This document shows, piece by piece, positions 1 through 10,821 of a stretch of DNA of 10,821 nucleotides. The translations under genes were made by a program, and so were the position numbers. This stretch comes from Pseudomonadota bacterium (GTDB taxonomy: Bacteria > SAR324 > NAC60-12): assembly GCA_014381795.1 (NCBI GenBank), contig JACNKY010000211.1, positions 1 to 10,821 on the forward strand, read 5' to 3'. The notes below the pieces were generated by a model that saw only the letters and a list, made by a program, of their open reading frames with translations, did not search any database and was not told the DNA's origin. Positions within the stretch are counted from its first letter, which is position 1. Each line of letters begins with the position of its first letter.

Positions 1-250
1 TTCTCGTCTATCCTGTTTATCAGTTTGCAGTATAATCCGCAGGGTTATTGTTATTCCTCCTGTGGAGAGACTCTGCCTGACATTTCATCCGAATAATACT
101 GTTAGTCAGTTGCTGATTTGTTTTTCTCATCAAATGACTTTTCCAGATATAACAGTTTAATGCTATTCGAGTTTGAGCATGAGCAGTTCACCATGCTTTG
201 AGACAGTGCAAGTTTACGCCTTTCGCCTTTATTTTTTTAGAAAGTAAGTT
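1..250. other. Gene-free leader upstream of metA
   Basis: No credible coding region was found on either strand. The stretch is AT-rich and contains a TATAAT at 31-36 without a good -35 box and a TATAAC at 148-153 likewise without one. A short inverted repeat, AGCATG (176-181) and CATGCT (192-197), encloses a 10-base loop and could form a small hairpin in the metA leader. I compared the region with the SAM-I riboswitch core as I remember it and saw no match, so no methionine-responsive RNA is claimed. Confidence 0.5.
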
Positions 251-1183
251 ATGACACTCATTGTTAGTCCTGATTATCACGCAGTTCCAATACTCGAAAA
301 AAATGGTATCCGCTGGATTCCGCCTTCACAAGCCGCGCGTCAGGATATTCGTCCATTACGCATAGGAATTCTCAATATAATGCCGCTTGGAGAAAAATAT
401 GAATTTAATATTCTCCACCCTTTGGGACTTTCGGTTTTGCAATTGGAACCGATTTGGATTCGTCTGGAGTCACATAACTACAAAACCTGGGAACCCCGGC
501 ATGTAGATGACATTTACGTTACTTATGAGGAAGCTAATCGTGAGCATCCGCTTGACGGCTTAATTTTAACAGGTGCACCGGTTGAGACTGTCCGTTTTGA
601 AGATGTACACTACTGGGACGAAATCAGCGCTATTCTCCAAGATGCGCGTCAAACAATTCCCAGTACACTTGGACTCTGTTGGGCAGGATTTGTGATGGCT
701 TATTTAGAAGGAGTAAACAAATTTAATTACGATCAAAAACTGTTCGGTGTTTTTGAATTGAAAAATCTTGCCCCTGCTCATCCGATCATTGGAGAGTTGG
801 ACGATGTCTTTTTCTGCCCGCAAAGCCGTCATGCTGGGATTCCGGACGAAGCCATGGAAGAGGCTGAAAACGACGGTCGACTAAAATTACTGGCTTACGG
901 GAAGGAAGCCGGCTATTCTATTTTTGCAACCTCTGATGACCGTTTCATCGCGCATACCGGGCATCCTGAATACAACGCTACCAGACTGGCGGATGAAGCA
1001 AAACGAGACCTCGGGATTCCGGACGTCGCTCCGCCCGTAAATTTTGATTTTATGGAACCTCTCAACCGCTGGCGTTCACATCGCAACACTTTTTTTGCCC
1101 AATGGGTCAGCTATTGTTATCTCAAAATAAGCACTCATGACATGTCAGTTAAAAAAGATTTAATGGCCTCCGCCAGAGAATGA
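251..1183 (+). CDS. metA: Homoserine O-acyltransferase (MetA/HTS family), probably acetyl-CoA dependent
   Basis: The product transfers an acyl group to the homoserine hydroxyl, the first committed step of methionine synthesis, in the cytoplasm. It is 310 residues, full length for the family. Seen: the LNIMP motif at 41-45; LTGAPVE at 106-112; the nucleophile Cys143 in GLCWAG; and HTGHPEY at 235-241, which supplies the catalytic His238 and Glu240 (E. coli His235 and Glu237). Position 112, directly after GAPV, is Glu. In characterised MetA proteins Glu at this site goes with acetyl-CoA and Gly (E. coli Gly111) with succinyl-CoA, so acetyl transfer is inferred. The ATG at 251 has only a weak purine-rich AAGTAAG upstream, but the N-terminus aligns well with the family start. 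The gene stands alone; the next gene lies 110 bases downstream. Confidence 0.94.
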   Translation: MTLIVSPDYHAVPILEKNGIRWIPPSQAARQDIRPLRIGILNIMPLGEKYEFNILHPLGLSVLQLEPIWIRLESHNYKTWEPRHVDDIYVTYEEANREHPLDGLILTGAPVETVRFEDVHYWDEISAILQDARQTIPSTLGLCWAGFVMAYLEGVNKFNYDQKLFGVFELKNLAPAHPIIGELDDVFFCPQSRHAGIPDEAMEEAENDGRLKLLAYGKEAGYSIFATSDDRFIAHTGHPEYNATRLADEAKRDLGIPDVAPPVNFDFMEPLNRWRSHRNTFFAQWVSYCYLKISTHDMSVKKDLMASARE

Positions 1184-1293
1184 CATGTTTGAATTATCGT
1201 TTTAACTTGCGCCTTCAGCGCACTGCAGTAAAGTTTCAATAGCTTAAAATAATTAAAATTATCTTGAATTAATACAAACATAAATTACGAGTT

Positions 1294-2388
1294 ATGGCAA
1301 ACAAAGAGAATGAACCTCCTAACGGTTTAGAAAAATTGTTTTCTACACAAGGTGTCCTGATTGCAATTTTAATTTTAGGATTTTACTGGGTGTTTTTTGG
1401 AGAAGATAAAAGCCAGGAATCTGCACGCTACAATTATTCCTCCGAAAATATTCCAATTGGAGTAAGTAATCAACTTAACGCTGAAGCAATCGAAAAACTT
1501 GGAATTGATCTAACGGAGCATCTTGATCCAAAATTGATAGCTGCAATCACCTCCGAAGCTTTAAGAGAGACTTCCCAGGCAAAGGTTTCTGACAAAGATT
1601 TCCTGCCGACGCTGGTCAACAAAATATCAAACAAGGTCCGTAACATTAGTACAATCGATTTGAATCAGGACGGAATGGCGGATCATGTTTTGATTGTACC
1701 TCAAACAGAAAAAGGTGATGCAGATTTTCTGTTATTTTCAATTTTGGTTCCGGATCCCAGTCAGGTTGGCACGTTGCCGTCAGGCTCAGATCAGGCTGCC
1801 TGGAAGGATATTGCGGAAAATAAGTCAATCGAAATCATGACAGCCTCTGTTGTACGTGGTTCAGGCGATGAGATGACGATGCAGTCTACTCCAAATCCGG
1901 AGATGTACCAGTCTGCAGGGGCACCATACGCCCCATATTATAGTACCGGTTACAGCATGACTAATCTTTTAATGACATCAATGATGATGTCAATGCTCTT
2001 TAGACCACCATATATCTGGGGCGGAGGTTATGGTTACGGTTATGGTGGAGCGAGGGCAGTTAGTTCAATTCAAAACCGCAGAGGAGCGTCCACTTCAAAA
2101 ATGAAAAAGGCCGCGCCATCCTCTTCTTCCGCAAAGACTGCCGGCGGGAAAAGTGTATCTTCAAACAAGTTCCGTTCAACTTCAAATAAATCCCTGAATA
2201 ATATCAAGAGCACCAAATTCCGCTCAGCAAATCGCAAAGCTTCCGGAGGAGGTTTCGGCAGCAACTCAGCGCAGAGGAAACCCGCTGTTTCAAAACGCAG
2301 ACCAGTACCGAGAAAGAAATTCAGCTTTGGCGGAAGCCGCCGCAGCCGAGGATTTGGCTTTGGAGGTTTTGGACGAAGGAGACGTTAA
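1294..2388 (+). CDS. Unrecognised membrane-anchored protein with basic Gly/Ser/Arg-rich tail
   Basis: I do not recognise this 364-residue protein. Residues 18-35 form one strongly hydrophobic helix preceded by a short acidic/polar segment, so it is probably membrane anchored; which side the bulk lies on is unclear. Residues about 55-185 look globular and contain DLNQDGMAD (122-130), which has the D-x-N-x-D-G spacing of calcium-binding loops (EF-hand, dockerin and FG-GAP types) followed by a beta-strand HVLIVP. A Met-rich hydrophobic patch (222-237) is followed by repeated Gly-Tyr (243-252). Residues 260-364 are low complexity, rich in Ser, Lys, Arg and Gly, and end in FGFGGFGRRRR. The tail could bind nucleic acid or polyanionic envelope polymers; that is speculation. 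The start has only a weak GAG upstream, but the reading frame is long and has normal composition up to the tail. Confidence 0.8.
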   Translation: MANKENEPPNGLEKLFSTQGVLIAILILGFYWVFFGEDKSQESARYNYSSENIPIGVSNQLNAEAIEKLGIDLTEHLDPKLIAAITSEALRETSQAKVSDKDFLPTLVNKISNKVRNISTIDLNQDGMADHVLIVPQTEKGDADFLLFSILVPDPSQVGTLPSGSDQAAWKDIAENKSIEIMTASVVRGSGDEMTMQSTPNPEMYQSAGAPYAPYYSTGYSMTNLLMTSMMMSMLFRPPYIWGGGYGYGYGGARAVSSIQNRRGASTSKMKKAAPSSSSAKTAGGKSVSSNKFRSTSNKSLNNIKSTKFRSANRKASGGGFGSNSAQRKPAVSKRRPVPRKKFSFGGSRRSRGFGFGGFGRRRR

Positions 2389-2421
2389 TATTTACAATCT
2401 ATGAAATGAAAGTAGGGTGGA

Positions 2422-2445
2422 TCTTGCTTAGCAAAACTAAGAAGA
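2422..2445. terminator. Possible bidirectional terminator hairpin
   Basis: An inverted repeat (TCTT, one bulged G, CTTAG, loop CAAAA, CTAAG, AAGA) lies where the membrane protein gene and the HNH gene converge and overlaps the last codons of the latter. There is no clear T-tract on either side, so termination is only suggested by position. Confidence 0.28.
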
Positions 2446-2853
2446 CTCGTTAATTTCCCACTCAATAGCATTTGTTTCATAAGTTTCTGCGTCTAATACG
2501 GAAACTCCCGGCTTAACTGCTGATCCGAATTTTGCTAACGCATTCTCACGCATTTCCTTCATCCTGCTCATGTAGGTATGATCTTCAAACAATTCTAACT
2601 GTTGTTCACGGTAAGGTGCATGTAAACGTGCCTCACCTTCTATTTTAAGATGACAACTGGCACAAAGCGGAATAAGATTTTCGAATGCGTTATTTGCCGG
2701 ATTTTCATCAATATGGTGAACTTGCAAAACCATTTGAGCATGTTTAGTTTTTCTACAATCTTTATCACACCTCGCGCAGTGGTAGTTAAACAACTCTCTT
2801 ACATAACGTGAAACCGTTTCCCATTCAGGGTGATAGCGAGAATCATGAGTCAT
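2437..2853 (-). CDS. HNH endonuclease, stand-alone
   Basis: This 138-residue protein has the HNH (beta-beta-alpha metal) nuclease fold. Seen: a zinc-binding CARC at 26-29 paired with CASC at 64-67; the catalytic HH at 46-47 in VHHIDEN; Asn59 in FENLIPLC; and His68 following the second cysteine pair. These are all the residues expected for metal-dependent nicking or cleavage. Residues about 72-138 are a polar, partly helical tail without a recognised domain. AGGA stands 8 bases before the ATG, supporting this start. No methylase, intron, transposase or phage gene is nearby, so its job (restriction, mobile-element relic or housekeeping) cannot be read from context. It faces away from the TerB-like gene, with a shared 129-base intergenic region. 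Confidence 0.9.
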   Translation of the reverse strand: MTHDSRYHPEWETVSRYVRELFNYHCARCDKDCRKTKHAQMVLQVHHIDENPANNAFENLIPLCASCHLKIEGEARLHAPYREQQLELFEDHTYMSRMKEMRENALAKFGSAVKPGVSVLDAETYETNAIEWEINESS

Positions 2854-2889
2854 TTAAGCTTCCTGACTCGGAGAGTTGAAAAATATTTC

Positions 2890-2918
2890 TTTACGTTCTA
2901 TGCGAATTTGGTTATACA
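2890..2918 (+). promoter_or_regulatory. Possible sigma70-type promoter for the TerB-like gene
   Basis: TTTACG (2890-2895) and TATACA (2913-2918) are 17 bases apart and each matches the sigma70 consensus at 4 of 6 positions. The predicted transcript would begin near 2925 and leave about 58 untranslated bases. The region is AT-rich, so a chance match is quite possible. Confidence 0.25.
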
Positions 2919-2982
2919 TAATTAGTTAAATTTTAATCGTAACAGTTTTTTCCAAAAATTTTAATAATTCGACAGGATTATA

Positions 2983-3393
2983 ATGGCTATCAGTCGTGAC
3001 CAACTTGTTAATATCTTAACTGTAGTGAACTTTTTAGCACATGCTGAAAGAGAAATGCACGTTGCCGAAAAGAAAGTTCTAATTGCTACCTTCAAGGCTG
3101 CTTCAATCACTCCGGAAGAACAAGAGCAAATGAAGGCAAACACTTCTCTGGAAGAGATGTTAAAACACATCGAATCTACAGAAGCAAAGCACGCACTGGT
3201 TGAACTAATGGCTTTAGTCGCCGCATCAGACGGTGTGTTTGAAGACGAGGAACGTGTTATTATTAAAAAAATTATGAAGCGTATTGGTGTCACAGACGAT
3301 CATCCGTATTTCGATGATGATAACCTTGACGTTCCTTCCGTTCGTGCCAATGTAGGTAAAATTTTGAATTCCTTCAAAGATTTAGCTGCTTAG
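2983..3393 (+). CDS. TerB-like (tellurite resistance TerB superfamily) protein
   Basis: This 136-residue helical protein has the two-half pattern of the TerB superfamily. The first half has AEREMHVAEKKVLIATF (21-37); the second has LVAASDGVFEDEERVIIKK (77-95), where ASDGxxxxEE is the typical acidic, probably metal-binding, signature. Such proteins occur both in tellurite/stress operons and as lone housekeeping genes of unknown role, often near membranes. Here no other ter gene is present, so tellurite resistance should not be assumed. The start is supported by AGGA 7 bases upstream of the ATG. A short C-terminal region (about 105-136) with PSVRANVGKIL is an additional helical tail. Confidence 0.85.
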   Translation: MAISRDQLVNILTVVNFLAHAEREMHVAEKKVLIATFKAASITPEEQEQMKANTSLEEMLKHIESTEAKHALVELMALVAASDGVFEDEERVIIKKIMKRIGVTDDHPYFDDDNLDVPSVRANVGKILNSFKDLAA

Positions 3394-3515
3394 CCTGAAT
3401 GCCGGCAAATCCACTTGTTAAATAAAAGCACAGTAATTCTTGAGCATCCTCCACAAGACTATACGCAAGATAAGATCTTTTGTAAAGAATTGCTAGAAAG
3501 ATAAATGAGAGGTAG

Positions 3516-3638
3516 ATAATAAAAGGAGGTTTCGGAACAGATATTTTTACGTATCCGCCCGAAATTTTAAGACTTGCTGAGAAGCAGGGCTTCAGATCCG
3601 GGTTTCCGGCTCAAAGTCCATGTGCAACTGACTCATGA
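3516..3638 (+). pseudogene. Possible gene remnant, no start codon
   Basis: Between a TAG at 3513-3515 and a TGA at 3636-3638 one plus-strand frame is open for 40 codons. Its first part reads GGFGTDIFTYPPEILRLAEK, which has a convincing protein-like pattern (turn, aromatic PP, amphipathic helix) but no ATG, GTG or TTG start. The last 15 codons overlap the 3' end of the 73-residue gene on the other strand and look random. It could be the surviving C-terminus of a decayed gene or chance. I do not recognise a family. Confidence 0.2.
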
Positions 3639-3813
3639 CTGTATCAGATGCTTCTGTATAGGAATCATCTAACGCAAGATCATTGCCCAACAAAAAACCG
3701 TTGTCATTGTATTCGATCTTGTTGATCACGCCACCTTTGTTAAGAAAGCGGGACATTGCATCACTGATTTCTTCGTGTGAAATTTCTTTTACTTTTTTAG
3801 CTATTCTAGCCAT
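3592..3813 (-). CDS. Small 73-residue protein with FLxxGGxI motif, CIRCE-linked
   Basis: The start is well supported: AGAGG stands 6 bases before the ATG. The N-terminus is basic (MARIAKKVK), followed by a predicted helix and the motif AMSRFLNKGGVINKIE (19-34); the C-terminal half is acidic (DLALDDSYTEASD). From memory, the pattern A-M-x-x-F-L-x-x-G-G-x-[IV]-x-x-[IV]-E resembles the conserved core of SutA, a small RNA-polymerase-binding regulator of slow-growing Pseudomonas, and other short proteins with the same motif. The similarity is short, so this is a lead and not an assignment. It lies downstream of a CIRCE operator and a strong promoter on the same strand, so it is probably heat- or stress-induced through HrcA. 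Confidence 0.75.
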   Translation of the reverse strand: MARIAKKVKEISHEEISDAMSRFLNKGGVINKIEYNDNGFLLGNDLALDDSYTEASDTVMSQLHMDFEPETRI

Positions 3814-3829
3814 ATTTTCCTCTTAATAA

Positions 3830-3928
3830 TTAAAAGTTGTTGATAATTAAATTTCGAATGCCCTGAATCGTTGAGTTGTCAGACGAATCTAAAAACCGTT
3901 CCGCCATCTGCAGGACTAGCCGAAGCAT
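3830..3928 (-). CDS. Possible 32-residue small protein preceding the 73-residue gene
   Basis: An ATG at 3928 opens a 32-codon frame that ends at TAA (3832-3830), 16 bases before the next ATG and just ahead of its ribosome binding site. It begins MLRLVLQMAERFLDSS and ends TIQGIRNLIINNF, an amphipathic helical pattern unlike random translation. The ATG would lie about 17 bases inside the transcript from the CIRCE promoter. Against it: no Shine-Dalgarno sequence is visible upstream of the ATG. The frame stays open only as far as a TGA in the CIRCE operator (a GTG at 3949 is the only upstream alternative, and it precedes the predicted transcription start). It could be a real small protein, a leader peptide, or chance. 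Confidence 0.4.
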   Translation of the reverse strand: MLRLVLQMAERFLDSSDNSTIQGIRNLIINNF

Positions 3929-3942
3929 AAATTCATGATTTG

Positions 3943-3969
3943 TTAGCACTCACTTTACAAGAGTGCTAG
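3943..3969. promoter_or_regulatory. CIRCE operator (HrcA binding site)
   Basis: TTAGCACTC at 3943-3951, exactly nine spacer bases, then GAGTGCTAG at 3961-3969. This matches the CIRCE consensus (TTAGCACTC-N9-GAGTGCTAA) at 17 of 18 arm positions. CIRCE is the binding site of HrcA, the repressor of groESL/dnaK class I heat-shock genes. The predicted -10 box on the minus strand lies inside the spacer, the usual repressing arrangement. The only gene it can serve at sensible distance is the minus-strand small-protein unit ending at 3592, because the gene to the right (4052-4369) is also on the minus strand and ends toward the operator. Confidence 0.93.
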
Positions 3970-3980
3970 TAGCTTGTCAA
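3952..3980 (-). promoter_or_regulatory. Sigma70 promoter overlapping CIRCE, with A/T upstream tract
   Basis: On the minus strand a perfect TTGACA (3980-3975) is followed after 17 bases by TAAAGT (3957-3952, 4 of 6 matches). Transcription would start near 3945. Directly upstream of the -35 box are A8 and T7 runs (3983-3997) and further AT-rich sequence that look like an UP element. The -10 box is enclosed by the CIRCE arms. The leader to the 73-residue gene is about 130 bases and contains the 32-codon frame. Confidence 0.8.
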
Positions 3981-4051
3981 GCTTTTTTTTAAAAAAAGGT
4001 TGATTTTTTCAATTTATTTTGTACAGGAGATTTTTTTAAGGAAGAATAAGC

Positions 4052-4369
4052 TCACATCCAGAGCATCCACAAACAATCTGTGCCGTCCAAAAACATGTGA
4101 ATCAGCAGACCTAAAGCCGGAATCCGGAAACGTGGACTAAACAAAAGAGCGAAGTAAACTGCAATAGCCGGCCAACTGTGAAGAGGATGAAAACCAAGAC
4201 CGCAACGGTTGGGATCGAAGATTGGGTCTGCCAGCAGGTGGTCCAAATCTACTGCCATTGTTAAAACCATGATCAAAAAGGGGCGTAACCAGTTTTCTTT
4301 CCAAGCAATTTTGGCAACCATGAAAGGTACCAAAAAGTGGAGGATCATGTGTATGATGTTGCGTTCCAT
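4052..4369 (-). CDS. DUF6122-type small membrane protein (YdjM-like metal-site motif)
   Basis: A 105-residue, strongly hydrophobic protein with about four membrane segments (roughly 5-20, 29-40, 66-78 and 83-103). The conserved core is VDLDHLLADPIFDPNRCGLG (40-59), followed by FHPLH at 60-64, with His91 and Asp95 in the last helix (LLIHMFLDGTDC). From memory this is the DUF6122 family. The DxDH and later His/Asp residues recall the YdjM/DUF457 membrane metal-dependent hydrolases, so a metal site at the membrane face is plausible, but the reaction is unknown. AGGT lies 7 bases before the ATG. It is the gene 3' of epmA on the same strand, 67 bases away, so co-transcription is possible. Confidence 0.85.
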   Translation of the reverse strand: MERNIIHMILHFLVPFMVAKIAWKENWLRPFLIMVLTMAVDLDHLLADPIFDPNRCGLGFHPLHSWPAIAVYFALLFSPRFRIPALGLLIHMFLDGTDCLWMLWM

Positions 4370-4436
4370 TGATTGACCTGTTTACGGATTCTTTTTTTCT
4401 TTAAGCAAAAGCGGAATAGCATATTAGCTTTCATAC

Positions 4437-5732
4437 TTATATTTCATCTTCAGTAAAGCACAGCACTTCACGAATCTGCTTTGCACCGCAAAGCCACATG
4501 ACAAAGCGGTCAACTCCCATTGCCATTCCGGAACTTTCAGGCAGACCCTGCTCAAGGCATTTTAGGAACTTTTCATCTAAGGGCATAGAGCTGCGTCCCT
4601 CAGAACGCCTGTTTTTCAAATCCTGTTCAAAGCGCCGTCTTTGTTCGGAAGCATCTGTCAATTCTCCAAATCCATTTGCCAACTCCATACCGTTCACATA
4701 AAGTTCAACTCGTTCAGCAAACCCGGAACGTTGCGGACAATTCCGGGCTAGACTTGCCAGCGGCATCGGCCATTCATAAACAAAGACTGGAGTAGAACCG
4801 GAAAATTCCATTTCGAAATGATTCCAGAGCCGGAAAAATATTTGTTCATAAGCCAGTGACTCTGTAAGGTCTGACTGAGTTGAAAGATCAATGAGCAATT
4901 CATCATGTCCAGAAAGTTGTGCTTTTGCCCTTAATTGTGAGGCGGATTCGGTACCATCCAAAATGATGTTTAAATGTTTTTTAAATAAAGAACAGACTGT
5001 CACACGTGGCCAAGGCGGAAGTGGAATTTTTTCCGGAAAGTTTTCTGCTGCAATAGTTCCGCTGAGATGCATAACCATCTGTTCAATATCCAACATCAAA
5101 ACTTCTAGTGCTTCATTGGAACGATACCATTCGAGCATGGTAAATTCTGGATTGTGCAGGGGGCCGCTTTCTCCCTTGCGAAAACAACGTGCGAGCTGGT
5201 ATATTTTTTCAAAACCACCTGCCAGCAAACGTTTCATCTGAAATTCAGGTGAGGTAATCAGAAATCCAGAATCAGTTTTTATAGGTGAAAATTGTGACTC
5301 CGGACTGGGCGCGGAAACCATTAAAGGAGTTTCAGTTTCAATAAAATCATGCAGTTCAAACCACTCCCTGATACCGTGTATAATTTGCTGGCGAATCCGG
5401 AGAAGTTTCATCCTCGAAGGATTTATTGCCGGACGTCTCCAGCGCAGTAAGTCGCCTTCTGGCTCTAAATTGACAGCGGTTCCACCGGTTTTCAGGATTT
5501 CTACTTCACCATTTTCGCCAAGCTCAAATGATATTAATGAGCCTGCTGAAAGCTCTGTATCGCCTACATAGTTAAGCGTATACAAGTGGTCTTTAATTAA
5601 AACAAGAATGTTTTTATAATTTTCAGCTATTGACTCTTGCGACTTCTCATCCCTGCAAATAACTTCCAGGACGCGGCCGTGACAGTGCCCTGATAAAAGT
5701 GAGTTGCTAGAAGTCTGTGAAGAACTGGACAT
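4437..5732 (-). CDS. epmA: EF-P (R)-beta-lysine ligase EpmA (PoxA/GenX), with N-terminal extension
   Basis: EpmA is a class II lysyl-tRNA-synthetase paralogue that activates (R)-beta-lysine and attaches it to a lysine of EF-P. Seen: motif 1 FIETETPLM (130-138); TSPEFQMKRLL (160-170); motif 2 FRKGESGPLHNPEFTMLEW (184-202); the ELANGFGELTD block (350-360); and motif 3 GMAMGVDRFVM (402-412). Ala404 replaces the Gly of LysRS, as in E. coli EpmA. At 431 residues it is about 100 longer than E. coli EpmA (325). The extra N-terminal part (about 18-85) is rich in alternating hydrophobic residues (GRVLEV, NILVLIKDHLYTLNYVG, GSLISFELGENGEVEIL) and looks like a small beta-barrel, perhaps a reduced OB fold. 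No clear Shine-Dalgarno precedes the ATG. Its substrate gene, efp, lies 191 bases upstream on the same strand. Confidence 0.95.
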   Translation of the reverse strand: MSSSSQTSSNSLLSGHCHGRVLEVICRDEKSQESIAENYKNILVLIKDHLYTLNYVGDTELSAGSLISFELGENGEVEILKTGGTAVNLEPEGDLLRWRRPAINPSRMKLLRIRQQIIHGIREWFELHDFIETETPLMVSAPSPESQFSPIKTDSGFLITSPEFQMKRLLAGGFEKIYQLARCFRKGESGPLHNPEFTMLEWYRSNEALEVLMLDIEQMVMHLSGTIAAENFPEKIPLPPWPRVTVCSLFKKHLNIILDGTESASQLRAKAQLSGHDELLIDLSTQSDLTESLAYEQIFFRLWNHFEMEFSGSTPVFVYEWPMPLASLARNCPQRSGFAERVELYVNGMELANGFGELTDASEQRRRFEQDLKNRRSEGRSSMPLDEKFLKCLEQGLPESSGMAMGVDRFVMWLCGAKQIREVLCFTEDEI

Positions 5733-5879
5733 GAGGCTTAAAGAGAATTTTACGACTTTGAATTATGACTGGGGAAAAGGAGGATCTTTCTTGAATTTTT
5801 TATGTTAGTGAGCGGAACAGGAATCTATTTCAAACCTAAAAGTTCGCTTCGACTTTCTTTCGACTAAGCTTAAGAAACG

Positions 5880-5892
5880 TGCTCGGGGAGCA
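5880..5892. terminator. Possible weak terminator hairpin after efp
   Basis: TGCTC-GGG-GAGCA forms a compact GC-rich stem 31 bases after the efp stop codon. On the minus strand it is followed by CGTTTCTT, which is only moderately T-rich. It could separate or attenuate transcription between efp and epmA. Confidence 0.35.
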
Positions 5893-5923
5893 TTATGCTA
5901 ACATGATAAACTGGACCACTGTA

Positions 5924-6484
5924 CTAGACTTTGACGCGTTCCGCATATTCACCGGTTCGAGTATCAATTCTAAGTTGATCTCCTTCATTGACGAATAAAG
6001 GCACATTTACACTGTAACCAGTAGACACTACAGCGGGTTTAGAAGCTCCTGTAACGGTGTTTCCTTTTTCACCGGGAGCAGTTTCTGTAACTTCCAGAAC
6101 AACGAAATTGGGCAAGCTTATTCCGATTGAACGGCCCTTGAAAAAACCAACTTCAATCAGCATATTTTCTGTCAAATAATTCGCCGCGTCACCGACAGCG
6201 TTGCTGTCCAGACTCACCTGTTCGTAGTTGTTGTTATCCATAAAATGGAAATCACCATCATTATACAAATACTGCATTTCTCGGTCTTCTGTATCAGCAG
6301 GTTTGAGTTTTTCTCCAGACTTGTATGTGCGGTCAAGTACTGCGCCGGTTATCATGTTACGGATTTTAGTCCGCGTAAATGCTGTTCCTTTACCAGGTTT
6401 AACAAACTGAAATTCCACAACAACAAATGGATCTCCATCCATCTCAAAACGCAGTCCTTTTCTAATATCGGATGTCTCGTACAC
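5924..6484 (-). CDS. efp: Translation elongation factor P
   Basis: EF-P binds between the ribosomal P and E sites and speeds peptide bond formation at consecutive prolines. The 186-residue length is standard for the three-domain protein. Seen: the KPGKGTAF loop at 29-36, whose Lys32 (E. coli Lys34) is the site of beta-lysylation, and the C-terminal signature from Lys149 to Gly168 (KPAVVSTGYSVNVPLFVNEG), which fits the family pattern at every fixed position. The loop is the lysine type, matching the EpmA encoded next door; EpmB (lysine 2,3-aminomutase) and EpmC are not in the window. The start codon is GTG (6484-6482), preceded by AAAGGA at good spacing; there is no nearby in-frame ATG. The leader of 250 bases contains repeats described separately. 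Confidence 0.98.
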   Translation of the reverse strand: MYETSDIRKGLRFEMDGDPFVVVEFQFVKPGKGTAFTRTKIRNMITGAVLDRTYKSGEKLKPADTEDREMQYLYNDGDFHFMDNNNYEQVSLDSNAVGDAANYLTENMLIEVGFFKGRSIGISLPNFVVLEVTETAPGEKGNTVTGASKPAVVSTGYSVNVPLFVNEGDQLRIDTRTGEYAERVKV

Positions 6485-6734
6485 TTATATCCTTTCGCTG
6501 AAAATTGACTAAATTTAGGATTTTTTCAGTAACTAAACAAAATCATCTGCAGATAAATCACTACTAATTATTAGTCTGACTCAAGCCTGTCTTCATTTGC
6601 TTATGAATCACTATTAAATTATGATCGTTAGCTTAAATCAATCGGCTTAACAAATCGAGTTTATTCTGGCTGATTCCTGTGCCAAAACTTAGCCTAAAAT
6701 GTGGCTGTAATGTATTCCTTTGAGAGCTGGTTTG
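6485..6734. other. Leader between frmB and efp with repeated AATCACTA elements
   Basis: No gene was found. AATCACTACTAATTAT (6556-6571) and AATCACTATTAAATTAT (6606-6622) are imperfect direct repeats 50 bases apart. A 13-base perfect palindrome, ACTAATTATTAGT, occupies 6563-6575 within the first copy. They lie 70-140 bases upstream of the efp GTG, a position suited to an activator or repressor. No clear -35/-10 pair could be assigned. AGCC/GGCT arms near 6690-6710 might form a weak terminator for the frm operon. Confidence 0.4.
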
Positions 6735-7586
6735 TTATGCCAAAAGCGCTTTCGAATGATGTTGAATATGATCTTCCATAAAAGTTGTAATGAAATAATA
6801 ACTGTGATCATATCCACTTTGTAAACGGGCGGTCAATTTTTGATTCCGCTTTTCACAAGTTTTGCGGAACAATTCAAAGTTGAGTTCTTTTTCCAGAAAC
6901 GGATCGTCACCGCCTTGGTCGATCAATAAAGGAATTTCAAGTGTTGAACTTTGAATCAATTCATTTGCATCATGTTTTTTCCAGACCTCCCGATTTTCAC
7001 CGAGATAATTTGCAAATATTTTTTCGCCCCACTGACATTGACTTGGCGCACAGATTGGCGAAAAAGCGGAAACTGAACGGAAATGTCCGGGATTTTTTAA
7101 GGCCAAAGTCAGCGCACCATGTCCACCCATGGAGTGGCCGAAAATGCTCTCCCGTTCTTCCAACACCGGAAAATTTGAGCGGATTATTTCCGGAAGTTCC
7201 TGCATGATGTAATCCTCCATGCGATAGTTGGTGGCCCATTTTTCTTCGCTTGCGTTAATGTAAAAACCCGCTCCGCTTCCCAGATCATAAGCTTCGTCCT
7301 CACCTTCAACCCCAGCCCCGCGAGGACTGGTGTCCGGAGCAACCAACATTATTCCGGATTCCGCCGCGTATTGCTGTGCTCCGGCTTTAGTGATAAAATT
7401 TTCATGATTACAGGTCAATCCGGAAAGCCAGTACAAAACAGGGACAGCTCCTGATTCTGCTTGTGGTGGTAAAAATACAGAAAATTTCATTTCTCCACCG
7501 CAACTTGCTGATGGATGGCTGTACATTTCTGTCCATCCGCCAAAATTTTTGCTTACGTTGAGCTGCTCAATTTTAAGGTCTAACAT
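6735..7586 (-). CDS. frmB: S-formylglutathione hydrolase
   Basis: This esterase (alpha/beta hydrolase fold, cytoplasmic) hydrolyses S-formylglutathione to formate and glutathione, the second step of glutathione-dependent formaldehyde removal. It is 283 residues, normal for the family and very like human esterase D. Seen: WLSGLTCNHENF (53-64); APDTSPRG (83-90); the nucleophile elbow GHSMGG (150-155) with Ser152; DQGGDDPF (223-230) carrying the catalytic Asp; and GYDHSYYF (258-265) with catalytic His261. The start is 18 bases after the frmA stop codon, so the two are almost certainly co-transcribed. No strong Shine-Dalgarno is visible, which suits translation coupled to frmA. Confidence 0.97.
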   Translation of the reverse strand: MLDLKIEQLNVSKNFGGWTEMYSHPSASCGGEMKFSVFLPPQAESGAVPVLYWLSGLTCNHENFITKAGAQQYAAESGIMLVAPDTSPRGAGVEGEDEAYDLGSGAGFYINASEEKWATNYRMEDYIMQELPEIIRSNFPVLEERESIFGHSMGGHGALTLALKNPGHFRSVSAFSPICAPSQCQWGEKIFANYLGENREVWKKHDANELIQSSTLEIPLLIDQGGDDPFLEKELNFELFRKTCEKRNQKLTARLQSGYDHSYYFITTFMEDHIQHHSKALLA

Positions 7587-7604
7587 TGCAGGGCTTGAAA
7601 TAGG

Positions 7605-8717
<1,113 letters not shown>

Positions 8718-8740
8718 TTACTCCTGCTAAAATATTTAGT

Positions 8741-8767
8741 ATTATATAATTACAAAATATATGTAAA
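8741..8767 (-). promoter_or_regulatory. Predicted frmAB promoter
   Basis: On the minus strand TTTACA (8767-8762, 5 of 6) is followed after 15 bases by a perfect TATAAT (8746-8741). The 15-base spacer is short, but the same TTTACATAT start and the same spacing occur upstream of greA. The -35 box is also one arm of a perfect inverted repeat, TTACA-N7-TGTAA (8750-8766), a possible operator. Confidence 0.5.
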
Positions 8768-8811
8768 ATAATCTGCGTAAATTATTGTCTCCAGATGGTT
8801 TCTTTTGATCA

Positions 8812-8840
8812 TTTAAATTATGCTTTAATAATGTTATAAA
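8812..8840 (+). promoter_or_regulatory. Possible gluQ promoter
   Basis: TTTAAA (8812-8817, 4 of 6) and TATAAA (8835-8840, 5 of 6) are 17 bases apart, with transcription predicted near 8847 and about 28 untranslated bases before the ATG at 8875. The predicted start falls inside the 14-base palindrome at 8845-8858. The very AT-rich setting lowers confidence. Confidence 0.35.
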
Positions 8841-8844
8841 GACA

Positions 8845-8858
8845 AATAAATATTTATT
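8845..8858. repeat. 14-base perfect palindrome upstream of gluQ
   Basis: AATAAATATTTATT is a perfect palindrome at the predicted transcription start of gluQ. It could be an operator or simply AT-rich chance. Confidence 0.4.
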
Positions 8859-8874
8859 ACAGTTGCTGAAATTC

Positions 8875-9807
8875 ATGTCTCAAACCGTCATCTCCCGTAT
8901 AGCACCTACACCAAGTGGTTTTCTTCATCTGGGCAATGCTTTTAATTTTTTGTTGACTGCATTACTTGTAGATTGTGAGGGTGGACATTTACATCTCAGG
9001 ATTGATGATCTGGATGGACCTAGAGTTGAGCCTTCTTCTGTGGAAGATATTTTTGTACAGTTGGAATGGCTGGGCATAGAATACGATTCAGGACCTTCAG
9101 GGCCTGATGAATTATTTAAACAATACTCACAACAACTGCGAAGGGAGAGATATTCCGCAACACTTGAATTTCTCCACAATTCTGGAATCTTATATGCCTG
9201 CGAATGTTCCCGTTCCGAAATTAGAAAATTGTCACCAGTCGGAAATTATCCAGGAACCTGCAGGCTAAAAGAGCTGGATTTGATGCAAGATAATCTTCCC
9301 TGGAGAGTTCAAGTTCCTGAACAAACTTATGTGAAGTTCAAAACATTTACAGACAAAGTTGAGAAAATAAATGTAGATCAGGTAATGGGTGATTTCGTAA
9401 TCAAACGGCGAGACGGGTTGCCGGCTTACCAGCTTGCATCTGTCATGGATGATCTGGAACTTGGGGTCAATCTTGTGGTAAGAGGGGAGGATTTACGGGC
9501 TTCCACAGCCGCACAACTTTTTCTCTCACAATGTTTAAATGATCAAGTTTTTCCAGCAGCTCGTTTTATACATCATCAGTTAATAAACGACAATTCAGGA
9601 AACAAACTTTCAAAATCCGCTGGCGCTTTTTCGCTGACAAGTCTACGCGAAAAACATCAATCCCCAGTATGGATTTACCAGGAAACGGCAAAGTCGCTCA
9701 GTCTTCCTTTTCAGCATATTCGGGCACTTGATGATTTAAAAGAAGTCTTTAGGAGCGCTATTCAAAAAAAGGACGGTTTTGAAAACCTGCTTAAACAAGG
9801 GGAATAA
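8875..9807 (+). CDS. gluQ: Glutamyl-Q tRNA(Asp) synthetase
   Basis: This truncated GluRS paralogue (310 residues, no anticodon-binding domain) attaches glutamate to the queuosine at the wobble position of tRNA-Asp. Seen: the HIGH-type HLGN at 18-21 in APTPSGFLHLGN; RIDDLDGPR (42-50); the zinc site Cys109, Cys111, Tyr125 and Cys129 (CECS and YPGTC), as in E. coli YadB; DFVIKRRDGLPAYQLASV (173-190); VRGEDL (202-207); and a KMSKS-type KLSKS at 244-248. I chose ATG 8875. A TTG at 8863 would add four residues (MLKF), but neither start has a clear ribosome binding site and the ATG gives the usual short lead before APTPSG. The gene ends 2 bases before the convergent greA stop. RIDDLD in place of RIEDID recalls Bacteroidetes-type members of the family. 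Confidence 0.95.
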   Translation: MSQTVISRIAPTPSGFLHLGNAFNFLLTALLVDCEGGHLHLRIDDLDGPRVEPSSVEDIFVQLEWLGIEYDSGPSGPDELFKQYSQQLRRERYSATLEFLHNSGILYACECSRSEIRKLSPVGNYPGTCRLKELDLMQDNLPWRVQVPEQTYVKFKTFTDKVEKINVDQVMGDFVIKRRDGLPAYQLASVMDDLELGVNLVVRGEDLRASTAAQLFLSQCLNDQVFPAARFIHHQLINDNSGNKLSKSAGAFSLTSLREKHQSPVWIYQETAKSLSLPFQHIRALDDLKEVFRSAIQKKDGFENLLKQGE

Positions 9808-9809
9808 AC

Positions 9810-10289
9810 TTAACTATTAAATACAACTTCTAGAATTTCGATTTCAATTTTACCTTTGGGAATAGGAATGCTAAGAGTATCTCCGACAGACTTGCCGATC
9901 AGCGCACGAGCAATTGGTGAGGAAACTGATATCTTATTTTTCTGCAGATCAGATTCGTCTGCGCCTACAATCTGATAGTTGCTTTCTTCATCAGTATCAA
10001 CGTCCACAAAAGAAACCGTTGCCCCAAACAAAACCTTTTCTCCAGACAGTTTAGTAATATCAATTACATTGGCGAGGGCCAGCTTTTCATTTAACTCCTG
10101 AATTCTACCTTCGATAAAGCCCTGTTGTTCTTTAGCAGCATGGTATTCCGCATTTTCCTTTAAATCACCATGCTCCCTTGCAGTTGAAATAGCATTTATC
10201 ACTGCAGGACGGTCTTTACTGGTTAATTGTTTAAGTTCTGTTTTCAAACTTTCGTATCCCAGTGGGGTCATCGGGTAAGACTCACTCAT
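9810..10289 (-). CDS. greA: Transcription elongation factor GreA
   Basis: GreA enters the RNA polymerase secondary channel and stimulates cleavage of backtracked RNA. It is 159 residues, typical length. The N-terminal coiled coil (about 8-75) carries the tip [20 protein letters not shown] (37-56) with the catalytic Asp42 and Glu45 (E. coli Asp41 and Glu44). The C-terminal FKBP-like domain includes [10 protein letters not shown] (88-97) and [18 protein letters not shown] (119-136). No Shine-Dalgarno is visible before the ATG, and a TATAAA box ends only 8 bases upstream, so a very short or absent leader is possible. It converges with gluQ with a 2-base gap; the usual carB or lysS neighbours are absent. 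Confidence 0.97.
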
Positions 10290-10297
10290 GTAAAAAA

Positions 10298-10324
10298 TTT
10301 ATAGAAGATTAAAAGATATGTAAA
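10298..10324 (-). promoter_or_regulatory. Predicted greA promoter
   Basis: On the minus strand TTTACA (10324-10319) is followed after 15 bases by TATAAA (10303-10298). Its sequence and spacing parallel the frmA promoter (both read TTTACATAT, then N12, then TATAAW). The predicted start is at or within a base or two of the greA ATG. Confidence 0.45.
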
Positions 10325-10340
10325 ATAGGCGCTGACAGGC

Positions 10341-10362
10341 AGCTTTTTGAACATCAAAAGCT
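10341..10362. repeat. Hairpin between lipoprotein gene and greA
   Basis: AGCTTTTTGA, ACA, TCAAAAGCT form a nine-pair stem with one bulged base and a three-base loop. It lies after the lipoprotein gene stop and just upstream of the greA -35 box. It may terminate the lipoprotein transcript, though no T-tract follows on the minus strand, or serve as an operator. Confidence 0.4.
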
Positions 10363-10404
10363 TATAAGATAAATGGAGGAAGGCAAAAAATCAAGTTGTG
10401 AAAA

Positions 10405-10821
10405 TCAACGCAGATTAGGTAGCAGCAAATCGTATTGATTATGGTAAACAGCGATTATTTCACCACTGCCGTCATCAGGCAGATTGCGGCGAATAACGCG
10501 TGCTAATGAGGAATTCATTTCCTCCAGATTCTGCATTGCAAAGTAGTGAGAGGCCCTTCTGTCCCAGCACTTCTTAACCTTCCGGGAATGGTGAACTGAA
10601 TCCGAGGCTGCGTAAAATGCCTGATATAATTGATTTTCACTGCGTTCCTCAAAAAACAATGCTAAACCGGACTTGGCATCTTCATGTAGATTAAAGGCTC
10701 TTTCGATGACAGAATCCGCACAAGATACCGGACCTGTAGCATCTTTCGAAAAACCAAGTATTTGTGAACATCCGGAACTTAAAAAAAGAATCCCTGCAAA
10801 AAGCGGCAGCCAGGCTGTTTT
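10405..10821 (-). CDS. Predicted lipoprotein, N-terminal codons beyond the window edge
   Basis: The frame is open from the right edge of the window to TGA at 10407-10405, giving at least 138 residues. The visible N-terminus is a signal peptide: KTAWLPLFAGILFLSSGC, with the lipobox SSGC placing the modified Cys at residue 18 of the visible part. Probably only one or a few residues, including the start Met, are missing. The mature part is hydrophilic and helical (GLALFFEERSENQ, AMQNLEEMNSSLARVIRRN), with Cys34 and Cys90 as further cysteines that could pair in the periplasm. A TTG at 10659 could be taken for the start, but it is internal and would remove the signal peptide. I do not recognise the family. 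The residue after the lipid Cys is Ser, so outer-membrane sorting is likely under E. coli rules. Confidence 0.8.
   Translation of the reverse strand, partial: KTAWLPLFAGILFLSSGCSQILGFSKDATGPVSCADSVIERAFNLHEDAKSGLALFFEERSENQLYQAFYAASDSVHHSRKVKKCWDRRASHYFAMQNLEEMNSSLARVIRRNLPDDGSGEIIAVYHNQYDLLLPNLR

Follow-up and report, generated by a model that had tools for sequence, protein, structure and literature searches.

HrcA regulons are usually viewed as regulons of chaperones and proteases, the classical HrcA/CIRCE regulon consisting of groESL and hrcA-grpE-dnaK. The release of chaperone promoters by HrcA under stress is established behaviour (PMC8762339). Two further accounts describe other targets. 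In Geobacter sulfurreducens a CIRCE site is predicted upstream of rpoH (PMC545781), and in Waddlia the gene wcw_0502 has a conserved upstream CIRCE and support from HrcA ChIP-qPCR (PMC12038028). SutA of Pseudomonas aeruginosa (PF20661; PDB 7f0r, 7xl3, 7xl4) is a small protein that binds RNA polymerase and stimulates the formation of open complexes. In its structural description the RBD alone gives binding, whereas an N-terminal domain of some 55 residues, rich in D/E, is needed for activation; the bound segment heads with its strand end to sigma 3.1, the sigma-S holoenzyme is favoured, and factors of this type are described from the Gammaproteobacteria, namely Pseudomonadales and Alteromonadales (PMC9300723). 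Levels of SutA are reported to rise in stationary phase and under anoxia (PMC8632087).

Here we analyse a stretch of 10,821 nucleotides from a SAR324 genome, called the window below, in which a CIRCE operator precedes a gene for a 73-residue protein. The reading we prefer, and consider reasonably probable, is that an HrcA-controlled heat-shock promoter drives a SutA-like protein that docks on RNA polymerase and alters initiation. The locus has the operator sequence, the spacing and the promoter overlap of the classical regulon, and hrcA is present in its genome; however, the classical targets are chaperones and proteases, and the target here is a putative polymerase-binding protein. As predicted for rpoH of G. 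sulfurreducens, HrcA would stand over a factor that acts on RNA polymerase, although the factor there is a sigma factor. Waddlia wcw_0502 is likewise a non-chaperone target of CIRCE, but it is a secretion effector and an unrelated protein. The product shares with SutA the register of helix, double glycine and strand, and both proteins are small and otherwise flexible. It differs in having a conserved acidic C-terminal tail instead of the D/E-rich N-terminal domain and in being encoded behind CIRCE; the conditions reported to raise SutA are stationary phase and anoxia. In the titles and abstracts listed from the open-licence literature we found no link of HrcA to a SutA-type protein, and in that literature no paper joining SAR324 with HrcA.

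The operator and its place in the HrcA regulon

The operator was compared with the CIRCE consensus, the inverted repeat TTAGCACTC-N9-GAGTGCTAA. The earlier note had counted 17 consensus bases among the 18 arm positions, and this count was confirmed; in 200 dinucleotide-preserving shuffles of the window no CIRCE site at up to 3 mismatches appeared (0/200). The promoter arrangement described in that note also proved correct. The two hexamers on the minus strand are separated by a spacer of 17, the -10 hexamer forms the final six bases of the nine-base CIRCE spacer, the -35 hexamer lies just outside the operator, and an A/T tract follows upstream (Table 1). The operator overlaps the promoter of its target, as membership in the HrcA/CIRCE regulon requires. 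Support for the promoter comes from the conservation of the hexamers, since a bare match to the consensus is at chance level: between 3380 and 4400 there are 3 promoter-like sites, compared with a shuffle mean of 2.2 (sd 1.4). In the alignment of 15 orthologous loci, one of which (L012) carries Ns, both hexamers and the operator without its outermost base are invariant, as are parts of the upstream A tract.

Table 1. Coordinates of the features of the locus in the window and, in the last three lines, CIRCE-led operons of relatives
Feature	Position or locus	Strand	Basis
CIRCE operator CTAGCACTC-N9-GAGTGCTAA (minus-strand reading)	3943..3969	.	1 mismatch in 18; in 15/15 same-genus orthologues
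-35 hexamer TTGACA	3975..3980	-	promoter scan; identical in 15/15 loci
-10 hexamer TAAAGT, within CIRCE spacer	3952..3957	-	promoter scan; identical in 15/15 loci
A/T tract, possible UP-like element (inferred)	3983..3997	.	sequence; parts invariant in 15 loci
Untranslated leader, 129 bases, CIRCE to start codon	3814..3942	-	sequence poorly conserved; no Rfam match
AGAGG, likely ribosome-binding site (inferred)	3819..3823	-	sequence
Gene of the SutA-like protein, 73 codons, stop included	3592..3813	-	codon substitution pattern; 15 orthologues; Pfam SutA-RBD E 4e-4
Residues 12-34, SutA-RBD-like segment of helix, GG and strand	3712..3780	-	Pfam match 12-34; predicted helix 13-25
Residues 35-73, conserved acidic tail, 9 D/E and 1 K/R in 39	3595..3711	-
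Operon CIRCE-hsp20-sutA	L114, L115
Operon CIRCE-hsp20-hsp20-sutA-hsp20	L109
Apparent operon CIRCE-htrA-sutA-hsp20	L111 (G018 C65) 60-2481

The genome to which the window belongs, about 76% complete, contains hrcA (G000 C336, E 9.3e-62), and this gene itself lies behind CIRCE. With up to 3 mismatches allowed, this genome contains four CIRCE sites, and the three outside the locus precede clpB, hrcA-grpE and groES-groEL. HrcA was found in 51 of the 58 genomes searched and in 13 of the 17 same-genus genomes, where the misses are incomplete genomes; E. coli, among the controls, gave no hrcA hit. Orthologues of the 73-residue protein were present in 15 of these 17 genomes (G013 yielded a weak paralogue only and G015 no orthologue in this search). 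All 15 have CIRCE upstream, and so do the three nearest orthologues outside the genus. As the gene is CIRCE-linked across genus and family, as the other sites of its genome belong to chaperone genes and as hrcA is present, the 73-residue gene is a conserved predicted member of the HrcA regulon. This agrees with the earlier note, which had suggested a new regulon member and had asked whether relatives with the gene keep the operator and whether the genome has hrcA; neither of these two checks contradicted it. For the operator and for its conserved association with the gene, the evidence is as strong as sequence data allow.

The link extends beyond the genus. CIRCE-linked genes of SutA-like type occur in 27 of the 31 family genomes and in 7 of 8 genera; the family genomes lacking one are G013, G015, G021 and G024. 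In 14 family genomes outside the genus there were 42 SutA-RBD hits and 93 CIRCE sites. Eleven of the 42 hits, in 10 genomes, lie at most 1.8 kb downstream of CIRCE (0.12 expected), and 7 of these at most 300 bases from it (0.02 expected). These statistics treat the hits as independent, and the P values are too small because the genomes are related. The linked genes fall in six genera (g2, g3, g4, g5, g7, g8), and two more genomes of g2 have a linked orthologue, G030 and, with a CIRCE of 3 mismatches, G029. Operons that begin with CIRCE and include hsp20 or htrA contain the gene in g4, in g7 and at one g3 locus of two. A wider search of the family added no genome to the 31. Outside the family, in 21 genomes (G031-G051) whose lists were compared by eye, none of 33 SutA-RBD hits shares a stretch with CIRCE.

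CIRCE sites were also mapped in one genome per genus for all eight genera of the family. They precede clpB, hrcA-grpE, groESL, hsp20, lon, an M48 peptidase gene, htrA, an ABC-ATPase/rpoN pair and SutA-like genes. Sites before lon (L146, L155) come from two genera; those before the M48 peptidase are in L135 and L152, and that before htrA is in L111. Pfam confirmed lon, M48, htrA and hsp20 behind CIRCE. The presence of lon and the M48 peptidase behind CIRCE points to a predicted enlarged HrcA regulon in the family. The view of the earlier note that CIRCE is nearly confined to chaperone genes was overstated, since here the operator also stands before lon, the M48 peptidase gene, htrA and lptB-rpoN, and rpoH and the gene of a secretion effector are among the published, partly predicted targets (PMC545781, PMC12038028).

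Some further observations were made in this survey. In L130 (G020 C224, 1008-3299) and L142 (G022 C42, 2270-4500) CIRCE is followed by an lptB-like ABC-ATPase gene and then by rpoN, the gene of sigma-54, which was confirmed by Pfam in L130 and read by eye in L142. HrcA may thus reach sigma-54 in two genera. L132 (G020 C230) has a second SutA-like gene near CIRCE, in the same genome as L103. Small SutA-RBD-like proteins as such are frequent: at E<=0.001 they were found in 38 of 58 genomes, 18 of which have a match over the cut-off, and in these 58 genomes most of them are not CIRCE-linked.

Resemblance of the product to SutA

The 73-residue ORF is coding. Among 15 orthologues (105 pairs), single-base codon differences were synonymous in 1951 cases and non-synonymous in 641, and differences were distributed over the three codon positions as 987/303/2774.

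Only one Pfam family, SutA-RBD (PF20661), matched the protein at E<=1. The match has an E value of 4e-4 and a score of 20.1 bits, compared with a curated cut-off of 29.3, which the relative L114 passes with 32 bits. Among the 120 of 264 matches listed, PF20661 is precomputed in 23 homologues. In the close-family set A2, whose 18 proteins were collected through their homology to the window protein without use of the Pfam model, all 18 match SutA-RBD at E<=0.1 (best 7.5e-8), and the second-best family is matched by 3 of them. When 10 of the 18 were reversed as a control, none matched SutA-RBD (0/10). The ten CIRCE-linked proteins from other genera also match without exception (E 7.5e-8 to 1.9e-4), one of them above the cut-off, but 8 of the 10 had originally been found with the SutA-RBD model itself. 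Against the PDB the A2 profile reached SutA with an E value of 0.48, amid unrelated chains, with a designed protein ranking above it (0.08) and eS19 in the same range, and a search with one paralogue, L074, as query did not retrieve SutA. With the broader profile A3, SutA was the top match (E 1.3e-5, the second at 0.014); this result is partly circular because A3 includes proteins found by the SutA-RBD model.

The register of the A3-PDB alignment was used to compare the ten SutA interface residues named by He et al. 2022 (PMC9300723). Seven are identical in the window protein (SutA K60, M71, F74, L75, G78, G79, I84), two are replaced conservatively (L67 by I16, V81 by I30) and one is changed, R64 to H13, with R occurring in several CIRCE-linked relatives. 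On the polymerase side, the beta subunit of the same genome has S and E at the polar-partner positions S59 and E73, where E. coli has S and Q; these kept partners of the beta protrusion are weak, permissive evidence because the region is widely conserved. The structure prediction (mean pLDDT 62.5, pTM 0.28; pLDDT about 81-84 for residues 11-30) shows little beyond a single confident helix at residues 13-25. A single helix in an otherwise flexible chain, as modelled, fits the described make-up of SutA.

The segments around the domain differ from SutA. The RBD is preceded by 11 residues with 1 D/E and 4 K/R, hence there is no D/E-rich N-terminal domain, which is why we do not file the protein as SutA. 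Residues 35-51, in the tail, are the best-conserved segment within the genus (mean 0.94). Over the SutA-like proteins as a whole, at least three types of tail were distinguished by eye in alignment A3.

In the best-supported reading of these sequence comparisons, which rests on a short domain, the product is a SutA-like polymerase-binding protein. Of the proposal in the earlier note, a small protein acting on transcription or translation, the transcription part has become plausible by the resemblance to SutA-RBD.

It is possible, if unlikely, that HrcA controls the gene and that the product nevertheless binds no RNA polymerase. The helix-GG-strand motif would then be generic, and the protein some other stress protein, for example a ribosome-associated factor or an adaptor that serves a chaperone or a protease. 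The sub-threshold Pfam score, the missing N-terminal domain and the A2 profile, which scores eS19 and the designed protein about like SutA, are compatible with this, and the hsp20 and htrA operons of some relatives fit a proteostasis adaptor too. Yet SutA-RBD is the sole Pfam family matched consistently in the close family, the interface residues are kept in register and the reversed control was negative, which speaks against this alternative.

A binder of the beta protrusion could also act as a brake, which we regard as unlikely. A protein without the wedge loop and the acidic N-terminus of SutA would occupy the site, its acidic tail would compete with promoter DNA or sigma, and transcription would be lowered in stress. 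This possibility follows from the division of labour described for SutA (PMC9300723), where the N-terminal domain is needed for activation and the RBD alone binds; the window protein lacks that domain and has an acidic tail behind the RBD. However, two relatives from genus g2 (L105, L113) do have D/E-rich residues ahead of the RBD.

A possible path from HrcA to RNA polymerase

If the product is the SutA-like protein that we prefer, the following mechanism can be proposed. Operator, promoter, their conservation and the company in the regulon suggest how the gene would be controlled. In the unstressed cell, HrcA bound to CIRCE would cover the -10 box and the start region and transcription would be blocked, a step that we infer from the overlap of operator and promoter and from the known action of HrcA. 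Stress, presumably heat, would inactivate HrcA and free the promoter along with those of clpB, groESL and hrcA-grpE. The coding evidence and the resemblance to SutA suggest what the product would then do. Like SutA, it would attach to the beta protrusion of RNA polymerase, using the segment of helix, GG and strand. From there the acidic C-terminal tail would point to sigma region 3, since in the SutA complex the end of the strand runs to sigma 3.1 (PMC9300723). Under stress the tail may change how the main sigma factor initiates, and it could help or hinder.

The sigma factors of the lineage bear on this proposal. RpoH was not found over the family cut-off in any of the 58 genomes of the SAR324 class (0/58), nor in the 19 more complete ones (0/19), while the controls gave 2/14. 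Each of the 17 same-genus genomes has two sigma-70-type matches. SutA is described as favouring sigma-S, whereas the genome of the window shows only two sigma-70-type frames, one RpoD-sized with 576 residues and one of 254 residues. Because no RpoH over the cut-off was found in the SAR324-class genomes searched, a larger share of the heat-shock response may fall to HrcA here than in RpoH-bearing relatives.

A broader and doubtful extension is that in SAR324, where RpoH is not recognisable, the release of HrcA makes SutA-type proteins that reprogram the housekeeping polymerase in stress, with one anchor on the polymerase and at least three kinds of tail. If this were true, a relay from repressor to polymerase would replace the sigma switch. 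A conserved link of HrcA to a putative polymerase-binding protein would couple protein-folding stress directly to the transcription machine, and this in a lineage without recognisable RpoH. The SutA-type factor would then extend beyond the Gammaproteobacteria, to another lineage and another stress.

The leader and the neighbouring genes

The leader between CIRCE and the start codon varies in length from 108 to 151 bases in the 15 orthologous loci. The earlier note had considered a companion peptide of 32 residues and a tiny operon. The 39-codon frame that contains this peptide is intact in 2 of the 15 loci only, in the window and in the nearest relative (G003). The companion was rejected on this ground, and since the frame is broken in the other 13 loci an operon is unsupported. 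The 73-codon gene stands alone, with a TerB-like gene downstream in convergent orientation. No terminator-like site was found downstream of it. An RNA element in the leader found no support either, as the leader is unconserved and the Rfam search of the window matched 0 families at gathering scores. A divergent target on the plus strand was discarded because the genes flanking that side, DUF6122 and a lysyl-tRNA-synthetase-like (epmA-like) gene, are on the minus strand like the gene itself. Most same-genus loci retain this gene order over the length that their contigs cover.

We therefore think it very improbable that the true target of the operator is a leader peptide, a non-coding RNA or an opposite-strand gene, with the 73-residue gene incidental. 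A leader of 129 bases with a 39-codon frame in the window would leave room for this, but apart from the broken frame, the missing Rfam match and the strand of the upstream genes, the promoter hexamers are conserved for the minus strand only and CIRCE goes with SutA-like genes into other contexts. A chance palindrome or an assembly artefact is refuted by conservation, the arrangement being shared by 15 same-genus genomes, and by the shuffles.

Two other regions of the window may be mentioned. On the plus strand, 1294-2388 encodes a 364-residue protein with a Gly/Arg/Ser-rich C-terminal part and no confident Pfam match. On the minus strand, the lysyl-tRNA-synthetase-like (EpmA-like) gene at 4437-5732 lies beside an elongation factor P-like gene at 5924-6484, both named from the sequence by eye.
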